This document shows positions 1-64,000 of a stretch of 64,000 nucleotides of DNA, in pieces. The notes under the pieces were generated by a model, which was given only the letters and a program-made list of their open reading frames with translations, was not told the origin of the DNA and searched no databases. This DNA is from Gordonia westfalica (lineage in GTDB: Bacteria > Actinomycetota > Actinomycetes > Mycobacteriales > Mycobacteriaceae): the NCBI RefSeq assembly GCF_900105725.1, contig NZ_FNLM01000034.1, positions 1,054,001-1,118,000 of the forward strand. The letters are read 5' to 3'. How positions within the stretch are numbered: the stretch's first letter is position 1; every line of letters begins with the position of its first letter. The position numbers and the translations under genes were made by a program.

Positions 1-1287
1 CGCGCCCTCCCCGAGCTGACCCCGCAGCGTCGCCAGGACGGCCTCGACGGCGCCCGGCTTGTGCGCGTAGTCGACCAGCGCGAGGAACGGCTGTCCGCGG
101 TCGACGCGCTGCAGGCGTCCCGGCACGCTCACCGACGCGACCGCGTCGAGTGCGGTGGAGATCGGCACACCCGCGGCATGGGCCACGGCGACGGCCAGCA
201 GTCCGTTGGCCACGTTGTAGCGGCCCGGAAGCGGGATGACGAGGACGTGGTCCCCGTCGGGCTCGGTGAACGGGGTGTGCGAGGTGCCGTCACCGGCGAG
301 ATCCGATGGTCCCGCGTGCCAGTGTGCGGGCGTCGGACCGGTCGACACCGTCACGGGCTGCAGATGCGCCGCCTCGCCGGGCCGGCGTGCGAGGTCGGCC
401 ATCCGCCGGCCCCACTCGTCGTCGACGCACAGCACGGCGCGCACCGCGTGGTTCGGCGACGACGGCACGAACAACTGCGCCTTGGCGTCGAAGTACGCGC
501 GCATCGTCTGATGGAAGTCCAGGTGATCCTGCGACAGGTTGGTGAAGGCCCCGATCGCGAAGTGGGCACCGTCGACGCGACCCAGCGACAGTGCGTGGCT
601 GGACACCTCCATGACGACGACGTCGACGCCGTCCTCGAGCATCGAGGCCAGCAGCGCCTGCAGCGTCGGAGCCTCCGGTGTCGTGAGCGAGCTGGGCTGG
701 GCGACGCCGTTCACCCGCGTCTCGACGGTCCCGATCAGGCCGACCGAATGACCGGCCGCGAGCAGGGCCGCCTCGACGAGATACGACGTGGTGGTCTTGC
801 CCGACGTACCGGTGATCCCGATCAGTTTGAGTCGCTGCGACGGGTTCCCGTACACACGGGAGCTCACGCTGCCGAGCACCGTCCGCGGCGACGGGTGGAT
901 GAGTACCGCGACGGCCGTCTCGGGAGGCAGGACACGGCTCAGTTCGGCCCGGCCGGCCGGATCGGTGAGGATCGCCGTCGCACCCGCGGCGACGGCCTGG
1001 TCGGCGAAACGCGCACCGTGGGTGGTCGCACCGGGCAGGGCCGCGAACAGATCGCCCGGCTGTACCTCCTGTGCACGCAGGGTCACGCCCTGCACACTCG
1101 TCTCGCGGTCGGCGCCGCCGACGAGGTCGAGCCGGGCGCCGGTGGCCGTCGACAGGACCGTCACGGCCGTCGGTGCGACCTCATGCGGACGGCCGGTGAC
1201 CTTCTTGCCCTTACGTCTGCCTGTCGAGCCCCTGCCCGAGGAACCACTGCCCGAGGAACCACTGCCCGAGGAACCACGTGACGCCAT
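1..1287 (-). CDS. murE: UDP-N-acetylmuramoyl-tripeptide synthetase MurE (3' end cut by window)
   Basis: Cytoplasmic Mur ligase that adds the third peptide residue, meso-diaminopimelate in this lineage, to UDP-MurNAc-L-Ala-D-Glu. The minus-strand frame is open from an ATG at 1287 to the window edge, about 429 residues without the C-terminus. The ATP-binding loop GTSGKTT lies at about residues 160–166, followed by the middle-domain stretch FTNLSQDHLDFH. The start is supported by a strong GAGGAGG ribosome site at about 1294–1300. Residues 4–20 are a Gly/Ser run coded by a 15-bp tandem repeat and lie outside the conserved fold. It follows ftsI in the dcw cluster after about 170 bp without a recognisable gene. 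Identity is secure; the substrate specificity is from family knowledge. Confidence 0.95.
   Translation of the reverse strand, partial: MASRGSSGSGSSGSGSSGRGSTGRRKGKKVTGRPHEVAPTAVTVLSTATGARLDLVGGADRETSVQGVTLRAQEVQPGDLFAALPGATTHGARFADQAVAAGATAILTDPAGRAELSRVLPPETAVAVLIHPSPRTVLGSVSSRVYGNPSQRLKLIGITGTSGKTTTSYLVEAALLAAGHSVGLIGTVETRVNGVAQPSSLTTPEAPTLQALLASMLEDGVDVVVMEVSSHALSLGRVDGAHFAIGAFTNLSQDHLDFHQTMRAYFDAKAQLFVPSSPNHAVRAVLCVDDEWGRRMADLARRPGEAAHLQPVTVSTGPTPAHWHAGPSDLAGDGTSHTPFTEPDGDHVLVIPLPGRYNVANGLLAVAVAHAAGVPISTALDAVASVSVPGRLQRVDRGQPFLALVDYAHKPGAVEAVLATLRGQLGEGA
1239..1277 (-). repeat. 15-bp tandem repeat coding a Gly/Ser N-terminus in murE
   Basis: The unit cccgaggaaccactg occurs two and a half times and is read in frame as Gly-Ser-Ser-Gly-Ser at the N-terminus of MurE. 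The repeat is a multiple of three, so copy-number change would lengthen or shorten the tail without breaking the frame. Confidence 0.7.
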
Positions 1288-1458
1288 GTGTTCGCCTCCT
1301 CGGTTGTTCTCGGTCGGGTGTTCGGTCCGGGCGTTCTCGGTCAGGTGTTCTCGATCGGGGTGCGGTCGGTCGGTACGTGTTCGGCGCAGAATTGCACTCA
1401 CGATACCGACCCGGGATCGGCGATCTCCGACGCGGTGCGCGACCCCGGCCGATCGTGA

Positions 1459-3408
1459 TCAGTTCGCGGTGAGGGTCAACCTCGGTGCCGGCGCGGAGAG
1501 CGGGACCTGGGCGCGTTGCAGCATCCACGACGCGATGGTCGAGAAGAGCGGACCGGCGGACTGTCCCCCCGAGCCGTCGGAGCTACGACGCGGGTTGTCG
1601 AGCATGATCCCGATGACGTAGCGCGGGGCGTCGGCCGGGGCGATCCCCGCGAACGTGATGTTGTAGCGCGAGTTCGAGTAGCAGCCACACGACGGGTCGA
1701 CCTGCTGCGCCGTACCGGTCTTGCCGGAGACCTGATAGCCGCTGACGGCGGCCTTGGTGCCGGTACCCATCTGTACGCCCATCGGGTCGTCCTGCACCAC
1801 CGACCGGAACATGTCGCGGACGGTTCGCGCGGTCTCCTCGCTGACGACGCGGACCGGTTCGGGACGGGCGCGCCCCTCCGTCGTGCTGCCGTCGCGCTCC
1901 TCACCGGCGAGGATGCGCGGCGGGATGCGCAGGCCGTCGTTGGCGATCGCCTGGTACATCGCGGTCATCTGCAGCAGCGTCATCGAAAGACCCTGTCCGA
2001 TGGGCAGGTTGGCGAAGGAACCACCCGACCACTGGCTCAGCGCGGGAACCTCACCGGCGCTCTCCGCCGGTAGGCCGACGCCGGTGCGCTGGCCGAGTCC
2101 GAATCGCTTGAGCATCTCGGCGAAACGTTCCTCGCCGATCTGCTTCGCGAGCATCAGGGTCCCGACGTTCGACGATTTACCGAAGATGCCGGTGGTCGTG
2201 TACGGCTCGACGCCGTGCTCCCATGCGTCGCGGACGGTGACGCCCGACATCTGGATGCTGCCGGGAACCCGATGGACCGTGCCCGGTCTGGTGAGGCCGT
2301 ATTCGATGGCGGCCGAGGCGGCCACGAGCTTGTTGACCGAACCGGGCTCGAACGGTGAGGTCACCGACGGGTTGCCGAGTTCGGCCTTCGGCTGATCCGA
2401 CAGCGGCTGCGAGGCGTTGAAGGTGCCGTCGTTGGCCATCGCGAGCACCTCGCCCGTCCTGGCGTCGAGCACCACCGCCGACGCGGCCCGGGCACCGGAG
2501 GCCTGTTTGGCCTTCATGACCTGACTCTGGACGAACCACTGCGTGTCGGAGTCCAGGGTCAGTCGGACGGTGGAACCGTTGATCGCCGGGTGCACGTTGC
2601 GCGTGCTGCCCGGGATGATCGCGCCGTCCGAACCGCGGTCGTAGGTCCGGGAACCGTCGGTGCCGGACAGGATCGCGTCGAGGGACGCCTCGAGACCGAT
2701 GAGACCGTTGCCGTCGTAGTTCACGTCGCCGACGACATTGGCCGCCAGGGAACCGCCGGGGTAGAGCCGGATGCTCTCCGGGTCGGCGCCGACCTCGGGG
2801 AACTCCTCGGTGATGCGTTTGGCGACATCCGGGCTGACCGCGCGGGCCAGGTAGACGAAGGACTCGTCGCCGGTGACCTTCTTCAAGAGGTCCTCTTCGC
2901 TGATCGAGCCGCCGAGTGCGACCGACACGCCCTTCGCGATCTCCTTCAGTCGCTCGTCGACGCCGGGCAGTTCGTCGTTCTTCCGGTGCTCTTCCTCGAT
3001 CGATTTGCGAACCGCCTTGGGCAGGAACGTCAGTGACCGCGCCTCGTCGGTGTAGGCCAACGGACGGCCGTTGCGGTCGAGGATGGAACCCCGCTTGGCG
3101 GTGAGGACCTGGGTGTACTCGCGCTGCTGGGCGGCCTCGGCCGAGATGGACCCGGCCTGGACGGTGTGGACGACGATCATCTTGGTCGCGACCGCGAGGA
3201 CCACGAGCAGCACGACGACACCGGCCGCCCGTGTGCGGAAACCGAAGCTGTGCAGTCCCCCGCCCTTGCCCGGACCGTTCTTGCCCGGACCGCCCTTACC
3301 CGGTCCACCGCGACGCGGGCCGCCCGCGGCGGCGCCGGATCCCTGCCCCGGACGACGTCCCGGGCGAGACGGCTCGTGGCCGAGTCGCTCGAAGGTCGCA
3401 CGTGTCAT
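1459..3408 (-). CDS. ftsI: Septal peptidoglycan transpeptidase, class B PBP (FtsI/PbpB)
   Basis: Membrane-anchored DD-transpeptidase that cross-links septal peptidoglycan in the divisome. The product is 649 aa from the ATG at 3408 (mycobacterial PbpB is about 680). A basic Pro/Gly-rich cytoplasmic tail precedes one membrane segment near residues 50–70, then the PBP dimerisation domain and the transpeptidase domain. Catalytic motifs are visible: S357-V-N-K360 (SxxK), S412-S-N414 (SxN) and K563-T-G (KTG). The reading frame stays open further upstream, but only from 3408 does the N-terminus look like the family (MTRATFERLG). The ftsL-like gene ends about 100 bp upstream and murE lies downstream. 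Confidence 0.95.
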   Translation of the reverse strand: MTRATFERLGHEPSRPGRRPGQGSGAAAGGPRRGGPGKGGPGKNGPGKGGGLHSFGFRTRAAGVVVLLVVLAVATKMIVVHTVQAGSISAEAAQQREYTQVLTAKRGSILDRNGRPLAYTDEARSLTFLPKAVRKSIEEEHRKNDELPGVDERLKEIAKGVSVALGGSISEEDLLKKVTGDESFVYLARAVSPDVAKRITEEFPEVGADPESIRLYPGGSLAANVVGDVNYDGNGLIGLEASLDAILSGTDGSRTYDRGSDGAIIPGSTRNVHPAINGSTVRLTLDSDTQWFVQSQVMKAKQASGARAASAVVLDARTGEVLAMANDGTFNASQPLSDQPKAELGNPSVTSPFEPGSVNKLVAASAAIEYGLTRPGTVHRVPGSIQMSGVTVRDAWEHGVEPYTTTGIFGKSSNVGTLMLAKQIGEERFAEMLKRFGLGQRTGVGLPAESAGEVPALSQWSGGSFANLPIGQGLSMTLLQMTAMYQAIANDGLRIPPRILAGEERDGSTTEGRARPEPVRVVSEETARTVRDMFRSVVQDDPMGVQMGTGTKAAVSGYQVSGKTGTAQQVDPSCGCYSNSRYNITFAGIAPADAPRYVIGIMLDNPRRSSDGSGGQSAGPLFSTIASWMLQRAQVPLSAPAPRLTLTAN

Positions 3409-3511
3409 GGTCGTCAATTGTTCACCGCTTCGAGGTCGTGACAGGGATTTGGCATCGGCGGGTTGCAGATCGATGGGGGCAGTGTGACGACACCCACCGG
3501 AAGCGCCCGCA

Positions 3512-4405
3512 TCAGGTGCGGGGCACGACGTTCGGCGCCGGGACCGGTGTCGACGGCCGGGGTGTCGAGGACTCGGGCGCGGCCGATCCCTCCCCCTGAC
3601 CGGGAGCCGGATCGGGTTGGGCCGGAGCGGGTTGCGACGGATTCGACGGCGTCGACCCATCCGGTGACGGCTGTGCCGGGGTCGGCTGCGCCGGGCTCTG
3701 CTGCGCTGGCGGATTGGGCGTACCCGCGGCCCCGCCACCGAGACCGATCGAGTCGTCCACCTGGCGCGGGTCGATGCTCTCCGTGGGGTCGGGCTTCAGC
3801 TCGGGGTTGAGGTCGGCCATCGGCTTCCCCGATGCCGGTGCCGGTTTCCCGACGACGCGGGGCCGGCGCGGGTCGTCGACGATCATCCGCGCCGGATTGT
3901 CCGACGGGATCATGCCGAGACGGGTTGCCTCACGGGACAGTTCGGGAGCCGAGTTACCGGATTCGTAGGTCCGCTTGAGCGCGTCTCGCTGGTCGATGAG
4001 CGACTGGTTCTCGGTCCGCTCTATGCCGAGTTTGTAGGAGTCCTGAGCCGACTTGGTGGACAACCACAGGCTGAGACCGAGACCGAGTACGAGAAGCGCG
4101 ATCACCGGGACCACGAAAGGAGTGTGCTGCAACCGTTCCCGGAGCGAGGCACCGGACATCGACAGCCCGCCGCGGGTCGCGCGCGGCGCACTGGCACCGG
4201 CGGCCATGCGCTTGTGTCGGCGGTCCAGCGCACGCTGTGCGGCACGCGAACGGGTTGCACGTTCGGACTCGATGCGCGCCCGCCGTGACCGCCGGGTGTC
4301 GCGCTCGTCTTCGGAACGCCCTGTGTCGGAACGGCTGCCGCGAGCTCGACCGGATTCAGAGCGTCCGGAGCCGGGACGATTGGGGGCCTCGTGCAGGATC
4401 GTCAT
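3512..4405 (-). CDS. ftsL: FtsL-like septum protein (Rv2164c type)
   Basis: Small bitopic protein of the divisome, expected to act with FtsI at the septum. The 297-aa product has a long, very Arg/Ser-rich cytoplasmic part (residues 1–85), one membrane segment near residues 96–115 (VVPVIALLVLGLGLSLWLS), a short helical region that fits the FtsL coiled coil, and an extracellular tail rich in Pro, Ala and Gln after about residue 190. Sequence conservation in this family is low, so the call rests on topology and on its place between rsmH and ftsI. The start codon lies 2 nt after the rsmH stop, which suggests coupled translation. Confidence 0.8.
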   Translation of the reverse strand: MTILHEAPNRPGSGRSESGRARGSRSDTGRSEDERDTRRSRRARIESERATRSRAAQRALDRRHKRMAAGASAPRATRGGLSMSGASLRERLQHTPFVVPVIALLVLGLGLSLWLSTKSAQDSYKLGIERTENQSLIDQRDALKRTYESGNSAPELSREATRLGMIPSDNPARMIVDDPRRPRVVGKPAPASGKPMADLNPELKPDPTESIDPRQVDDSIGLGGGAAGTPNPPAQQSPAQPTPAQPSPDGSTPSNPSQPAPAQPDPAPGQGEGSAAPESSTPRPSTPVPAPNVVPRT

Positions 4406-4407
4406 GC

Positions 4408-5394
4408 TCAGCCCTTCTTCTCGACTCGTTCGACCGCGCGTACCCGCACCGGGGCCGATCGCGGATTGATGGTGAGTTCCTCCTCGTCGGGACGCTCGGC
4501 ACCGCGGGTCACGAGGCGGAACTCCGCGGCGGTACCCGGCAGTTCGACGGGCAGTCCGGGCGGCGACGTCGAGGTCGTGCGAGTCGCGAACTCCCGCTTG
4601 ACGATCCGGTCCTCGAGTGACTGGTAGCTCATCACCGCGACGCGTCCGCCGACCGTCAGCACCGACAGTGCCGTCGGCAATGCCTCACGCAGGACGTCGA
4701 GTTCGTGATTGACCTCGATGCGCAGCGCCTGGAAGGTCCGCTTGGCCGGGTGCCCACCCGTGCGGCGGGTCGCCGCCGGGATGCTGGCGTAGAGCAGTTC
4801 GACGAGGCGCGCACTGGTGGTGAACGGTTCTTTCTCGCGCTCCCGCAGGACCGCCGAGGCGATCTTGCCGGCGAAGCGTTCCTCGCCGTATTCCGAGAGC
4901 ACACAGGCCAATTCGCCGTGACTGTAGGTGTTGAGGACGTCCGCGGCGGTGAGCGGATCGTCGGAGTTCATGCGCATGTCCAGCGGCGCGTCGACGGAGT
5001 AGGCGAATCCCCTACCGGCCTGGTCGAGCTGCATCGACGAGACGCCGAGGTCGAACAGGGCCGCGTCGATGGATTCCTCACCGGCGTCGGCGAGGACGTC
5101 GGCGATCTCGTGGAAGGTGGCCTGGTGCAGCGAGATCCGGTCCGCGTGCGGCTCGAGCCGGCGCTGGGCGATCTCCAGGGCGGAGGCATCGCGGTCGATG
5201 CCGACGAGGTGCACGTTGGGGAACGTGTTCAGGATGAGTTCGCTGTGCCCACCGGCACCGAGCGTCGCATCGAGGAACACGCGCCGGTCATCTGATTCCA
5301 GTGCCGGGGTGAGCAATTCGACGATGCGGCGGCCCATGACCGGGATGTGGCCGAACTCGCCGGAGCGACGAGTGTCGTCACCAGTGTCATCCAC
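4408..5394 (-). CDS. rsmH: 16S rRNA (cytosine-1402-N4)-methyltransferase RsmH
   Basis: SAM-dependent methyltransferase (formerly MraW) that N4-methylates C1402 in the decoding site of 16S rRNA. The 328-aa product begins with the family block [13 protein letters not shown], then the SAM-binding motif [11 protein letters not shown] at residues 41–51. The conserved segments [20 protein letters not shown] and [16 protein letters not shown] follow. Length is normal. It is part of the minus-strand dcw operon downstream of mraZ, separated by about 250 bp in which I see no gene, only a short TCACG tandem repeat near 5476–5497. Confidence 0.96.
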
Positions 5395-5647
5395 GGAGTG
5401 CCCCCATCGGCGTGTCGGCCAGGTCGGTCGGCTGAGTCGGCGTATCGGTGCGAACGGAATCTGTCGCCAGGAGTGTCATGTCACGTCACGTCACGGTGGG
5501 GATCACCGTCGGGCCGCGCCCCGGATGGAGCGAGGTCCCGACCCGATCGCGCACCTGGCGTTGGGGAAGTACGCCAGGGTCGGACCGGACCGGGGCCTCG
5601 TGCCACCCGAAGCCCGTGCACCGCTTCCGCCTGTGGTCCCCTCTCGG

Positions 5648-6082
5648 CTACAAGACCGCGTTCAACGCGGCCGAGTTCGCTGCCGAGAAGTTCTCCTCGT
5701 GCTGGGTCTGGTACTCGTTCCATGCGGCCGAATCCCAGATCTCGAGGTGATCGAAGCTACCGAACACCACGCACTCCTTGGACAGTCCCGCGTAGATCCG
5801 ATGGTCGGAGGACAGGCTGATCCTGCCCTGGCCGTCCGGTCGTTGCTCTTCCGAGCCGGCGAAGAACGTTCGCTGAAACGCACGCAGGTCAGGGTCGTTG
5901 CGTGACGCCTCGACGATCTTCGCCGCGATCACATCGAACTCTTCGGTCCGATACACCGACAAGCTGTGGTCTTGGCCTTTGGTGACCACTACCCCTCCTG
6001 CCAATGCATCGCGGAACTTGGCGGGCAACGTGAGTCGCCCTTTGTCGTCCAATTTGGGCGTGTAGGTGCCGACAAATCGCAT
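5648..6082 (-). CDS. mraZ: Transcriptional regulator MraZ
   Basis: Ring-forming DNA-binding protein with two SpoVT/AbrB folds that represses its own dcw operon in several bacteria. From the ATG at 6082 the product is 144 aa and starts [22 protein letters not shown], matching the mycobacterial protein. The best ribosome site (AGGAGG, complement of 6096–6101) is 13 nt from this ATG but only 7 nt from an in-frame GTG at 6088, so translation may begin two codons earlier. The second AbrB repeat ([24 protein letters not shown]) is clear. It heads the dcw cluster; candidate MraZ boxes lie upstream. Confidence 0.95.
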
Positions 6083-6150
6083 TGACACGTCGACGCCTCC
6101 TGCCCCTGGGTTCTGCGCTCCGGACCGCTTCACCCAGTGATGCCACAGTA

Positions 6151-6176
6151 CCCCACTTTCCTCCACTTTCCACCCC
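6151..6176 (-). promoter_or_regulatory. Proximal MraZ-type boxes upstream of mraZ
   Basis: Read on the mraZ strand this is three G-rich half-sites: GTGGAA, GTGGAG and GTGGGG. The last two are exactly 10 bp apart and each is preceded by AAA. MraZ is known to bind short direct repeats of this AAAGTGG/GTGGG type spaced about one helical turn. The boxes are about 70–95 bp before the mraZ start, a position that fits autorepression. Confidence 0.65.
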
Positions 6177-6347
6177 AGAGGCCCACACGGCTTTCCACAT
6201 TCAGCAAATCCGCAGTTCAGATGGGCAAAACCCTGCTGGTGGTACTGCGTGTCATCGTCGATTCCGGCCCGTCGGACGTCGATCAAGCGCGTGACATACG
6301 TGTTTGGTGATACTCCAGGTACCCGTGCGACCTGCGTTTCTTCGCTG

Positions 6348-6431
6348 GTGGGGCAAAGTGGGGACCCCTGGTGGGGCGAGGTGGGGAACGCCGGTGAGGG
6401 AAGGTGGGGCGGCGCGTGGGTGACGGTGGGG
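6348..6431 (+). promoter_or_regulatory. Distal array of eight phased GTGGGG boxes
   Basis: GTGGGG-like hexamers start at 6348, 6358, 6371, 6381, 6394, 6404, 6416 and 6426. They form four pairs with 10-bp spacing inside each pair and a 22–23 bp period between pairs. They lie on the strand opposite to the proximal mraZ boxes, inside the roughly 410 bp between mraZ and the upstream terminator. No convincing reading frame explains them. A second MraZ operator or a G-rich promoter element is the likely role (inference). Confidence 0.55.
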
Positions 6432-6497
6432 GGAAGCCGGAGGCGTGGACACGGGGCCACAGACGAACGGCGCGGCGAAACGGGGCGACAGACAAAA

Positions 6498-6529
6498 GAG
6501 CCGCGCACCCCCGAGGGGGTGCGCGGCTC
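6498..6529 (-). terminator. Rho-independent terminator after the DUF3040 gene
   Basis: A perfect 14-bp GC stem (gagccgcgcacccc pairing with ggggtgcgcggctc) with a 4-nt loop is followed on the minus strand by TTTTGTCTGT. It lies 36 bp beyond the DUF3040 stop and insulates mraZ from upstream transcription. Confidence 0.9.
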
Positions 6530-6564
6530 GTGTGAGAGTTGTGACCGTCAGGCCGGCGAGAGAT

Positions 6565-6966
6565 CTACTCCTGCTCGAACCGACGGTTGAATCGTTCTTC
6601 CATCCGCTCCGACAGCTTGCGCTTGGAGCCCGATGACCCGGACTGCTTCTTGCCTCCCCCGCGCGGCGCGGACGTCGCGGAGTCGGCGAGGTCGTCACCC
6701 CAGAGGGCGAAGAGGCCGGCACCGAACATCACCAGGAAGCCGAGGAGGCTGACGATCGGGAAGCCCCCGATGTCGATCCCTATGATGAGACCGCCGACGA
6801 GCATCACGAGGCCGACGACGAAGACCGCCACCGCCTGCAGGCGACGACGACCACTCGACTTGCCCAGCCGACGACGCTTGACACTGGACGCAAACTTGGG
6901 GTCTTCCGCGTACAGAGCGCTCTCGATCTGTTCGAGCATGCGTTGCTCGTGCTCCGAAAGTGGCAC
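6565..6966 (-). CDS. DUF3040 membrane protein (Rv2169c-like)
   Basis: Conserved actinobacterial membrane protein of unknown function. The GTG start at 6966 gives 133 aa beginning VPLSEHEQRMLEQIESALYA, the family signature; a longer reading to 7008 lacks support. AAGGAGG lies just upstream. A basic stretch (KRRRLGKSSGRRRL) is followed by two hydrophobic segments (about residues 46–68 and 70–88) and a charged C-terminal tail. It stands between the HEPN gene and the dcw cluster, as in mycobacteria, and ends at a strong terminator. Confidence 0.88.
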   Translation of the reverse strand: MPLSEHEQRMLEQIESALYAEDPKFASSVKRRRLGKSSGRRRLQAVAVFVVGLVMLVGGLIIGIDIGGFPIVSLLGFLVMFGAGLFALWGDDLADSATSAPRGGGKKQSGSSGSKRKLSERMEERFNRRFEQE

Positions 6967-7143
6967 CGACCCTCCTTCTCCCTGATCCGCGACGCCGACG
7001 ACGGTCAACCGCGACCGGTGGGGCGTCTGCGCCTTATTCTCCCATGATACGAGGTGAAATCAGCCGCGACCACCATTACTCTCTGTTGCGGAGTCGGATG
7101 CGCATACCGGAACGACAACGGAACGTCGAAAGTGTGTCAGGCC

Positions 7144-7608
7144 TCACGCCGTTCGCCCGATTTGGGGCTCCTCTGTCCCGAATTTGCCTTGCTCGTAAGC
7201 GATGACCAGGGTTTCGACCTGCCGAAGGAAATCGAGGACGAGAAGTCGCATGCCGGCGACGCTGTCGGGGTCGAGTGTTCGGATGATCCCCGACTCGATC
7301 TTCATCCGCACGGACGACAGCGAGGCGAAGCGCGCCGCCAGCGGGGCGAGCTCGGGAGCGACGACGCCGATGCGGGTCCAGGCGTTCGACGTCTTGCGAC
7401 GGGAGGGACCGACCGGCTCGCCTATCGCCAGCGCGGCACCGGCTGCACGAAGTGCGACGAGATAGAACTGACGGAAACGCTCGGCGTCGTCGGAGACCCC
7501 GTCCGCGTTGTCGAGGAGGAGATGGGCGCGCGCAAGCAGATCGCGCGCACGTCCGACCATCACCGGGTCGACGGGGGCGGACCGCCTGGATGTGGGCCGA
7601 CCGGGCAT
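7144..7608 (-). CDS. SAV_6107-type HEPN domain protein, predicted SOS-inducible
   Basis: A 154-aa helical protein resembling the SAV_6107 HEPN family of actinobacteria, whose function is not established. HEPN proteins are often RNases or parts of conflict systems. The ATG at 7608 has an ideal GAGGAGG site; the longer reading to 7794 is excluded because the predicted transcription start lies inside it. Key parts are the helices RARDLLARAHLLLDNA and ERFRQFYLVALRAAGAALA. The usual catalytic R-x4-6-H is not evident in the last helix, so RNase activity is uncertain. A consensus sigma promoter overlapping a perfect LexA box lies about 130 bp upstream. The DUF3040 gene follows after about 177 bp. 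Confidence 0.75.
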   Translation of the reverse strand: MPGRPTSRRSAPVDPVMVGRARDLLARAHLLLDNADGVSDDAERFRQFYLVALRAAGAALAIGEPVGPSRRKTSNAWTRIGVVAPELAPLAARFASLSSVRMKIESGIIRTLDPDSVAGMRLLVLDFLRQVETLVIAYEQGKFGTEEPQIGRTA

Positions 7609-7720
7609 GGCATCCTCCTCACTCGCTGACGACGGCGCCCGGTGGCAGACGCTTCCCTCGTCCGCCACCGGACCGTCATGTCGTCGGGATGAACGCGAAC
7701 AGCTTGCGGAGGCACATTCA

Positions 7721-7736
7721 TCGAACACCCGTTCGA
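7721..7736 (-). promoter_or_regulatory. LexA/SOS box
   Basis: TCGAACACCCGTTCGA is a perfect match to the mycobacterial/actinobacterial SOS operator TCGAAC-N4-GTTCGA. It lies 7 nt downstream of a -10 element on the minus strand, so bound LexA would cover the transcription start of the HEPN gene. Confidence 0.88.
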
Positions 7737-7743
7737 CACGTTC

Positions 7744-7772
7744 AATATAGCTAGCGACGCGCGTCTCTTCAA
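7744..7772 (-). promoter_or_regulatory. Sigma-A type promoter of the HEPN gene
   Basis: On the minus strand TTGAAG (7772–7767), a 17-bp spacer and TATATT (7749–7744) form a near-consensus promoter. Predicted transcription would start around 7737–7738, at the edge of the SOS box, leaving a leader of about 130 nt before the ATG at 7608. Confidence 0.75.
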
Positions 7773-7929
7773 GGCGTGGGTCCGCGCCCCGCACCCATCT
7801 TCAACACCGGGTCCCGTGACCCGATTCCGCCGGGTCCGCCATACCGAGAGGACAGTCACACCAGATGGTCGGAGAACGCATTGACCGGGACGGTGCGGCC
7901 CGCCCGGTGAGCCGGAGAGCGATCCGACT

Positions 7930-8601
7930 TTGACGATCCGCCTGGTGAACCTCAACGGTCAGGACTCTCGCGTGTGGCTGGAGCCCGCGCTCGACGTCTA
8001 CGTGACCGCGATGGGGTACCCCCGCGGGACCGAGGTGCACCGCGCCGCCCTGTGGCGCGAACACATCGCCCGTCCCGGATGGCGTGCGATCGGAGCGGTC
8101 GCCACGCTGCCCCCACACGAGGCGCAGTCGATGCCGACCGTTCGCCGCCGGGTGGGACTGCCCGTGGGTACGGGTCCCGACGACGTCCTCGTGGGAATCG
8201 CCTACGGATACACGGGGGCAACCGGCCAGTGGTGGAATCAGCAACTCCGGCTCGGGTTGCGACAGACCGGACGCTCGCCCGCGGACATCGAGATGATCGC
8301 CCGCGACTACTTCGAGCTGACCGAGCTCCACGTCCACCCGACGGCACAGGGCCACGGCATCGGGCAGTTGCTGCTCGCACGGCTTCTCGCCGACCGGCCC
8401 GAACGCCACGTCCTGTTGTCCACACCGGAGATCCCGGCCGAACGCAACCGGGCGTGGTCGCTCTACCGGCGCATGGGTTTCTCGGATGTCCTCCGTCATT
8501 TCACCTTCACCGGCGACCCTCGGCCGTTCGCCTTCCTGGGCCGTCCGCTGCCCCTGAATCTCCAACCGCCACCCGCCGGTCCCCCACAACCCGGAAGGTA
8601 G
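7930..8601 (+). CDS. GNAT-family N-acetyltransferase (Rv2170-like)
   Basis: Acyl-CoA-dependent N-acetyltransferase fold, 223 aa; its mycobacterial positional counterpart is Rv2170. The acetyl-CoA binding motif A is clear at about residues 136–155 (ELHVHPTAQGHGIGQLLLA), followed by the typical motif B RAWSLYRRMGF. The start is a TTG at 7930 with a weak GGAGAG about 10 nt upstream; no better in-frame start covers the conserved N-terminus. It is divergent from the HEPN gene and is followed after 46 bp by the FAD oxidoreductase. The physiological substrate cannot be told from sequence. Confidence 0.85.
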   Translation: MTIRLVNLNGQDSRVWLEPALDVYVTAMGYPRGTEVHRAALWREHIARPGWRAIGAVATLPPHEAQSMPTVRRRVGLPVGTGPDDVLVGIAYGYTGATGQWWNQQLRLGLRQTGRSPADIEMIARDYFELTELHVHPTAQGHGIGQLLLARLLADRPERHVLLSTPEIPAERNRAWSLYRRMGFSDVLRHFTFTGDPRPFAFLGRPLPLNLQPPPAGPPQPGR

Positions 8602-8647
8602 AAGTCGTGGCACATCCGGAGAAGAACGCGCACGACACAGGACACGC

Positions 8648-10294
8648 ATGAGCGGCCACGGCGATCGGCGCGACGCGGTGGTCATCGGCGCCGGCCACAA
8701 CGGCCTGATCGCCGCGGCCTATCTGGCACAGGCCGGCCGGGACGTCGAGGTGCTCGAACGCGACGAGATCCCCGGCGGCGCCGTCTCGACCGTCGAACGC
8801 TTCCCCGGGCACCTCATCGATCGCGGTTCCTCGGCTCACCTGATGATCCGGCACTCCCCCGTCCTCGACGACCTCGACCTCGCCGCGCACGGACTGCGCT
8901 ACATCGACTGCGACCCGTGGGCATTCGTCCCGGCGACCGCGACCGCGCCGGCCATCGTCTTCCGCACCGACCTCGACGCCACCTGCGCGTCCATCGAACG
9001 GTCGTGCGGCGCAAAAGATGCCGCGGCGTATCGGCAGTTCGTCGAGACGTGGACGCCGCGGGCGGCGGCCGTCATGGACGCGTTCTACCGGCCCGCGACG
9101 ATGGGACAGTTCGGCCGGGCCTTCCTCGGCCTCGGTTCGACCGCGACCACCGAACGCACCGGCATCGTCGGACGCCGCAGCGGCGCGATGCTCAATCTCA
9201 CCGCCGAGCTCATGGCGTCGGGCGACGCCCTTCTCGACCGGTACTTCGACTCCGAACAGCTCAAGGCCGGACTCGCCTGGTTCGGCGCCCAGTCGGGACC
9301 GCCGATGACCGCACCCGGCACCGCGCCGATGGTCGGATTCGCCGCGTTGATGCACCGGATTCCACCCGGCCGCGCCATCGGCGGCAGCGGTGCGCTCACG
9401 GATGCGCTCGTACATCGCATCGGGGCCGACGGCGGTCGGATCGCCTGCGGGGATCCCGCCGTCTCGATCACCCGGTGCGGCGACCACTGGCGGGTGCAGA
9501 CCGAATCCGGTGAACGTCGTTGCACGCCGACGGTGATCAACGCCTGCCATGTGCTCGCGACCCTGGATCTGCTGGCGGCGGGCGATTTCGACGCCGGGAC
9601 CCTCGACCGCTGGCGCCGCGACATCGTGGTCGGCAGCGGGATCGGGATGGCGGTCCGCCTCGGCACGACCGCGCTACCCGCCTACCGCGACCTACCCGAC
9701 GACCTGCCCGCGCACGGAGTCCACTCGGCACTCGGACTGCTCGTCACCGACCGTGCGCACCTCGTCCGCGCGCACGCCGCCGCGGCGGTCGGAGCGTTGC
9801 CGCCGCGGCCCGCGGTCGTGGCGATGAGCTTCTCGGCGATCGATCCGACCCTCGCCCCCGAGGGCCGGCACGCGATCAACCTGTGGGCCCAGTGGCACCC
9901 CTACCGGCTCGCCGGTGCTCGATCAACGGCGGGCGCAAGCGTCGCCGGAGGCGACTGGGCGACGGCGGGCGCACAGGCCGCCGCGGCGGTCTGCGACGAG
10001 GTGGATCGTCACGCACCGGGTTTCGCCGAGTCGATCGCGCACCGCCACATCCAGACCCCCGAGGATCTCGAGTCCGAACTGGGCCTGATCGGCGGCAACA
10101 TCATGCACGTCGAGATGTCGATCGACCAGATGTTCATGTGGCGACCGACCCCGGATCTGTCGGGCCACCGCGTCCCCGGCGCCGACGGCCTGCTGCTGGC
10201 CGGGGCGTCGACGCATCCCGGCGGCGGGGTGACCGGCGCGAGCGGATACATCGCCGGCCACGCCGCCCTGCGTCGGAGACGCCGTTCCGGCTGA
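8648..10294 (+). CDS. CrtI-like FAD-dependent oxidoreductase / phytoene-desaturase family
   Basis: A 548-aa flavoprotein of the phytoene dehydrogenase family. The N-terminal dinucleotide-binding motif VIGAGHNGLIAAAYLAQAG (about residues 11–29) and the following EVLERDEIPGGAVSTVE are typical. The family C-terminal FAD region is present (PGADGLLLAGASTHPGGGVTGASGYIAGHAA). No carotenoid genes are adjacent, so the substrate is unknown; many such proteins are not carotenoid enzymes. The last codons and the stop lie in the first copy of a 25-bp tandem repeat that continues downstream. Confidence 0.85.
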   Translation: MSGHGDRRDAVVIGAGHNGLIAAAYLAQAGRDVEVLERDEIPGGAVSTVERFPGHLIDRGSSAHLMIRHSPVLDDLDLAAHGLRYIDCDPWAFVPATATAPAIVFRTDLDATCASIERSCGAKDAAAYRQFVETWTPRAAAVMDAFYRPATMGQFGRAFLGLGSTATTERTGIVGRRSGAMLNLTAELMASGDALLDRYFDSEQLKAGLAWFGAQSGPPMTAPGTAPMVGFAALMHRIPPGRAIGGSGALTDALVHRIGADGGRIACGDPAVSITRCGDHWRVQTESGERRCTPTVINACHVLATLDLLAAGDFDAGTLDRWRRDIVVGSGIGMAVRLGTTALPAYRDLPDDLPAHGVHSALGLLVTDRAHLVRAHAAAAVGALPPRPAVVAMSFSAIDPTLAPEGRHAINLWAQWHPYRLAGARSTAGASVAGGDWATAGAQAAAAVCDEVDRHAPGFAESIAHRHIQTPEDLESELGLIGGNIMHVEMSIDQMFMWRPTPDLSGHRVPGADGLLLAGASTHPGGGVTGASGYIAGHAALRRRRRSG

Positions 10295-10377
10295 GCGTCG
10301 GAGACGCCGTTCCGGCTGAGCGTCGGAGACGTTCGGTCCGCTGAGCGTCGGAGACGCCTGATCGGGTGAGCGTCTGG
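10270..10377. repeat. 25-bp tandem repeat overlapping a gene end
   Basis: Four copies of a 25-bp unit beginning gcgtcggagacg (10270, 10295, 10320, 10345) and a partial fifth. The first two are identical and the later ones diverge. Each unit ends in tga; the first supplies the stop of the upstream oxidoreductase gene. The array fills the gap up to lppM. Confidence 0.9.
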
Positions 10378-10381
10378 CACG

Positions 10382-11281
10382 ATGAGCAGCGTGCGATCGT
10401 CGAATCCCCAGCAGGGTGCACCGAAGTCCCACCGCGATCAGTCCCGTCACCGCAGGCTGATGCCGGTGGCGGTGGCCGTCGTGGCGCTCCTCATGTCCCC
10501 GCTGATGGCCGGATGCCTCGAGCGTTCGACGACGGTCGGTGACCGGTATTCCGGCAGTGTCATCGTCGCGACGTCACCGGACAATCCCCGTGGCGCGCCG
10601 CAACTGGACCTCCCCGAGTCGATGATGGGGCAGGTCTCGGTGACCGAGTACAAGGAGAGCCCGGACGAGAGCGACGCGTCGGCGGCGCCGTCGGGGTCCG
10701 CGGGAGACGACAAGGGTTCCGGTGACAAGGTCGACGAGGCGATCACCCGTGTGGGCAGCCGCGCGAGTTTCACCGATCTGACCGCCGGACAGTTCGGGCA
10801 GCTCGGCGACATCATCGCCGACGCCTACGGCGAGACCACGCTGACGATGGACCTCACCGCCAAGCGAAGCGGCGAGGTCGTCCGATTCCGCGGCGACACC
10901 GACCTCTCCGACCTCATCCCGGGTCGCGACTACGTGCAGCTGACCGTCACGTTCGGCGGGCCGGTGACGGCGACCAACGGCGACCAGGTCGGCGAGTCGA
11001 CGGTCACCTGGACCCCGGAGCCGGGCGAACCGTCGGACTTCAGCGCCGACGCCACCTACCCCGATCCGGCGACCGCCGCGGTCGGCAGCTGGTCGTGGTT
11101 CGTCGCCATCGTCTGCCTGATCGCGGTGCTGGTCATCGTGCGGATCGCGTACTCGAAGCGGTACCGCGGACCTCGGCCGGGACGACCGCTCGCGGTCAAC
11201 ACCACGCCGTCGACCCTGTCCGCCGAGGGATTGTCGGCAGCCGCCGATCGCGCCCCGGCAACCGCACCGAAGGACAGCTGA
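10382..11281 (+). CDS. lppM: Lipoprotein LppM (DUF3153 type)
   Basis: Envelope lipoprotein; the M. tuberculosis orthologue Rv2171 has been linked to phagosome manipulation. The 299-aa product has a basic N-terminus, a hydrophobic stretch and the lipobox LMAGC with the lipidated cysteine at about residue 45. A beta-rich extracellular region, an acidic Ser/Asp linker (about residues 96–118) and a second membrane segment (SWFVAIVCLIAVLVIVRIAY) near residue 240 precede a short cytoplasmic tail. The order GNAT, lppM, metF-like, idsA2 matches mycobacteria, with one extra oxidoreductase here. Confidence 0.88.
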   Translation: MSSVRSSNPQQGAPKSHRDQSRHRRLMPVAVAVVALLMSPLMAGCLERSTTVGDRYSGSVIVATSPDNPRGAPQLDLPESMMGQVSVTEYKESPDESDASAAPSGSAGDDKGSGDKVDEAITRVGSRASFTDLTAGQFGQLGDIIADAYGETTLTMDLTAKRSGEVVRFRGDTDLSDLIPGRDYVQLTVTFGGPVTATNGDQVGESTVTWTPEPGEPSDFSADATYPDPATAAVGSWSWFVAIVCLIAVLVIVRIAYSKRYRGPRPGRPLAVNTTPSTLSAEGLSAAADRAPATAPKDS

Positions 11282-11290
11282 GACCGGAGG

Positions 11291-12241
11291 TCAGGCCGGT
11301 ACGTGCAGCACGGCGTCGACGTCCACGCCGAGGCGGCCGAGCACCTCTGACGTCGCCTTGGCGAAGTTGAGGCTGCAGAAGTGCAGGCAGGGCGCGCCCT
11401 CGGCGATGAGTCGTTCCGCGGTCTCGGTCGCGAAGTCGATGCCGACGGCGCGAACGGTCGCGCGGTCCTCCTCGGGTCCGTCGCCCGCAGCCTTGGTGAA
11501 ACGCTCCACCACGTTCGGCGGGATCACCGACCCGGACAGCTCGGCCATGCGCTTGATGCTGGCCAGCGAGGTCACCGGCATGATGCCCGGGATGATCGGC
11601 TTGGCACCCTGCTCGGGGTCGGCGGCCTGCACCCGGTCGCGGAGGCGCAGGTAGTCCTCGACGTCGAAGAACATCTGGGTGATCGAGTACTCGGCACCCG
11701 CGCGCAGCTTGTTCACCAGGTTGCGGGTGTCGTGCTCGAGGTCGGGGGCGCGGTGGTGGCCCTCCGGGAACGACGCCACCCCGATGTGGAAGTCGCCGAG
11801 GGTGCCGATGAGACGGACCAGTTCCTCGGCGTATTCGACGCCCTCCGGATGGGCGATCCACTCCCCGAGCGGATCGCCCGGCGGGTCGCCGCGCAGCGCG
11901 AGGATGTTGGTGATGCCCTGATCCGCGTACGCGCCGACGAGCGCGCGCAGTTCGGCGATGCTGTGGTTGACCGCGGTCAGATGTGCCACCGGGAGCAGGG
12001 TGGTCTGGGCGGCGAGCTCGCCGGTGATGCGGACCGTGCGGTCGCGCGTAGACCCGCCGGCGCCGTAGGTCATCGACACGAACGCCGGGGACAGCCGCTC
12101 GAAGATCCGTACCGCGCGCCACAGCCGGGCCTCGCCCTCTGCATCGCGCGGGGGCATGAACTCGACGGAGAACGGCACCGGTCCACGGTGCGGGGCGGAC
12201 AGGCGTTCGACGATCGAGGGTGCCGGAGCGGTTGGGGTCAC
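11291..12241 (-). CDS. metF: Methylenetetrahydrofolate reductase family protein (Rv2172c-like)
   Basis: TIM-barrel enzyme expected to reduce 5,10-methylene-THF to 5-methyl-THF for methionine synthesis. From the GTG at 12241 it is 316 aa. Family blocks include FSVEFMPPRD near the N-terminus, FVSMTYGAGGSTRDRT, NILALRGDPPGD and ITQMFFDVEDY. The start is chosen because a TACACT -10 ends 6 nt before it, a leaderless arrangement; the ATG at 12268 would lie upstream of that promoter. Some mycobacterial members are reported to work without flavin, so the cofactor is uncertain. It is divergent from idsA2. Confidence 0.88.
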   Translation of the reverse strand: MTPTAPAPSIVERLSAPHRGPVPFSVEFMPPRDAEGEARLWRAVRIFERLSPAFVSMTYGAGGSTRDRTVRITGELAAQTTLLPVAHLTAVNHSIAELRALVGAYADQGITNILALRGDPPGDPLGEWIAHPEGVEYAEELVRLIGTLGDFHIGVASFPEGHHRAPDLEHDTRNLVNKLRAGAEYSITQMFFDVEDYLRLRDRVQAADPEQGAKPIIPGIMPVTSLASIKRMAELSGSVIPPNVVERFTKAAGDGPEEDRATVRAVGIDFATETAERLIAEGAPCLHFCSLNFAKATSEVLGRLGVDVDAVLHVPA

Positions 12242-12279
12242 CCGAACAGTGTAGAGAGCGATTCGCATAGCCTGGCAGG
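12242..12279. promoter_or_regulatory. Divergent leaderless promoters for metF and idsA2
   Basis: Only 38 bp separate the two start codons. On the minus strand TACACT (12253–12248) ends exactly 6 nt before the metF GTG. On the plus strand TAGCCT (12268–12273) ends exactly 6 nt before the idsA2 GTG. Both fit the TANNNT leaderless signature of mycobacteria, and neither gene has room for a ribosome site. Confidence 0.7.
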
Positions 12280-13518
12280 GTGACCTCCGCCTTCCCCACG
12301 CCGACCTCGCTCGATGCGGTCCCGGCGGCCGTCGAGTCCGAATTGCGCAGATTCTTCGACGTCGCGGTGCCGGCCGCGGCCGAGATCGCCCCCGTTGTCG
12401 GCACCGCGGCCGACATGGTCCGGGACTTCGTGCTGCAGGGTGGCAAGCGCATCCGACCGGTCTTCGCCTTCGCCGGCTGGCGGTGCGGGATGACCGAATC
12501 GGGGCGTGCCGACACCGGCGCGGCGTCGACCGTCGGTCGCGAGGCCCGGGACGCGCTGCGGGTGGGCGCGGCCCTCGAACTCGTGCAGGGATGCGCCCTG
12601 ATCCACGACGACATCATCGATCAGTCCGACACCCGGCGCGGTCACCCGACACTGCACCGCGTCTTCCAGGCGCGGCATGCGGCGGCGTCGTGGGCCGGGG
12701 ATGCCGCCGACCACGGGGTGGCTGCGGCGATCCTGGCCGGCGACCTCGCGCTCGCGTGGGCCGACGACCTCGTGCACGATCATCGGCCGGGGGTTTCGAC
12801 AAGCTCAACCAGCGGAGAAACAAGCTCAACCAGCGGACAAACAAGCTCAACCAGCGGAGGAACAAGCTCAACCAGCGGAGGAACAGATTCGATCTCCGAC
12901 TACCGGGCGCTCCCCCCGGCGGTCGGCGCGACCTGGGCGGCGATGCGCACCGAGGTGCTCGGCGGCCAGTTGCTCGACATCGTGAACGAGGCCAGCGGCG
13001 ACGACTCGGCGGCCGCCGCCTATCGCGTGATGGAGTTCAAGACCGCCGCGTACACCGTCGCCCGTCCCCTCGAGCTGGGGGCGCGCCTCGCCGGCGCGTC
13101 GGAGGACCTCGTCGCGACGTTGCGGAAGATCGGACACGACCTCGGCATCGCCTTCCAGTTGCGCGACGACCAGCTCGGCGTCTTCGGGGATCCGGAGCGG
13201 ACCGGCAAGCCGTCGGGCGACGACCTGATCTCCGGAAAGCGCACCGCCCTGCTGGCCACCGCACTACGACGCGCCGATGACTCCGACCCCGCGCTCGGGG
13301 CCCGCTTGCGCTCCTTCATCGGACGCCCTCTCGACGACGACGAGTTGGGCTCCGCGCGAGCACTTCTCGTCGACGTGGGCGCGGTCGCCGAGATGGAGGG
13401 CAAGATCGACGACCTCCTCGGCGCCGCACTCGGTGCACTCGATGCCGCCGACATCGGCGACGACATCCGCGCCGAACTCACCGCGGTCGCCCACCGGGCC
13501 GCGCATCGCGAGGCGTGA
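12280..13518 (+). CDS. idsA2: Trans-polyprenyl (geranylgeranyl-type) diphosphate synthase, IdsA2/GrcC-like
   Basis: Condenses isopentenyl diphosphate with allylic diphosphates to make prenyl chains. The product is 412 aa. The first Asp-rich motif is D110-D-I-I-D114 in LIHDDIIDQSDTRRGHP and the second is RDDQLGVFGD at about residues 295–304; GGKRIRP lies near 54–60. Residues of about 172–205 are a Thr/Ser/Gly repeat encoded by a 21-bp tandem repeat, absent from typical family members and probably an exposed loop. The GTG start follows a leaderless -10. The stop overlaps the mptA start (GTGA), suggesting translational coupling. Confidence 0.9.
   Translation: MTSAFPTPTSLDAVPAAVESELRRFFDVAVPAAAEIAPVVGTAADMVRDFVLQGGKRIRPVFAFAGWRCGMTESGRADTGAASTVGREARDALRVGAALELVQGCALIHDDIIDQSDTRRGHPTLHRVFQARHAAASWAGDAADHGVAAAILAGDLALAWADDLVHDHRPGVSTSSTSGETSSTSGQTSSTSGGTSSTSGGTDSISDYRALPPAVGATWAAMRTEVLGGQLLDIVNEASGDDSAAAAYRVMEFKTAAYTVARPLELGARLAGASEDLVATLRKIGHDLGIAFQLRDDQLGVFGDPERTGKPSGDDLISGKRTALLATALRRADDSDPALGARLRSFIGRPLDDDELGSARALLVDVGAVAEMEGKIDDLLGAALGALDAADIGDDIRAELTAVAHRAAHREA
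12797..12887. repeat. 21-bp in-frame tandem repeat inside idsA2
   Basis: About four copies of a 21-bp unit containing caagctcaaccagcgg. It keeps the frame and adds roughly 30 low-complexity residues to the prenyl synthase. The core actcaaccagcg recurs in the intergenic array at 49992–50310, so this looks like a dispersed repeat that has entered a gene. Confidence 0.85.
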
Positions 13519-15107
13519 GCCCCGGCGTGGACGCACCCACCCCGACGCCCACGCCCGCGGGCGTTCGTGACCGGACGGCACGCGGCGATCTGATCGTCGG
13601 CGCGATCGGCTCGGCCTTGGTGTGCGTGGGCAGCTTCGGCGTCGGGGATCCGCCGCGCAACAGCACGACGCTCACCGACCTGGGATTGAGCTGGATCACC
13701 TACGGTCACGGCAAGAACCTCTTCGGCACCTTCTTCTGGCTCGGTGTCTTCCTCATGGTGTTCGCCTGGGTCCGGCTCGGGCGCCGGGTCGCGACGGGCG
13801 CCGCGAACGTCCCGTCCATCCGGACCCTGCAGCGATGGCTGCTGGTCTGGGCGGCTCCACTGCTCGTCGCCGTGCCGGTCTACAGCCGCGACGTCTACGC
13901 CTACCTCGCCCAGGGCGCGGTGTTCGGTGCGGGTTTCGACCCGTACGCCGACGGCCCCGCCCACCATCCGGGCCCGCTCGTCGACAGCATGGCCACGGTC
14001 TGGGCGACCACCACCGCACCGTACGGACCGTTCACAATGGGGCTGTTGCGCGTCGTCACCGAGGTCACCGGCGACCACGTCGTCGCGGGTGTCCTCGCCG
14101 TGCGGCTCGTGCTGCTGCCCGGCCTGTTCCTCTCGCTGTGGGCGATCCCGCGGCTCGCACGGCATTTCGGCGCCTCACCGCAGGCCGGTCTGTGGCTGGC
14201 GCTGTTCAACCCGATGGTGCTCATCCACCTCGTCGCGGGACCGCACGTCGAACTCCTGATGGCCGGCGTGCTCACCACCGGCGTCGTCCTGGTCGTGACC
14301 GGGCGGCACGTCACCGGCACCGCGGTCCTGGCGCTCGCGGTGTCGATCAAGATCACCGCCGGGATCGCCCTGCCGTTCGTACTGTGGATCTGGCTGTCCC
14401 ACATACGGTCCCGCCGACCGGTGACCGCCCGCGACATCGTCGGCGTCTTCGCCGCGATCGTCGGGATCTCGGTGGCGGTCTTCGGTGTGTGGACCCTGCT
14501 CGCCGGCCTGGGATTCGGCTGGCTGACCGGCCTCGGCTGGGCCGACGTGATCATCAACTGGTTCACCGTCCCGACCTTCGTCGCACACCTCGTCACGCTG
14601 GTCGCCGCGCCGTTCGTCGCGCTCAATCTGCAACCGGTGCTGGAGATCACGCGCGCGATCGGTTCCGCGGTCCTCGCGGTCACGCTCGTCGCGCTGTGGT
14701 GGCGGCACCGCCACGACGAGAAGGACGCCGTCGCCGGGATGGCGTGGGCGATGCTGGCCGTGCTCCTGCTCGAACCGTCCACGCTCCCCTGGTATTACAC
14801 CTGGGCGCTGGCGATCGCGGTGGCGTTCACCCTCCCGCCGTGGGCACGCGCGACCGTGGTCGGGGTGTCGACGTTCATGCTGATCGTGTTCCAGCCCGAC
14901 GACGCGATCGTCTTCTACAAGCCGTTCGAACTCACGCTGGCGTTCCTGCTGGCAGGACTCGCGGCCTGGTCGCTGCTGCGCCCGGATCCGTTGCGCCTGC
15001 GCCGGTTCTGGCGATGGGCGTGGGGGTCTGACCGGACCGGCACGCCGGAGATGCCGGCGACCGGGACCGACGAGGTCAGAAAGCCTGAGCCTGCGCCCGG
15101 CGGATGA
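13515..15107 (+). CDS. mptA: Alpha-(1->6)-mannopyranosyltransferase MptA (GT-C fold)
   Basis: Polytopic polyprenyl-phosphomannose-dependent mannosyltransferase that elongates the alpha-1,6-mannan core of lipomannan; orthologue of Rv2174. The 530-aa product has about a dozen hydrophobic segments. The extracytoplasmic loop after the first helices holds the likely catalytic acidic residue in VPVYSRDVYAYLAQG, typical for this GT-C group. The GTG start overlaps the idsA2 stop by 4 nt. The 3' end overlaps the convergent Rv2175c-like gene by 32 bp. Distinction from MptB rests on gene order. Confidence 0.88.
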   Translation: MSPGVDAPTPTPTPAGVRDRTARGDLIVGAIGSALVCVGSFGVGDPPRNSTTLTDLGLSWITYGHGKNLFGTFFWLGVFLMVFAWVRLGRRVATGAANVPSIRTLQRWLLVWAAPLLVAVPVYSRDVYAYLAQGAVFGAGFDPYADGPAHHPGPLVDSMATVWATTTAPYGPFTMGLLRVVTEVTGDHVVAGVLAVRLVLLPGLFLSLWAIPRLARHFGASPQAGLWLALFNPMVLIHLVAGPHVELLMAGVLTTGVVLVVTGRHVTGTAVLALAVSIKITAGIALPFVLWIWLSHIRSRRPVTARDIVGVFAAIVGISVAVFGVWTLLAGLGFGWLTGLGWADVIINWFTVPTFVAHLVTLVAAPFVALNLQPVLEITRAIGSAVLAVTLVALWWRHRHDEKDAVAGMAWAMLAVLLLEPSTLPWYYTWALAIAVAFTLPPWARATVVGVSTFMLIVFQPDDAIVFYKPFELTLAFLLAGLAAWSLLRPDPLRLRRFWRWAWGSDRTGTPEMPATGTDEVRKPEPAPGG

Positions 15108-15441
15108 CCTCGCGGGCGAAGTCGGTGTGCAACGCCGCGGCGGGGTACAGGTCGAGATCGTCCTGCACGGTGAACAGCCACGCCATCGCCTCGTCGCGGG
15201 TGTACCCGCCGTCGAGCAGGACCCCGACGAGACCGTAGAAGTGTTTGACGACGCCCTCGTCGTCGAAGAACAGCGCCGGGATCACCGGATGTCCGCCGCG
15301 GGAGACGGCGAGCAGATTGTGGTCGCGGATGAGGGTGCGCACCCGGCTGGTGGACACCGCGAGCCGGTCGGCGACCTCGTCGACGGACAGCATCTCGACA
15401 TCAGCGGACAGGGTGTCAGGCGACAACGGTATGGAACCCAC
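15076..15441 (-). CDS. Winged-helix DNA-binding protein Rv2175c-like
   Basis: A 121-aa protein whose N-terminal half carries a helix-turn-helix (MLSVDEVADRLAVSTSRVRTLIRDHNLLAVSRGGHPVIP), followed by the conserved C-terminal segment GYTRDEAMAWLFTVQDDLD. The M. tuberculosis orthologue binds DNA and is a substrate of the kinase PknL. That kinase is encoded divergently about 136 bp away here too, so the two probably form a regulatory pair (inference from family). Its regulated genes are unknown. Confidence 0.87.
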   Translation of the reverse strand: MGSIPLSPDTLSADVEMLSVDEVADRLAVSTSRVRTLIRDHNLLAVSRGGHPVIPALFFDDEGVVKHFYGLVGVLLDGGYTRDEAMAWLFTVQDDLDLYPAAALHTDFAREVIRRAQAQAF

Positions 15442-15577
15442 GGGAGAAAGCGTAGCGGTACACCCGGGCCCGGTGAAACCGCCGAGCTCCGCACGCCCGC
15501 CCGAACCGACGACACCCGCGCCGGTTCACACGCGCCGATGACGCCGACTGTGTGGCCCTGCAGGTAGATTCAGCAGG

Positions 15578-16813
15578 GTGAACTCCCCCGTCGACGCGAT
15601 GCTCGGGACCGTCCTCGAGGACCGGTACCGCATCGACGCACCCATCGCGCGGGGTGGCATGTCGGCGGTCTACCTCGGCGTCGATCTCCGCCTGGGCCGC
15701 GAGGTCGCGGTCAAGGTGATGGACTCGCGATACTCGGGGGATCCGCAGTTCCTGCGCCGCTTCGAGTTCGAGGCGCGCGCGGTCGCCGGCCTCAAACACC
15801 CGGGTCTCGTGGCGGTCTACGACCAGGGCATCGACAACGGCATCGCCTTCCTGGTCATGGAACTCGTCGACGGCGGCAGCCTGCGCGAGCTGCTCCGCGA
15901 GCGGGGACCGATGCCGCCGCACGCCGTGGTGGCCGTCGCCGAACCCGTACTCGGAGGTCTCGGAACCGCGCACGCCGCGGGACTGGTCCATCGGGACGTC
16001 AAACCCGAGAACGTGCTCATCTCCGACGCCGGCGAGGTCAAGGTCGCCGACTTCGGACTGGTGCGCGCCGTCGCGGAGGCGGGCGTCACCTCGGCCAGCG
16101 TGATCCTCGGCACCGCCGCCTACCTCTCGCCCGAACAGGTCGAGTCCACCCATGCCGACGCGCGCAGCGACGTCTACTCCATGGGCGTGATGATGTTCGA
16201 ATTGCTCACCGGCCGAACGCCTTTCCACGGCGACTCGCCCCTGGCCCTCGCCTATCAGCGACTCACTTTCGACGTCCCCGCCCCGGGCGACGTGATCGCC
16301 GGTGTCCCGGTGGAATTCGACGAGATCGTCTTGCGCGCGACCGAGCGCAACCCCGCCGACCGGTATGCCGACGGCTTCGAGATGCAGCGGGCCCTGCTCG
16401 CCGTCGCCGACGATCTCGATCTCCCGCCGTTCACCGTCCCCGCGCCGACGCGGTCGCGCGAGCGCGAGGTGAAGTCGCGGTACCACGCAGTCGGGCCGGC
16501 CGGCCACGGAACCCGGGTCCAGTCGGCACCGGGACCATACGAACCGGGCTCGTCGTCGCCGGACTCCCCCGCGACACCGATCCGCCCGGTCGCCGGTGTC
16601 GGCGATCCCTCGGACGATCGGCCCGCACCGCCCGCCCGCCGGCGGGTCACGACCGACGTCGAAGACACCCGCGACCAGGACCCGCTCGGACCCGAACTCT
16701 CCGGTGGCGGGCGGCTGGGCGCGCTGCTGTGGATCCTGCTGGTGCTGCTGCTCGCCGTGGGCCTCGGTGTCGCCGGGTTCTGGGCCGGCAACACCTATCT
16801 CACGATCGGCTGA
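15578..16813 (+). CDS. pknL: Serine/threonine protein kinase PknL
   Basis: Transmembrane Ser/Thr kinase, 411 aa. The Gly-rich loop ARGGMSAVYLG, ATP-binding K46, catalytic H138-R-D140-V-K and the DFG aspartate D158 are all present, followed by the APE-region equivalent YLSPEQVES. After the kinase domain comes a Pro/Arg-rich linker (about residues 290–370) and one C-terminal membrane segment (GALLWILLVLLLAVGLGVAGF). There are almost no extracellular residues and no PASTA domains, as in Rv2176. A TAGATT element ends 7 nt before the GTG start, suggesting a leaderless transcript. Confidence 0.93.
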   Translation: MNSPVDAMLGTVLEDRYRIDAPIARGGMSAVYLGVDLRLGREVAVKVMDSRYSGDPQFLRRFEFEARAVAGLKHPGLVAVYDQGIDNGIAFLVMELVDGGSLRELLRERGPMPPHAVVAVAEPVLGGLGTAHAAGLVHRDVKPENVLISDAGEVKVADFGLVRAVAEAGVTSASVILGTAAYLSPEQVESTHADARSDVYSMGVMMFELLTGRTPFHGDSPLALAYQRLTFDVPAPGDVIAGVPVEFDEIVLRATERNPADRYADGFEMQRALLAVADDLDLPPFTVPAPTRSREREVKSRYHAVGPAGHGTRVQSAPGPYEPGSSSPDSPATPIRPVAGVGDPSDDRPAPPARRRVTTDVEDTRDQDPLGPELSGGGRLGALLWILLVLLLAVGLGVAGFWAGNTYLTIG

Positions 16814-16841
16814 CCTCGATACGGTCCTCGGCCGACAACCG

Positions 16842-18781
<1,940 letters not shown>

Positions 18782-18901
18782 GAGGACAGTATTCACACAC
18801 GCCCGGACGGGCCTCGACCCGCGGCGAGATGGGGCACGGATACGCGCCCGGACGAGCCACGTTTCGCCATTGCCGTACTTTGCTGGCTACCCTGGTAATT
18901 C

Positions 18902-20509
18902 GTGCGCTCCAGGTCTGTGCTGGCGACCGCTTTCCTGGCGGCGTCGATCATCGCGCGGCTCGTCTGGGACACGCTGACCGTGAACGGCAGGAACTTCGTG
19001 GACCTGCACGTTTACCGCGACGGTTCGGCGGGTCTCGCCGACGGGTCGCTCTATTTGTTCACCTATTCCGGTGAGACGGACTTCGCGCTCCCCTTCACCT
19101 ATCCACCGTTCGCCGCGGTGGTCCTCTATCCCCTGTCGCTCATTCCGTGGGACATCGTGGCGATCGGCTGGCAACTCGCGACCTTCGCCGCCCTCTACGC
19201 GTGTGTGGTGCTCTCGCTACGGCTGTGCGGCCGCTCCACCGACGTCCACGTGCTCGCGGCGCTGTGGACGGCACCGGCCATCTGGTGTGAACCGGTCCGG
19301 GTGACCCTGGACTACGGCCAGATCAACGTCTTCCTGATGCTCGGCACCCTTTTGGCGATCTTCTGGGCGCGCCGCGCCGACGGGACATCGAGCGAGCGCG
19401 GTGTGCTCGCCGGCGGCGCGCTGATCGGCCTGATGGCGGGGATCAAGCTCACCCCCGCGATCAGCGGTCTCTGGTACCTCGCCGTCCGCAAGCCGTGGGG
19501 CGCACTGTCGGCGGCGTTCGCCTTCGTGTTCACGGTCCTCGGGTGCCTGCTGCTCTTCCCGGAGGTCACCCGCACCTACTACGGAACGCTGTTCGGGGAC
19601 GCCGAACGGATCGGCCCCGTCGAGGCGGTCATCAACCAGAGCCTGCGCGGAACCCTCTCGCGGTTCGTCGGTTTCGACGTCGGCACCGGGTGGATCTGGT
19701 TCCTCGGCGTCCTGATCGCCACCGTCGTGGCCTTCTTCACCTGGCGTGCGGTGTCCGACGCCCTCGGCGTCCTGCTCGTCGTTCAGTTCTTCGGCCTGCT
19801 GATCTCGCCGATCTCCTGGGTCCACCACTGGGTGTGGGTGGTCCCGCTCGGCATCTGGCTGGTCCACGGCGCGGGAGCGCGACGCCCCGGCGCCCGCGCG
19901 ATCCTGGGTCTGTGGGTGGCCGTCGCCGCCCTCGGCATCCCGTGGATCCTGCGTGTCCTCATCGAGTACGGGCCCGTACCCCCGACGGCCGTCGAGGCCG
20001 TGTTGGGCGCGGCGTGGGCGGTCGCCACCTTCGTCACGATGGGCTGGATGATCGCCACCAAGGCGGCGCGCGGTGCAGACGGGACCGACGACCGTCCGAA
20101 GGACGTGGTGGCCGCGGCCATCGTCGACGACGGTCGGGTGCTGCTCGCCCAGCGCGCCCATCCGGCCGAGCTGGCCGGCAAGTGGGAACTCCCGGGTGGC
20201 CGCGTCGAGTCCGGTGAGACCCACGCCCAGGCCCTCACCCGCGAGATCCGCGAGGAACTCGGTGCCGAGATCGAGGTGGGCGCGCGCGTCGGCGCAGAGG
20301 TGAGGCTGCCGGGTGGCCTGGTCCTGCACGCGTATCGGGCTCGTCTCCGCTCCGGAACCCCCGCCGCCCTCGAACATCTCGAGATGCAGTGGTTCTCGGC
20401 TGACGAGCTGCGGCGGATCGACGCCGAGGACGTGGTGCCGGCGGACCGTGGCTGGATTCCCGAGCTGTGCGCCGTGCTCGACGACGCACGGGTCGGCGAG
20501 GCGGGCTGA
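18902..20509 (+). CDS. MptC-like alpha-(1->2)-mannosyltransferase fused to a C-terminal Nudix hydrolase
   Basis: The first ~390 residues are a polytopic GT87/DUF2029 mannosyltransferase like Rv2181, which adds alpha-1,2-mannose branches to lipomannan/LAM. The motif VDLHVYRDGSAGL in the first loop and about ten membrane segments support this. From about residue 400 the same frame continues into a MutT-type Nudix domain: GGRVESGETHAQALTREIRE fits the Nudix box (G-x5-E-x7-RE-x2-EE-x-G). No stop interrupts the frame. An internal GTG at about 20106 with GAAGGA close by could start a separate Nudix protein. The Rv2181 family is normally ~430 aa without Nudix, so the fusion is unusual. TACCCT lies 8 nt before the GTG start. 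Confidence 0.85.
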   Translation: MRSRSVLATAFLAASIIARLVWDTLTVNGRNFVDLHVYRDGSAGLADGSLYLFTYSGETDFALPFTYPPFAAVVLYPLSLIPWDIVAIGWQLATFAALYACVVLSLRLCGRSTDVHVLAALWTAPAIWCEPVRVTLDYGQINVFLMLGTLLAIFWARRADGTSSERGVLAGGALIGLMAGIKLTPAISGLWYLAVRKPWGALSAAFAFVFTVLGCLLLFPEVTRTYYGTLFGDAERIGPVEAVINQSLRGTLSRFVGFDVGTGWIWFLGVLIATVVAFFTWRAVSDALGVLLVVQFFGLLISPISWVHHWVWVVPLGIWLVHGAGARRPGARAILGLWVAVAALGIPWILRVLIEYGPVPPTAVEAVLGAAWAVATFVTMGWMIATKAARGADGTDDRPKDVVAAAIVDDGRVLLAQRAHPAELAGKWELPGGRVESGETHAQALTREIREELGAEIEVGARVGAEVRLPGGLVLHAYRARLRSGTPAALEHLEMQWFSADELRRIDAEDVVPADRGWIPELCAVLDDARVGEAG

Positions 20510-20562
20510 CTACGCGCCGCCGGGCTCGGGTCCCCCGGCGATGCCAGAAGGACGAGCACAGT

Positions 20563-20795
20563 ACCCCTGCTCCCTGAAGCGCGAGCACAGCCACCCCTGC
20601 TCCCAGAAGCGCGAGCACACCACCCCTGCTCCCAGAAGCGCGAGCACACCACCCCTGCTCCCAGAAGCGCGAGCACACCACCCCTGCTCCCAGAAGCGCG
20701 AGCACACCACCCCTGCTCCCAGAAGCGCGAGGACATCGCCCCCTGCTCCCAGAAGCGCGAGGACATCGCCCCCTGCTCCCTGAGGTGCGAGCGGA
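20563..20795. repeat. 29-bp tandem repeat array
   Basis: Eight copies of a 29-bp unit (starts near 20563, 20592, 20621, 20650, 20679, 20708, 20737, 20766) with the core cccctgctcccagaagcg followed by cgagcacac. The central four are almost identical and the edges diverge. It lies between the convergent ends of the mannosyltransferase and the acyltransferase genes. Units are contiguous, so it is not a CRISPR. The edge units grade into ctccctgaggtgcgag, the core seen again near 54949–55073. The remaining gap to 20908 holds no recognisable gene. Confidence 0.92.
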
Positions 20796-20908
20796 GCGAG
20801 CCACGAAGGGCCGGCGAGGTCGGCTCACCCGGCCTTCGAGGCTCGTCGACTTCGATGCGCTCCTCGCACCTCGGGCAGCGGACCCGGGTGCGTCGCGTTC
20901 TCTCGAGA

Positions 20909-21619
20909 TCAGGCAGCGGCGTCGGCTGCCGGCGGCTCGACGGCCGGGGCCTTGTTCTTGAGGCTCGCGGCGTAGACGTCGACGTACTGCTGGCCGGAGA
21001 GCTGCATGAGCTCGTACATGATCTCGTCGGTGACGGCCCGCTCGATGTAGCGGTTGCCCTCCATCCCCTCGTAGCGGGAGAAGTCGAGGGGCTTGCCGAT
21101 GCGGACGGTGACCTTCGTGGGGCGCGGCAGGATGGAACCGGGCGGATTGAACTTGTGGGTATCCACCATGGCGACCGGGATCACCGGTACGCCGGTGTCC
21201 ATGGCGAGGCGCGCGAGACCGGTCTTGCCCTTGTACAGCCGGCCGTCGGGTGAGCGGGTGCCCTCCGGGTACATGCCCATCAGCTTGCCCGCTTCGAGCT
21301 GGCGGCGGGCGGCGGTGAAGGCGCCCTCGGCGGCGGCGGCACCGGACCGGTCGATGGGGATCTGCCCGACCGCGGTGAAGAACCACCGCTGGAAGGCCCC
21401 TTTGAGGCCGGTGCCGGTGAAGTACTCGCTCTTGGCGAGGAAGTAGATGCGGCGGTCCACCATCAGCGGCAGGAAGAAGCTGTCCATGACCGCGAGGTGG
21501 TTGCTCGCCAGGATCGCCGGCCCGTCGGTCGGGATGTTCTCATGCCCTTCGATCGTCGGGCGGCCCAGGACACGGAGGATCGGCCCCAAGAAGATGTACT
21601 TGAACGACCAGTACCACAT
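20909..21619 (-). CDS. plsC: 1-acyl-sn-glycerol-3-phosphate acyltransferase (PlsC-like, Rv2182c)
   Basis: Membrane-associated acyltransferase of phospholipid synthesis. From the ATG at 21619, preceded by AAGGAGAG, it is 236 aa. The catalytic motif NHLAVMD and the substrate motif YPEGTRSPDG are present, with FLAKSEYF and VIPVAMVDTHKF as further family blocks. The N-terminal WSFKYIFLGPILRVLG is a membrane anchor. It is the last gene of a minus-strand run from 25419 and follows glucokinase by about 137 bp, the same neighbours as in corynebacteria. Confidence 0.92.
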   Translation of the reverse strand: MWYWSFKYIFLGPILRVLGRPTIEGHENIPTDGPAILASNHLAVMDSFFLPLMVDRRIYFLAKSEYFTGTGLKGAFQRWFFTAVGQIPIDRSGAAAAEGAFTAARRQLEAGKLMGMYPEGTRSPDGRLYKGKTGLARLAMDTGVPVIPVAMVDTHKFNPPGSILPRPTKVTVRIGKPLDFSRYEGMEGNRYIERAVTDEIMYELMQLSGQQYVDVYAASLKNKAPAVEPPAADAAA

Positions 21620-21756
21620 GAGACTCTCCTTGCCCGCACACTTCTCCTGACCCGATGCCGGTGCCGGCAGCGGACCCCCACCGTCGGAACACTCACCCCG
21701 CGGTCCCGACATCAAGACCATACCCGCGTCGGACTCCGGCGACCGGCCCGGTTTCC

Positions 21757-22746
21757 TCAGCGGGCGGCCGACGGCGGCGCGGACTGGCTCGCTGCCGCCC
21801 GAAGCGCTTGGCGCGCAACCTCTGCCGCGCCGACGACACCGGCCGTTTCGCCGAGCTGGGTGCCGCGGATACGCGCGAGCTGGCGGTGTCCGGCACCGGT
21901 GACCTGCCGTGAGTAGTGCTCGCGGGCCTCGTCGAGGAACAGCCCCGACGCCGCCCCGACGCCACCGGCCAGCACGATCAGGTCGGGGTCGAAGATGTCG
22001 GCGATCATCGCCAGCCCCTGACCCAGGGACGTCGCGAAGCGGGCGAAGGCCGCGAGGGCCACGGCGTCACCGTCGGCGGCCGCTCCGGCGACCCGACGCC
22101 CGGTCAGGGAACCGGGATCGGCGGCCACGTCGGCGGCGAGCTGACTGCGTCCCCAGTCCCCGTCGGCCAGCAGTTCGACCACGGTGTCCACCAAAGCGGT
22201 TCCGCTGCAATACCGTTCCCAGCATCCGCGCTTTCCGCAGGCGCAGGCACGACCGTCGGGGACGATCGTGAGATGTCCGAGTTCCGGTGCGACGCCATAG
22301 CTCCCGCGATAGATCTCGCCGTCGATGACGAGACCGGCGCCGATGCCGGTGCCGATCGCGAGCACCACGGTGTTGTGCCCACGCGCGGCCGCCCCGAATC
22401 GCCACTCGGCGACCGCTGCCGCGTTGGCGTCGTGTTCGGCGAACACCGGGATGCCGACGCGCCGGGTCATGTCCTCGGCGACCGGCGCCTCCCGCCACGG
22501 CAGGTGCGGGGCGAACCGGACGATGCTGCGGTCGGTGGTGAGGAAGCCGGCGATCGCGAGACCGACGGCTTTCGCATCCCACCGGGAGGTCAGCTCGCCG
22601 ACGAGCCGGTCCAGGCAGTGCTCGAGAGCCTGGACGGTGGGCGGCGTCTGCGCGCGGAGGGTGTCGAGCATCGTGCCGCGGTCGTCGACCACCGAGGCCC
22701 GCACGCTCGTGCCGCCGATGTCGATGCCGATGGTCAGCTCACCCAT
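21757..22746 (-). CDS. glk: ROK-family glucokinase
   Basis: Phosphorylates glucose with ATP (possibly also polyphosphate; not decidable here). The 329-aa product begins GELTIGIDIGGTSVRASVVD, the phosphate-binding loop. It has the ROK zinc signature ELGHLTIVPDGRACACGKRGCWE with the CxCGxxGC cysteines, and AEHDANAAAVAEW with the catalytic aspartate. The ATG at 22746 overlaps the stop of the upstream small gene (TGATG), so translation is probably coupled; the GTG one codon earlier is less likely. A glucokinase next to the plsC and NlpC/qcr region is also found in Corynebacterium. Confidence 0.9.
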   Translation of the reverse strand: MGELTIGIDIGGTSVRASVVDDRGTMLDTLRAQTPPTVQALEHCLDRLVGELTSRWDAKAVGLAIAGFLTTDRSIVRFAPHLPWREAPVAEDMTRRVGIPVFAEHDANAAAVAEWRFGAAARGHNTVVLAIGTGIGAGLVIDGEIYRGSYGVAPELGHLTIVPDGRACACGKRGCWERYCSGTALVDTVVELLADGDWGRSQLAADVAADPGSLTGRRVAGAAADGDAVALAAFARFATSLGQGLAMIADIFDPDLIVLAGGVGAASGLFLDEAREHYSRQVTGAGHRQLARIRGTQLGETAGVVGAAEVARQALRAAASQSAPPSAAR

Positions 22747-23180
22747 CACTGCTCCTGGTCGGGTCCGGTGCGCGCGTCCGGGCGTCGTGGGGTACCGATA
22801 CGGACCGCGATCGGTTCGTAGTGTCGTGGTTCCGATGTCGTGGTGGGAGCCGACCGCAGTGCCTCGGCGATGGCCTCCAGGACGGCGATGACCGCTGCGA
22901 GGAGCCGGGCGATCAGGTCGCCGATCTCACTGAGCAGCGAGGTGATCTCCCCCGAGGCACCTGCGAACGCGTGACCGACAGGTCCGTCGGCGCCGAACGC
23001 GGCGGCATACCCGGAAGCAGTCGCACCCGCATCCTGCGGGCCACGTGCGAAGAGGCCCGCGAGCGCGTCGATCTGATTCGCCAACCCGAGCAGCAAGTCC
23101 CGGACCGGATCGCCGTGCGTCGCACCGCGGTCGTCACGATCGGACCCGTCACCGCGTGACGTCCCATCGTCCGTACCCAT
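22746..23180 (-). CDS. Small conserved hypothetical protein (Rv2183c position)
   Basis: No function recognised. From the ATG at 23180 the product is 144 aa: an acidic, Asp/Gly/Arg-rich N-terminus, a middle region rich in Ala/Gly, a long amphipathic to hydrophobic helix (about residues 85–110, LIARLLAAVIAVLEAIAEAL) and a basic tail. A GGGGAGAG stretch precedes the start. It sits between the ArsA-like gene and glucokinase and overlaps the latter by one base. The hydrophobic helix suggests membrane association or oligomerisation (inference). Confidence 0.7.
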   Translation of the reverse strand: MGTDDGTSRGDGSDRDDRGATHGDPVRDLLLGLANQIDALAGLFARGPQDAGATASGYAAAFGADGPVGHAFAGASGEITSLLSEIGDLIARLLAAVIAVLEAIAEALRSAPTTTSEPRHYEPIAVRIGTPRRPDARTGPDQEQ

Positions 23181-23324
23181 TCGCTTGCTCTCCCCTCGCC
23201 GCTGGTGCCCGGAGGCATCGTGCCGCACACCCGCGACCACATGTGGACGGGCGTCCCAGCACCGTACCGTGCGGTCGCCGCCTGTGTGGTCTTCGAACGT
23301 ACCCGGTGGCCGTACCGGAGGCGA

Positions 23325-24518
23325 CTACCGGCGCGGCCAGACAGCAGGGTCGGGGACGAAGCCGACGGTGAGCCGTCCCTCGTCCCAGGCCGCGTCCACG
23401 ACCGTGCATCGCCGCAGCACCGACGGCAGACGCACCGGATGACGGAAGCCGGAGATGGTCACGAGCAGGTCGTCACCGCTGCGCCCGAGGACCAGCGAGT
23501 CGGGATCGGGCAGGCGTTGCGGCCACGACAAGCGGAAGGCGGTCGCCCCTCCGGACGCGGAGTCGACGACCGCCGCGGCCGATCCGCGCGGGATACCGTG
23601 CGGATCGGGCAGCCGGACGCCGAGTTTGCGCAGCCGGGCCATCCGATCGATCGTCTCGGCCGACCGGTCCACCACCGCCACCCGCACACCACCGCACCCG
23701 TCGGGACCGGCGAGCAGCCCCTCGACGTGCGCGACGAGATCTTCCGGAGACTCCGCGCCCACGCCGCGATTCACCTGCACCGAGGCCAGCGGCAGTCCCA
23801 TGATGTCCGCCCCCGCGACGTAGTGCTCGGCGAGGCGGCGTGCCCGATCATCCGTGCCGAGGACCAGGTGGACGGCCACCGCGTGCGCGTCGGCGAACAA
23901 CTCTGCGACGTCGGCGCAGTCGCGGTCGATGGCGTCCACCGCGGCGGTCAGCTGCGCCATCACCGGCCGCTCGGCCGCCGTCGCGAGCCGTCGGTGCCGC
24001 GGCCAGAACCGGTTGAGCGCCTGACTCAGCACCGATCCCCCACGCAGGAACTGCAGCGGGTCACCGCAGCCCGAACAGTCGACGATGATCCGTTGCCACT
24101 GACCGCTCGTCGCCTCGTCGCGGATACGTCGCAGCAACAGGAAGTCGTCGATACCCGGCAGCGAGGTCAGTTCCGCGGCGTCGATGCCGGCGAGCGTCCC
24201 GACCCCGGGCAGGACGGCCTTGCTGCGACCCGCGGTGTGCTCGAGGACGTCGACGAAGGCCGACCAGGTGCGTTCGGTGAGATCGAGCCGATCCAGTGTC
24301 AGCAGGTGGAGGAACTTCGAGACCGCCACCGGTTCACCGGGCTGCCGGTAGACATGCGCCCAGTCGTGCACGGGCGACCAGCGGTCGACGGTGATGAGCA
24401 GGGTGTGCCGCTCCGGCCGGGTGACGGCATGACGCGAATCCCTGGGCGTGCCGGGTCGTTGGGACGCCGCCGCGGCGGCGACAGCGGAGACGCCGGAGCC
24501 TCCGGGACCGAGCACCAC
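23325..24518 (-). CDS. ArsA/MinD-like ATPase homologue with degenerate P-loop (Rv2184c-like)
   Basis: A 397-aa protein of the ArsA-like SIMIBI ATPase group, not an arsenite pump component in this context. The N-terminus begins MVLGPGGSGVSAVAAA, where a deviant Walker A (GKGGxGKS/T) is expected; both lysines are absent. Later parts resemble the family: IIVDCSGCGDPLQFLRG matches the switch II/Walker B region, and a C-terminal beta-rich section (ALPHALP-like) follows. The start is one of two adjacent GTGs without a good ribosome site, about 20 nt after the SRPBCC stop, so coupling is likely. Nucleotide hydrolysis is doubtful without the lysines. Confidence 0.75.
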   Translation of the reverse strand: MVLGPGGSGVSAVAAAAASQRPGTPRDSRHAVTRPERHTLLITVDRWSPVHDWAHVYRQPGEPVAVSKFLHLLTLDRLDLTERTWSAFVDVLEHTAGRSKAVLPGVGTLAGIDAAELTSLPGIDDFLLLRRIRDEATSGQWQRIIVDCSGCGDPLQFLRGGSVLSQALNRFWPRHRRLATAAERPVMAQLTAAVDAIDRDCADVAELFADAHAVAVHLVLGTDDRARRLAEHYVAGADIMGLPLASVQVNRGVGAESPEDLVAHVEGLLAGPDGCGGVRVAVVDRSAETIDRMARLRKLGVRLPDPHGIPRGSAAAVVDSASGGATAFRLSWPQRLPDPDSLVLGRSGDDLLVTISGFRHPVRLPSVLRRCTVVDAAWDEGRLTVGFVPDPAVWPRR

Positions 24519-24538
24519 ATGTATGGGTGTGAGATCGA

Positions 24539-24976
24539 TCAGCCTTCGACCCTCTTCTTCAGGTCGTTCAGCGCGGCATCGGTGATCGCCTTCTCGGCAC
24601 GGCGTTTGAGCTGACCGATCATCGGCACCTGCAGATCGACCATGAGCTCATAGGTGACCTTGGTGGAGCCGGGCACCTGCTGGGTCAGGATGTAGCGGCC
24701 GCGCTGATCCTTCTGCAGATCGCTGGAGACCAGCCGCCACGAGACCGAGGTTCCCTGCGGATCCCATTCGTAGGCAAGTACATACGTGTCCTGCAGGACA
24801 CCCGCGTCGAGAACGAAACGCACCTCGAGTGCCCGTCCCGCGTCGTCGGTGCGCAGCACCTCGACCTCGTGTGCCGCGGTGACCCAGTCCGGGTAGTGCG
24901 CGAAATCGGAGATGACGGCGAGGATGTCCTCGGCGTCGGCGCCGATGACGATGTCGCGTTCGGTGTGGTCGGCCAT
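24539..24976 (-). CDS. SRPBCC (START-like) protein, TB16.3/Rv2185c type
   Basis: A 145-aa START/Bet v 1-fold protein, likely binding a lipid or other hydrophobic ligand. It begins MADHTERDIVIGADAEDILAV and contains the family block ISDFAHYPDWVTAAHEVEVL and a C-terminal amphipathic helix (LKRRAEKAITDAALNDLKKRVEG). The ATG at 24976 overlaps the preceding stop as TGATG, so it is translationally coupled to the second SRPBCC gene. Its ligand is unknown. Confidence 0.85.
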   Translation of the reverse strand: MADHTERDIVIGADAEDILAVISDFAHYPDWVTAAHEVEVLRTDDAGRALEVRFVLDAGVLQDTYVLAYEWDPQGTSVSWRLVSSDLQKDQRGRYILTQQVPGSTKVTYELMVDLQVPMIGQLKRRAEKAITDAALNDLKKRVEG

Positions 24977-25419
24977 CACACGGCCTCCGCGGTCTCGGCC
25001 CCCGCCGCGGGGCCGCCCACGTGCCGGTCCGCCTCGAGGAGACGCTTCACCTCGAAGGACATGTCCTTGCCCGCCACGCGACGTCGCTTGTTCTCCTCGG
25101 CCAGCGCGTCGGCCCGGGCGACCGGGTCGTCCCCCCGCTCACCGGGCAGGGCGCGGGTCGGTTCCGCGTGGAGGAAGTAGTGCAGGACGAAGCCGTCGAG
25201 GACCGCCTCGTTCCAGATCTCCATCGTCCCGGCCACCGGCCCGTCGACACGCCACCGGACACCTTGCTCCGCACGGTCTTCGGTGACCGCCAGACGCAGG
25301 TCGGGCCACCATCGCCGCCAGTTGGCGGGGTCGCCGATCACGGCAGCGGCCAGGCGTGGTGCCGCGGCGACGAAGACCTCGTCGGCCACCTGGATGCTCG
25401 TCACGCCCACTAGCTTCAC
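24976..25419 (-). CDS. Second SRPBCC / polyketide-cyclase-like protein (Rv2186c position)
   Basis: A protein of up to 147 aa with a START-like fold (TSIQVADEVFVAAAPRLAAAVIGDPANWRRWWPDLRLAV, then beta strands). The start is uncertain: GTG at 25419 gives the full length, while GTG at 25404 (VTSIQVADEV) fits the fold equally well. The C-terminal part (ALAEENKRRRVAGKDMSFEVKRLLEA) is helical and basic. It is the first gene of the minus-strand run to plsC and is divergent from fadD15. Pairing of two SRPBCC proteins with an ArsA-like ATPase is conserved in mycobacteria; function unknown. Confidence 0.78.
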   Translation of the reverse strand: MKLVGVTSIQVADEVFVAAAPRLAAAVIGDPANWRRWWPDLRLAVTEDRAEQGVRWRVDGPVAGTMEIWNEAVLDGFVLHYFLHAEPTRALPGERGDDPVARADALAEENKRRRVAGKDMSFEVKRLLEADRHVGGPAAGAETAEAV

Positions 25420-25527
25420 ATACTCGCGTCGACGCAGGGTAGTGCACCCGAAGGGCGGTGCCGTGAACGTGCCGATTTACAGCAGGGATACGATTTGCAC
25501 AACGGCATCTACTGGAGGGTAACCACG

Positions 25528-27336
25528 ATGAGTGAGTACAGCGTGCCTGCGAAGTTCTCGATCGCCGAAGACGAGAACTGCACGAACATCATCTTCGATC
25601 TGGCTCAGCGATCACCGCAGCACGTCGTGTTCCGCCACAAGCAGGGCGACACGTGGGCTCCCATCACGGCCGCCGATGCCGCAGCACGCATCTCGTCGAT
25701 CGCCAAGGGCCTGATCGCCTCCGGCGTCAACCCCGGCGACCGCGTGGCACTGCTGTCGCGCACCCGCCTCGAGTGGAACCTCTTCGACTTCGCGATCTGG
25801 TCGGCCGGCGCGATCACCGTGCCGATCTACGACTCGTCGTCGGCAAGCCAGATCGAATGGATCATGCGCGATTCCGGCGCCGTCGCGATCGTGCTCGAGG
25901 ACGACGCCCACCGCGCCGCCTTCGAGTCCATCGACTCGCTCACCGAGCCGGTCAAGGTCTTCCAGATCGACCGAGCCGACGCACCCGGTGCCGTCGACGA
26001 ACTGGTGTCCGCCGGCGCCGACGTCCACGACGACGAGGTCGGCAAGCGCCGCGCGACCCTCGGGGCCGCCGATCCCGCCACCCTGATCTACACCTCGGGC
26101 ACCACCGGACGCCCCAAGGGATGCGAGCTGACCCACTCGAACATGCTGTCCGAGGTACGCGCGGTGCTCGCCGGTGACCTACTCGACGACCTCATCGGGC
26201 GCGACGAGAAGCGCCTCCTGATGTTCCTGCCGCTGGCACATGTGCTGGCCCGTGCGATCACCCTCGTAGCGATCGAGGCCGGAGCCGAGGTCGGACACAC
26301 CAGCGACATCTCGACCCTCGTCGACGAGTTCGCGGTCTTCAAGCCGTCTCTCATCCTCTCGGTGCCGCGCGTGTTCGAGAAGGTCTACAACTCCGCACGC
26401 CAGAAGGCCTACGACGGTGGCAAGGGCAAGATCTTCGACGCCGCCGCCGACACCGCGGTCGCGTACTCGGAAGGGCGTGAGAAGGGCCAGATCGGTCTGA
26501 TCCTCAAGCTCAAGCACGCGCTGTTCGACGCGCTGGTCTACAAGAAGCTCCGTACGGCCCTGGGCGGCGAGTGCGGGATGGCGATCTCCGGTGGCGGTCC
26601 GCTGGGTGCACGTCTGGGCCACTTCTTCTCCGGTGTCGGCATCCCCGTGTTCGAGGGCTACGGCCTGACCGAGACGACGGCCGCGTTCAGCGTGAACACC
26701 CCGTCGGCCTGGAAGATCGGCACCGTCGGAAAGCCGTTGTCGGGCAACTCCGTCCGCCTCGGCGAGGACGGCGAGATCCTGCTCAAGGGCGGCGTCGTGT
26801 TCAAAGAGTACTGGCAGAACCCGGAGGCGACCGCGGGCGCGATCGTCGACGGCTGGTTCCACACCGGCGACCTCGGCACCGTCGACGCCGACGGTTTCAT
26901 CACGATCACCGGCCGCAAGAAGGAACTCATCGTTACCGCGGGCGGCAAGAACGTCTCCCCCGCCGGTCTCGAGGACGTCATCCGCGCCCACGCCCTGATC
27001 TCGCAGGCGATGGTCGTCGGCGATGCGAAGCCGTTCGTGGCCGCGCTCATCACCGTCGACCCGGAGGCCTTCCCGGCGTGGAAGGAACGCAACAACAAGC
27101 CGGAGTCGGCCTCGGTCGCCGACCTCATCGACGACGCCGACCTCCGCGCCGAGGTCCAGTCGGCCATCGACTCCGCCAACAAGACCGTGTCGAGCGCCGA
27201 GGCGATCAAGAAGTTCCGCATCCTGCCGTCGGACTTCACCGAGGAGACCGGCGAGATGACGCCGACCCTCAAGGTCAAGCGCAACGTGGTCGTGGAGAAA
27301 TTCTCCGTCGACATCGAGGCGATCTACCAGAAGTGA
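25528..27336 (+). CDS. fadD15: Long-chain-fatty-acid-CoA ligase FadD15-type
   Basis: AMP-forming acyl-CoA synthetase, 602 aa from the ATG at 25528, which has GGAGGG about 8 nt upstream. The P-loop-like AMP motif LIYTSGTTGRPKGCELTH is at about residue 185, GYGLTETTAAFS near 375, and the hinge/A8 region WFHTGDLGTVDADGFITITGRKKELIVT near 440–470. FadD15 is the ligase at this place in mycobacteria (Rv2187) and has a similar length. The cysteine after the AMP motif lysine is shared by long-chain members. It activates fatty acids for lipid synthesis or breakdown. Confidence 0.93.
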   Translation: MSEYSVPAKFSIAEDENCTNIIFDLAQRSPQHVVFRHKQGDTWAPITAADAAARISSIAKGLIASGVNPGDRVALLSRTRLEWNLFDFAIWSAGAITVPIYDSSSASQIEWIMRDSGAVAIVLEDDAHRAAFESIDSLTEPVKVFQIDRADAPGAVDELVSAGADVHDDEVGKRRATLGAADPATLIYTSGTTGRPKGCELTHSNMLSEVRAVLAGDLLDDLIGRDEKRLLMFLPLAHVLARAITLVAIEAGAEVGHTSDISTLVDEFAVFKPSLILSVPRVFEKVYNSARQKAYDGGKGKIFDAAADTAVAYSEGREKGQIGLILKLKHALFDALVYKKLRTALGGECGMAISGGGPLGARLGHFFSGVGIPVFEGYGLTETTAAFSVNTPSAWKIGTVGKPLSGNSVRLGEDGEILLKGGVVFKEYWQNPEATAGAIVDGWFHTGDLGTVDADGFITITGRKKELIVTAGGKNVSPAGLEDVIRAHALISQAMVVGDAKPFVAALITVDPEAFPAWKERNNKPESASVADLIDDADLRAEVQSAIDSANKTVSSAEAIKKFRILPSDFTEETGEMTPTLKVKRNVVVEKFSVDIEAIYQK

Positions 27337-27388
27337 GCCCCGGGGGCGGGTTCGGAATCAATCCGCCCCGGCACCCGTTGGTGCCACC

Positions 27389-28336
27389 ATGCGAGCAATC
27401 ACCTACAGCCGCTTCGGCGGCCCTGATGTCCTGCAGGTCACCGATCTCCCCACCCCGAAGGTCGGCCCCGATTCCGTACTGATCCGAGTACGCGCCTCGA
27501 GCGTCAACCCGGTGGACTGGAAGGTCCGAGAGGGTCACCTGGCCGAGATCATGGACACCGTGTTCCCGGTGATCCCGGGGTGGGATGTCGCGGGGGTGGT
27601 CGAGCAGGTCGGCTTGGACACGCCGGAATTCCAGGTCGGCGACGAGGTGTTCGGCTACGTCCGCAAAGACGTCGTCGGCGGGGAAGTCGCCGGCGGCACG
27701 TTCGCCGACTTCGTTGCCGCCCCGGTCCGCACACTCGCCCACAAGCCGTCCAGCTGGTCGTTCGAGGAGGCTGCGGCCGTCCCGCTCGCCGGATTGACGG
27801 CGTACCAGACCATTCGTCGGGCGGGCGTGCAGTCGGGTCACACGGTGCTGATCCACGCTGCCGCGGGCGGCGTCGGGTCGTTCGCGGTGCAGGTCGCGCG
27901 GGCGCTGGGCGCCCGAGTGATCGGCACCGCGTCGGAATCCAATCACGACTATCTCCGGGCCCTCGGCGCCGAGCCCATCACATATGGGGACGGCCTGGCC
28001 GATCGGGTACGTGCGATCGAACCCGCCGGCGTCGACGTCGTCCTCGACTATGTCGGTGGTGACGCCCTCGACTCGGTGCCGGACGTGTTGCGCGACGGCG
28101 GCACCGTTGCCTCCATCATCGATGCCCGGGCGCGTGACGAGTTCGGGGGCCAGTACGTGTGGGTGCGTCCCGACTCCGCGGACCTGGCCGAGCTGGCCCG
28201 GCTCGGCGACGCCGGCGAACTCGTGCCGGAGATCGCCGAGGTGTTCGACCTGACCGACGCTTCCGGGGCCCACGAGCGCAGCCAGTCCGGTCACGTGCGA
28301 GGGAAGATCGTGGTACGGGTCTCGACCCAGGGGTAG
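27389..28336 (+). CDS. NADP-dependent quinone-oxidoreductase-like protein (MDR family)
   Basis: A 315-aa medium-chain dehydrogenase/reductase of the zinc-free quinone reductase type. The N-terminal catalytic domain (MRAITYSRFGGPDVLQV) is followed by the nucleotide-binding motif HAAAGGVGSFAVQVARALGARVIGTA (about residues 152–177). The zinc-binding cysteines of alcohol dehydrogenases are absent. It follows fadD15 by 52 bp on the same strand and may be co-transcribed; it has no counterpart at this point in M. tuberculosis. Substrate unknown. Confidence 0.87.
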   Translation: MRAITYSRFGGPDVLQVTDLPTPKVGPDSVLIRVRASSVNPVDWKVREGHLAEIMDTVFPVIPGWDVAGVVEQVGLDTPEFQVGDEVFGYVRKDVVGGEVAGGTFADFVAAPVRTLAHKPSSWSFEEAAAVPLAGLTAYQTIRRAGVQSGHTVLIHAAAGGVGSFAVQVARALGARVIGTASESNHDYLRALGAEPITYGDGLADRVRAIEPAGVDVVLDYVGGDALDSVPDVLRDGGTVASIIDARARDEFGGQYVWVRPDSADLAELARLGDAGELVPEIAEVFDLTDASGAHERSQSGHVRGKIVVRVSTQG

Positions 28337-28354
28337 GCGGTCACGTACCGAGCA

Positions 28355-28580
28355 TCGCTCCCCCCGCCGAGAAGCGCCCCTGATTTCCGCCCCGCGTCGA
28401 AAACTGCTCGCGAAACCCGCCCCTGATTTCCGCCCCAGCCCGGAAACCGCCCCTCAGAACCACCCTCGAGCGCGGCGCCGCGTCCGATGCGACGCCGGCG
28501 GCGCTGTCCAGGGTGGTTTCCAGGGGCGTTCTTCGACGCGGGGCGGAACCGGGGGTGGTTTCCAGGGACGCTTTTCGACG
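28355..28580. repeat. Imperfect long inverted repeat between convergent genes
   Basis: Multiple copies of gaaaccgcccctga-like and gcccctgatttccgccc segments on the left are mirrored on the right by ggtggtttccaggggcg and gacgcggggcggaa. The RNA from either strand could form a long GC-rich hairpin. It sits between the ends of the oxidoreductase and pimB genes and may end transcription in both directions. The same motif recurs at 47690–47822. Confidence 0.75.
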
Positions 28581-28586
28581 CCGGGC

Positions 28587-29711
28587 TCAGAGCAATTGGC
28601 GCAGCCGAGCCGCCATCTGACTCCACTGCCAGTTCTCCACGACGAAACGTCTTCCCGCCGCGCCCATCTCGGCGGCCGCGGCGCGGTCGCCCAGGATCGA
28701 CAGGATCGCCATGGCGACGGCGTCGACGTCGGTACCGTCGACCGTCGTCCCGGTGACCCCCTCCACCACCGTCTCCGGCGCACCACCCGAGAGGCCGGCG
28801 ACCACGGGCACGCCGGTGGCCGACGCCTCGAGATAGACGATCCCGAGGCCCTCGACGTCGAGTCCGCCGCCGCGGGTACGAGACGGCATCGCGAAGACGT
28901 CCGCGATGTTGTGGTACGCCGAGAGTTCTTCGGCCGGAACAGATCCGGTGAAGATCACCTGATCCTCGATGCCGACCTCGGCCGCCAGGGCGTGCAGCTT
29001 CTCCGCATACGGACCACCGCCGACGACGACGAGCACGGCGTCGGGGATCGTGCGGCGGATCAACGGCAGCGCCCGGATCAGCACGTCCTGCCCCTTGCGC
29101 GGCACCAGCCGTGACAGACACAGGATGGTGGGCCGGTCCCCCAACTCGTGTCGATCCCGGAACTTTTGTCGGAGAACCGGATCGGGCGCGAAGCGGGTGA
29201 CATCGACACCGGGTGGCAGATACTCGAGAGCGGCATGCGCGCCGAAGGCCGAGGCGAATCGGCCCCGGGTGTACCGGCTGACGAAGGTGATCACGTCGGT
29301 GTGACGCCCGATGTGCCCGAGCACCTGGCGCGCGCCCGGCAGCATCGACCAACCGACCTCGTGGCCGTGAGTACTCGCCAGGATGCGTTGCGCACCGGCG
29401 CGCCGCATCGCGGGCGCCAGGACGGCCAGCGGTGCCGCCGCACCGAACCAGACCGTCGAGATCTGTTCGCGCCGAACGATGTCGGCCGCACGACGCGCGA
29501 CGAACGGCGTCGGCAGCATCAGCGTCGTGCGATGGCGATACACCCGGTACGGCACCTCGGCATCGAAGTCGGCGTGCGAGCGGCCCCGCCAGCGCGGCGC
29601 GTAGACGACGATGTCCTCCGGCGGCAGCAGATCCACCAGATTCTGCAGGTACGACTGGATTCCGCCCGGCCGGGGCGGAAAGTCGTTGGTGATCAACAGA
29701 GTTCGTGCCAT
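28587..29711 (-). CDS. pimB: PIM mannosyltransferase PimB' (GT4 glycosyltransferase)
   Basis: GDP-mannose-dependent glycosyltransferase that adds the second mannose to phosphatidylinositol monomannoside on the cytoplasmic face. The 374-aa GT-B protein starts MARTLLITNDFPPRPGGIQS. It has the Rossmann donor-site block LCLSRLVPRKGQDVLIRAL and the EX7E segment EGLGIVYLEASATGVPVVAG. The ATG at 29711 overlaps the stop of the upstream lipoprotein gene (TGATG), indicating coupling. It is the orthologue of Rv2188c by sequence and position. Confidence 0.93.
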   Translation of the reverse strand: MARTLLITNDFPPRPGGIQSYLQNLVDLLPPEDIVVYAPRWRGRSHADFDAEVPYRVYRHRTTLMLPTPFVARRAADIVRREQISTVWFGAAAPLAVLAPAMRRAGAQRILASTHGHEVGWSMLPGARQVLGHIGRHTDVITFVSRYTRGRFASAFGAHAALEYLPPGVDVTRFAPDPVLRQKFRDRHELGDRPTILCLSRLVPRKGQDVLIRALPLIRRTIPDAVLVVVGGGPYAEKLHALAAEVGIEDQVIFTGSVPAEELSAYHNIADVFAMPSRTRGGGLDVEGLGIVYLEASATGVPVVAGLSGGAPETVVEGVTGTTVDGTDVDAVAMAILSILGDRAAAAEMGAAGRRFVVENWQWSQMAARLRQLL

Positions 29712-31114
29712 CAGCGGACCTGTCCGTCGAGCCATCGTCCCCAACCGGCCACCAGTTCGCTCCGATCGACTCCGAGCGCGGCCCGGATGGCAGCGTCCTG
29801 GCGAGCCGGATCGGCGGTGGCCGCGACCCCGAGATAGAGCCTCTTCAGACGCGCCTCGTCATAGCGATCGGCGACGTACGCGGCCATCGACCACGCGCTC
29901 TGATAGGCGACCTCGGACGTCGCTCCGTCCATCGCGAAGGCGGCGGCGTCGGGCAGGCCGGCGGGCACGTCCCCGGCCCGGATCGCCTCGGTCAGATCGG
30001 GCGCGGCGTCGGCGAAGCGCGTGTACGTGCCCTTGCGACCGACGAACTCGGCGACGCCCTCGGTGATCCACAACGGGGCGTCGAGCGCCGTCTGGGCCCG
30101 GGCGGCGACATGGGTGAGTTCGTGGCGCAGCACGACGGCGAGCGTCGGCGCGGCCAGGTCGTCGGCGGCCGGCGTGAAGACGACCCGCTGACCCGTCGCG
30201 GTGCGTCGCGGATAGTCCACGCGGTTGTAGACGGTGGCCGCGGCCGCGGTCCCGGTCACCCCGCGCCCCTGGATCACCAGCTCTTCGAACTCGTTCGGCT
30301 TCGACGTCGCCACCACCACGGCGCGTCGATCCCACGAGTCGCCCCAGAAGGCGCTGACCGCGTCCACGGCGTCGGGCAGCAGCCGACGCAGATTCGCGAC
30401 CGTCTGGGCGGTGCGAGGGTACGAGGCGATCACCGAGGTCCCGCCGGCGGTGGCCACATCGGTGACCGAGAGTGCGGGCAGTTCCCACAGCTGTGTCGGT
30501 GTCGGCTCGCCGCCGAGCGCCTCCGCGTCGCCGACGAGCTTCCACTCGTCGCCGTACCGGGCCACCACGAACTGGGTGGAGACGACGACCTCGGACTCGT
30601 CCACGCCCGGTGCGCGTTCGCCCCCGAGGGCATATCGCAGCTCCACCGGCGCCACCCAGGAATCCGAACTCCCCTTCGCGTCGAGAAGCCCTTGCACATC
30701 AGCAGGTACCAGCGTCTCTGCTTCCTCCGTGGGAGCGAGCTGATAGTCGAAGTGGGCGAACCGCAGACGCCCGTCGGACTCGCCGCGCGAGAACTCACGG
30801 GGACGGAAGTTCGCGGTGGCGGTGACCCATCTGTTCTTGAACGCCGGGGTCGCCGTGTCGTCGAGCAGCACACCGACCTCACGCACATTCCCGGACGTGA
30901 TCGTCTCGGTGAGCTCGTCGAGCAGGCGCGTCACGCCCGCCGCCCGCTGCTGCTCGTAGACGTTGGCCGGCGTCGTCGACGTCGTCGTGGACGCACTCGA
31001 GACCGATCCGGCGTCCGGCGACGCATCCGGCCCGCCACATCCCGTGACCACACCGAGGATCAGCACCACCGCGGACGCGAGCGTCGGGCGCCATCGCCCG
31101 CGGAGTGAAACCAC
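29711..31114 (-). CDS. Putative lipoprotein zinc metalloprotease (gluzincin-like)
   Basis: A 467-aa secreted lipoprotein. The signal peptide ends in the lipobox VVTGC (about residue 26), followed by a Ser/Thr-rich linker. The C-terminal part holds RHELTHVAARAQ and, 19 residues on, WITEGVAEF; this HExxH…E arrangement fits a zinc gluzincin of the MA clan. The middle region resembles a secreted domain of unknown function. The GTG start lies 9 nt after the stop of the NlpC/P60 gene, and its stop overlaps pimB, so the three are probably one transcript. The protease substrate is unknown; a cell-wall role is inferred from neighbours. Confidence 0.8.
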   Translation of the reverse strand: MVSLRGRWRPTLASAVVLILGVVTGCGGPDASPDAGSVSSASTTTSTTPANVYEQQRAAGVTRLLDELTETITSGNVREVGVLLDDTATPAFKNRWVTATANFRPREFSRGESDGRLRFAHFDYQLAPTEEAETLVPADVQGLLDAKGSSDSWVAPVELRYALGGERAPGVDESEVVVSTQFVVARYGDEWKLVGDAEALGGEPTPTQLWELPALSVTDVATAGGTSVIASYPRTAQTVANLRRLLPDAVDAVSAFWGDSWDRRAVVVATSKPNEFEELVIQGRGVTGTAAAATVYNRVDYPRRTATGQRVVFTPAADDLAAPTLAVVLRHELTHVAARAQTALDAPLWITEGVAEFVGRKGTYTRFADAAPDLTEAIRAGDVPAGLPDAAAFAMDGATSEVAYQSAWSMAAYVADRYDEARLKRLYLGVAATADPARQDAAIRAALGVDRSELVAGWGRWLDGQVR

Positions 31115-31123
31115 CGGTGGAGT

Positions 31124-32182
31124 CTAGAACCGGCGGCCGGAGTTGAAAGGACCGGCCTCGTCGAGCGGGACGACCTTGACCGGGACACCGAAGGTCGACG
31201 CATGGATGACGTAGCCGTCCCCGACGTACATCCCCACATGGTGGGCATCTGGGTAGTAGATGACGAGGTCGCCGGGCTTGAGATCCCCACGGGCCACGGG
31301 GCTGCCCCCGGCCAGCTGGGCCTCGCTCGAACGCGGAAGCGTCTTGCCGGCCTGCTTGTAGGCCCACACCATCAGACCCGAGCAGTCGAACGAGTTCGGC
31401 CCGGTGGCGCCCCACACGTAGGGATCACCGATACGGGTCAGCGCAGCCTGGACGGCGACGAGTGCGGCAGCGGTGCCCCGGGGGACGATCCGCGGGTCGA
31501 AGTCGAACTTCGGGCCGCGCAGGGCGGCGAGCTGCTTGCCGGTCATCGACTGGTAGATCGCGCGGATCTGGATCGCCTGCATCTGCAGGTCGGCCTGCTT
31601 GGTCTGGAGGTTTCCGCGGACTCGTTCGGCGCGCGAGACCGCCTCCGACGCCGCGAGGGCAGTCTGGTCGGCGTCCTTCTTGGCGACCGCGGTACGGGCG
31701 CGGACCTTCTTGATGGCGGTCAGGTCGGACGCGGCCTGCCGGGAGATCATGTCGAGTCCCGACATCTGGTCGAGCAGGGCCTGCGGCGAGTCGCTGACCA
31801 TCACCGCATACAGGCCGCTGACGCGGGCACCCTGGTAGCTCGCACGCACGATCGCGTCGACCCTGGACTGATAGGCGGCGAGCTGCTCACGGCTGATGTC
31901 GAGCTTCCGCTGGGCGTCGATCGCGGCCTTCTTGGCCCCGGCCACGATCGAGCGCTGCTTGTCGTACTCGATCTTGGCGTTGTGCATCGCCTCGGTGGTC
32001 TTCTCGGCCTCGGTGCCGAGCTGTTTGTACCGCTCGAGAAGCTGATCGGCCGATCGCGCGGGCACGGCCCGGGCCTGCCCGAAGCCACCGGTTGCCAGCG
32101 GGACGACGGTCACGAGCGCCGCCAGTAGACAGACGGCGAGCATCATCGAACCCGATCGTGCGCGCAGCCGCGTTGCGTTCAC
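31124..32182 (-). CDS. Secreted NlpC/P60 peptidoglycan endopeptidase with coiled-coil N-terminus (Rv2190c-like)
   Basis: Cleaves peptide stems of peptidoglycan. From the GTG at 32182 (GGAGGGACAA just upstream) it is 352 aa. A signal peptide (about residues 1–40) is followed by a long Ala/Lys/Gln-rich coiled coil (about 45–215). The C40 catalytic domain comes last: nucleophile Cys in NSFDCSGLMVWAYKQAGK, and His in HHVGMYVGDGYVIHAS. RipA-type enzymes share this layout. The first gene of the run to pimB; the other NlpC/P60 gene lies upstream after about 160 bp. Confidence 0.92.
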   Translation of the reverse strand: MNATRLRARSGSMMLAVCLLAALVTVVPLATGGFGQARAVPARSADQLLERYKQLGTEAEKTTEAMHNAKIEYDKQRSIVAGAKKAAIDAQRKLDISREQLAAYQSRVDAIVRASYQGARVSGLYAVMVSDSPQALLDQMSGLDMISRQAASDLTAIKKVRARTAVAKKDADQTALAASEAVSRAERVRGNLQTKQADLQMQAIQIRAIYQSMTGKQLAALRGPKFDFDPRIVPRGTAAALVAVQAALTRIGDPYVWGATGPNSFDCSGLMVWAYKQAGKTLPRSSEAQLAGGSPVARGDLKPGDLVIYYPDAHHVGMYVGDGYVIHASTFGVPVKVVPLDEAGPFNSGRRF

Positions 32183-32284
32183 TTGTCCCTCCCCGGAAAG
32201 CACGGTGCTGGTCACTCCTCTACCGCTGTGTAACTCCCCCGCGGACCACCCTAAGTTCCCCCCGGTGGACCCCAGGACTGGATC

Positions 32285-32315
32285 GGGCGGATCGCACAAA
32301 GCTCGCGACCCGCCC
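32285..32315 (-). terminator. GC hairpin between the two NlpC/P60 genes
   Basis: gggcgg-tcgc pairs with gcga-ccgccc around a loop; it starts 30 bp after the stop of the upstream NlpC/P60 gene. There is no U-tract, so it may be a weak or factor-assisted terminator. Confidence 0.45.
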
Positions 32316-32344
32316 TATCCTTGATGCCCTTTGTTCAGTTGGTA

Positions 32345-33025
32345 TCAGTAGCGCCGGATACCGGTGAGCTGCCACTCCTTGACAGCGTCACGCTTGACCG
32401 GCGTGCCGTAGTTCGAGGAGTGCACGAACTGTCCGTTTCCGACGTAGATGCCGGCATGGCCGCCACCGTTGAAGATCATCACGTCGCCGGGCTTGGCCTC
32501 GTTGTAGGAGACCGGGCGACCGCCGCCGAGCTGGCCGTAGCTGTCACGCGGGACCGTCTTACCGGCCTGCTTGTAGGACCAGTAGACGAGGCCCGAGCAG
32601 TCGAAGGCATTCGGGCCGGCCGAGCCGTAGGAGTACGGCGAGCCGATCTTGCTCTCCGCGGCCTTGACGGCCTTCTCACCGGCGGTCAGCTGGGGCTGCC
32701 CGAGCGGGGCGCCACCGTGCGGACGGAACTGCTCCGGGATCTGGTTCTGACCGATACCAGGGATGGTGAACTGGCCGACGTTCGGGATCTCGACCGTGGC
32801 GGCCGGAGACTTCGCGACGGGCTTGGGCGCGGGTGCCGCCTGGGGTGCCTTCTGCTCACCGGGCAGAGCCGGGATCTCGAAGGTGCCGAGCGGGGTGTGG
32901 ACCGGGGCCGCAAGAGCAGGGCCGGCGGCAGCGGCGAGCGAACCGAGCGTGATCGATCCAGCGATCACCGCCTTCTTGGCAACCTTGCTCCCACGATTGG
33001 GCTGTTCCAAACGATGTTTGGGCAC
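32345..33025 (-). CDS. Secreted NlpC/P60 family hydrolase (C40)
   Basis: A 226-aa secreted endopeptidase. The GTG at 33025 follows AAGGAG at a spacing of about 10 nt. A signal peptide ends near ALAAPVHT (about residue 40), then a Pro/Ala linker and short beta segments (PNVGQFTIPGIGQ). The catalytic domain has Cys in NAFDCSGLVYWSYKQAGK and His in GHAGIYVGNGQFVHSS; the sequence ends LTGIRRY. Its mRNA leader contains a c-di-AMP riboswitch, so expression should answer to that nucleotide. Confidence 0.92.
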   Translation of the reverse strand: MPKHRLEQPNRGSKVAKKAVIAGSITLGSLAAAAGPALAAPVHTPLGTFEIPALPGEQKAPQAAPAPKPVAKSPAATVEIPNVGQFTIPGIGQNQIPEQFRPHGGAPLGQPQLTAGEKAVKAAESKIGSPYSYGSAGPNAFDCSGLVYWSYKQAGKTVPRDSYGQLGGGRPVSYNEAKPGDVMIFNGGGHAGIYVGNGQFVHSSNYGTPVKRDAVKEWQLTGIRRY

Positions 33026-33054
33026 GAAGCGTGTTCTCCTTCAGTTTCTCCCTG

Positions 33055-33262
33055 TACCGCCGACCGAGTTAGCTGTCGGGTTCGGGCCGGAAGAGTGGCC
33101 CTACGCGTTTTCGGCACAGACGTCCCCCAGGAGGACACGCAAGCGCTTTTGACGCGATTCACCCCGATTCGGAACAGTGTCACCAGGTCTTGTCAGTACT
33201 GACATCGTCTGGCCGGGCTGCCCGAAGTTGGTGGTTCCCCGGTTCGCCCGCGAGGGCGATTG
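33055..33262 (-). ncRNA. c-di-AMP riboswitch (ydaO/yuaA leader)
   Basis: On the minus strand, upstream of the NlpC/P60 gene, the conserved blocks of the ydaO-yuaA aptamer appear in order: ACCGGGGAACCACC (near 33228–33242), GGGGTGAATC (33165–33156) and CCGAACCCGACAGCTAAC followed by TCGGTCGGCGG (33086–33055). In actinobacteria this RNA controls rpf and NlpC/P60 cell-wall hydrolase genes. One peripheral stem is longer than usual (about 60 nt). No clear terminator is seen between it and the start, so the expression platform is undecided. Confidence 0.85.
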
Positions 33263-33383
33263 AGCGGTGACTTGTGCGGACCACTTCTGTTGAAGCGGGA
33301 CGCTCCGCAAAGGTCTCAGAAAGGTTACGAAATCGACGGCGCCGTGTCCACTAGGGCACGGACACGCAGATCGCAGTTGATTT

Positions 33384-33668
33384 TCAGCCCGCCCGCAGCT
33401 CGGTGCCGGCGATGACGCGAAACGGTGCCTGACGTGCACTTTTCGACGTTCTTGCAGATCGTGCAGCGCTGCTGGTGACCATTGCAGCCGACTGGAAGAC
33501 ATCGATCGCGAGGTCCAGTTCCGCATCGTCGTCGAGGGCCTGCGCCGTTACCGAAGCTCCACCTTCAACAGGTGCATCATCCCAGTTCGGACCACCGAAA
33601 AGCACCGTCATCATGCACCCGTCACAGGCGACGGGGCGGGCCGGGCAGGTAGCGCAGTCGACGTGCAT
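33384..33668 (-). CDS. Small Cys-rich conserved hypothetical protein
   Basis: A 94-aa protein with an N-terminal cysteine cluster (MHVDCATCPARPVACDGCMMT), two CxxC pairs that could bind zinc or an Fe-S centre. The rest is acidic then Ser/Arg/Ala-rich. Short proteins with this N-terminus occur next to the Rv2191-like gene in related genomes as I recall them. Function unknown. It is divergent from the exonuclease gene; the ~280 bp between them holds the latter's promoter and nothing else I recognise. Confidence 0.7.
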   Translation of the reverse strand: MHVDCATCPARPVACDGCMMTVLFGGPNWDDAPVEGGASVTAQALDDDAELDLAIDVFQSAAMVTSSAARSARTSKSARQAPFRVIAGTELRAG

Positions 33669-33933
33669 CGTGTGATCTCCATCTCATCTGGCCGTCCGGG
33701 GCGTTCGAGCCCCGGATCGGGCGGGTCAGGGGAGTGATTTCGCCGCCGTCGGCGACGATCTCTCACTTCGAGGTGGAGACTAGGCGGCACCACCGACAAA
33801 CTCGATCGCACAGTGTTCGACACATGCGTCACACGAGTAACAGTCGACGTCGGAGAACATCTCGCCCTCCCTCCCCCGGCAGAAACAGAACGATCGATCG
33901 GGGTGTCACATCGGCCCTGTCGGTGCATCGAAC

Positions 33934-33946
33934 TAATGTTCGGCCT
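33934..33946 (+). promoter_or_regulatory. Leaderless -10 element of the Rv2191-like gene
   Basis: TAATGT followed by 7 nt and GTG. It supports the GTG at 33947 over the longer open frame that runs back to 33734. Confidence 0.6.
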
Positions 33947-35812
33947 GTGAGGCGCATGGATGGTGGCCGCGCAGCCACCGGACGGGAGACCGAGGGACAG
34001 CTGACCTTCGCCGACCTCGAGGCCGCCGACCAGGCCACCGATGGCGTCCCGACGTCGAACGAGTTCAGCGACCGGGCGCTGTTCGAGACCACCCTCGTGG
34101 TCGTCGACCTCGAGACCACCGGCTCGGACCACTCGGGCGACCGCATCACCGAGATCGGTGCGGTGAAGATCCGGGGCGGCGAGGTGATCGGCGAGTTCGC
34201 CACCCTGGTCGATCCCGGTCGCCCCATCCCGCCGCAGATCGTCACGCTCACCGGGATCACGACGGCGATGGTCACCGACGCCCCCCGCATCGAGTCGGTG
34301 CTGCCCGCATTCATCGAGTTCGCCCGCGGGGCGATCCTGGTCGCCCACAACGCCCGCTTCGACATGGGGTTCCTGCGGCAGAACGCGCTCCGGCTCCACC
34401 TCGACTGGCCGTTCAGCCTGAGCCTGTGCACGGTGACGATGGCCCGGCGCATCCTGTCGCGCGACGAGGCGCCGACGGTCAAACTGAGCGCCCTCGCCGA
34501 CCTCTTCGACGTCTCGGTCCGCCCGACCCACCGGGCGCTCGACGACGCCCGCGCAACCGTCGAGGTGTTCCACCGTCTTCTCGAACGCGTCGGGAACCAG
34601 GGCATCGCGACGGTCGGGGACCTCACCTCTTATCTGCCGCGGACCGATCCGCGTCTGCGCGCCAAACGCCATCTCGCCGACCGCGTCCCGGCCCGCCCGG
34701 GTGTCTATCTCTTCCGCGGTCCGTCGAACGAGGTCCTCTATGTGGGCACGGCCGTCGACCTACGACGCCGCGTCCGTTCCTATTTCTCCGGCAGCGATCC
34801 GCGGCGACGCATCACCGAGATGGTCCTGCTCGCCGAGCGCGTCGACGTCGTCGAGTGTTCCCACGCCCTGGAGGCGGCGGTCCGGGAGTTGCGGCTGCTG
34901 GCCGCGCACGCGCCCGCCTACAACCGCCGTTCGACGCAGCCCCACAAGGGATGGTGGGTCACGCTGACCGAGGAACACTTCCCACGCCTCAAGGTCAGCC
35001 GCACCCCCACCGACGAATCCATCGGCCCGGTGGGCAACCGCAACAACGCGGCGACCGTCGCCGACGTGATCGCCGCGGCCGCCGGGCTGCGCACCTGCGC
35101 CAAACGCCTCGGCGCCACCGGCTATCACTGGTGCCCGACACCCGACGGCACCCGGCAACCCGGCGGATGCCACGCCGCCGCATCGCAACCCCAGGCCGTC
35201 CCGGACTATCTGCCGCACGTCACCGCGGCCCGCCGCCTCATGCGCGGGGAGGCCGACGACCTCCTCGACGCCCTCACCGAGCGCCTCGCCGATCTCTCCG
35301 AGGCGCAGATGTTCGAGACCGCCGCGCGCCACCGCGACCGGCTCGCCCTGACCATCGACGCACTGGCGCGGTGTCAGCGGCTGGCCGCCCTGTGCGCGAT
35401 CGCCGAGATCGTCGTCGCGCGTCCCGACGACGAACGCGGATGGCATTTCGCCGTCGTCCGTCACGGACGGCTCGCCGCAGCGGGACGCGCCCGCCGAGGC
35501 GTCTCCCCCATGCCCGTCGTCGACGCGCTCGTCGCCGCGGCCGAGACGGTCGTCCCCGCACCGGGTCCGCTGCGCGGTGCACCGGCGGAAGAAGTCGCAC
35601 TGATCTACCGGTGGATGACCGAGCCGGGGGCCCGGATCGTGTCCACGACCGACCCGGTGGCACTGCCGGCCGGGTGCGCCGAACGACGCCGCGGCTGGTC
35701 ACAGTCCGCACGGGACGCCCGCTCCGACGCCCGGTCGGCGGTGCACCGGACGCCACGGCCCGCACCACGCTCGCCGGTCCGGGAGCTCGTGGCAACTAGG
35801 CTTGCGCCATGA
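33947..35812 (+). CDS. DEDDh exonuclease fused to a UvrC-like GIY-YIG domain (Rv2191-like)
   Basis: A 621-aa nuclease predicted to act in DNA repair. The N-terminal DnaQ-type exonuclease has VVVDLETTGSDHSGDRITEIGAVK, then HNARFDMGFLRQ and HRALDDARATVEVFHRLL (Exo I–III). From about residue 240 a GIY-YIG nuclease follows (PGVYLFRGPSNEVLYVGTAVDLRRRVRSYF), then UvrC-like Cys-containing and UVR-motif regions. This combination is the Cho-like protein Rv2191. The start is set by a leaderless promoter. Its stop overlaps the next start by 4 nt. Confidence 0.9.
   Translation: MRRMDGGRAATGRETEGQLTFADLEAADQATDGVPTSNEFSDRALFETTLVVVDLETTGSDHSGDRITEIGAVKIRGGEVIGEFATLVDPGRPIPPQIVTLTGITTAMVTDAPRIESVLPAFIEFARGAILVAHNARFDMGFLRQNALRLHLDWPFSLSLCTVTMARRILSRDEAPTVKLSALADLFDVSVRPTHRALDDARATVEVFHRLLERVGNQGIATVGDLTSYLPRTDPRLRAKRHLADRVPARPGVYLFRGPSNEVLYVGTAVDLRRRVRSYFSGSDPRRRITEMVLLAERVDVVECSHALEAAVRELRLLAAHAPAYNRRSTQPHKGWWVTLTEEHFPRLKVSRTPTDESIGPVGNRNNAATVADVIAAAAGLRTCAKRLGATGYHWCPTPDGTRQPGGCHAAASQPQAVPDYLPHVTAARRLMRGEADDLLDALTERLADLSEAQMFETAARHRDRLALTIDALARCQRLAALCAIAEIVVARPDDERGWHFAVVRHGRLAAAGRARRGVSPMPVVDALVAAAETVVPAPGPLRGAPAEEVALIYRWMTEPGARIVSTTDPVALPAGCAERRRGWSQSARDARSDARSAVHRTPRPAPRSPVRELVATRLAP
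35797..35808 (+). promoter_or_regulatory. Leaderless -10 element of the Lrp-like gene
   Basis: TAGGCT ends exactly 6 nt before the ATG at 35809, inside the 3' end of the exonuclease gene. The gene can thus be read from its own leaderless transcript as well as by coupling. Confidence 0.55.
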
Positions 35813-36087
35813 TCACTGCCATCGTCCTCATCCAGGCCGACATCCACCAGATCCCGGAGACCGCTCAGGCCGTGGCCGACATCGCCGGCGTCGAAGAGGT
35901 GTACTCCTGCGCGGGCGACGTCGACCTCATCGCGAAGATCCGCGTCCGCGACCACGAACACATCGCGTCAGTGGTGACCGGTCAGATCAACCGCCTGCCC
36001 GGAGTGCTCAAGAGCGCCACCCACATCGCCTTCCGCAGCTACTCGAGCTCGGATGTCGAGGGCGGCTTCTCCATCGGCGAGAACTAG
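35809..36087 (+). CDS. Stand-alone Lrp/AsnC ligand-binding (RAM) domain protein
   Basis: A 92-aa alpha/beta protein matching only the C-terminal RAM domain of Lrp/AsnC regulators ([52 protein letters not shown]). There is no helix-turn-helix, so it cannot bind DNA alone; such proteins may sense amino acids or form complexes with full Lrp proteins. ATGA overlap with the upstream gene. Its stop codon and that of trpD overlap on opposite strands in the tetramer ctag. Confidence 0.88.
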
Positions 36088-37160
36088 TTCCCCGCCGCCG
36101 ACCCCAGCCGGGTGCTCAGCGACGCCCAGCGGTCGAGCAGCGTCGCCGCGGCGCCCGAGTCGATGGCGTCGGCGGCACGGTCCTTCGCGGCACCGAGCGC
36201 CTCGGTCAGCTCGGCGGAGGTCATCGGGGCCTGCTGTTCGAACGCCACAATCGCGCCGGCCGAGTTGAGCAGCACCGCGTCGCGCACGGGACCCGTTGTG
36301 CCCGCGAACAATTCACGGGCGATGGCCGCATTGGCGACCGCGTCGCCACCCTGCAGTGCGGACAGCTGGACACGTGCGATCCCGAGATCGGTCGGATCGA
36401 TGCTGAGCTGAATGACCTGACCGCCGATGACCTGCCACACCGTGGAGGTGGTGGTCGTGGTGAGTTCGTCGAGTCCGTCGTCGCCGCGGACCACGAGTGC
36501 CGAACCCCCGCGGTCGGCGAAGGCACTCGCCAGAACCGGGGCGAGGTCGGCGAACGCGCAGCCGATGAGGCCGGCAGTCGGACGCGCCGGGTTCGTCAGA
36601 GGTCCGAGCACGTTGAAGACCGTCGGGATACCGATCTCCTTTCGCGGCGGACCCGTGAACCGGAACGCCGGGTGGAACACCGGCGCGAAGCAGAACCCGA
36701 TCCCGAGCTCGTCGACGCACCGCGCGACCGCGTCGGCGGACAGGGTGATGTCCACCCCGAGCGCCTCGAGCACGTCGGCACCACCGCTCTTCGACGACGC
36801 CGCCCGGTTTCCGTGTTTGACGACCGCCACCCCGGCGGCCGCGATCACGATCGAGGTCATGGTGGAGATGTTCACGGTGTGCGAACGGTCGCCACCCGTG
36901 CCGACCACGTCGACCGCCGGACGACTCACCTCGACGAGCGTCGCGTGGTCGAGCATCGCCTGAGCCAGCCCGACCAGCTCGCCGGAGGCGGCGCCCTTCA
37001 TCTTCACGCCGACGCCGAACGCGGCGATCTGCGCGCCGCTGGCACTGTCGGTCATGATCTCGTTCATCGCCCAGCCGGCCTCTTCGGCGCTGAGGTCGAT
37101 GCGATCGGTGATCTTGCCGAGGATCTGCGGCCAGGTGAAGGCGGATTGTGCGGTACTCAC
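36084..37160 (-). CDS. trpD: Anthranilate phosphoribosyltransferase
   Basis: Transfers phosphoribosyl from PRPP to anthranilate in tryptophan synthesis. From the GTG at 37160 ([14 protein letters not shown]) it is 358 aa. The PRPP-binding block [20 protein letters not shown] and the anthranilate-site blocks [21 protein letters not shown] and [10 protein letters not shown] are intact, followed by [17 protein letters not shown] lies 8 nt before the chosen GTG; another GTG at 37166 is possible. As in mycobacteria it stands apart from the other trp genes, next to ctaE. Confidence 0.93.
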
Positions 37161-37171
37161 AGGCACAGAGC

Positions 37172-37669
37172 CTAGTGCCCCGCCGCACCCGACGGACGCT
37201 GCAGTACAGACCATCGTCGAGCGATCCCGCCGTGACGGGAACCCAGACTCGCCATCCGGGAGCGTTCCTGGGACAGATGCATCGCGTCGAGCAGCTGGAC
37301 GCGCGCCAGGACGAGTACCTCGAGCCGGTCATCGCCCGCCCCGGGCCGTGATCCCCACCGTTCGTCGCCGACGACCTCATAGCCGTCGATCGCCGCCACC
37401 GCGACCGCCTCGGCCACCCGCTCCGGGGGAAGCTCGAGGTCGTGACGCAGGATCACCTCTTCGTCGGACCGCCACGACGACGCGTCGAGGGCGACCGAAC
37501 TCGCGATCGCGTCGTCGTCGGAGCCGGCGACCACCACCACCTCGTCGTCGAGCGCCAGCGGCCCACCGCCGGCCCCACCCGAGAACCTCGACCGCAGACG
37601 CGCCAGGCGCCCCTGCGCGACGACGCGTCCGTTGAGGTCTCGCCGACCGTGCGAATCCGAACTCGACAT
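37172..37669 (-). CDS. Conserved hypothetical protein upstream of trpD
   Basis: Not recognised. The ATG at 37669 gives 165 aa, soluble, without membrane segments or signal. An Arg-rich N-terminus ([19 protein letters not shown]) leads to a mixed region with alternating hydrophobic strands ([50 protein letters not shown]) and a helical segment ([28 protein letters not shown]). It lies between trpD and the divergent ctaE. Codon use and GC pattern support a true gene, but the evidence is moderate. Confidence 0.6.
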
Positions 37670-37835
37670 GAACTCACCGTAACCACCGGACCCCCCGCCC
37701 GGACACTCGGCAAGGCATTCTCCGGACACGCCGACCACTACCTCACGGAGCCCCCGACCTGCAGCGGAACAAAAACCCGAACCCAATATCCGACCCGGGT
37801 GGCCACCGCTTACTACGAACCGTCATACTTCACTT

Positions 37836-38447
37836 GTGACAAGCGCTGTAGGTACCTCAGGGACTGCGATAACCTCGCGCGTGCACTCGCTGAACCGGCC
37901 CAACATGGTCAGCGTCGGCACGATCGTGTGGCTGTCCAGTGAACTCATGTTCTTCGCTGGCCTCTTCGCGATGTACTTCGTCGCCCGGGCCAACTCCGCC
38001 GTCGGCTGGCCGCCGCCACCGACCGAGCTGAATCTCGCCCTCGCCATCCCGGTGACGACGGTGCTGATCCTCTCGTCGGTGACCTGCCAGATGGGCGTGT
38101 TCGCCGCCGAACGGGGTGACGTCTTCGGCCTCCGCCGTTGGTACGTGATCACCCTGATCATGGGGACGATCTTCGTCGTCGGCCAGGCTTACGAGTACAC
38201 CGTCCTCGTCGGCCACGGCACGACCTTGGCATCGGATGCGTACGGCTCGGTCTTCTACATGACGACAGGCTTCCACGGCCTACACGTCATCGGCGGACTG
38301 ATCGCCTTCGTCTATCTCCTCATCCGAACCAAGCTCTCGAAGTTCACCCCGGCGCAGGCAACCGCCGCAATCGTTGTCTCCTACTACTGGCATTTCGTCG
38401 ACATCGTCTGGATCGGACTGTTCGTCACGATCTACTTCATCCGATGA
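37836..38447 (+). CDS. ctaE: Cytochrome c oxidase subunit III (aa3)
   Basis: Integral subunit of the aa3 oxidase in the bcc-aa3 supercomplex. The 203-aa product has five membrane segments, the short actinobacterial form lacking the first two helices. Typical blocks are [40 protein letters not shown] (conserved His/Glu-region helix) and [15 protein letters not shown]. It begins at a GTG and is followed 91 bp on by qcrCAB, the usual order. Confidence 0.95.
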
Positions 38448-38538
38448 CCCCGGCGATCCCGCGCCACGCGCGACCCGCCACCTCAGAGCGCAGCTCGCTC
38501 TAGATCTCCACTCCGTCCCGCTTAGTAGAGAGTCACAG

Positions 38539-39390
38539 ATGAGTTCATCTCCAGCGCGACCGTCGGATAGCGGCACCGACGCCCGCCGCGCCAAGGCCCG
38601 ACGCAAGCTCCGTCGCCGCGCAAGCGGCACCATCGTGCTGCTGGCCGGTCTGGTCATGGCCGGTGTGCTCGCCTCGGTTCTCACCCCCGACCCCCAGGTC
38701 GCGGTGGCCGACGAGAGCAACGCCGCGATGATCAACGACGGCCGCAAGCTCTACGAGACCTCGTGCATCACCTGCCACGGCGCCAACCTGCAGGGTGTGC
38801 CCGATCGTGGTCCCGCACTCCTCGGCGTCGGCGATGCCGCCGTCTACTTCCAGGTGTCGACCGGCCGTATGCCGGCCGCACGTGGCGAGGCACAGGCGCA
38901 GCGCAAGCCCGCCAAGTTCACCACCGAGCAGATCGACCAGCTCGGCGCGTTCATCCAGGCCGAGGGCGGCGGACCGCAGGTCCCGCGTGACGCCAACGGC
39001 GAGGTCGCGCAGGAATCCCTGCGTGGCGACAGCATCGGTCGCGGCAGTGAGCTGTTCCGCCTCAACTGCGCGTCGTGCCACAACTTCACCGGTCGTGGCG
39101 GCGCCCTCTCCTCGGGCAAGTACGCGCCCGTGCTCGACGGCGTCGACGAGGCACAGATCTACACCGCGATGCTGACCGGCCCGCAGAACATGCCCAAGTT
39201 CTCGAACCGGCAGCTGAATCCGGAAGAAAAGAAAGACATCATCGCCTACGTCAAGTACGTGACCGAGGCACAGCCCAGCGGCGGACTCGGCCTCGGCGGC
39301 TTCGGTCCGGTCAGCGAGGGCATGGTGATGTGGTTTGTCGGCGTCATCGCCATCGTCGCAGGCGCCATGTGGATGGGATCTCGAGCATGA
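38539..39390 (+). CDS. qcrC: Diheme cytochrome c subunit QcrC of the bc1 complex
   Basis: Membrane-bound diheme cytochrome cc that passes electrons from the Rieske centre to the aa3 oxidase, replacing soluble cytochrome c. From the ATG at 38539 it is 283 aa. An N-terminal membrane anchor (about residues 30–50) is followed by two c-type heme domains, C76-I-T-C-H80 and C177-A-S-C-H181, and a C-terminal membrane helix. A longer in-frame reading to 38374 overlaps ctaE and lacks support. Its stop overlaps the qcrA start (ATGA). Confidence 0.96.
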
Positions 39391-40544
39391 GTGGCAGTGA
39401 CAAGGACGTCCCGTCGCGGGACGAACTGGAGCAGATGAGCACGGATGAGCTCGTCAAACTCGGCACCAATCTCGACGGTGTCGAGATCATCCACCGTGCC
39501 GAGCGGTACCCCGAGCCGGGTACGAAGGTCGAGAAGCGCGCCGAGCGCCAGGTCGCGATCTGGTTCACGGTCGCCGGCGTCTCCGCTCTCGCCTGCCTGG
39601 GCATCTTCCTGTTCAACCATTGGGAATTCGCCCTTCCGGACGACCCGAACTACTGGTGGTACACCTTCAACACGCCGCTCCTCGGTGCGACGTTCGGTCT
39701 CTCGGTGCTGGCCATCGGCATCGCGATGATCCTGATCACCAAGAAGTTCATCCCGTCGGAGATCTCCGTGCAGGACCGCCACGACGGTGGTTCGACCGAG
39801 GTCGACAAGAAGACGATCGTCGGACTCCTCCAGGACACCGGCACCACCTCGACCCTGGGTCGTCGCAAGATGATCATCGGGTCCGCCGGCTTCGGTCTGG
39901 GTGCCTTCGCACTCACCGGTCTCGTCGCCTTCCTCGGTGGCTTCATCAAGAACCCGTGGGCCGAGCGGGAGAACGCTCCCCTGTGGCACTCGGGCTGGTC
40001 GCCGATCTACAACTCGAAGGAAGACCCCAACGAGACCATCTACCTGCGTCGCGACACGGGCAACCCGTACCAGGTCGCCCTGGTCCGTCCCGAGGATCTC
40101 GACGCCGGCGGCATGGAGACCGTCTTCCCGTGGCGTCGTTCCAACGGGTACGGCGAGACCGAGCACTCCCGTCACGCGCTGATGGAGAGCCTGCACGAGG
40201 TCCGCAACCCCGTCATGCTCATCCGCCTGCGTCCCGAGGACGCGGCCCGCGCCATCAAGCGCACGGGTCAGGAGAGCTTCAACTACGGTGACTACTTCGC
40301 CTTCACCAAGGTCTGCAGCCACCTCGGTTGCCCCGCCTCGCTGTACGAACAGCGGAGCAACCGCATCCTGTGTCCCTGCCACCAGTCGCAGTTCGATGCA
40401 CTCGAGTACGCCAAGCCGATCTTCGGACCGGCCGCCCGTGCTCTCGCACAGCTGCCGCTCACGGTGAACAATGAGGGTTACCTCGTTGCGGCAGGCGACT
40501 TCATCGAGCCCGTCGGACCGGCATTCTGGGAGCGTAAGTCATGA
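39387..40544 (+). CDS. qcrA: Rieske iron-sulfur subunit QcrA
   Basis: 385-aa Rieske [2Fe-2S] protein with three N-terminal membrane segments, as in actinobacteria. Cluster ligands are C310 and H312 in C-S-H-L-G-C, and C329 and H332 in C-P-C-H-Q-S, with C315 and C331 as the disulfide pair. A cytoplasmic N-terminal region of about 60 residues precedes the first helix. ATGA overlaps join it to qcrC and qcrB, so stoichiometry is likely set by coupling. Confidence 0.96.
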
Positions 40545-42163
40545 CCATCGCCGACCGCCTCGGCACACAAGCCGAAGAAATGGACTCGCGGTATCACCTC
40601 GCCGCGGGTATGCGTCGCCAGATCAACAAGGTCTTCCCCACCCACTGGTCGTTCATGCTGGGTGAGATCGCGCTGTACAGCTTCATCATCCTGTTGATCT
40701 CGGGTGTCTACCTGTCGCTGTTCTTCGATCCGTCCATGACTCACGTGGTCTACGACGGCGCGTACCAGCCGCTCAACGGCGTCATGATGACCAAGGCGTA
40801 CGAGACCACCCTGGACCTCTCCTTCGAGGTGCGCGGTGGCCTGTTCGTCCGCCAGATCCACCACTGGGCAGCCCTGCTGTTCGCGGCGTCGATCATCATC
40901 CACATGGCTCGCATCTTCTTCACCGGTGCGTTCCGTCGTCCGCGTGAGGCCAACTGGATCATCGGCTGCCTGCTGCTGATCCTGGCCATGTTCGAGGGCT
41001 TCTTCGGCTACTCGCTCCCCGACGACCTGCTCTCGGGCACCGGCGTCCGCGCCGCGATGAGCGGCATCGTCCTCGGCATCCCGGTCGTCGGTACCTGGAT
41101 TCACTGGGCGCTGTTCGGCGGGGACTTCCCCGGCGACATCATCATCCCGCGTCTGTACGTGCTGCACATCCTGCTGTTCCCGGGCATCATCCTGGCTCTG
41201 ATCGGTGCTCACCTGGCGCTCGTCTGGTACCAGAAGCACACGCAGTTCCCCGGCCCCGGCCGCACCGAGAAGAACGTCGTCGGTGTCCGGATCATGCCGG
41301 TGTTCGCGGCCAAGGCCGGCGCGATGTTCGCCTTCGTCACCGGTGTGCTGGCCATCATGGCGGGCATCTTCCAGATCAACCCGGTCTGGAACATCGGCCC
41401 GTACAACCCGGCACAGGTGTCTGCGGGCTCGCAGCCGGACATCTACATGCAATGGACCGACGGTTTGATACGTCTGTTCCCGGCATGGGAGCTGTACCTG
41501 GGCAACTACACCGTGGTGATGTCGAACTGGGTCGTCCTGATCATGACCGTGATGTTCGGCCTGATGTTCGCCTACCCGTGGATCGAGAAGCGGCTCACCG
41601 GCGACGACGCTCACCACAACCTGCTGCAGCGTCCGCGTGACACCCCGGTGCGTACCGCGATCGGTGCGATGGCGTTCTCGTTCTACATCCTGCTGACGCT
41701 GGCGTGCATGAACGACATCATCGCGTTCAAGTTCCACATCTCGCTCAACGCGACGACGTGGATCGGTCGCATCGGTCTGATCATCCTGCCGCCGCTGGTG
41801 TACTTCATCGCATACCGCTGGGCGATCTCGTTGCAGCGCAGCGACCGTGAGGTCCTGGCACACGGCATCGAGACCGGCATCATCAAGCGCCTGCCGCAGG
41901 GTGAGTACATCGAGCTGCACCAGCCGCTCGGCCCGGTCGACGATCACGGTCACCCGATCCCGCTCCCCTACGAGGGTGCTGCGCTGCCGAAGCGGATGAA
42001 CAAGCTCGGCTCCGCCGGTGCCCCGGGTACGGGTTCGATCCTGACCGCCGATCCGCCGGAGGAGCAGTTGGGTCACGTCAAGGCCGAGCACGAGCTCGAG
42101 GCCGCGGAGCGCAAGGCTCTCCGCGAGCTCCAGGCCAAGGGTGGCAACCCCTTCGACGAGTAG
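40541..42163 (+). CDS. qcrB: Cytochrome b subunit QcrB
   Basis: 540-aa cytochrome b of the bc1 complex, binding two b hemes and menaquinol. Heme-ligand helices are visible ([26 protein letters not shown] and [26 protein letters not shown]), with the Qo-site loop [10 protein letters not shown]…[14 protein letters not shown]. It has a long hydrophilic C-terminal extension (about residues 445–540) typical of actinobacteria. It is the target of Q203-type inhibitors in mycobacteria. The transcript ends at a strong terminator just downstream. Confidence 0.96.
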
Positions 42164-42178
42164 TAGCCACACGAGACA

Positions 42179-42225
42179 GCGGGCCGTCGCGCACCATCAG
42201 GTGCACGACGGCCCGCTGTTTTTGT
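42179..42225 (+). terminator. Rho-independent terminator of the ctaE-qcrCAB operon
   Basis: gcgggccgtcg and cgacggcccgc form the base of a long stem with an inner gcacc/ggtgc segment, followed by tgtttttg. It lies 15 bp after the qcrB stop. Confidence 0.93.
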
Positions 42226-42299
42226 ACCCCTCCCCTCCCCCACCAGGAGGAGCGCGTCCGCTCCCACGGCCGCGGCGCGGATGTGGCACGGTGGACACC

Positions 42300-43799
42300 A
42301 TGCGCCGGTTACGTCATCGTGCTTCCGGTCTGTCCCAGATCACCCGTGGGATGGGCACTCTCGACGCCGAGATCTACGACTCGATCGCCCGGTCGCCGAG
42401 CCCGTTGCTCGACAAGACGATGCCCGTACTGACCCACGCGGCCGATCATTCGAAGCTCTGGATGGCGATCGCCGCCGGACTCGCCGTCTCCGGCCGACCG
42501 TCGCTCCAGCGCGGTGCTGCCCGCGGCATCGTCTCTCTCGCGGCCACCAGTCTCGTGACGAACCAGGCGGCCAAGCGGATTCGCCGCCGTCCGCGCCCTT
42601 CCACCGGACTCATACCTGTCCCCCGACGCGGTCGCAGACAGCCGACGTCGAACTCGCTGCCCTCCGGCCATTCGGCCAGTGCCGCGGCCTTTGCGGTCGG
42701 CGTCGCCGCCGAGAGCCCACCCGCAGGCCTGGTGTTGGGGGCGCTCGCCGGACTCGTCGGCCTGTCCCGGGTCGCCACCGGCGCCCACTACCCCGGCGAC
42801 GTGGTGGCCGGTCTCGGGATCGGTGCTGCCATCGCGACCGTGGGGACCCGCGTGGTACCGCCGATCACCCGACCCTCCCTGTCTCTCGCCGATCCGACCA
42901 CCGTCGACGCCGAACCCCGCCCGGACGGCGCCGGACTGGTCGTGGTGGTGAACCCGACATCCGGGGACGGCCGCGGACGCCAGGTCCTCGACGCCATCCG
43001 CGACGCACTTCCCGCGGCAGAGGTTGTCGTGCTCGACGAGAACGACGACATCGCATCGGTGTTCGCCGATGTCGCGGCACGCGCGTCGATCATCGGCGTC
43101 GCAGGTGGGGACGGCACCGTGGCCTGTGCGGCCGGTGCCGCCATCCATGCGGATCTACCACTGGCGGTCTTCCCGGCGGGCACCTTCAACCACTTCGCTC
43201 GCGACATCGGCTGCGGGACGGTCGAGGCCACCGTCGACGCCGTCGCCTCCGGGTCCGTGATCAAGGTCGATGCGGTGTGGCTCAACGACTCTCGACTCAT
43301 CCTCAACACCGCCAGTATCGGGGCCTACCCGCACTTCGTCCGGATCCGGGAGCGCCTCCGGCATCGCATCAGCCGTCCTCTCGCCACCGCCACCGCGATC
43401 TTCCGGGTGATCCGCAAGGAAGCGAACGTTCGCATCGAAGTGGAAGGGCAGGTTCTCGACGTCTCCCTGTTCCTGATCGGGAACTCGATCTATCAACCGA
43501 CGGGTTTTCTCCCCACCCGACGCCTCCGGCTCGACGACGGCCTGCTCGACGTCCGGATTCTGGAGACGGGACACCGCTGGGCGACCCTGCGCCTGTTGGG
43601 GTCCCTGGCCGGCGGCCGCTTGGAGCGGTCCCGGCTGTACCACGAGATGCAGGTACCCGAGTTCCGCTTCACCACGGTCGACGGCCCGGTCGCGGTGTCG
43701 CACGACGGCGAGGTCGAAGACAGCTTCACGGACGCCCATTTCCGTGTGGACTACCGCAGGCTCAAGGTGTACTCGCCGGCGCGCTCACCGCGCTTCTGA
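42300..43799 (+). CDS. Bifunctional PAP2 phosphatase / diacylglycerol-kinase-family protein
   Basis: A 499-aa fusion. The N-terminal PAP2 acid phosphatase has all three motifs: K-x6-RP in AAKRIRRRPRPST, NSLPSGHSASAAAFA, and SRVATGAHYPGDVVAG. From about residue 210 a lipid kinase of the DAGK/sphingosine kinase type follows (VVVVNPTSGDGRG, GVAGGDGTVACAAGA, AVFPAGTFNHFARDIG). It probably dephosphorylates and phosphorylates lipid substrates such as undecaprenyl or phosphatidate species (inference). The ATG at 42300 is preferred; a GTG three codons earlier is possible. No equivalent stands here in M. tuberculosis. Confidence 0.87.
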   Translation: MRRLRHRASGLSQITRGMGTLDAEIYDSIARSPSPLLDKTMPVLTHAADHSKLWMAIAAGLAVSGRPSLQRGAARGIVSLAATSLVTNQAAKRIRRRPRPSTGLIPVPRRGRRQPTSNSLPSGHSASAAAFAVGVAAESPPAGLVLGALAGLVGLSRVATGAHYPGDVVAGLGIGAAIATVGTRVVPPITRPSLSLADPTTVDAEPRPDGAGLVVVVNPTSGDGRGRQVLDAIRDALPAAEVVVLDENDDIASVFADVAARASIIGVAGGDGTVACAAGAAIHADLPLAVFPAGTFNHFARDIGCGTVEATVDAVASGSVIKVDAVWLNDSRLILNTASIGAYPHFVRIRERLRHRISRPLATATAIFRVIRKEANVRIEVEGQVLDVSLFLIGNSIYQPTGFLPTRRLRLDDGLLDVRILETGHRWATLRLLGSLAGGRLERSRLYHEMQVPEFRFTTVDGPVAVSHDGEVEDSFTDAHFRVDYRRLKVYSPARSPRF

Positions 43800-43843
43800 C
43801 GGGACCGATGGACCGACACGAGTATCGGGCCCCGCATACGACA

Positions 43844-43878
43844 AGACGACGCCCCACCGGGAAGGTGGGGCGTCGTCT
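43844..43878. terminator. Bidirectional terminator hairpin
   Basis: agacgacgccccacc pairs perfectly with ggtggggcgtcgtct around a 5-nt loop between the convergent PAP2/kinase and ctaF genes. The T-rich runs after it are short on both strands. Confidence 0.85.
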
Positions 43879-43898
43879 CTGTTGGTTCTACTGAGAAG

Positions 43899-44315
43899 TC
43901 AGTGCTTCTCGGGACCGACGTGGTACTCGAAGACCAGTCCGGCCGCGGTACCCAGGATCACCGCGACCGCGAAGATCGAGAGCCACCAGTTGCCTGAGGC
44001 GAAGCCCACGGCGAAGGTCGAGGCACCGAGCGCGATCAGGATGGGCCACCAGGAGTGCGGGCTGAAGAAGCCCAACTCGCCTGCGCCGTCCTCGATCTCG
44101 GCATCTTCGTAGTCCTCGGGCCGAATCTCGACGCGGCGCGACACGAAGCGGAAGAACGTGCCCGCGATCAGCGTCAGACCGGCGGCGAAGAACAGGCCGA
44201 CGACGCCGACCCACTCGATGCCCTTGCTGGTGAACGCGGTGAACAGGGTGTACGCGACACCTGTCAGCGCGAAGAAGGCTGTCAACATCTCGAAGAGGCG
44301 TGCTTCGATTTTCAT
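43899..44315 (-). CDS. ctaF: Cytochrome c oxidase subunit IV (actinobacterial CtaF)
   Basis: Small integral subunit of the aa3 oxidase, 138 aa, with four membrane segments in two pairs ([78 protein letters not shown]). The tail [23 protein letters not shown] is a family signature. Its ATG lies 2 nt after the ctaC stop, so the two oxidase genes are coupled. Confidence 0.94.
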
Positions 44316-44317
44316 CG

Positions 44318-45412
44318 TCAGCTCTCCTTCTTGGTGCAGTTGGCGAGGGTCGGGTCATCCGGGTTGCCGCTGGCGGTCACCGAACCGTCGGACTTGCGAC
44401 GGGTGTCGAACGGAACCGTGGTGACGGCTTCCGGCGCCTGACAGATCGACGCGAGCGCCTCGGCGTTGGTCGCCTGCGGGTTCGACTGGCGGAACCGGAT
44501 GTAGCTGTCGAAGTCTTCCGGCGTGACCGCGCGGACCTCGAAGTTCATCATCGAGTGGTAGGTGCCGCACATCTCGGCGCAGCGGCCGACGAAGGCTCCG
44601 GTGCGGTCGATCGCGCCGATCTGGAAGATCGGGTCGGTCGAGTTCTGCTCCGGGAACGGCATCACGTCGCGCTTGTACAGGAACTCCGGCACCCAGAAGG
44701 AGTGGATGACGTCGGCCGAGGCGATGTTGAACTCAATGCGCTTACCGGTCGGCAGCACCAGGACCGGGATCTCCGACGACGAGCCGAGGGTCTCGATCTT
44801 GTTGAACTTCAGGTAGTCGCGGATGTCGTCGTCACGGCCGCCGGCGGGACCGGGCAGCTCTTCGCCGTGTTCGCCGCCGTGCTCGACCTCGGGCTCGGCG
44901 ACGGTCTTGCCCGCCTGCTGCTGAACCTGGAACGGGTTGCCCGCGGCCTCGAAGCCGTCGTAGGTCGATCCGTCGTCGAAGACGACCTTGTTGTAGCCGA
45001 ACTTCCAGTTCCACTGGAACGCGGTCACGTCGACCACGACCTTGGAGTCGTCGTTCTTGCCCTCGACGTCGTTCTGCACGATCACGGTGAAGTAGAACAG
45101 CACCGCGATGATGACGAACGGAATCGCCGTGTAGGTGAGCTCCAACGGGACGTTGTACGCGGTCTGACGCGGGAACACGCCCTTCTTGGCGTCGTTCGCG
45201 CGGTGGAACGTGATCGTCCAGAAGATCAGCGCCCAGACCAGAATGCCCATGACGAGTGCGGCGATGACGGACCAGGTCCAGAGATCGACCATCTTCTTAC
45301 CCTGGGGCGTGACGCCCTCAGGCCAACCGAAACGCATCGCCTCATTGGCGTCGCATCCCGACATCAGCAGTGCGCCGAGTCCGAGAGCGACGACGATTCC
45401 CAGTCGCTTCAT
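44318..45412 (-). CDS. ctaC: Cytochrome c oxidase subunit II (CuA)
   Basis: Electron-entry subunit of the aa3 oxidase. From the ATG at 45412 ([11 protein letters not shown]) the product is 364 aa, the mycobacterial length, with a lipobox LMSGC near residue 20 and two membrane segments. The CuA site is complete in [16 protein letters not shown], with the upstream His in [12 protein letters not shown]. An acidic Gly/Glu insertion (about residues 170–195) is typical of the bcc-aa3 form, where QcrC docks. A GTG at 45472 would add 20 residues before the signal peptide and is less likely. Confidence 0.93.
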
Positions 45413-45744
45413 CGTCTGCGACGCGGATGAGACACGCCGCGCTCGGGGCCGTCCACCGTGTGCCAATTTCACGCCTTCCTGCTCGCTCACCGGCGCCCGT
45501 GCGCCGTAGTGAGTGCATGCCACATGACCTGCAAGGGCAAGGCCCCGCCGTGGACACACAACGAAGTCTTGCACCTAGTACTACGCAGCGTAGACCAACC
45601 CGGAGAAGCTTTCGTGATTGGGGTTTGATCCGGCCGTGTCCGAGCACTCCAGGTCGGAATCGCGCAGGTGGCTCAGGCATACTCGGACGCGACCCGATGT
45701 GCGTCGGGACCTGTTCATCGCGACGAGATTGGGGAGAAACCAAC
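45413..45744. other. Divergent ctaC–asnB intergenic region with a short palindrome
   Basis: 332 bp without a convincing gene. It should contain both promoters. The 13-bp palindrome CTACGCAGCGTAG at 45581–45593 stands out, with TTGCAC about 12 bp to its left, and could be an operator. I cannot assign a regulator. Confidence 0.4.
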
Positions 45745-47669
45745 GTGTGTGGTCTGCTCGGCCTTCTGACATCCGACCGGACGGCCGCCGAGGTCGTCGA
45801 CGCGGTGGCGGTGGCCTCGCACTGCATGCGGCATCGCGGCCCCGACGAGCCCGGCACCTGGCATGACGAGAACATCGTCTTCGGATTCAACCGCCTGTCG
45901 ATCATCGACATCGAGCACTCGCATCAGCCGCTGCGCTGGGGACCGCCGGAGAACCCGAACCGCTACGCGCTGGTCTTCAACGGCGAGATCTACAACTACC
46001 TGGAGATCCGGGCGGAGCTCACCAGGGACGAGGGAGCGATCTTCCGCACCGAGGGTGACGGCGAGGCGATCGTCGCCGCCTTCCACCACTGGGGTCCCGA
46101 CGCGGTGCGGCGCCTCCGCGGCATGTTCGCGTTCGCCATCTGGGACACCGAGAACCGGTCGCTGTTCCTCGCCCGCGACCCGTTCGGCATCAAGCCGCTG
46201 TTCGTCGCGTCGGGCCCCGGCGGCCTGGTCTTCGGCAGCGAGAAGAAGTCCCTCCTCGAACTGATCGAGCGCGTCGGCCTGACCAAGGAACTGGACCCGC
46301 GCGCGGTCGAGCACTACACCGTGCTGCAGTACGTCCCGGAACCCGAGACCATCCACGCGTCGATCCGCCGACTGGAGTCGGGGTGCCACGCCACCGCCAC
46401 CCCCGGCAGCCCGCTGTCGATCCGCCGCTACTTCACGCCGCAGTTCGGTGTGCGTCCGGTCACCGACGCCACACGGCAGAAGCGCTACGACGAGATCGCG
46501 GACGTGCTCGCGGATTCGGTGGCGAAGCACATGCGCGCCGACGTGACGGTCGGCTCGTTCCTGTCGGGCGGCATCGACTCGACGGCGATCGCCGCGCTGG
46601 CGATCCGCCACAACCCCGACCTGATCACCTTCACCACCGGTTTCGAGCGTGAGGGCTATTCGGAGGTCGACGTGGCCGCCGAGTCGGCCGAGGCGATCGG
46701 CGCGAAGCACGTCGTCAAGGTCGTCGGACCGTCGGAGTTCATCGAGGCGCTGCCGTCGATCGTCTGGTATCTCGACGACCCGGTCGCCGACCCCGCTCTC
46801 GTCCCGCTGTACTTCGTCGCCGCGGAGGCACGCAAGCACGTGAAGGTCGTGCTGTCCGGTGAGGGCGCCGACGAACTCTTCGGCGGCTACACGATCTACA
46901 AGGAACCGCTGTCGCTCGCGGCCTTCGACCGTCTCCCCGCCCGCTGCGCCGCGCGGCCGGCAAGATCTCCGACCGCATCCCGGAGGGCACCCGCGGCAAG
47001 AGCCTGCTGCACCGCGGCTCGCTCACCCTCGAGGAGCGCTACTACGGCAACGCCCGCAGCTTCGACGACGCGCGGCTGCGCGCGGTGCTGCGCGACTACC
47101 GGCCCGAGTGGACCCACACCGACGTCACCGCACCGATCTACGCGATGAGCGAGGGCTGGGATCCGGTGGCCCGCATGCAGCATCTCGATCTGTTCACGTG
47201 GCTGCGCGGCGACATCCTCGTGAAGGCCGACAAGATCACCATGGCCAACTCACTCGAGCTGCGTGTGCCGTTCCTCGATCCGGAGGTCTTCGCCATCGCC
47301 GAGCGACTGCCGCACGACGAGAAGATCTCGCACGGCACCACCAAGTACGCGCTGCGCAAGGCGCTCGAGCAGATCGTCCCGGCACACGTCCTGCACCGCA
47401 AGAAGCTCGGCTTCCCGGTCCCTATCCGGCACTGGCTGGCGGGCACCGAGATGTACGACTGGGCGCACGACACGATCACCAGAAGTCAGACCGATCACAT
47501 CTTCGACAAGAACGCGGTGATCGCGATGCTGAACGAGCATCGGGAAGGCGTGGTCGACAACAGCCGTCGCCTGTGGACGGTGCTGATCTTCATGATCTGG
47601 CACGGGATCTTCGTCGAGGGCACGATCGTGCCGGACATCGTCGACCACACGTATCCGGTCCGCCTCTAG
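45745..47669 (+). pseudogene. asnB: Glutamine-dependent amidotransferase AsnB/LtsA, interrupted by an apparent 1-nt deletion
   Basis: Class II glutamine amidotransferase, asparagine synthetase family. In corynebacteria (LtsA) and M. tuberculosis (Rv2201) the orthologue amidates meso-diaminopimelate in peptidoglycan. The start is GTG at 45745, giving the catalytic Cys2 (MCGLLGLL), after GGGGAG. The glutaminase domain runs to about residue 200 and SGGIDSTAIAALA is the ATP motif. Near 46935–46940 the frame shifts: FDRLPARCAARPAR replaces the expected FDRLPGPLRRAAGK, as if one G were missing from ctccccgccc. One added base restores a frame through AGKISDRIPEG to the stop at 47669, about 641 aa. 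Read literally, the protein ends after junk at 47148. Confidence 0.85.
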
Positions 47670-47689
47670 CCCCTGTCGCCCCGGCCCCG

Positions 47690-47822
47690 AAAACCACCCC
47701 TGGAAACCGCCCCTGGAAACGACCCTCGCCAGACGAACCGACGACATAGCGGGCTGAGGCAAAATTCGGGCCCGATAGTGCGTTCGGCGAGCCTCTGAAG
47801 GGCGCTTACCAGGGGCGGTTTT
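47690..47822. repeat. Inverted repeat related to the 28.4-kb element
   Basis: Left arm gaaaaccacccctgg-aaaccgcccctgg, right arm ccaggggcggttttc. It lies between the convergent ends of asnB and the SMR gene, as the related repeat at 28355–28580 lies between convergent genes. Confidence 0.75.
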
Positions 47823-47840
47823 CAGTGGTCAGGCGCGCGC

Positions 47841-48155
47841 TCAGTGGGCCAGTTTGAGGCCGATGACGCCGCCGACGATCATCACCAGGCACAGCGCCTG
47901 GACCAGCGAAACCGGCTGCTCACCGGTCGCCATCGCGTAGACGACGGTCAGCACCGCGCCGATGCCGACCCACACGGCGTAGGCGGTGCCGACCGGCAGA
48001 TCGCGCATCGCATAGGCCAGGCCGGCCATGCTGGCGCCCAGCGCCACGAAGAAGACCACCGACGGCGCGAGCTTGGTGAAGCCCTCGGATTTGCCCAGCG
48101 CGGTGGCCCACACGGCTTCGAGAACACCGGACACCACCAGGATCAACCACGACAT
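47841..48155 (-). CDS. Small multidrug resistance family exporter, probably guanidinium (Gdx)
   Basis: 104-aa SMR protein with four membrane helices and the conserved Glu in helix 1 (MSWLILVVSGVLEAVWATALG). GTAYAVWVGIGAVLTVVYAM marks helix 3 and 4. The ATG at 48155 has an ideal AGGAGG. Sequence alone cannot separate the guanidinium exporters (formerly SugE) from other SMR proteins, but the guanidine-III riboswitch immediately upstream points to guanidinium export. The longer reading to 48239 runs through the riboswitch and is rejected. Confidence 0.9.
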   Translation of the reverse strand: MSWLILVVSGVLEAVWATALGKSEGFTKLAPSVVFFVALGASMAGLAYAMRDLPVGTAYAVWVGIGAVLTVVYAMATGEQPVSLVQALCLVMIVGGVIGLKLAH

Positions 48156-48166
48156 GACAGCCTCCT

Positions 48167-48211
48167 GCGGGCCGTCTTGTCGCTCACCGGGTACAGCACC
48201 CCTCGTCCGGG
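48167..48211 (-). ncRNA. Guanidine-III riboswitch (ykkC-III)
   Basis: On the minus strand CCGGACGAGG (48210–48201), GTACCCGGT (48193–48185) and GACAAGACGGCCCGC (48181–48167) match the conserved core of the guanidine-III pseudoknot aptamer almost base for base. The aptamer ends directly at the AGGAGG of the SMR gene (48166–48161), so ligand binding would control access of the ribosome. Confidence 0.92.
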
Positions 48212-48350
48212 AGTCCAGAAGAGCGGACTCTGCCTCCACGCTGTCACACGGCGGCTTCCGGCGGCAATGTCAGACCGGTCACCAGCCCCTGAACGGCAAA
48301 ACGGGTGGTGCCGGCCGTAGCCTGCACCACCCGTCCGCGAACGAAACGTC

Positions 48351-49367
<1,017 letters not shown>

Positions 49368-49388
49368 CTACCCACTCCCCCGACATAC

Positions 49389-49427
49389 GACACCGGCCGC
49401 ATCCCGAAAGGGGATACGGCCGGTGTC
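49389..49427 (-). terminator. Terminator hairpin after the Fe-S carrier gene
   Basis: gacaccggccg-atccc pairs with gggat-cggccggtgtc across gaaa, 17 bp after the stop of the HesB/IscA gene. No long U-tract follows. Confidence 0.8.
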
Positions 49428-49443
49428 AGAGAATGTGATCGAC

Positions 49444-49797
49444 TCAGTTGAACGAGTCGCCGCAGGCGCAGCTGCCGGTGGCGTTCGGGTTGTCGATGGT
49501 GAAGCCCTGCTTCTCGATGGTGTCGACGAAGTCGATGGTGGCACCCTGCACATAGGGCGCGCTCATCCGGTCGACGGCCAGCGTGACGCCGCCGAAGTCG
49601 GAGGTGATGTCGCCGTCGAGGGTGCGATCGTCGAAGAAGAGCTGGTAGCGCAGACCAGCGCATCCACCGGGCTGCACGGCGATGCGCAGCGCGAGGTCGT
49701 CGCGACCTTCCTGGTCGAGCAGTGCCTTTGCCTTCACAGCGGCTGCATCGCTGAGGATGATGCCGGTGGCAGTGCCCGTTTCGTTCTGCACGGTCAT
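49444..49797 (-). CDS. erpA: A-type iron-sulfur cluster carrier (ErpA/HesB/IscA family, Rv2204c)
   Basis: 117-aa protein that receives and delivers [Fe-S] clusters. The three cluster cysteines are present: one in PGGCAGLRY and two in GSCACGDSF at the C-terminus. The ATG at 49797 follows CAGGAG. It is upstream of adoK and ends at a hairpin terminator. The mycobacterial orthologue is the only A-type carrier in its genome, so this protein is probably important for respiratory Fe-S proteins such as QcrA. Confidence 0.92.
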   Translation of the reverse strand: MTVQNETGTATGIILSDAAAVKAKALLDQEGRDDLALRIAVQPGGCAGLRYQLFFDDRTLDGDITSDFGGVTLAVDRMSAPYVQGATIDFVDTIEKQGFTIDNPNATGSCACGDSFN

Positions 49798-49991
49798 TGA
49801 TGCTCCTGTAGTGGTGTGGTCCCGGTGTGACGTGGCCCGATCGCGTCGCGGGACCCGCTGCCCCGCACATGATCGGGAAACACCCCGCTCGCCGGGAGGT
49901 CGACCGGTTGTGCCCGTGCGTACAACCGTACTCCCTCCTGCGGTATTCCCGCCGACTCGTACCTGGTTTCGATACGGCTCGTCGCAAGCTC

Positions 49992-50310
49992 CTCGCCTAC
50001 TCAACCAGCGAGAGAACCCAGCGCCCGGTCCCAAGCGCCTCGCCTACTCAACCAGCGAGAGAACCCAGCGCCCGGTCCCAAGCGCCTCGCCCACTCAACC
50101 AGCGACACAACCCAGCGCCCGGTCCCAAGCGCCTCGCCCACTCAACCAGCGACACAACCCAGCGCCCGGTCCCAAGCGCCTCGCCCACTCAACCAGCGAC
50201 ACAACCCAGCGCCCGGTCCCAAGCGCCTCGCCCACTCAACCAGCGACACAACCCAGCGCCCGGTCCCAAGCTCCTCGCCTACACAACCAGCGAGAGAACC
50301 CGGCGCTCGT
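49992..50310. repeat. 47-bp tandem repeat array
   Basis: Nearly seven copies of a 47-bp unit (starts 49992, 50039, 50086, 50133, 50180, 50227, 50274), each containing actcaaccagcga and aacccagcgcccggtccc. The middle four are almost identical. The array, with its lead-in tttcgatacggctcgtcgcaag, occupies most of the ~590 bp between the Fe-S carrier and glycerate kinase genes. No gene is seen in the rest. The core resembles the repeat inside idsA2. Units abut directly, so it is not a CRISPR. Confidence 0.93.
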
Positions 50311-50388
50311 CGCAATGACTCGTCCGGCGTGAACCACCGCCGGCCGAGTAGCGCCGACCGAACGCAGTGAGGACGCCGCGTATCGAGG

Positions 50389-51486
50389 TCAGCGCCCCGC
50401 AACCGACCCGGCGACCTTCTCCGCGAGCCGGACGAGTTGGTTCTCCGCGTCGTCCATGGCGACTTCCACCGAGCCGGCGACGTCGACGATGGCATGCGCA
50501 CCGACTATGCCCGACTCCGCGATCTCCGCCGGCGAGAGCGTGACCTGCCCCGCGAGCACCACCGTCTGCGCTCCGGCACCCGACGCACCGGAGGTCGACG
50601 CCGCGTTGTGCAGGGCCGAGACCACCTTTCCGCGCAGTGTCTGCGAGTCGAACCTGCCCTCGCCGGTGATGACGAGGTCGGCGGCAGCGACGTCGGCGGT
50701 CAGGTCGGTGGCGTCGGCGACGACGGTCGCCCCGGACACCCGGCTGCCACCGAGAGCAATGAGGGCGGCTCCCAGCCCACCCGCTGCGCCGGCACCGGCG
50801 TCGGCGGTGACGTCGCGCCCGGCGAGCTCGTTCAGCGTGACCGACCACTCCGTCAGGCGTTTCTCGAGCAGTTGGACGGTCTCGGGGTCGGCGCCTTTCT
50901 GCGGTCCGAACACCGCGGCGGCGCCCAGCGAACCGAGCAGCGGGTTCTCCACATCCGACGCCACGACGATCTCGACGCCGGCAAGTCGTTCGCGCGCCCG
51001 CTCCGGTCCGCCGAGCGCGTCGACGAGTCCCGCGCCGCCGTCGGTGGTGGCGCTGCCGCCGAGTCCGACGACGAGGTGTCGTGCGCCACGCGCGAGTGCC
51101 GCCGCCACGAGCTCGCCGACTCCGTGCGTGGTGGCCGCGACCGCGGTCCGCGGGGTCGGACGCCCGCCCAGTTGATGAAGACCACAGGCCTGGGCGCATT
51201 CGACGTAGGCGGTCGACGACGCGTCGTCGAAGAGCCAGTGCGCGGTGACGCCGGCACCGAGCGGACCGTGCACGTCCTCGGCGACGATCTCGCCGAACCG
51301 CGAGGCCAGAACGTCGACGAACCCCGGCCCGCCGTCGGATTGCGGCGCGAGGACGAGCGTGTCGTCCGGTCGGGCGGCCGCCCAGCCGCGGGAGATCGCG
51401 GCCGATGCGACGACGGCGGACATGGTGTCGCCGAAGGAATCCGGCGCGATCAGGATGCGCAATCGCCGACTTCCGTCCGGGGTCAT
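50389..51486 (-). CDS. Glycerate kinase (Rv2205c-like)
   Basis: 365-aa kinase of the GarK/GlxK family phosphorylating glycerate. Family blocks are visible: RILIAPDSFGDTMSAVVASAAISRGW at the N-terminus, LAPQSDGGPGFVDVL, VGLGGSATTDGGAG, and VITGEGRFDSQTLRGKV with the conserved D/S pair. The ATG at 51486 follows a TATACT -10 by 8 nt, fitting a near-leaderless transcript; the longer frame to 51597 would start upstream of that promoter. It is divergent from the DUF3043 gene. Confidence 0.88.
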   Translation of the reverse strand: MTPDGSRRLRILIAPDSFGDTMSAVVASAAISRGWAAARPDDTLVLAPQSDGGPGFVDVLASRFGEIVAEDVHGPLGAGVTAHWLFDDASSTAYVECAQACGLHQLGGRPTPRTAVAATTHGVGELVAAALARGARHLVVGLGGSATTDGGAGLVDALGGPERARERLAGVEIVVASDVENPLLGSLGAAAVFGPQKGADPETVQLLEKRLTEWSVTLNELAGRDVTADAGAGAAGGLGAALIALGGSRVSGATVVADATDLTADVAAADLVITGEGRFDSQTLRGKVVSALHNAASTSGASGAGAQTVVLAGQVTLSPAEIAESGIVGAHAIVDVAGSVEVAMDDAENQLVRLAEKVAGSVAGR

Positions 51487-51500
51487 GAGCACGAAGTATA
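51487..51500 (-). promoter_or_regulatory. -10 element of the glycerate kinase gene
   Basis: TATACT (51500–51495) matches the sigma-A -10 consensus in five of six positions and ends 8 nt before the ATG. Confidence 0.6.
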
Positions 51501-51598
51501 GGGACGCCGCGGTCACCCGGCAGGGTGACCGATTCGGGCTACCGGAAGGGTCCACCGAAAAGCGACGACCACGCGTTTCGACCGCAATCGCGATCACC

Positions 51599-51611
51599 TA
51601 CCCTCGTAGAC
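51599..51611 (+). promoter_or_regulatory. Leaderless -10 element of the DUF3043 gene
   Basis: TACCCT ends 7 nt before the GTG at 51612 and so rules against the longer frame from 51525. Confidence 0.6.
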
Positions 51612-52295
51612 GTGAAGCTGCCATGGAAAAAGGACGAAACGTCGGAGGAATCCGGCGAGAGCTCGGTGACCACGTTCGTCGCGGACGACGCGGCCACCGA
51701 GGACTCCGCGCCGGTCAAGGGCAGCAAGACCACCCCCGGCAAGGGGCGCCCGACGCCGAAGCGTCGTGAGGCCGAGAAGCGCCGTGGTCCCGTCGCGCCG
51801 CCCCCGACCAACCGGTCCGAGGCCCGCGCACGCAAGAAGGAGCTGAAGAGCACCCTCACCAAGGAGGAGAAGAAGCAGCTCTCCGCGGAGCGGCGCGCCA
51901 AGCGTCTCGAGCAGCGTGAGCGGATGATGGAGGGCGACGAGGCCTACCTCATGCCCCGCGACAAGGGCCCGGTCCGTCGCTACACCCGCGACATGGTCGA
52001 CTCACGACGCAACTTCGCCGGCCTGTTCATGCCGTTCGCGATCCTGCTGATCGTGCTGATGTTCCTGGTGCCGCAGGCGGCGGCCCTTACCAACCTGATC
52101 CTCGTCGCCTTCGTCGTGCTGATGGCCGTCGACGGTGTGATCCTCGGCCGTCTCGTGAATCGTCGTGTGGCCGAACGCTATCCGGACTCGGCGGACGGCG
52201 GGTTCAAGCTCGGCTGGTACGCGTTCACCCGAGCCATGCAGCTCCGGAAGATGCGTGCGCCCAAGCCTTCGGTGTCGCGCGGCGACGAAGTCTGA
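51612..52295 (+). CDS. DUF3043 membrane protein (Rv2206-like)
   Basis: Conserved actinobacterial protein of unknown function, 227 aa from the GTG (VKLPWKKDETSEESGESS). A highly charged, Lys/Arg/Glu-rich cytoplasmic region (residues 1–125) ends in the family block RDKGPVRRYTRDMVDSRRNFAGLFMP. Two membrane helices follow (FAILLIVLMFLVPQAAAL and LILVAFVVLMAVDGVIL), then a short C-terminal tail. It directly precedes cobU-cobT with a 3-nt gap, so the genes are probably co-transcribed. Confidence 0.9.
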   Translation: MKLPWKKDETSEESGESSVTTFVADDAATEDSAPVKGSKTTPGKGRPTPKRREAEKRRGPVAPPPTNRSEARARKKELKSTLTKEEKKQLSAERRAKRLEQRERMMEGDEAYLMPRDKGPVRRYTRDMVDSRRNFAGLFMPFAILLIVLMFLVPQAAALTNLILVAFVVLMAVDGVILGRLVNRRVAERYPDSADGGFKLGWYAFTRAMQLRKMRAPKPSVSRGDEV

Positions 52296-52298
52296 TCG

Positions 52299-54065
52299 AT
52301 GGCCGATCGCGCTACGCGCACACTCGTCCTGGGCGGTGTGCGTTCGGGTAAATCCGCATACGGCGAGTCGCTCCTCCGCGCGCATCAGCAGATCCGTTAC
52401 CTGGCCACCGGCCCGGTGACCACCTCCGACGCCGAGTGGACGGCGCGGGTCGACACCCACCGCCGACGTCGCGACGACCGGTACACGACGATCGAGACCA
52501 CCGATCTCGTCGGGGCATTGCGTGCCGCACCCGACATCCCGGCACTCATCGACGACCTCGGGAACTGGCTCACCGCCCGGATCGACGCCGTCGACGGTTG
52601 GGATTCGGGCTCGGAGATCGACCTCGACGCCGACATCGCCGAACTCTGCGAGGCGCTGCGGGCGATGGACGCCGACGTGGTGCTGATCAGTTCCGAGGTC
52701 GGACTCTCCCTGGTCCCCCCGACCCCTGCGGGCCGGCTGTTCCAGGATCTGCTGGGCACGCTCAACTCGGCGGTCGCGCAGGTGTCCGACCGGGTGTCGC
52801 TCGTGGTCGCGGGCCGCGTGCTCGACCTGCCGCGCGCTTCGACTGCCGAAGACTCCGCCCGCGCAACGGTTTCCGCCGCGGCGCCGGTCACCATCGCACC
52901 GGTTGCCACCCCGGCCCCGGTCACGCCCGGGCCGGTCACCGAACCCACGCCGGTCACGACCGACGGCGAGCTCCCCGATCCCACCGACGCCGAGGTCTTC
53001 GGACCGATCACTCCCCCGAGCGAGGCGATCGCCCTCGAAGCCCGCGAACGCCAGGCGACGCTGACCAAGCCGCCGGGTTCGCTGGGACGCCTCGAGGAGA
53101 TCGGCGTCTGGATCTCCGCTTGCCAGGGTCAGTGCCCGCCCGCCCCGATCACCTCGCCGAGCGTCGTCGTCTTCGCCGGCGACCACGGCGTCGCCCGCGG
53201 TGGTGTCTCCGCGTTCCCGCCCGAGGTCACCGCGCAGATGGTCGCGAACATCGAGTCCGGTGGAGCCGCGGTCAACGTGATGGCCGCTCGTGTCGGGGCC
53301 ACGGTCACGGTCGTGGACATGTCCGTCGACGCCGACACCGCTCCCCACCTCTCGACGTTCAAGGTCCGCCGCAGCAGCGAGGACCTGCGCACCACCGACT
53401 CGATCAGCCTCGCCGAGGCCCGCGCGGCGCTGGCCGCCGGCCGGGCGATCGCCGATCGGCTCATCGACTCGGGCAGCGACCTGCTGATCGCCGGCGAGAT
53501 GGGCATCGGCAACACCACCCCGGCGACCGTTCTGATCGGTGCGCTCACACGGCGCGAGCCGGTCGAGATCGTCGGGCGCGGAACGGGTATCGACGACCAC
53601 GGTTGGATGCGGAAGACCGCCGCGATCCGCGACGGGATGCGCCGCGCCCGCAAGGTGGTCCACGATCCGCTCGCCCTGCTCGCCGCAGTGGGCGGCGCGG
53701 ACCTGACGGCCACCGCGGGCTTCCTCGCCCAGGCCGCGCTCCGTCGCACACCCGTGATCCTCGACGGCGTCGTGATCACCGCGGCCGCGATGGTCGCCAA
53801 CGAGCTGGCCCCCGGTGCGATGCGCTGGTGGATCTCCGGCCACCGCTCGGTCGAACCCGCGCACCAGATCGCGCTCGATCACCTCGACCTCGAGCCGGTC
53901 CTCGACCTGTCGATGCGACTCGGCGAGGGCAGCGGGGCGGTCCTCGCGTTGCCGGTCGTGCAGTCGGCCGCCGACATCCTCATCTCGATGGCGACCTTCG
54001 CCGAGGCCGGCGTGACCGACCGCGACGACTCCGCCGGACCCGAAGCCGCCCCCGAGTCGATCTGA
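52299..54065 (+). CDS. cobUT: Fused CobU (cobinamide kinase/guanylyltransferase) – CobT (DMB phosphoribosyltransferase)
   Basis: 588-aa protein joining two steps of nucleotide-loop assembly in cobalamin. Residues 1–185 are CobU: Walker A in LVLGGVRSGKSAYGE, then YLATGP and SSEVGLSLVPPTPAGRLFQD. A linker of Pro-Val-Thr repeats (about 192–225) leads to CobT, with RQATLTKPPGSLGRLEEIG, VFAGDHGVARGGVSAFP and the catalytic-region motif GEMGIGNTTPATVL. In M. tuberculosis cobT (Rv2207) stands alone here and cobU lies elsewhere. cobS follows after 49 bp. Confidence 0.92.
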   Translation: MADRATRTLVLGGVRSGKSAYGESLLRAHQQIRYLATGPVTTSDAEWTARVDTHRRRRDDRYTTIETTDLVGALRAAPDIPALIDDLGNWLTARIDAVDGWDSGSEIDLDADIAELCEALRAMDADVVLISSEVGLSLVPPTPAGRLFQDLLGTLNSAVAQVSDRVSLVVAGRVLDLPRASTAEDSARATVSAAAPVTIAPVATPAPVTPGPVTEPTPVTTDGELPDPTDAEVFGPITPPSEAIALEARERQATLTKPPGSLGRLEEIGVWISACQGQCPPAPITSPSVVVFAGDHGVARGGVSAFPPEVTAQMVANIESGGAAVNVMAARVGATVTVVDMSVDADTAPHLSTFKVRRSSEDLRTTDSISLAEARAALAAGRAIADRLIDSGSDLLIAGEMGIGNTTPATVLIGALTRREPVEIVGRGTGIDDHGWMRKTAAIRDGMRRARKVVHDPLALLAAVGGADLTATAGFLAQAALRRTPVILDGVVITAAAMVANELAPGAMRWWISGHRSVEPAHQIALDHLDLEPVLDLSMRLGEGSGAVLALPVVQSAADILISMATFAEAGVTDRDDSAGPEAAPESI

Positions 54066-54114
54066 CCGCTGGACATGGCGTCGTCGGTGACCGCATGAGA
54101 CGGCCGGTTCGGCG

Positions 54115-54906
54115 ATGATCGCGCCACTCCGGGCCGTTCGGACCGCGCTGTGCTGGATGACCGTCCTCCCCGTCGGCACGGGTACCTGCCCGGACGAGGC
54201 TCCCGATCGCCCACTGGGCGGTGCGGTGATGTCCGCGCTCCCCGTCGTCGGCATCGTGGTGGGTGCCGCCGCATCGGTCCTGGCTCTCGGACTGTCGTAC
54301 ACCGACGCGCCGGTCGCACTCGTCGGCATCCTGGTCGTCGTCCTGTGTGCAGCGCTCACTCGCGGAATGCATCTCGACGGTCTGGCCGACACCGCCGACG
54401 GGCTCGGATGCTACGGACCGCCGGAGCGGGTCGCCGAGGTCATGCGCAGCGGGACCGTCGGCCCGTTCGGTGTCGCGACCCTGGTTCTCGCCCTGGGCGT
54501 GCAGGCAGCCGGATTCACCGGCCTCGTCGGCGAATCACGTTGGTATGAGATCGCTTTCGCCGTCGCCCTGGGAAGGATCGGCGCCGTGGTCGGCACCCGG
54601 AGGTCGATCTCCCCCGCCCATCCGAACGGTTTCGGCGCCCTCGTCGCCGGCACCCAACGACTCTCGATCCCGGTGTGGTGCCTGGTCGCCGCCGCGGCCG
54701 CGGTCCCGATCGGTCTGCGCGACAACGGGTCCGGCGTCGATCTCGCCGCCGTCGCACAGGGACTCCTCGTCGTCCTCGCGGTCGTGGCGTTCGCGTGGGT
54801 GTTCACCCGGCACTGTGCACGGCGCATGGGCGGACTGAACGGCGACGTCCTGGGCGCGACCATCGAACTCGGTGTCGCCCTGGCCGTCGTCGGCCTGCTC
54901 ATCTGA
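54115..54906 (+). CDS. cobS: Adenosylcobinamide-GDP ribazoletransferase CobS
   Basis: Membrane enzyme joining adenosylcobinamide-GDP to alpha-ribazole in the last step of the cobalamin lower-ligand pathway. The 263-aa product has about six membrane segments and the family block ALTRGMHLDGLADTADGLG, whose acidic residues bind metal, and MRSGTVGPFGV. It works with the CobU-CobT fusion upstream. The gene ends before a repeat array and the insertion sequences. Confidence 0.93.
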   Translation: MIAPLRAVRTALCWMTVLPVGTGTCPDEAPDRPLGGAVMSALPVVGIVVGAAASVLALGLSYTDAPVALVGILVVVLCAALTRGMHLDGLADTADGLGCYGPPERVAEVMRSGTVGPFGVATLVLALGVQAAGFTGLVGESRWYEIAFAVALGRIGAVVGTRRSISPAHPNGFGALVAGTQRLSIPVWCLVAAAAAVPIGLRDNGSGVDLAAVAQGLLVVLAVVAFAWVFTRHCARRMGGLNGDVLGATIELGVALAVVGLLI

Positions 54907-54948
54907 CGACCCGGAAAACCCTTGCGGGAGTGCGCACCTCAGCTCCAC

Positions 54949-55073
54949 GGTGCGAGCGAAGCGACACGCTGCTCCCTGAGATGCGCGCGAAGCGACCCAC
55001 TGCTCCCCGAGGTGCGCGCGAAGCGACACGCTGCTCCCCGAGGTGCGAGCGAAGCGACACGCTGCTCCCTGAG
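54949..55073. repeat. 31-bp tandem repeats bordering the IS cluster
   Basis: Four copies of a 31-bp unit (starts 54949, 54980, 55011, 55042) with the core tgcgagcgaagcgacacgct followed by gctccctgag. The last unit is cut by the left end of the first IS. The inverted form of the ctccctgag core continues on the right of that IS and flanks the second IS1380-type element, so the insertions lie in one repeat family. Confidence 0.88.
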
Positions 55074-55113
55074 CCTGGATCCGTGGAGGGGTGTGGGGTG
55101 TCGGTGACATAAA

Positions 55114-55178
55114 AGTGCCCTCTGAGCTGGGATGATTGGTGGTGTTGAGACACAAAACATCCCAGCTCAGAAGGCACT
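55114..55178 (+). promoter_or_regulatory. Long hairpin sequestering the transposase ribosome site (copy A)
   Basis: Arms at 55114–55134 and 55158–55178 pair at 20 of 21 positions around a 23-nt loop. The right arm contains the AGAAGG ribosome site (55169–55174) of the GTG at 55183. A transcript entering from outside would fold and hide the site; one starting inside the loop or right arm would not. Confidence 0.75.
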
Positions 55179-55182
55179 TTCA

Positions 55183-56571
55183 GTGAAAGTATCACACAGC
55201 TTCTCGGCCACGTCCGCACTCTTTGACGACGACAATCTCGTGTCGCATGCCGGGCTGGTACCGGTGATGGAATTGGCGCGCTCGACCGGGGTGGCCGCGC
55301 TGCTGGCCAAACGGGTCGATCTGGGCACCACCCGGGTCGCCTCAGCCGGAGCCAACTTGGAAGCGAAACTGCTGACCGTGATCGCCGGGTTATGTTGCGG
55401 CGCGGACAGTATCGACGACCTCGGCATCGTCCGCAGCGGCGGGCACCGACGCTTGTTCGACCGCGTGTACGCCCCGGCCACGATCGGACAAACCCTGCGT
55501 GAGTTCACTCCCGGGCATGCCCGACAACTCAACGCCGTGATGACCCGCTCCCTGCCGGCGATGTGCGCCCGGGCAGGGTTGTTGCCCACTAACGGTGCCC
55601 GAGTGTTCGTCGATATCGATTCCCTGCTGCGTCCGGTCTATGGCTATCAGAAGACCGGCGCCTCCTACGGACACGCCAAGATCGCCGGACGTGAACTGCT
55701 GCGTCGGGGTCTGTCGCCGCTGATCGCCACCCTCAGCGCACCCGAGTACCCACCGGTGATCGCTAACGCCTGGCTGCGCGCCGGCCGCGCCGCCTCCGGT
55801 GCCGGGGCCGCAACGATGATCGCGCAAACCATCGCCACCGCCCGGCGTTGCGGGGCCGCCGGTGAGATCACCGTGCGCGCTGATGCGGCCTACGGATCAG
55901 CTGAGGTGATGGCTACCTGCCAACGCCTGGGAGCCACGTTCTCGCTGGTCCTACGGACCAACACCGCGATCACCCGCGCGATCTCAGCCATCGGCGAGGA
56001 TGCCTGGACCCCAGTGGTCTATCCCGGGGCGGTCACCGACCCCGACACCGGCGCGTTGATCTCTGATGCCGAAATCGCCGAAACCACCTACACGGTCAGA
56101 CCACTCTCGCCACACCCGATCACCGCCCGACTCATCGTGCGGCGAGTCAAAGCACACCACCCTGCCGACACCGACACCCTGATGCCGGCATGGCGGTATC
56201 ACTCGTTTTTCACCAACACCACCGACGACACCATCACCGCCGACATCAATCACCGCGCCCACGCCGTCATCGAGACCGTGTTCGCCGACCTCATCGACGG
56301 ACCACTGGCCCATCTACCCTCCGGCGTCTTCGGCGCCAACGCCGCCTGGCTGGCCCTGACCGCCATCAGCCACAACCTCATGCGCACCCTCGCCGCGCTC
56401 ACCAGCTCGGCCAGACTGCGCGCCGCGCGCGGAGCGACACTACGACGCACCCTGGTCGCCGTACCCGCCCGACTGGCCCGACCAGCACGAACACCCATCC
56501 TGCACCTACCCCGACACTGGCCCTGGCACCACGCATTCACCACCCTGTGGACCGCGGTGAACACCCCCTGA
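55183..56571 (+). CDS. IS1380-family transposase, copy A
   Basis: DDE transposase of 462 aa. The GTG at 55183 has AGAAGG 8 nt upstream, and the N-terminus VKVSHSFSATSALFDDDNLVSHAGLVPVMELA is typical of actinobacterial IS1380 elements. Likely catalytic acidic blocks are VFVDIDSLLRPVYGYQKTGASYG and ITVRADAAYGSAEVM, with the C-terminal region HAVIETVFADLIDGPLAHLPSG holding the glutamate. The frame is intact, so the element may be active. The longer frame from 55132 crosses the hairpin and is not used. Confidence 0.9.
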   Translation: MKVSHSFSATSALFDDDNLVSHAGLVPVMELARSTGVAALLAKRVDLGTTRVASAGANLEAKLLTVIAGLCCGADSIDDLGIVRSGGHRRLFDRVYAPATIGQTLREFTPGHARQLNAVMTRSLPAMCARAGLLPTNGARVFVDIDSLLRPVYGYQKTGASYGHAKIAGRELLRRGLSPLIATLSAPEYPPVIANAWLRAGRAASGAGAATMIAQTIATARRCGAAGEITVRADAAYGSAEVMATCQRLGATFSLVLRTNTAITRAISAIGEDAWTPVVYPGAVTDPDTGALISDAEIAETTYTVRPLSPHPITARLIVRRVKAHHPADTDTLMPAWRYHSFFTNTTDDTITADINHRAHAVIETVFADLIDGPLAHLPSGVFGANAAWLALTAISHNLMRTLAALTSSARLRAARGATLRRTLVAVPARLARPARTPILHLPRHWPWHHAFTTLWTAVNTP

Positions 56572-56713
56572 CCCCAACACCCCAACACATCCACCCACCA
56601 CCAGGAACCCCAGTGAAAAAGCTGACAAAGATCAGCGAATACCCCACGCCCACAACCTGATCAACCACAGAAGCAGCCCAAACTACACCTCCCGACAACC
56701 CGTCCACGGATCC

Positions 56714-56760
56714 AGGCTCAGGGAGCGAGGGTGGCGACGCGAACGCTCCTCGCACCTCAG
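56714..56760. repeat. Host repeat remnant between insertion sequences
   Basis: A 47-bp host segment. Its first 30 bp (56714–56743, starting aggctcagggagcgaggg) recur exactly at 59810–59839 on the far side of the IS cluster. Its last five bases, CTCAG, are one copy of the target duplication of the second IS1380-type element. Confidence 0.85.
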
Positions 56761-56766
56761 CCTGAA

Positions 56767-57759
56767 TCACCCTAGGTTTTGTGCCGCCTCCAATGTGGGC
56801 TGGTCCTCGGGGCCGAGGCCAGCGTAGTGGAGCGTTTCGAACTCGGTCGGGGGAATCTGGCCAATACTCGAGTGCAACCTGCTGTTGTTGTACCAGTCGA
56901 CCCAACCAGCGGTCGCGAACTCGACGTCGGAGATCGTCCGGTACGGGCCGGAGTGGAAGATCGTGGTCCGGATGCACTCGGTCTTGTACAAGCCGTTCAC
57001 CGACTCGGCCAGCGCGTTGTCGTAGGCGTCCCCGACCGATCCGATCGACGCTGCGATGTCTTCGAGTCGCAGACGCTCAGTCAGTGTAACCGATGTGTAC
57101 TGACTTCCGGCATCCGAATGATGAATAAGCTCAGCAGCTTTCACCGGATGCCCTTCCCGATTGCGCTGCCACAGTGCCATCCGAAGCGGGACTGTCACCA
57201 ACTCCACCGACTTCGATGTCGAGGCATGCCATGCCACGATTCGACGGGAGAACACGTCGATGATGAACACCACATACACCCACCCAGCCCAGGTCCGGCA
57301 GTAGGTGAAATCGGTCACCCAAACCCGGTTCGGTTCGGCAGCACTGAACTGTCGGTTCAACAGATCCTCCGCGCGGACACCATCAGCGGATCTGACGGTC
57401 GTTCGGACTCCCTTCGACCGTCGAATTCCTTGGTGGCCTAACACTTTCATCGCTCGATCAACGGCGCCATAGGACACCCCAGGCAGAGTTGTGCGATGCA
57501 GATGGGCGCGCATCTTCACCCGCCCGTAGAGGCCCTCGGGAGTCATCTTCCGCCGGCCGTCGTCACCGGTGCGCCAGACGACAGTGCGCACCGCATCGAC
57601 GACGTGGGCATCAGAGACCGTCCGTGCGGCAGGCGTGCGTGATCGCCATGCCCGGTAGGTTCGTGCGGCAATCTGGCAGCCCTGCCCACGCAGGACCCGG
57701 CAGATCGACTCGACCGCAAACCCGTTGGCGCGCATTTGATCTATGAACGCCACGATCAT
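56767..57759 (-). CDS. IS3 transposase catalytic subunit, OrfB
   Basis: Integrase-type DDE transposase. From the ATG at 57759 (MIVAFIDQMRANGFAVESICRVL) it is 330 aa. The triad is visible: D in VWVTDFTYCRTW, D in LIHHSDAGSQYTS and E in DNALAESVNGLYKTE. The frame stays open upstream to 57927, overlapping orfA in the -1 frame, so a fusion protein by frameshifting near the orfA end is the usual IS3 mechanism. The orfA stop and this ATG also overlap as ATGA. Its stop lies in the terminal inverted repeat. Confidence 0.9.
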   Translation of the reverse strand: MIVAFIDQMRANGFAVESICRVLRGQGCQIAARTYRAWRSRTPAARTVSDAHVVDAVRTVVWRTGDDGRRKMTPEGLYGRVKMRAHLHRTTLPGVSYGAVDRAMKVLGHQGIRRSKGVRTTVRSADGVRAEDLLNRQFSAAEPNRVWVTDFTYCRTWAGWVYVVFIIDVFSRRIVAWHASTSKSVELVTVPLRMALWQRNREGHPVKAAELIHHSDAGSQYTSVTLTERLRLEDIAASIGSVGDAYDNALAESVNGLYKTECIRTTIFHSGPYRTISDVEFATAGWVDWYNNSRLHSSIGQIPPTEFETLHYAGLGPEDQPTLEAAQNLG

Positions 57760-58067
57760 CGGTTGCGGGGGTCGAGTTCCCCCGCGAAGAAAGTTGTCGC
57801 TGCTTTCAGAATGGCAACGTCTTCTCGTAACTGCTTGTTCTCGGCCTTGAGGCGCTTGATCTCGGCGGACTCCTTCGTAGTGGTCCCGGAGCGGGCGCCG
57901 GCATCGATCTGGGCTTGTACGGCCCATCGACGTACCGTCTCCCCGCCGACACCGACCTGCTTGGCGATCGCTTCGGCCGCGGCAGTCAACGACGTGTACT
58001 CGCCGCCGTGGGTCTCCAGCAACCGCAAGGCCCTCGAACGGACCTCCGGGTCGATTTTCTTAGGCAT
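57756..58067 (-). CDS. IS3 OrfA, helix-turn-helix protein
   Basis: 103-aa DNA-binding subunit. MPKKIDPEVRSRALRLLETHGGEYTSLTAAAEAIAKQVGVGGETVRRWAVQAQ is the HTH; IKRLKAENKQLREDVAILKAATTFFA is the leucine-zipper segment leading to the frameshift region. In the -1 frame the overlap reads into OrfB. Confidence 0.9.
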   Translation of the reverse strand: MPKKIDPEVRSRALRLLETHGGEYTSLTAAAEAIAKQVGVGGETVRRWAVQAQIDAGARSGTTTKESAEIKRLKAENKQLREDVAILKAATTFFAGELDPRNR

Positions 58068-58170
58068 GTGCTCATCCTTCCTGACTCAGAAGGAAGCGGT
58101 ATCAAACCTGGGGTGATTCAGCCTGGATATTTCACTGATGTTGCTGACGTCCGGCGTGTGATACGCGAAA

Positions 58171-58232
58171 GTGCCTGTCTGCCTTGTGATTATTGATTCA
58201 CCACAAACAAATAGTCACAGGGAGAAAGGCAC
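58171..58232 (+). promoter_or_regulatory. Hairpin over the transposase ribosome site (copy B)
   Basis: gtgcctgtctgccttgtgat-tatt pairs with aata-tcacagggagaaaggcac, allowing two G-U pairs and one bulge. The right arm holds the GGGAGAAAGG site used by the GTG at 58240. The arrangement matches copy A although the sequences differ. Confidence 0.65.
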
Positions 58233-58239
58233 CTCGCAG

Positions 58240-59637
58240 GTGAAGAATAACTTGTATCCCAAGATGATGGTGGACCCCACGCGCACGGAGTCGGTGGTGA
58301 CGACCTCGGGCGCAGTGTTGCTGACGAAAACCGTGGACGTCTCGGGCCTGGGCGCTGACCTGACCGCGGCCATGGCGCCGTGGCGGACAACGGCCGCCGT
58401 CCACGACCCGGCCAAGATCGTGCTGGATCTGGCGATGACCTTGGCCGCCGGTGGTGACTGCGTGGCCGATGTGGCCGCGGTCCGGGCTCAGCCACAGGTG
58501 TACGGGCAGGTGGCCTCGGATCCCACGATGTCGCGGGTGATCACCCGGCTAGCTGCTGATGTCGAGGCAGTCAGTACCGCGATCAGTGCGGCTCGCGCCG
58601 CAGCGCGGGAGCGGGTGTGGGCCACCGCCCGCCCGTTGGAGGGCATCGCGGGCAGCGTCGATGGCGGGCTGGTGATCGTCGATCTCGATGCCACGACCGT
58701 GACGGCCGGCTCGGCGAAAGAACAGGCCCAGAAAACCTATAAACGGGTGTTCGGGCATTCCCCGATGTGTTCGTTCGTCGACCACGGCGCCTTCGGCACC
58801 GGGGAGACCCTGCACCTGGACCTACGGCGTGGAGGTGCCTCACCCAAGGGTGCCGACATGCACATCGCGGCCCTCGAGGCGGCGTTGGCCCAGCTACCCG
58901 CCGCCGAACGCGCCCAGGTGCTCATACGTACCGATTCGGCCGGGTGTGCCAAGAAGTTCCTGGCCCACCTGGCCGAGCAGAATCTGCAGTACTCGGTCGG
59001 GTTCACCATCTCCGAACTGGTCAAAGACGCGTTGGCCATGCTGTCTGAAGCTGCCTGGGTCACCGCGATCACCAACGACGATGCCGATCCACGCGCTGAT
59101 GCCCAGGTCGCCGAGATCACCCTGCCGCGCCCGGTCCGTGATGGAGAAACCGCCTACGAACCCTGGCCACCCGGGATGCGGCTGATCGTGCGCCGCGAAT
59201 ACCCCCACAACGGAGCCCAACACCTCATCACCGACATCGAGGGCCGCCGCTACACCGTGTTCGCCACCAACACCCGCGGCCGCGGCTGGACCCTGCCGAC
59301 CCTGGAACTACGTCACCGCCAACGCGCCCGCGCCGAAGACCGTATCCGCTGCCTCAAAGACACCGGCATGGCCAACCTGCCCTTCGACTCATTCGCCAAA
59401 AATCAACTCTGGCTCGACATCGTCGCCCTGGCCTCCGACCTGCTCGCCTGGACCCAAACCCTGGGCTACCACCGCCACCACCCCATCCGCCGCTGGGAAC
59501 CCAAACGCCTGCGCCACCGCCTGCTCACCGTCGCCGGCAAAATCATCACCCACGCCCGCACCACCACCCTGCAACTACCCACCGACTGGCCCTACAACCA
59601 CCACATACGCCACGGCTGGCAACGCCTCGCCGCGTAA
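58240..59637 (+). CDS. IS1380-family transposase, copy B
   Basis: 465-aa DDE transposase from the GTG at 58240 (VKNNLYPKMMVDPTRTESVVTTSGAVLL). Acidic blocks are GLVIVDLDATTVTAGS and AQVLIRTDSAGCAKKFL, with the C-terminal RAEDRIRCLKDTGMANLPF holding the expected glutamate. Frame intact. Identity with copy A is too low to be obvious by eye; both keep the family plan and the hairpin over the ribosome site. About 175 bp follow to the right terminal repeat without another gene. Confidence 0.9.
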   Translation: MKNNLYPKMMVDPTRTESVVTTSGAVLLTKTVDVSGLGADLTAAMAPWRTTAAVHDPAKIVLDLAMTLAAGGDCVADVAAVRAQPQVYGQVASDPTMSRVITRLAADVEAVSTAISAARAAARERVWATARPLEGIAGSVDGGLVIVDLDATTVTAGSAKEQAQKTYKRVFGHSPMCSFVDHGAFGTGETLHLDLRRGGASPKGADMHIAALEAALAQLPAAERAQVLIRTDSAGCAKKFLAHLAEQNLQYSVGFTISELVKDALAMLSEAAWVTAITNDDADPRADAQVAEITLPRPVRDGETAYEPWPPGMRLIVRREYPHNGAQHLITDIEGRRYTVFATNTRGRGWTLPTLELRHRQRARAEDRIRCLKDTGMANLPFDSFAKNQLWLDIVALASDLLAWTQTLGYHRHHPIRRWEPKRLRHRLLTVAGKIITHARTTTLQLPTDWPYNHHIRHGWQRLAA

Positions 59638-59862
59638 CCAGCCCCCCGGTCAACGCACCCGGTCACAGCCGCCCCCACCCCCCGCCCCAGGAACCCGAAC
59701 AACCAGCGAACCGAACGCTGGCGATCCACCCCGCCCACACACCAGTACCGACCACCGCACACCGAACCGACAACCGATCAGCGAAAACCCACTCAACCGT
59801 GAAAGATTCAGGCTCAGGGAGCGAGGGTGGCGACGCGAATCGTCGACCTCGTCGCGTATCCC

Positions 59863-60969
<1,107 letters not shown>

Positions 60970-60982
60970 GGCGCCCATGGTA
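60970..60982 (-). promoter_or_regulatory. Leaderless -10 element of ilvE
   Basis: TACCAT (60982–60977) ends 7 nt before the ATG at 60969. Confidence 0.6.
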
Positions 60983-61059
60983 CCGCCGGGTCCAAAAGCA
61001 TTTACGAGCCCGTCCGGCGTGTGTGGGACGACCCGCGGAGCAGGGTCAGACGTCCGGGG

Positions 61060-62163
61060 TCAGACGTGCGAGGGCACGAACGGCGGGATGACCACCTCAC
61101 ACGGCAGGTCACGCCCTCGGACGTCGAGGATCACCTGATCGCCCTTGGCGACGCCCGATGCGGTGTCCAGGAGTGCCAGCGCGATGCCCTGTTTGAGGGT
61201 CGGCGAGAACGTCCCGGAGGTGACCACACCGATCTGCGTGTCCCCGAGTCGGACCGGACAGTCGGCGCGCGGCACGCCGCGCCCGGTGGCCTTGAGTCCG
61301 TAGAGTCGACGCGCCGGTCCGGCCTCCTTCTCGGCGAACAGTGCGTCGCGACCGAAGAACGACGGCTTGTCCCAGCCGACGGCCCAGCTCGAACGCGCCT
61401 GCACCGGGGTGATCTCCGGGCTCAGTTCGTGACCGTGGAGGGCGTAACCCATCTCGGTCCGCAGGGTGTCGCGCGCGCCGAGACCCGCGGCCTGCCCGCC
61501 GGCGGCGGTGATCGCCTCGAGCAGCACGTCGAAGACGGCGCCGGCGTCGTCCCACCTCGGCAGGATCTCGTAGCCGCGTTCCCCGGTGTAGCCGGTGCGG
61601 CACACGCGCACCGACTTGTTCCCGTCCGCGGTCGAGAGCTCGGCGTCGGCGAAGGCCATGTATTCCATGTCCGCGGGCAGCCCCAGCCCGGCGAGGACCT
61701 CCGGCGACCGCGGGCCCTGTACCGCGAACACCGCGAACTCGCGATGCTGATCGGTGATCGAGATCTGTTCGGGCGCAACGGCGGACATCTGCGCGACGAC
61801 GGCCGCGGTGTTCGCCGCGTTGGGCACCAGGAACACCTCGTCGTCACTCACGAGGTAGGTGATGAGGTCGTCGACGACGCCGCCGGAGGAGTTGCAGCAC
61901 AACGTGTACTGCGCCTTGCCGGGAACGATCTTGCCGAGATCGTTGGTGAGGGTCGAGTTCACGAACTCGGCCGCGCCGGGCCCCGACACCAGCGCCTTGC
62001 CGAGGTGGCTGACGTCGAAGATCGCCACGGCCTCGCGAACCGCGGTGTGCTCGGCGACGGTGCCCGCATAGGACACCGGCATGTTCCAGCCGCCGAACTC
62101 GGCGAAACTCGCACCGAGTGCGGCGTGACGATCGGCGATGGGACCGGCCAGGAGTTCACTCAT
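61060..62163 (-). CDS. gcvT: Glycine cleavage system T protein (aminomethyltransferase)
   Basis: Releases ammonia and transfers the methylene group from the lipoyl H protein to tetrahydrofolate. The ATG at 62163 gives 367 aa. Blocks: [36 protein letters not shown] with the catalytic-region aspartate, [14 protein letters not shown], and [13 protein letters not shown] (folate-binding site). [14 protein letters not shown] closes the domain. TACCGT ends 7 nt before the start, so no ribosome site is expected. gcvP and gcvH are not in the window. Confidence 0.94.
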
Positions 62164-62176
62164 GGGCCCTACGGTA
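62164..62176 (-). promoter_or_regulatory. Leaderless -10 element of gcvT
   Basis: TACCGT (62176–62171) ends 7 nt before the ATG. With no leader there is no room for a glycine riboswitch. Confidence 0.6.
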
Positions 62177-62251
62177 TCGGGCCGGACACGCGGACCAGAG
62201 CGGTCCCGCGCTCGCCGCCGCCGTCCGGCGCGCTGTGGCAGAGTTGAGCGG

Positions 62252-63805
62252 ATGAGCAAGAACGACACCGTCGACCGCGTGCGCGGCCCCGAATTCGACC
62301 TGTCCACCTCGATCGGCAAGGGCGACGCCGCCCTGGTCATCGGCCTGATCAGCGCGCCGGGCGGCGACGAGGGGGCCGGCGACAACGGTGAGTCCACCGC
62401 CGAGCCGACACTCGCCATCGGCGACGGTGTCCTCGACGACGCCCAGGCCGCGGCGATCACCGCCGCACTGACCGCCCTCGGGGCCTCCGGCTCCCACGGC
62501 GAGGTCACCCGCCTGGCCGCGCCCGAGTCGTTGCCCGTCGACGTCGTCGTCGCGGTCGGACTCGGCGACGCCGACAACCTCGACGACGACGAACAGGTCC
62601 GTCAGGCCGCGGGCATCGTCGCCCGCGAACTCGACGGCTTCGAGTCCGTCGCGACCACCCTCTCCTCGGTGAACCTCGCCGCCGCCGCCGAAGGCCTGTT
62701 CCTCGGCGCGTACCGGTTCGACGAGTTCCGCTCCGAGTCGTCGAAGCCGAAGAAGACACCGCCGCAACACATCACGCTGCTGGTGGAGTCGAAGTCCAAG
62801 GAGGCCAAGGCCGAGCTCGACCGCGCGATCGCGGTCGCCGACTCCGTCGCCATCGCCCGCGACTTCGTCAACACCCCGCCCAGCCACCTCTTCCCCGAGG
62901 AGTTCGCGGCGCGCGCCCGCACACTCGGCAGCAAGGCCGGCCTGAAGGTCGAGATCCTCGACGACAAGGAGCTCGAGGCGCAGGGGTACGGCGGCATCAT
63001 CGGCGTCGGAAAGGGTTCCTCGCGGCTGCCGCGCCTGGTGCGGCTGACCCACACCGGCAAGAAGTCGGCCAAGAAGGTCGCACTCGTCGGCAAGGGCATC
63101 ACCTTCGACACCGGCGGCATCTCCATCAAGCCGGCCGCGAACATGGATCAGATGACCTCGGACATGGGCGGTGCGGCCGCGGTCATCGCCGCGACCATCC
63201 TGGCCGCCCGCCTCGACCTCGACGTGTCGGTCACCGCGACCGTGCCGATGGCCGAGAACATGCCGTCGTCCACCGCCCAGCGTCCCGGCGACGTGCTGAC
63301 CCAGTACGGCGGACGCACGGTCGAGGTCCTCAACACCGACGCCGAGGGCCGGCTGATCCTCGCCGACGCGATCGTGCGCGCAGCGGAGGACGACCCGGAC
63401 TACCTCATCGACACCGCGACCCTGACCGGGGCGCAGATGGTCGCGCTCGGCACCCGCACACCGGGGGTCATGGGCACCGACGAGTTCCGCGATCGGGTGG
63501 CCGCCCGGTCGGCCGAGGTCGGCGAGAACGCCTGGGCGATGCCGTTGCCCGCCGAACTGCGTGCCGACCTGAAATCCCGGGTGGCCGATCTCGCGAACGT
63601 CACCCCGCATCGCTGGGGCGGCATGCTCGCCGCCGGCATCTTCCTCAAGGAATTCGTGCCGGAGGGTGTCGCATGGGCCCACATCGACATCGCGGGACCG
63701 GCGTTCAACACCGGCGGCCCGTGGGGCTACACGACGAAGGGCGGCACGGGCGTACCCGTTCGGACGATCGCCGCCGTCCTCGAGGACATCGCGGCCAACG
63801 GTTGA
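62252..63805 (+). CDS. pepB: Leucyl aminopeptidase (M17)
   Basis: Hexameric two-metal aminopeptidase of peptide turnover, 517 aa from the ATG at 62252 (M. tuberculosis PepB 515). The catalytic domain has [23 protein letters not shown] with metal-binding Lys and Asp, and the M17 signature [13 protein letters not shown]. The N-terminal ~170 residues form the macro-like domain with an acidic, Gly-rich insertion. The longer frame from 62138 overlaps gcvT and its promoter and is rejected. Confidence 0.94.
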
Positions 63806-63874
63806 GAATCGTTACCGCCGAGTACGAGCCGAACCCGGTCGGCAAAGCGGCGTGCGGGTAGGGTGATCCGCGGG

Positions 63875-63900
63875 GATGAGTGGCTGACCCGCCACTCATC
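63875..63900. terminator. Hairpin after pepB
   Basis: gatgagtggc and gccactcatc form a perfect 10-bp stem with a 6-nt loop, 70 bp after pepB. No U-tract follows, so it may be a weak terminator or a leader element of the next gene. Confidence 0.5.
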
Positions 63901-63983
63901 TCGGCGGTCCCCTGACCGCTTCCCACCCCCGTGCCCACGGAGCACACACCGACGGGCCACACCTACAGACCACCACGTCGAGT

Positions 63984-64000
63984 TCAGGAGTTCACAACGA
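63984..64000 (+). promoter_or_regulatory. Ribosome site and probable first base of the next gene
   Basis: caggag followed by ttcacaacg and the final a of the window. If the next bases are tg, an ATG starts at 64000 with ideal spacing. By synteny with mycobacteria the next plus-strand gene would be the dihydrolipoamide acyltransferase (sucB/dlaT); this is inference. Confidence 0.5.

Follow-up and report, generated by a model that had tools for sequence, protein, structure and literature searches.

An SOS-box-bearing gene of the HEPN_SAV_6107 family in Gordonia westfalica and its genomic linkage to translesion polymerase genes in actinobacteria

We report that a gene of the HEPN_SAV_6107 family (PF18726), situated close to the dcw cluster of Gordonia westfalica, is almost certainly under LexA control, as judged from an exact SOS box at its predicted promoter that is kept with its orthologs and lost where the gene is lost. 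In other families of the class, the orthologs frequently lie upstream of putative translesion polymerase genes. We favor the proposal, to which this linkage and a shared type of promoter lend a fair degree of probability, that the HEPN protein has an accessory role in SOS translesion synthesis. Throughout, the window denotes the whole stretch of 64,000 nucleotides that was analyzed, and positions are counted from its first letter.

The HEPN gene and its predicted promoter

The features of the window on which the argument draws are:

5648..6079, minus strand: mraZ, the start of the dcw cluster (profile match)
6565..6978, minus strand: DUF3040/SCO2097-family gene, next downstream of the HEPN gene (profile match)
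7144..7608, minus strand: HEPN_SAV_6107 gene (PF18726), 154 aa (Pfam, AF2 model, PDB comparison, conservation)
7614..7618, minus strand: ribosome-binding site GGAGG, 5' of the ATG at 7608 (sequence)
7721..7736, no strand assigned: exact LexA/SOS box TCGAACACCCGTTCGA (sequence; conserved in relatives)
7744..7749, minus strand: predicted -10 element TATATT, 7 nt 5' of the box (from sequence)
7767..7772, minus strand: predicted -35 element (TTGAAG), separated by 17 bp from the -10 element (from sequence)
7930..8601, plus strand: divergent GNAT gene, rejected as owner of the box on the strength of the loss test described below

The consensus of the actinobacterial SOS box is TCGAACN4GTTCGA. Its only exact match in the 64 kb is at 7721-7736 (mean of 0.01 in 100 dinucleotide shuffles), with 112 bp between the end of the box and the HEPN start codon, and it adjoins the predicted promoter. 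An earlier, sequence-only reading of this DNA had described an exact LexA operator, TATATT 7 nt before it and TTGAAG a further 17 bp off, all on the strand of the HEPN gene, and had placed that gene near mraZ and the dcw cluster; each of these observations was reproduced, with the DUF3040/SCO2097-family gene and then mraZ lying on the same side. The ATG at 7608 is preceded by GAGGAGGAT, which supplies a good ribosome-binding site. The predicted transcription start lies within reach of the box, which overlaps it, so that bound LexA would block this sigma-A-type promoter; DNA damage would free the promoter through RecA-stimulated cleavage of LexA.

There are nine exact SOS boxes in the whole genome. 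The 16-mer of the window box, spacer included, recurs at four more places in three small contigs, where near-identical stretches (L005, G000:C15; L006, G000:C27; L011, G000:C35) carry TCGAACACCCGTTCGA and look like one repeated element; a gene near these boxes resembles, by eye, a phage terminase small subunit. Identity of the spacer therefore means little, and it is conservation across genera that counts for the box. Among the remaining exact boxes, one (L009, G000:C34:2590478) is near a gene for an AlkB-like 2OG-Fe(II) oxygenase (PF13532), one (L007) is upstream of a DUF222 gene, another (L010) is similar by eye, with a second DUF222-type gene, and yet another is near an ORF that by eye is NAD-epimerase-like. 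Elsewhere in the window, a one-mismatch box, TCGAACTAATGTTCGG, at 33928-33943 (plus strand) ends 12 nt before the likely ATG at 33956 of an ORF coding for a Cho/UvrC-like protein with RNase_T and GIY-YIG domains, a probable second SOS gene of the window. A GGPP-synthase-like gene of the window bears a low-complexity in-frame insert at about 12700-12960, with repeats of the SSTSGET/AQPAEKQ type.

The divergent intergenic location of the box, along with the recurrence of the same 16-mer in a repeated element, invites the alternative that it serves the GNAT gene, or that the match arose by chance or from a repeat, with the HEPN gene not being SOS-regulated at all. The comparisons that follow bear directly on this alternative.

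The SOS box is kept with the HEPN gene and lost with it

We detected PF18726 in 186 of the 201 genomes of the window's GTDB family, with one match in each. The in-family set comprised 71 loci, namely the window, the 30 best-scoring and 40 chosen loci, the last selected to include every one of the 14 genus-mates and the majority of genera. In the 700 bp that precede the HEPN domain, the best site was exact in 37 of these loci, had one mismatch in 18 and two in 13, and was wanting in three. The operator that the sequence-only reading proposed to look for before homologs in other Mycobacteriales is thus present, at up to two mismatches, in 68 of the 71 loci, two of which (L054 and L063) have two-mismatch sites inside the coding region that look spurious; in L030 the first-listed two-mismatch site is not orthologous, and the orthologous site is also present. 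As a control, 262 other 700-bp windows of the in-family loci yielded no exact, four one-mismatch and 25 two-mismatch sites (29/262), and 60 permuted palindromes, searched in-family at up to one mismatch, matched a mean of 0.13 loci and at the most five. We scanned 21 further loci from weakly matching in-family genomes. The Corynebacterium-like loci (g3) have a site at up to two mismatches in 13 of 15, a count made without control windows, and no convincing box was found upstream of the HEPN gene in the loci of groups g4 (3/3), g5 (2/2) and g8 (2/2), one g5 locus having a two-mismatch site at -586.

All 47 named Corynebacterium loci have a site with up to three mismatches within 300 bp (nine with one, 18 with two and 20 with three), against 5/47 in a control stretch. 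In these 47 loci the HEPN gene is placed, as in the window, between the DUF3040 gene and a divergent GNAT gene; MraZ and RsmH then follow in 45, the contigs of the other two being too short. This arrangement connects the family to published data. In Corynebacterium glutamicum, whose genome served as a control and contains PF18726, the locus tags cg2378 and cg2380 denote mraZ and a putative membrane protein, and cg2381 occupies by locus-tag order the same place as the HEPN gene of the 47 loci. Given this gene order and the presence of PF18726, its position makes it very likely that cg2381 encodes the HEPN protein. In the parts of PMC5055667 drawn on here, cg2381 is a "conserved hypothetical" gene and a member of the LexA regulon according to Jochmann et al. 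2009, and is strongly induced by ciprofloxacin (M-value 3.86) alongside the division suppressor gene divS; those parts make no connection of cg2381 with HEPN, PafBC or a polymerase. SOS control of the HEPN gene has therefore probably been observed already, with no connection drawn to the family, to the PafBC element discussed below or to the polymerase linkage. Accordingly, the suggestion that a damage-induced function was not described for this family holds insofar as we found no description of the family in such terms, and fails insofar as cg2381 was already placed in the LexA regulon of C. glutamicum.

A natural loss test is provided by group g29 (probably Mycobacterium). All 14 sampled genomes lack the HEPN gene, and the DUF3040 and GNAT genes are direct neighbors, 216-334 bp apart as measured between tblastn ends; a fifteenth HEPN-less genome (G098), in which GNAT gave no match, did not enter the test. 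No box with up to one mismatch lies between DUF3040 and GNAT in any of the 14, the gaps showing a two-mismatch site in one genome, three-mismatch sites in two and no site in 11. Because these HEPN-less genomes have no box there, we conclude that the box belongs to the HEPN gene and not to its neighbors. As a promoter element of the GNAT gene it is rejected by this test.

In the class as a whole, 197 of the 296 genomes examined have PF18726. From these we assembled 80 loci of 30 other families, picked for spread and not randomly; loci from the same family do not count as independent of each other. A box with up to one mismatch lies within 1.7 kb upstream of the HEPN gene in 75 of the 80 (64 exact), whereas downstream control windows of equal length gave 0/77 at this threshold and 11/77 at two mismatches. 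Thus, the box stays with the HEPN gene where the upstream genes differ, and it is absent where the GNAT gene is intact and the HEPN gene next to it has gone; the control windows, permutations and shuffles exclude chance; and cg2381 is induced by ciprofloxacin. These observations leave the attribution of the box to the GNAT gene, to chance or to a repeat highly improbable, and LexA control of the HEPN gene is strongly supported by both the conservation of the box and what has been published on the gene of the same position in C. glutamicum.

A PafBC-type element joined to the SOS box

The RecA-independent P1/PafBC promoter has the consensus tTGTCRgtg-8nt-TannnT, as given in the part of PMC5656591 drawn on here. 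At up to one mismatch, TTGTCRGTG-N8-TANNNT is present upstream of the HEPN gene in 44 of the 71 in-family loci; the 262 other windows have none at this threshold and five at two mismatches. P1 and the box are 7 nt apart in 23 of these 44 loci, the spacing that TATATT and the box have in the window, 8 nt in four and 16-18 nt in 13, the element being unpaired with the listed box in the other four. Many relatives thus combine the PafBC motif with the SOS box in their HEPN promoters, unlike the recA gene of M. smegmatis, which has P1 and the LexA-controlled P2 as separate promoters (PMC11804915). The HEPN promoter of the window differs from the PafBC promoters in that the best P1 match upstream of the gene has four mismatches, TTGAAG standing in its place, and we do not assign it to the PafBC regulon. 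In other families, 32 of 80 loci have P1, at up to two mismatches, no more than 20 nt 5' of the box (controls 0/77). All five loci of f3 (probably Streptomyces; L187, L257-L260) are without an SOS box at up to one mismatch and keep PafBC-type elements of the TTGTCAGTG or CTGTCAGTG type before the HEPN gene; it looks as if only the RecA-independent input had been kept in that family.

A composite pattern of P1, 7 nt and the box, allowed one mismatch, was searched in the 201 genomes and gave 80 matches in 79 of them, the reversed pattern giving none. Seventy-two of the matches belong to the HEPN gene and six to imuA'-imuB, with neither seen at two. Reading 30 of the loci gave 23 with the HEPN gene, six with imuA'-imuB (ImuA' being recognized from matches to two seeds) and one with neither; among the remaining 50, all except one (G056:C17, on a contig without a HEPN gene) share the strand of the HEPN gene and precede its domain by 143-385 bp. 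Five of the six imuA'-imuB cases are in the window's genus, one of them in the window's own genome, where the composite promoter (G000:C34:2036374-2036418) has one mismatch. An SOS box thus precedes imuA'-imuB in the same genome as the HEPN gene of the window, and the mycobacterial ImuA'-ImuB-DnaE2 mutasome and the DnaE2-[ImuB-C] modules have the same SOS or PafBC+SOS type of promoter as the HEPN gene.

The HEPN protein

The ORF at 7144-7608 (minus strand) scores 82.8 bits with PF18726 against a cut-off of 27.2, upholding its earlier identification as a SAV_6107-type HEPN gene. The AF2 model of its product (pLDDT 88.5) is a predicted five-helix HEPN bundle, and comparison with PDB structures ranks HEPN structures at the top, the closest folds including the HEPN domain of sacsin and nucleotidyltransferase-associated domains; a PDB sequence search gave weak matches only (2hsb_A, E 0.044). 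Membership in the HEPN_SAV_6107 family hence rests on both the profile score and the fold.

The sequence-only reading saw in the gene a possible effector of RNA cleavage or growth arrest. So stated, a protein induced in the SOS response would cleave RNA or block division while DNA is repaired, a proposal with which the confirmed HEPN fold, the toxic nature of MNT-linked HEPN proteins (PMC3710099), the strong induction of cg2381 together with divS, and the position beside mraZ are all compatible. However, the Rx4-6H RNase motif is entered as "No" for the HEPN_SAV_6107 family in PMC3710099, and in none of our sets (0/36, 0/68 and 0/80 sequences) does such a motif have its R at the positions of window residues 95-106, the helix-3/4 junction; strings of this form occur at non-canonical places in 18/36 and 38/68 sequences. 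The conserved motif at the end of helix 3 that marks catalytic HEPN RNases is thus missing from a protein which otherwise has their fold in common, as well as that of the MNT-associated toxins, and the five proteins scanned among the window neighbors include no MNT partner. An RNase toxin with the canonical site was accordingly rejected for every set examined.

A different configuration emerged outside the window's family. In the other-family loci (L187-L266) an R44-x4-H49 motif in helix 2 is conserved, with R in 79 and H in 78 of 80, and could represent an alternative active site; catalysis outside the window's family is possible for this reason. Residue 49 is Tyr in the window protein and in 68 of the 71 in-family loci, and going by these alignments the change from His to Tyr is family-wide in the window's GTDB family. 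Alignments A1 and A3 were rich in the window's family and Pseudonocardia, and H49 appears in the wider alignment. In the window's family the helical bundle is probably non-catalytic. Together with the single HEPN match per genome of the in-family search and the polymerase genes that lie downstream in 53 of the 80 other-family loci (below), these features render a damage-induced arrest effector unlikely.

The C-termini of the family also vary. An ssrA-like (A/V/S/T)A ending is found in 62/62 Corynebacterium-type and 42/71 other in-family proteins, and in 3/36 of the HEPN proteins encoded beside dnaE. The corresponding C-terminal codons of the window gene are at 7144-7152.

Linkage to polymerase genes

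In the 80 other-family loci, the genes downstream of the HEPN gene on the same strand include dnaE in 42, dinB in 22 and imuA'-imuB in six, at least one of these being present in 53. The other 27 show no polymerase gene in the 0.3-4.5 kb read downstream, some of these stretches being under 1.5 kb. The layouts are DUF6504-HEPN-DnaE (30 loci, e.g. in Angustibacter-like genomes), HEPN-DnaE (six), HEPN-ImuA'-ImuB-DnaE2 (six, in the Frankia-like f71 and in f55 of the window's order), HEPN-(MTase)-DinB-DUF3040 (11), HEPN-MTase-DUF3040 (eight), HEPN-DUF3040 (two) and others (17), with more than one layout in each of the families f67, f71 and f79. An ATGA or GTGA string at the HEPN stop marks 12 of the 36 HEPN-DnaE junctions and would be compatible with translational coupling. 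In the examples checked, ImuA' was recognized by NF058630 (179.6 and 178.2 bits against a cut-off of 65), ImuB and DinB by their IMS domains, DnaE by PHP/DNA_pol3_alpha and DUF6504 by PF20114.

The type of DnaE was assessed in 22 genomes having dnaE beside the HEPN gene. In 3/3 ImuA'-type loci it scores above the cut-off for error-prone polymerases (1481-1552 bits against 939). The 19 other HEPN-linked DnaE proteins score below this cut-off and near the score of their genome's other DnaE, a second one being encoded elsewhere in 19/19 of these genomes; owing to these scores, we only infer that they are DnaE2-like, an assignment that the SOS box supports. Upstream of the HEPN gene, 33 of the 80 loci (L196, L198-L204 and others) carry a DUF6504 gene in the same orientation. 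Comparison of 33 DUF6504 with seven ImuB sequences by hmmsearch and hhalign returned nothing significant, and our identification of DUF6504 with the standalone ImuB-C of PMC12926913 is a guess. The parts of PMC12926913 drawn on here, a 2026 survey, describe actinobacterial DnaE2-[ImuB-C] modules, and the word "hepn" is absent from its text; in 30 of the 80 loci the HEPN gene is flanked by DUF6504 and a dnaE2-like gene, and in six it is the gene upstream of imuA'-imuB-dnaE2. In open-licence PMC papers, we found no mention of DUF6504, no title on HEPN_SAV_6107 in a search for HEPN with LexA and the SOS response, and no "hepn" among the matches listed for dnaE2, translesion, mutasome or ImuB.

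The HEPN gene of the window is not adjacent to a polymerase gene. In the 11 loci of the corresponding layout, DinB lies between HEPN and DUF3040, and the proximity to the dcw cluster in the window may be a remnant of the HEPN-(MTase)-DinB-DUF3040 order from which dinB has gone. None of the 80 other-family stretches shows mraZ since they end too early, and the ancestral order is accordingly a reconstruction as far as mraZ is concerned. The link to division arrest that the sequence-only reading drew from the dcw cluster and mraZ is weakened by these relatives, as they place dinB (intervening in 11/80) or the dnaE and imuA'-imuB-dnaE2 sets (partners in 42/80) at the HEPN gene.

One could also envisage a damage-induced regulator that binds nucleotides or RNA, sensing dNTP or ppGpp or binding mRNA, for which the linkage reflects shared timing alone. 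The closest folds, including sacsin HEPN and nucleotidyltransferase-associated domains, fit such a function, and catalytically inactive HEPN domains have been proposed to bind nucleic acid (PMC3710099). Against this stands the association with three different polymerase gene sets, in more than one layout within each of f67, f71 and f79, and we regard a regulator of this kind as a minor prospect. The linkage can itself stem by inheritance from one ancestral arrangement.

Conclusions

We posit that the HEPN protein, once its promoter is freed, would assist error-prone synthesis by DnaE2 with ImuA'-ImuB, by a DnaE2-like second DnaE or by DinB, for example as an adaptor that binds the polymerase, its partners, or nucleotide or ssDNA at stalled forks. 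Co-transcription with the linked genes, a role in lesion bypass and the contact made are read from gene order and promoters; linkage and a common promoter type do not establish contact or phenotype, and this is one of three main weak points of the proposed accessory role. A second is that the protein would not be essential to the mutasome, given that g29 lacks it and at least one g29 genome (G197, L108) carries imuA'-imuB yet has no HEPN gene. The third is the R-x4-H that other families retain in helix 2. More speculatively, and with considerable doubt on our part, HEPN_SAV_6107 might be an unrecognized core subunit of actinobacterial mutasomes, one small adaptor common to the DnaE2, ImuA'-ImuB-DnaE2 and DinB systems, with a single promoter reading both PafBC activation and LexA release; in Mycobacteriales the protein would afterwards be removed via an Ala degron of the ssrA-like kind at its C terminus, comparable to the handling of Pol V by UmuD.

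Our findings give a specific, testable role to a widespread actinobacterial family without a known function. The absence of the HEPN gene from Mycobacterium-like genomes would explain why studies of DNA damage in mycobacteria have missed it, and the survey of DnaE2 modules (PMC12926913) does not name the HEPN gene of the 30 DUF6504-HEPN-dnaE2-like loci. The composite promoter would offer a clear example of one start site at which both damage signals, PafBC and LexA, are read. If the protein is indeed a polymerase partner, a HEPN domain would have been turned from an RNA toxin or substrate binder into a part of the machinery of damage-induced mutagenesis, and it would be relevant to the supply of mutations in Frankia, Gordonia, Corynebacterium and their relatives.
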